This document shows, in pieces, positions 1 through 8,209 of a stretch of DNA of 8,209 nucleotides. The DNA is from Cyanobacteria bacterium K_DeepCast_35m_m2_023 (GTDB lineage Bacteria > Cyanobacteriota > Cyanobacteriia > PCC-6307 > Cyanobiaceae). The first letter of the stretch is position 1, and each line of letters opens with the position of its first letter. The notes beneath the pieces are model-generated. The model worked only from the letters and a program-made list of their open reading frames with translations, searched no databases and was not told where the DNA came from. Location: NCBI GenBank assembly GCA_016882345.1, contig VGQR01000069.1, positions 1 to 8,209 on the forward strand. Reading direction: 5' to 3'. Both the position numbers and the translations under genes were made by a program.

Positions 1-975
1 TGTCTGATTGGGCTGGGCACGGTGATCCTCTACAGCTTCGGTTTCAGCGACATCGAGAACCGGGGCGCACGGCTATGGGCTGCCCTGTTTCACTGCATCA
101 GCGCTTACAACAACGCTGGCTTTGGCCTTTGGGCCGACAACCTGGTGGGCTATCAGTTCAACCCTGTGGTCTGTGGGGTGATCGGCAGCCTGATCGTGAT
201 GGGGGGCATCGGCTGGCGGGTCACCAATGACGTGCTGCAGTACCGGTTGCAGGTCAAGCGCCTGCGCAACCTGAGCCTGCACACGCGCCTGGTGCTGCGC
301 AGCACGATTCTGCTGATCGTGATTGGCATGGTGGGGTTGCTGTTCACCGAACAGTTCGCCCCAGACGGTGTGGTGCAGAAGCTGGCTCTGGTCGAACGCC
401 TCCAGGTCACCCTGTTCCAATCGATCACCACCCGCACGGCCGGCTTTAACACCGTGCCCCTGTCGATCGAAACGATTTCAGATGCGGGACTGTTGCTGAT
501 GATCCTGCTGATGTTCATCGGCGCCAGCCCCGGCGGCACTGGCGGCGGCATCAAGACGACCACCTTTGCCGTGCTGGTGGGCGCGACCCGCTCGACGCTG
601 CAGAACCGCGATGGAGTCGTGATCCGCAACCGCCAGATCCCGGCTTCGGTGGTGCTCAAAGCCGTCGGCACGGCCCTGGCCTCGGCTGGTTTTGTGGTGC
701 TGATGACCCTGCTGCTGGGCATCGGCGAAACGATCGGCGGCAAGAGCGCCGGGGCCGGCTTCAGCTTTCTGGAGAACCTGTTCACCTGCATGTCGGCCTT
801 CGGCACCGTCGGCCTCGACGTTGGCGTGACAGCCAACCTGGGGCGCCTGGGGCAGCTGGTGCTGATGGTCTGCATGTTTGTGGGCCGGCTCGGAATCCTG
901 CTGGTGCTCTCAGCGCTGTACGGCAATCGGCCCGGTTCCCGGGTGGGCTACCCGCGCGAAGAGGTATACCTCTGA
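1..975 (+). CDS. ktrB: KtrB/TrkH-family potassium uptake channel subunit, 5' end outside window
   Basis: Membrane subunit of a Ktr/Trk K+ (often Na+-dependent) uptake system, normally gated by a cytosolic RCK protein (KtrA/TrkA). The reading frame is open from base 1, so the start lies upstream; 324 residues are visible. Filter-loop signatures of the superfamily are seen: NAGFG at residues 38-42, TTRTAGF at 143-149 and SAFGTVG at 265-271. SPGGTGGGIKTTT at 175-187 matches the flexible gating loop known from KtrB, and the conserved Arg of the last helix (FVGRLG) is at about 296. The C-terminus (PREEVYL) is short and ordinary for KtrB. The next gene is not ktrA but an SLC13 carrier 61 bp downstream on the same strand, so any KtrA partner must be upstream or elsewhere. 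The family is certain; the choice of KtrB over TrkH/TrkG rests on the compact form and cyanobacterial context. Confidence 0.92.
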   Translation, partial: CLIGLGTVILYSFGFSDIENRGARLWAALFHCISAYNNAGFGLWADNLVGYQFNPVVCGVIGSLIVMGGIGWRVTNDVLQYRLQVKRLRNLSLHTRLVLRSTILLIVIGMVGLLFTEQFAPDGVVQKLALVERLQVTLFQSITTRTAGFNTVPLSIETISDAGLLLMILLMFIGASPGGTGGGIKTTTFAVLVGATRSTLQNRDGVVIRNRQIPASVVLKAVGTALASAGFVVLMTLLLGIGETIGGKSAGAGFSFLENLFTCMSAFGTVGLDVGVTANLGRLGQLVLMVCMFVGRLGILLVLSALYGNRPGSRVGYPREEVYL

Positions 976-996
976 GGCCCTGGCGGCAACAGCAAT

Positions 997-1017
997 AACC
1001 TGATTCCCGATCAGGTT
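997..1017. promoter_or_regulatory. Inverted repeat between ktrB and the SLC13 gene
   Basis: AACCTGAT (997-1004) and ATCAGGTT (1010-1017) form a perfect 8-bp stem around a 5-base loop, in the 61-bp gap between the two transporter genes. A competing pairing is possible between GGCAAC (985-990) and GTTGCC (1015-1020). No T-run follows the stem, so it is not a classical intrinsic terminator. It ends 19 bases before the SLC13 start codon and could act on that gene as an operator or leader structure, or stabilise the upstream mRNA end. The structure is seen; its role is not known. Confidence 0.5.
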
Positions 1018-1036
1018 GCCGTGTTAGAAACGCGGC

Positions 1037-2971
1037 ATGCAAGACCTTCTCCTCGCGATCACCCCCAGCGGTTGGATCACCCTGCTGGTGCTGAGCGGCT
1101 CGATCGTGCTGTTCGTGGGGGGCTGGCTGGCACCCGAAGTGACAGGCCTGCTGGCGGCAGCCCTGCTGATCGTCACCGGGGTGCTCAAACCCTCCGAGGC
1201 CGTCGAGGGGTTCGGCAGCACCACCTTGGTCACGCTGATGGGTCTGTTCGCCCTCTCGGCAGGGCTGTTTCGCTCGGGCGCCCTCGATCGGCTGCGGGGG
1301 CTGATGGGCTCCGATGCGATCCGCAGCCCCAAGCGCATGATCGGCCTGATGGCCGCGGTGGTGGGCCCGGTGTCGGCCTTCGTGCCCAACACTCCGATCG
1401 TGGCCGCCCTGTTGCCGGTGGTCGAAGGCTGGTGTCAGCGCCGCGGCATCGCCCCCTCGAAGGTGCTGCTGCCGCTCTCGTTTGCCACGGTGCTGGGCCC
1501 GGTGTCGGCTTTCGTGCCCAACACTCCGATCGTGGCCGCCCTGTTGCCGGTGGTCGAAGGCTGGTGTCAGCGCCGCGGCATCGCCCCCTCGAAGGTGCTG
1601 CTGCCGCTCTCGTTTGCCACGGTGCTGGGGGGCACCATGACCTTGCTGGGCAGCTCGGTCAACCTGCTGGCCAGCGAGGTCAGCGGCAAGCTGGGCTACG
1701 GCGCCTTTGGCCTGTTCAGCTTCACCCCGATCGGCCTGGGGGTGTGGCTGGTGGGCGGCGTGGTGATGGTGCTGCTGGCGGATCGATTTCTCCCCGATCG
1801 CGGCTGCAATTATGACGACCTGACCGCCGATTTGGCGAGCAGCGGTTACCTCACCGAGGTGCGTATCCCGCCCGGCTCGCAACTGATCGGCCAGTCGCTG
1901 CATGGCAGCCGCCTGCAGCGACGCTTTGATGTTGATGTGCTCGAACTGCACAGGGGCGAGGAACGCTTTTTGCCGCCGTTGGCCGACCGCACCTTGATGC
2001 TGGGCGATCGCCTGCTGCTGCGTTGCAGCCGCGAAGATCTGCTGCGCCTGCAACAGGATCACACCATCGACCTGGCGCCGCTGCCAGAGAGCGAAACCCG
2101 TGGCGATCAGCAGAACAACCAGCGCACCGTCGAGGTGCTGCTGCCGGCAGGCTCGACCCTGGCGGGCGATTGCCTGCGCGACCTGCGCTTTCGGCAGCGC
2201 TACAACGTGACAGTGCTGGCCCTGCGCCGCGGCAACGCCGTGCTGCGCGAGCGCCTGGGCCGGGCCCAGCTGCGCGAGGGTGACGTGCTGCTGCTGCAGG
2301 GCCCCAAGGATGCGATCCGCGGGCTGCAGGCCAACAACGACCTGGTGGTGCTCGAGCAGCTCGAAAAAGACCTGCCCACCGTCAGCCGCAAACGGTTCGC
2401 GCTGGTGATCGCCGTGCTGGTGATCGTGCTGCCCAGCTTTGAGCTGATCCCGCTGGTGGCTTCGGTGTTGCTGGGCACAGTGGCGATGGTGGCCACAGGC
2501 TGCCTCAGGCCCGGCGAACTGCAGCGGGCCATCCGACTCGATGTGATCCTGCTGCTGGGTTCGCTGGCCAGCTTCAGCGTGGCGCTCGAAAAAACGGGTC
2601 TGGCAACTGCCCTGGCCCAGGGTCTGCTGAAGGGTCTCGCCAGCTGGCCTCTCTACGGGGCGCTGCTGGTGGTGTTTCTGTTCACCACCTTGCTCACCGA
2701 AGTGATGAGCAACGCCGCCACGGTGGCGATGTTGATTCCCATCGCCGGCCAGCTGGCCATCGGCCTCGATCAACCACCCCTGGCGTTCATCTATGCCGTG
2801 CTGTTTGGCGCCAGCCAGAGTTTTCTCAGCCCAGTGGGCTATCAAACCAATTTGATGGTGTTCGGACCTGGCCGTTACCGCTTTTTGGATGTGGCCCGCT
2901 ATGGCGTGCCGTTGACCTTCACCATGACCCTGGTGGTCCCTTGGCTGATCTGCCGTCAGTTCGGGCTCTGA
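1037..2971 (+). CDS. SLC13/DASS-family Na+-coupled anion carrier with two internal RCK_C (TrkA_C) domains and an internal 44-residue duplication
   Basis: Inner-membrane carrier of the ArsB/NhaD-SLC13 superfamily, of the subgroup with regulatory RCK_C domains in the central cytosolic loop (as in Synechocystis sll0640, annotated as a sodium/sulfate symporter). The N-terminal membrane half covers about residues 1-260 and the RCK_C domains about 272-345 and 363-445. The C-terminal membrane half covers about 455-644, with the second substrate-site hairpin TEVMSNAATVAM from 554 and SPVGYQTNLM from 598. Residues 110-153 and 154-197 are identical, so the first hairpin region with its FVPNTPIVAALLP motif occurs twice. 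Without the insert the protein would be 600 aa, close to the family norm. ATG 1037 gives the expected N-terminus, but the ribosome site is weak. Substrate (sulfate, dicarboxylate or other anion) cannot be told from sequence. Whether the duplicated form still folds and transports is doubtful. Confidence 0.9.
   Translation: MQDLLLAITPSGWITLLVLSGSIVLFVGGWLAPEVTGLLAAALLIVTGVLKPSEAVEGFGSTTLVTLMGLFALSAGLFRSGALDRLRGLMGSDAIRSPKRMIGLMAAVVGPVSAFVPNTPIVAALLPVVEGWCQRRGIAPSKVLLPLSFATVLGPVSAFVPNTPIVAALLPVVEGWCQRRGIAPSKVLLPLSFATVLGGTMTLLGSSVNLLASEVSGKLGYGAFGLFSFTPIGLGVWLVGGVVMVLLADRFLPDRGCNYDDLTADLASSGYLTEVRIPPGSQLIGQSLHGSRLQRRFDVDVLELHRGEERFLPPLADRTLMLGDRLLLRCSREDLLRLQQDHTIDLAPLPESETRGDQQNNQRTVEVLLPAGSTLAGDCLRDLRFRQRYNVTVLALRRGNAVLRERLGRAQLREGDVLLLQGPKDAIRGLQANNDLVVLEQLEKDLPTVSRKRFALVIAVLVIVLPSFELIPLVASVLLGTVAMVATGCLRPGELQRAIRLDVILLLGSLASFSVALEKTGLATALAQGLLKGLASWPLYGALLVVFLFTTLLTEVMSNAATVAMLIPIAGQLAIGLDQPPLAFIYAVLFGASQSFLSPVGYQTNLMVFGPGRYRFLDVARYGVPLTFTMTLVVPWLICRQFGL
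1362..1625 (+). repeat. In-frame 132-bp tandem duplication (two copies) inside the SLC13 gene
   Basis: Copy 1 is 1362-1493 and copy 2 is 1494-1625, with a period of exactly 132 bp (44 codons). Identity extends a few bases past the right edge, to 1497/1629. The only difference I see within the unit is C1378 versus T1510, a silent change in an Ala codon. Each copy encodes residues running from GPVSAFVPNTP to SFATVL. The short shared string GGTG-TGGG at both unit ends could have mediated slippage or unequal recombination. Confidence 0.97.
2004..2011. repeat. HIP1 octamer (GCGATCGC)
   Basis: Perfect GCGATCGC, extended to GGCGATCGCC at 2003-2012. This is the highly iterated palindrome characteristic of many cyanobacterial genomes. 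It lies inside the SLC13 coding sequence, in the first RCK_C domain. I see only this one perfect copy in the window, so it supports but does not prove cyanobacterial origin. Confidence 0.6.
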
Positions 2972-4035
2972 GCGCGATTGGCGCGGCGCCAGCTCAGCAC
3001 CTCCCAGGCCAGGAAGACCATCACCAGCGGCAGACCAACGAGCAGCACAATCACGCGGAAATTGAGCAGTGGACCGCCGCCGCCAGTCACGTCGAGCAAC
3101 TGATCGCCGAGATACAGCACATAGAGGGCGACCAGCAGAAAGCCTTCCCCACGCCGAATCACCCCGCCACTCCAGAAGATGGGCAGACAGGCCACGGTGG
3201 TGGCGATCATGATCGGCAGATCTCGGTTGATCAGCAGCGGCTCTGCTGCCAGACCCTCGCCAGAGAAGGTGGCACAGAGACCCAGAATCAACAATTGGTT
3301 GATGATGTTGCTGCCCACCACGTTGCCCACGGCAATATCAGCCTTGCCGCGATAGGCCGCCACCACCGAGGTGACCAGCTCGGGCATTGAGGTGCCGGCG
3401 GCCACAATCGTGATGCCGACCACCGTTTCAGGAATCTGCAACAGGACAGCGGCGCCCTCGGCACCGCGGACCAACACCTGAGAGCCGAGCACCAACAGCA
3501 CCAGCCCAACGGCCAGCTTGCCTAAAGCGACAGGAATTGTGCTGTTGCCTTCCATGTCGAAATCATCCGACTCGTCGGGATTTTCAGACGCGGTGCGGCT
3601 CTCCCAGACGATGTTGATGACCAGTGCCGTCAGCAGGGCCAGGCCGGCCTGCCAGTAGACCCGGCCGCCAGCCGCCATGCCCCAGACCGCCATCGACACG
3701 GCCAGCAACAGGGGCACGTCGCGTCGCACCAGTCGGCTTTTGACCCGCAGCGGCATCACCAGCGCGCTGAGCCCCAGCACAATCAGGACATTGAAGATAT
3801 TGCTACCAACGATGTTGGTGATGGCGATGCCGTCGTTGCCTTGCACCGTCGAAATCAGACTGACAAACAGCTCAGGAGCGCTGGTCCCAAGCGACACCAG
3901 GGTCAGACCGATGACGATCTGCGGAATGCCCAGCCGCAACGAGATGGCGACCGAGCCCCCCACAAAGAATTCACCACCACCGAACAGCAGCAGAATGCCG
4001 ACGACGATCTCGAGCAGATTGGGCAAAAAGGCCAT
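2956..4035 (-). CDS. CaCA-family Na+/Ca2+ (cation/proton) antiporter, YrbG-like
   Basis: Inner-membrane cation/Ca2+ exchanger of 359 aa, the usual length for bacterial YrbG-type members. Both alpha-repeats are intact: GTSAPELFVS at residues 50-59 with NIVGSNIFN at 74-82, and GTSMPELVTS at 214-223 with GNVVGSNI at 237-244. The acidic residues E55 and E219 of the ion site are present. A hydrophilic, acidic loop (about 145-165, ENPDESDDFD) joins the halves, with about ten hydrophobic helices in all, as in this family. ATG 4035 is the natural start because the first helix follows at once. The 3' end overlaps the SLC13 gene by 16 bp, tail to tail (2956-2971), with no terminator room between them. 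It is probably a single-gene unit transcribed from 4036-4189. Ion specificity (Ca2+ versus other cations, Na+ versus H+) is not decidable from sequence. Confidence 0.93.
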   Translation of the reverse strand: MAFLPNLLEIVVGILLLFGGGEFFVGGSVAISLRLGIPQIVIGLTLVSLGTSAPELFVSLISTVQGNDGIAITNIVGSNIFNVLIVLGLSALVMPLRVKSRLVRRDVPLLLAVSMAVWGMAAGGRVYWQAGLALLTALVINIVWESRTASENPDESDDFDMEGNSTIPVALGKLAVGLVLLVLGSQVLVRGAEGAAVLLQIPETVVGITIVAAGTSMPELVTSVVAAYRGKADIAVGNVVGSNIINQLLILGLCATFSGEGLAAEPLLINRDLPIMIATTVACLPIFWSGGVIRRGEGFLLVALYVLYLGDQLLDVTGGGGPLLNFRVIVLLVGLPLVMVFLAWEVLSWRRANRAQSPN

Positions 4036-4189
4036 GACTCAACGAGACGAGCGCCTCAGCCGGCACTGGAGCCTGGCCATGGCAGGAGTGCACTCAAACT
4101 ACCAGCCGCCTGCCATCGGAGCTGCCGAAAGCATTGCCTCTCGGCTGGCGACACGGATCGCCCCGATTGCGACCGCATGATGCCCCCAA
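4036..4189. other. Intergenic region, presumed promoter of the CaCA gene
   Basis: A 154-bp spacer between the CaCA start and the 3' end of the ribbon-helix-helix gene; both genes are read leftward. I see no convincing ORF, terminator hairpin or well-matched -35/-10 pair in it. Confidence 0.4.
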
Positions 4190-4429
4190 TCAAAGCGCCG
4201 ACGAGTCATCGCCCTGCGGCTTCTTGGCGACAGCAAGATCGTAGGCATTGTGATGTTTGAGATAAAAATCAAGCGCCTCCAAGACAACGGCACAAAATGA
4301 CTTCCCTTCGAGTATTGAAAGGAGCCGCAATGCACGATGCATGTCATCAGCCACTGAAACCGTGATCCTTCGCATTGACTTGCGCTGATCGACAGCAAAC
4401 GCTTCATCGTAGTGCATACATCTCAACAT
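4190..4429 (-). CDS. Small ribbon-helix-helix (CopG/MetJ/Arc-like) DNA-binding protein, orphan
   Basis: 79 aa from ATG 4429. An internal ATG at 4375 would give 61 aa beginning MRRITVSV, which is where ribbon-helix-helix (RHH) proteins usually start. The pattern fits the fold: an alternating beta strand (RITVSVADDM, residues 21-30), helix A (HRALRLLSILEGKS) and helix B (CAVVLEALDFYLKHH), then a polar tail. Such proteins are dimeric transcription regulators and often toxin-antitoxin antitoxins. No toxin-like ORF adjoins it on either side, so it is an orphan here. The gene is visibly richer in A/T than its neighbours, which hints at horizontal acquisition or relaxed selection. RHH assignment is by pattern only; the target is unknown. 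Confidence 0.68.
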   Translation of the reverse strand: MLRCMHYDEAFAVDQRKSMRRITVSVADDMHRALRLLSILEGKSFCAVVLEALDFYLKHHNAYDLAVAKKPQGDDSSAL

Positions 4430-4540
4430 TAACTGCTAACGCAGCAAAGCAGATTTGCAGCAACCATGGCATCAGTAGGCCAGTCAAATACTGCTCCAAG
4501 CGCAGCAATTCATGCACCAGACCCCATGCCCAGGGCAGCT
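4430..4540. other. Spacer between two leftward small genes
   Basis: A 111-bp region downstream of the small ORF at 4541 and upstream of the RHH gene, presumably carrying the RHH promoter. A TTGACT hexamer reads leftward at 4487-4482, but I find no good -10 partner at proper spacing. Confidence 0.3.
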
Positions 4541-4753
4541 TCAGCGCGAGGCGTAATCCGGATCCAACCAGCAGCGTGGCAATCGCTCTCCCGATGGGAA
4601 ACAGAGCTCCTGCTTGGCAAATGGCTGTGGATCCTGCAGTTCCTCCCCGGCATGAAAGCGACCCTCCACCGAGGTCACAAAAGGATCCATCAGGGCCGGA
4701 AGCTGCAATACCTCCTCCATCAGGCTGCCATCAGGGCAATAGCGCAAAAACAT
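4541..4753 (-). CDS. Small protein of conserved appearance, unknown function
   Basis: 70 aa from ATG 4753; an upstream TTG at 4765 would add four residues. It starts with MFLRYCPDGSLMEE, and its C-terminal part contains ALMDPF, GRFHAGEELQDP, LCFPSGE and LPRCWLDPDY. The balanced mix of acidic, aromatic and Pro/Gly residues is unlike the Arg/His/Gln-rich shadow translations common in this DNA. It reads like a cyanobacterial conserved hypothetical protein, though I cannot name the family. No signal peptide or membrane segment is seen. The opposite strand in this interval gives only low-complexity shadow ORFs. The same frame stays open upstream to 4912 apart from a single TGA at 4783-4781, so this could be the 3' part of a longer, interrupted gene. 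Confidence 0.55.
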   Translation of the reverse strand: MFLRYCPDGSLMEEVLQLPALMDPFVTSVEGRFHAGEELQDPQPFAKQELCFPSGERLPRCWLDPDYASR

Positions 4754-4912
4754 GGTGCCAAACAAGCGGCAACAGAACCGTCACGTTCGCATTGCCAGCA
4801 GCGCCATCCATGGCTTGCAGCAGCTCCGCAGTCCATGGGCCGCAAGCTGCAACACAGCGACCGCATCGGCCGGCCAAGCCTCAGGAATCACTACAACCAG
4901 CTGGCATTCCAT
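4541..4912 (-). pseudogene. Possible longer gene with in-frame TGA (alternative reading of the small ORF)
   Basis: ATG 4912 opens a frame starting MECQLVVVIPEAWPADAVAV that runs 43 codons to TGA (4783-4781). It then continues in the same frame through RFCCRLFGTMFLRY and the small ORF to the stop at 4541. If the TGA were sense, the product would be about 123 aa. A single substitution (CGA or TGG to TGA) could have produced the stop. The upstream part has protein-like composition, including a hydrophobic strand LVVVIP. This may be a recently broken gene, a frame kept open by chance, or two separate ORFs. I favour the first only weakly. Confidence 0.33.
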
Positions 4913-4924
4913 CAAGCACTGTCC

Positions 4925-5464
4925 ATGCGATCCATGCTGTCCATTGGGTCCCGCCCCATCTCACCTGATCGCCTCGGAGCAGCGCTGCTGATACCCGTTC
5001 TCTTGGGTGGCTCTTGCTCTGTTGCCGCGGCCCAGGTCGGCCCCAACCAGGGAGTCAACTTCGGTCAGGCCCTGATCAACAATTCCTGCACGCTCACCAC
5101 CAGCGATGGCTCAATCGGCGTGCGCACCAACCGGGGGCTGATCACCTCCGACAGTGCCAAAGGCGGAAGCTTTAACGGCACCCTGGCGGCGGCCACGATT
5201 TCGGCGTCCAGCAACCTGACCAGCACCGGCTTTGTCAGGGTCGACAACCCCACCCTGACTGGCACGACGGCGGCCACCAGCTCCCAGGTCAAGGTTGGTG
5301 GCGGCACCACCTGGGCATCCAGCGCCCAGGCGAATCTGGGCGCCGATGGGACCCTGGGCGCCACGCCGCTGCACGTGCGCTTCAGCACCACCGCCAACAA
5401 CAACCGCTTCGCGAATGGCACCTACACCGCCAGCGCCACGGTGAGCTGCTTCGACGGCCTCTGA
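4925..5464 (+). CDS. Exported Cys-paired beta-rich protein, possible surface or pilin-like subunit
   Basis: 179 aa from ATG 4925; ATG 4934 (176 aa) is equally plausible, and neither has a clear ribosome site. A Sec signal peptide is seen: basic/polar residues 1-17, hydrophobic core LGAALLIPVLLGGS, and cleavage near AAA-Q at about 36-37. The mature part is rich in Thr/Ser/Ala/Gly/Asn with alternating strand patterns, such as TISASSNLTSTGFVRVDN and LHVRFSTTANNN, and ends in TYTASATVSCFDGL. Two mature-part cysteines, C55 and C175, bracket the domain and could form a disulfide. The pattern recalls secreted beta-sandwich subunits (spore-coat-U/fimbrillin type), but I cannot assign a family. Its stop codon shares one base with the start of the chaperone-like gene (TGATG at 5462-5466), so the two are probably translationally coupled. 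The open frame upstream to 4466 is rejected as non-protein-like. Confidence 0.75.
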   Translation: MRSMLSIGSRPISPDRLGAALLIPVLLGGSCSVAAAQVGPNQGVNFGQALINNSCTLTTSDGSIGVRTNRGLITSDSAKGGSFNGTLAAATISASSNLTSTGFVRVDNPTLTGTTAATSSQVKVGGGTTWASSAQANLGADGTLGATPLHVRFSTTANNNRFANGTYTASATVSCFDGL

Positions 5465-5895
5465 TGCGACCTGAGCCGACCCTGGCGAGGCTCGGGCTGG
5501 GGCTGCTCGCTCTGACGAGCGGGCCAGCCCTGGCCTTCAGCCAGGCCCCCTTGACCCTCGCCGAACGCAAGGGCTACGTGCAGCTCAGCAACCCCGGCGA
5601 GCGCAACATTCAGCTCAATCTGCAGGTCTTTCCGGTGGTGCAGCAGCAGGGACGCGCCAGCGCCGCCCTCACCCCGCTGTCACCCGAGGAGGCCGAACTG
5701 CTGATCCGGCTGCGGCCGACCCGGTTCCGCCTGGGTCCGGGCAGCAGCCGCACCCTTCCGTACACCGTTCTCAACCCCAGCCGCGATTTCTTTTTATGTG
5801 GCGTCTCGCTCCAGGGACTGTTCACCGTGCGGGTCTGTTCGCGCTGGCGGGCGCAGCGATTGCCGCCAGCGGCCTCGCCGGCCCTGCCGCTCTAG
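5464..5895 (+). CDS. Exported single-domain protein resembling the N-terminal domain of PapD-type pilus chaperones
   Basis: 143 aa. The signal peptide covers residues 1-24 (hydrophobic LGLGLLALTSGPALA, cleavage near ALA-FS). The mature part follows the N-terminal immunoglobulin-like domain of periplasmic fimbrial chaperones: GYVQLSNPGERNIQLNLQV (37-55) matches the strand with the conserved N-P-G turn. ALTPLSPEEAELLIRLRPTRFRLGPGSSRTLPYTV matches the typical P-x-x-F-x-L-x-P-G-x-x-Q/R-x-hydrophobic stretch. The second chaperone domain is absent, and a C112/C125 pair is present. The last 33 codons overlap the start of the next gene by 100 bp. No usher gene lies nearby. A role in folding or delivering the product of the preceding gene is inferred from one-base coupling and gene order. 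The similarity is clear in pattern but unverified by search. Confidence 0.72.
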   Translation: MRPEPTLARLGLGLLALTSGPALAFSQAPLTLAERKGYVQLSNPGERNIQLNLQVFPVVQQQGRASAALTPLSPEEAELLIRLRPTRFRLGPGSSRTLPYTVLNPSRDFFLCGVSLQGLFTVRVCSRWRAQRLPPAASPALPL

Positions 5896-6401
5896 CCCAG
5901 ATTTACCTGGCCCCCACCCAGCAGTTTCCCCAGGGATCCCGAGTCTCGATCGACCTGGGTGGGCTGCGCTGCAATGCCGATGGTGGTGCCCTGCTCAGCC
6001 CCTCGCTCTCGGCCGGGGCCTACCCCGACCAATGGGGCAACACCGTCACTGTGGCTCCGAACGCCAACAACACGGCGATCGGCAGCCAGAGCAGCCTGCT
6101 GGCCCTGGTCACCCTCAACATTCCCCTGGCCCGCAGCCAGAGCGGCTTCCACTGCCAGACCCTGCTCAAGGATGCCCAGATCAAGGCCCGCATCGACAAC
6201 CTGCGGCAGCTGGTCGAAGAGAACGTGATCAGCGAAAGCCAGTACCAACAAGCGTTGCGGTCCCTGTTTGCTCCCGAGCTGGCCGGCCACGTCCCAGCTG
6301 CAGCGGGCCCAGCGCCGGGAGCGCGTCTGCAGATCCCTTCAACGGGCATGAACGATGGGGATCTGGGCCAGGCAGGTGGTGGCGGCCCGCGACAACCGTG
6401 A
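5796..6401 (+). CDS. Exported protein of unknown function with a SHOCT-like C-terminal helix pair
   Basis: 201 aa from ATG 5796, the only good in-frame start that preserves the signal peptide (hydrophobic GLFALAGAAIAASGLAG, cleavage near ALA-Q at 34-35). The mature N-half (IYLAPTQQFPQGSRVSIDLGGLRCN and on) is strand-rich with a cysteine pair, C59 and C120. Residues 130-158 (KARIDNLRQLVEENVISESQ and following) match the pattern of a SHOCT-type short helical domain: I-x-x-L-x-x-L, a turn with I/S-E, then a second helix. The tail is Pro/Gly/Ala-rich. The first 100 bp overlap the chaperone-like gene in another frame; the last 63 bp (6339-6401) are antisense to the conserved end of umuC. It probably belongs to one operon with the two preceding genes. 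No family name can be given. Confidence 0.72.
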   Translation: MWRLAPGTVHRAGLFALAGAAIAASGLAGPAALAQIYLAPTQQFPQGSRVSIDLGGLRCNADGGALLSPSLSAGAYPDQWGNTVTVAPNANNTAIGSQSSLLALVTLNIPLARSQSGFHCQTLLKDAQIKARIDNLRQLVEENVISESQYQQALRSLFAPELAGHVPAAAGPAPGARLQIPSTGMNDGDLGQAGGGGPRQP

Positions 6402-7619
6402 CCGGCGCATGGCCCAGGCGGGCCGCAGGCCACAGGCAGCCCACTGCACCGCGCCGCGGCCATAACGGCGATTGAGTCCATCGATCACCGCCATCAGCCG
6501 TTCGCGACGCTGCTGCTGCTCGAGGGTCAGCGGCAGCAGCAGATGGTGCTGCAGCAGATCCTCGCTCTGCAGTTGCTGCATCAGCACGCCAGCCTTCTGC
6601 AACGGCTTGCGCGGCCGAAACAGCTGCTCCGCCAGCGGCAACGCCGCCGCCAGCAACACCCCCGTGTCGTTGCTGGCCAACGGCAGCTGCACCGTGGCGG
6701 AGCGGCTGTACAGGCTGGTGCCATTGAACGGGCTGCTGCGCACAAACACGGTGATCGCCCCGGCCCGCTGGCGCTGCTGACGCAGCTTTTCAGCCGCCCG
6801 CACCAGATAGGTGGCGAGAGCCTCGCGCAGCGCCTCGAGGCTCTCGACCGGCTGGCTGAAGCTGCGGCTGACGCAGGTTTCCTGCTTGGCCGGAGCGATC
6901 GTCACCAGGGGCAGACAGGGCTGGCCGCGCAACTCCTGCTGCAGGCGCAGACCCACCACTCCGCACTTGCGCTGCAGCTCGCCGCTGGGCATGTCGCGCA
7001 GGGCGCGGGCATCGGCCACCCCCCGCAAGCGGCACCAACGGGCCAGGCGGCGACCGATGCCCCAGACGTCCTCGACGGCGATGCTCGCCAGCAGCCCATT
7101 GAGATCGGGTTCGACCGCCAGATCGAGCACCCCGGCACGGGACGGATCGGCCTTGGCCGCCTTGTTGGCGATCTTGGCCAGCACCTTGGAACCGGCGATG
7201 CCCACGGCCACCGGCAGACCCAGATGGCACTGGACCTGCCGGCGCAACGCCCGCCCCCAGGCCGTCAGATCACCGCCCGCCGGCCGGTGCAGCACGCCAA
7301 AGGCCTCGTCGATGGAGTAGATCTCCAGCTCCTCGACCCAGCACTCGAGCGTGGCCATCAGCCGCTGGCTCATGTCGGCGTACAGGGCGTAGTTGGAACT
7401 GCGCACCACCACGCCATGGCGCTCGAGCTGCTGGCGCACCTTGAAATAGGGCATGCCCATGGCGATGCCCAGGGCGCGGGCCTCGGCACTGCGCGAGACG
7501 ATGCAGCCGTCGTTGTTGGAGAGCACCACCAACGGCCGACCCACCAGGGCCGGATCGACCACAGCCTCACAGGAGGCGTAAAAGTTGTTGCCATCGACCA
7601 ACACCGTCGCCAGGGCCAT
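6339..7619 (-). CDS. umuC: DNA polymerase V catalytic subunit UmuC (Y-family translesion polymerase)
   Basis: Error-prone DNA polymerase that copies across lesions, working with UmuD'2 and RecA in SOS mutagenesis. 426 aa, full length compared with about 422 for E. coli UmuC. Catalytic residues are present: D9 in LVDGNNFYASCE and D104/E105 in YSIDEAF. Y14 sits at the steric-gate position, and the finger motif LSNNDGC and the SNYALYADMS stretch are intact. Helix-hairpin-helix DNA-binding sequence (VWGIGRRLARW) and the typical C-terminus (MRRSRLSRAATT to PIVHAR) complete the protein. A canonical clamp-binding QLxLF is not obvious; QHHLLL in the C-terminal region may be a degenerate version. ATG 7619 lies 6 bp after the umuD stop, as in a normal umuDC operon. 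The 3' end overlaps the convergent exported-protein gene by 63 bp. Confidence 0.97.
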   Translation of the reverse strand: MALATVLVDGNNFYASCEAVVDPALVGRPLVVLSNNDGCIVSRSAEARALGIAMGMPYFKVRQQLERHGVVVRSSNYALYADMSQRLMATLECWVEELEIYSIDEAFGVLHRPAGGDLTAWGRALRRQVQCHLGLPVAVGIAGSKVLAKIANKAAKADPSRAGVLDLAVEPDLNGLLASIAVEDVWGIGRRLARWCRLRGVADARALRDMPSGELQRKCGVVGLRLQQELRGQPCLPLVTIAPAKQETCVSRSFSQPVESLEALREALATYLVRAAEKLRQQRQRAGAITVFVRSSPFNGTSLYSRSATVQLPLASNDTGVLLAAALPLAEQLFRPRKPLQKAGVLMQQLQSEDLLQHHLLLPLTLEQQQRRERLMAVIDGLNRRYGRGAVQWAACGLRPAWAMRRSRLSRAATTCLAQIPIVHAR

Positions 7620-7625
7620 GGCGGC

Positions 7626-7934
7626 TCAACAACGGCGGATCACATGGCGCACGACCCCCAGCAGCTGGTGATCGGCGCAGGGATCGAGCGGCAGCAGCGG
7701 ATAGGCCGGATGCGCCGCCTCCAGCCCCAGGCCGCCGCGCCAGTGCACCAGTCGCTTGACCGTGAAGCCATCGCCCAGGCGGGCCACCACCACCTGACCC
7801 GGCCGGGGCTCGAGGCCGCAGTCGACCAACAGCAGATCGCCATGGTCGATGCCAGCCCCCTGCATCGATGGGCCGCTGACCCGCAACAGCAGGGTGCAGC
7901 GCGGATCGCGCACCAACAAAGCTGCCAGATCCAC
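7626..7934 (-). CDS. umuD: UmuD-type S24 peptidase-fold protein, N-terminally short (UmuD'-like)
   Basis: Accessory subunit of DNA polymerase V, LexA-like S24 fold. From GTG 7934 the product is 102 aa. The catalytic dyad is kept: S23 in SGPSM and K60 in GFTVKRL, 37 residues apart exactly as S60/K97 of E. coli UmuD. Further family motifs are VDLAALLV, GAGIDHGDLLLVD, AAHPAYPLLPL and GVVRHVI. The normal N-terminal arm of about 25-40 residues, with the Cys/Ala-Gly self-cleavage site and the FPSPA segment, is missing: upstream translation in this and the other frames shows no such motif. GTG 7934 is the only standard start codon in frame between a possible LexA box and the conserved core, and GGGGGTGG just upstream may serve as the ribosome site. 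An ATG at 8096 opens the same frame but would add a junk-like Arg/Ser-rich extension. The family is certain; the exact start is not. Confidence 0.85.
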   Translation of the reverse strand: MDLAALLVRDPRCTLLLRVSGPSMQGAGIDHGDLLLVDCGLEPRPGQVVVARLGDGFTVKRLVHWRGGLGLEAAHPAYPLLPLDPCADHQLLGVVRHVIRRC

Positions 7935-7962
7935 ACCACCCCCAGCCCAAGAGCTCGAGACT

Positions 7963-7976
7963 AGTGCATTTGAACC
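7963..7976 (-). promoter_or_regulatory. Candidate LexA (SOS) box upstream of umuD
   Basis: The plus strand reads AGTGCATTTGAACC. The cyanobacterial LexA site described for Anabaena (RGTACNNNDGTWCB) is matched at all fixed positions but two on either strand. It lies 29 bp upstream of the proposed umuD GTG. A TTGTCA hexamer (reading leftward, 7994-7989) could be the -35 element, which would place the box between -35 and the start of transcription; the -10 is poor. SOS control of umuDC is the usual case in other bacteria; here it is inferred. Confidence 0.5.
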
Positions 7977-8043
7977 ACTGCGCAGCGCTGACAACCGGCA
8001 GGAGCCGCGGCAGGCTGATCGCGCACCGCAGCCAGCAACACCC

Positions 8044-8209
8044 GTGCCACGCCACCGAAACCGCCAGCACCGCCACTGGATCGCCCTGCTAGCCACAACG
8101 GCGAGCTTGATCGCAACGGCGCCGGGTGCCCAGGCCGAAGCGCCAACCCAGGCCCGCTATCGCTGCAACGGCGGTCTTGACGCCAGCGAGGTGCGGGCAC
8201 TGTTTTTCC
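8044..8209 (+). CDS. Exported protein, 3' end outside window, unknown function
   Basis: 55 complete codons plus one base are visible from a GTG at 8044, the only likely start before the signal peptide. The signal is classical: basic VPRHRNRQHRHW, hydrophobic IALLATTASLIATA, then PGAQA with cleavage before EAPTQ. The mature part begins ARYRCNGGLDASEVRALFF with one cysteine so far. It diverges from umuD, sharing the 7935-8043 intergenic region with the candidate LexA box, so co-regulation is possible but unproven. Too little is visible to assign a family. The RCN string also occurs in the exported protein encoded at 5796-6401, which is too short to mean homology. Confidence 0.6.
   Translation, partial: MPRHRNRQHRHWIALLATTASLIATAPGAQAEAPTQARYRCNGGLDASEVRALFF

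Follow-up and report, generated by a model that had tools for sequence, protein, structure and literature searches.

Microhomology-mediated tandem duplications have been described in fission yeast and other fungi (PMC13207564, available in part), and the accessible part of a study of Escherichia coli reports that deletion between 101-bp tandem repeats is frequent and independent of RecA (PMC8378479). In mutation-accumulation experiments with the same bacterium, a partly available report gives 1 verified tandem duplication in 104 lines (67 + 37; PMC10292909), so such duplications are rare, which counts against the real duplication proposed below. In VcINDY, a carrier of the DASS/SLC13 type, the Na1 site is a clamshell formed by the loop L5ab and the tip of the hairpin HPin, and HPinb is tightly coupled to Na+ binding (PMC9098524, available in part). 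Our literature search found nothing that joins DASS carriers with tandem duplication. Work on RND efflux proteins reportedly uses the term 'intragenic tandem duplication'.

Here we describe a 132-bp in-frame tandem duplication in an SLC13/DASS-like carrier gene of a cyanobacterium, found in a window (that is, the whole stretch of DNA analysed) of 8,209 nt. We put at about even the chance that this is a real, recent and one-off duplication that originated by slippage or template switching, with transport probably lost or weakened and the allele likely to be transient. If real, it would be a clear natural example of a short in-frame duplication at an early stage, its breakpoints lying on a functional seam of the carrier fold. 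The duplication is ordinary in kind and remarkable only for the position of its ends, which appear to coincide with the two halves of a single ion site; the effect of the duplication on wider biology is small, whether it is real or an artefact.

The repeated unit and its gene

The features of the window are as follows, where L004 (Cyanobacteria bacterium REEB417) and L028 (MAG K_DeepCast_35m_m2_155) are syntenic relatives.

1..975, + strand: upstream neighbour, a TrkH-type cation transporter truncated at the start of the window (Pfam TrkH, 157 bits; syntenic in L004 and L028)
1037..2971, + strand: SLC13/DASS-like carrier gene encoding 644 aa that include two TrkA_C stretches (open reading frame and Pfam)
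1352..1365, + strand: left end of the unit, 14 bp of which 12 agree with the right end, the last 4 (TGGG) exactly
1362..1493, + strand: copy 1 of the 132-bp unit (residues 110-153; codon register 1364-1495)
1484..1497, + strand: internal junction of the copies, where the right-end letters run to TGGG and the unit then restarts
1494..1625, + strand: copy 2 of the 132-bp unit (residues 154-197; codon register 1496-1627)
1616..1629, + strand: right end of the unit, at the end of TM5a and just before loop L5ab by homology
2956..4035, − strand: downstream neighbour, a sodium/calcium-exchanger family protein (Pfam Na_Ca_ex, 206.9 bits; syntenic in L004 and L028)

Tandem Repeats Finder reported a single array in the 8,209-nt window (1352-1629; period 132, 2.1 copies, 97% matches, no indels, score 535), and a base-by-base comparison found the head-to-tail copies to be identical at 131 of 132 positions, the sole mismatch (C1378 versus T1510) being silent (codon GCC versus GCT, both Ala). 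Residues 110-153 and 154-197 are the same, with no amino-acid difference, and the reading frame stays open through the duplication (644 codons). Both analyses bear out what the earlier note had read from the letters, namely two adjacent 132-bp copies that differ by one silent base and encode 44 residues twice. Exact runs of at least 4 at an offset of 132, in the region of approximately 1300-1520, span 1356-1360 (5), 1362-1377 (16) and 1379-1497 (119), so that the longest exact run between the copies is 119 bp. As the same program and filter (period 45 to 500, score at least 50) returned no tandem array in 100 related loci (1.08 Mb, some representing the same gene twice), the duplication is far beyond chance.

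The carrier exceeds the curated Pfam cut-offs for both CitMHS (249.9 bits; cut-off 31.9) and Na_sulph_symp (41.1 bits; cut-off 27), and TrkA_C matches it with 87.9 bits in 2 stretches. It falls below the cut-off of the NCBIfam DASS model (TIGR00785; 106.7 bits against 198.6), as does the single-copy homologue P0002 (104.1 bits), which is the nearest protein among the matches listed (93% identical in the shared part); judged by these profiles, the window carrier is a relative of that family and not a strict member. Relatives have approximately 600 aa, against 644 aa here. Pfam and the alignments thus support the earlier identification of an SLC13-like gene in which a segment containing the first hairpin motif is doubled, and whose single-copy homologues are approximately 600 aa long.

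L004 and L028 share the gene order of the window (TrkH, carrier, exchanger, umuC, umuD), and records of Synechococcus, Cyanobium and Vulcanococcus are among the window's best matches, so the source is a cyanobacterium of the Synechococcus/Cyanobium type. The umuC-like and umuD-like genes adjoin each other (6339-8096, − strand) next to the transporter cluster and are arranged as in L004 and L028; the umuC-like gene reaches 364 bits with PRK03609, under the cut-off of 431. Three open reading frames (4466-5464, 5464-5895 and 5796-6401) resemble, by eye, small secreted-protein genes; 5464-5895 and 5796-6401 (+ strand) overlap by 100 bp in different frames, with no Pfam or NCBIfam match in either. 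An antisense open reading frame (782-2845, − strand, 687 aa) spans the carrier; in a sequence of 65% G+C, such a frame is most likely the shadow of the coding one.

Place of the unit in the carrier fold

The AlphaFold model of single-copy P0002 (pLDDT 75.3) matches the DASS fold as represented by VcINDY (6okz_A; E 6.6e-11; TM-score 0.75 by target length). In a phmmer alignment of the two proteins, P117-N118-T119 of P0002 pairs with the SNT motif, and hand mapping on that alignment (with Trp148 as anchor at the tip) places the unit at approximately residues 143-191 of VcINDY. The P0002 model has helices at 98-112, 118-136, 140-155 and 163-174, which we take to be HPina, HPinb, TM5a and TM5b. 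By homology, the doubled 44 residues comprise the tip of the first re-entrant hairpin (HPin, with the PNT motif), HPinb, the cytosolic linker and TM5a, and stop before L5ab. On this mapping, the unit would begin at one half of the Na1 clamshell and end at the other. The extra 44 residues would reach the inner face and come back at the same membrane level; with both unit ends at the clamshell, the remaining chain can stay oriented as before and the downstream half need not invert. The altered topology of the downstream half that the earlier note expected is not supported by such a placement, in which the unit runs from the HPin tip to just before L5ab, at the same membrane level by homology.

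All 69 aligned rows share P161, N162, T163 and P164 (numbered in copy 2). At its first hairpin tip this carrier family reads P-N-T in place of S-N-T, so the site may differ from that of dicarboxylate carriers.

The doubled protein would gain a second HPin tip, HPinb, cytosolic linker and TM5a. The HPin tip and L5ab, which jointly hold Na+ and substrate, would now lie 44 residues further apart, and the duplicate tip would compete; through this separation and competition, transport has probably been lost or weakened. AlphaFold gave the doubled protein a mean pLDDT/pTM of 65.1/0.51, against 75.3/0.64 for P0002. By block, pLDDT was 51-58 against 79-83 in blocks 61-100, and 28-47 against 75-91 in blocks 101-160, where past residue 110 equal numbers do not denote equal positions. 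Against VcINDY chains, the P0002 model had a best listed TM-score (by target length) of 0.76, and the doubled model, which is of low confidence, one of 0.56. Confidence falls around the insert, a fall that is partly built in because copy 1 is a gap in 68 of 68 other rows of the alignment and one gap placement was used. The AlphaFold result fits damage, with that bias.

The window carrier departs from none of the conserved columns (at least 97% conserved, at least 60 letters). Relative-rate counts for the window against P0002 were even with four outgroups (18/14, 15/14, 16/13 and 12/13); other triples leaned to the window (36/14, 38/14 and 45/12, with P0025 as outgroup) or the opposite way (15/27, 16/30 and 24/37), and two (59/1 and 56/2) reflect near-identical pairs only, so that the test, with its mixed triples, is a weak one. 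These counts and columns suggest no decay in the carrier, as would be expected if any damage is very recent; the even rates and open frame would fit a working protein equally well. A long-standing pseudogene was considered and rejected, given the lack of any stop, the conserved columns all being kept and the even rates relative to P0002 (by this weak test).

Distribution, origin and age

We searched for the junction with residues 132-175, which straddle it, among proteins that share short exact words with this query. Of 865 such candidates, 790 gave matches (E ≤0.001), and in the ranked best 120 of 790 the window's own protein scored 143 bits and the second-ranked 71 bits. A scan of 197 proteins for large internal repeats found one in the window protein alone (0 of the 196 others), and residues 110-153 are gaps in 68 of 68 other rows of a 69-row alignment chosen from these proteins. 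Among genomes of the family, 262 of 300 gave a match; the best-match rows, among the matches listed, all start at query residue 149-156, and in five genomes a separate alignment piece covers the first 154 residues, a pattern that points to a single-copy gene. The junction pattern occurred in 0 of 8 related genomes (an expected result and a weak test), and a second sample of the same species was absent from the matches listed. Diverged copies in distant genera, which the earlier note would have taken as evidence against its reading, were searched for among relatives and none was found. The duplication thus appears to be unique so far among the sequences examined.

A fixed internal repeat common to the carrier family is rejected on the same results (0 of 68 aligned homologues, 0 of 196 proteins and the single-copy pattern of the family-genome matches). 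P0121 and P0129 were considered as junction carriers (84% of the junction query aligned at 61-68% identity), yet the scan found no internal repeat in them, and we read their alignments as probable chance extensions. The longer homologues P0055 (641 aa), P0110 (651 aa) and P0085 (621 aa) have N-terminal extensions and one copy of the segment.

The unit is bounded by stretches that match at 12 of 14 positions, with a mismatch immediately before the exact TGGG, and such microhomology at both ends is what characterizes microhomology-mediated tandem duplication. Among 387,287 pairs of 14-mers spaced 60-300 bp apart in the inferred single-copy gene, 46 agree at 12 or more positions, so the match of the ends is uncommon without being unique. 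A join at TGGG within the longer match suits slippage or template switching, and the duplication probably originated by replication slippage or template switching between the two 14-bp stretches 132 bp apart. At the silent site, 15 of 16 rows from related loci (14 distinct genes, as L082 and L085 repeat L002 and L001) have GCC and one (L007) has GCT, and the syntenic relatives have GCC (L004) and GCG (L028). Given the prevalence of GCC in related loci, copy 1 probably retains the older base.

Synonymous divergence between the copies is one change in approximately 38.7 sites (approximately 0.026), whereas that of the carrier gene from its syntenic relatives is 0.58 (L004) and 0.65 (L028), so that the copies differ by approximately 4% of the divergence to the nearest syntenic relatives. 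The corresponding non-synonymous values (0.091 for L004 and 0.084 for L028) suggest ordinary purifying selection over the carrier gene. Unless gene conversion has intervened, the duplication would be much younger than the splits from L004 and L028, on an age estimate that is very rough because it depends on a single difference; these values support the earlier claim of a young duplication.

Rival readings and comparison with known systems

The array could instead have arisen in the library or the assembly, a reading to which we give a minor but substantial share of the probability: where the 14-bp ends match, a chimeric read or a template switch would have created the junction, the assembler would have joined the pieces, and C1378/T1510 would be a SNP that distinguishes two strains. 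The duplication is known from a single contig of 8209 bases, presumably metagenomic, and its junction sits on a short match. A short match also favours template switching in library PCR, and the longest exact run, at 119 bp, is close to the maximum k in common short-read assemblers. A large-k short-read assembler could resolve a run of 119 bp, and a repeat exact over 136 bp would be more prone to collapse; the silent base may thus explain how the repeat came to be assembled, or it may be the strain SNP. Real arrays are rare here (0 of 100 related loci with a comparable one), and in E. coli mutation accumulation short-read calls of tandem duplications, which were mapping calls and not assemblies, comprised 1 true and 7 false (PMC10292909, in its accessible part). 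Against an artefact, an assembler needs junction-spanning reads and a lone chimeric molecule would rarely win, the frame is exactly kept (1 in 3 by chance), and the contig has the same gene order as L004 and L028. The earlier note had also counted the silent difference against an artefact, an argument that does not hold given that a strain SNP in a mixed sample could place C and T in the two copies. If the array is an artefact, it would teach that a silent difference between copies is no proof of a tandem repeat in an assembled contig.

Assuming that the duplication is real, it might be tolerated, which we consider unlikely: HPina, the copy-1 tip and HPinb, and the copy-2 TM5a would occupy their normal places, and the copy-1 TM5a with the copy-2 tip and HPinb would form an extra re-entrant hairpin on the cytosolic linker. 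Such an arrangement is topologically possible, as the unit ends would be the two halves of the Na1 clamshell (PMC9098524, available in part), and the gene has no stop, no frameshift and all of its conserved residues. However, in view of the tight coupling of HPinb to Na+ binding in VcINDY, a second HPinb probably disturbs that binding, the AlphaFold confidence is low (pLDDT 28-47 in blocks 101-160) and no relative examined has kept such a form. That the product works as a DASS-type carrier in which a third re-entrant hairpin has been added at the cytosolic linker is less probable still; if so, it would be a natural snapshot of hairpin gain without topological cost, by a unit that begins and ends at the same ion site. 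We regard as very improbable the phase-variable switch raised by the earlier note, in which loss or gain of one copy would turn the carrier on or off. Losing one of the two copies would restore the usual length, deletion between 101-bp repeats in E. coli is frequent and RecA-independent (PMC8378479, in part) and reversible microhomology-mediated duplications are described in fungi (PMC13207564, in part), but gain would require a rare event and the two directions would be very unequal. The recurrence in relatives that marks a phase-variable locus was also not seen (71 versus 143 bits in the best 120 of 790 matches, 0 of 196 proteins and 0 of 100 loci): the duplication is in no other homologue examined, no other listed protein (best 120 of 790) scores like a junction carrier and the window has no other array. 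Tandem copies can be homogenised, and an old duplication could in that way have been held identical by gene conversion; with the duplication in no relative examined, close or distant, we consider this the most remote of the readings. The real, recent duplication with impaired transport is, in our view, the best explanation, and as tandem repeats of about this size are readily lost in E. coli, the allele is likely to be transient.

The window carrier shares with VcINDY (PDB 4f35; PMC9098524, available in part) the hairpin tip, HPinb, TM5a and L5ab by alignment, and the fold by the model of its single-copy homologue. It differs from DASS/SLC13 carriers such as VcINDY in the TrkA_C stretches inside the chain, in PNT for SNT at the first tip and in the doubling of the unit of tip, HPinb and TM5a. 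With the E. coli system of template-switching repeat instability (PMC8378479, in part) it has repeat size in common (101 bp there, 132 bp here), although that system is an engineered plasmid assay and the present case is known from sequence alone. The microhomology-mediated tandem duplications of fission yeast and other fungi (PMC13207564, in the part available) are likewise two tandem copies of a short coding segment with ends that share a few bases, revertible in principle; by comparison, the present case is a single one, in one contig of a cyanobacterium and read from its letters, has 4 exact bases within a 12/14 match, and is in frame, whereas the ssp1 example of that review leads to a premature stop.
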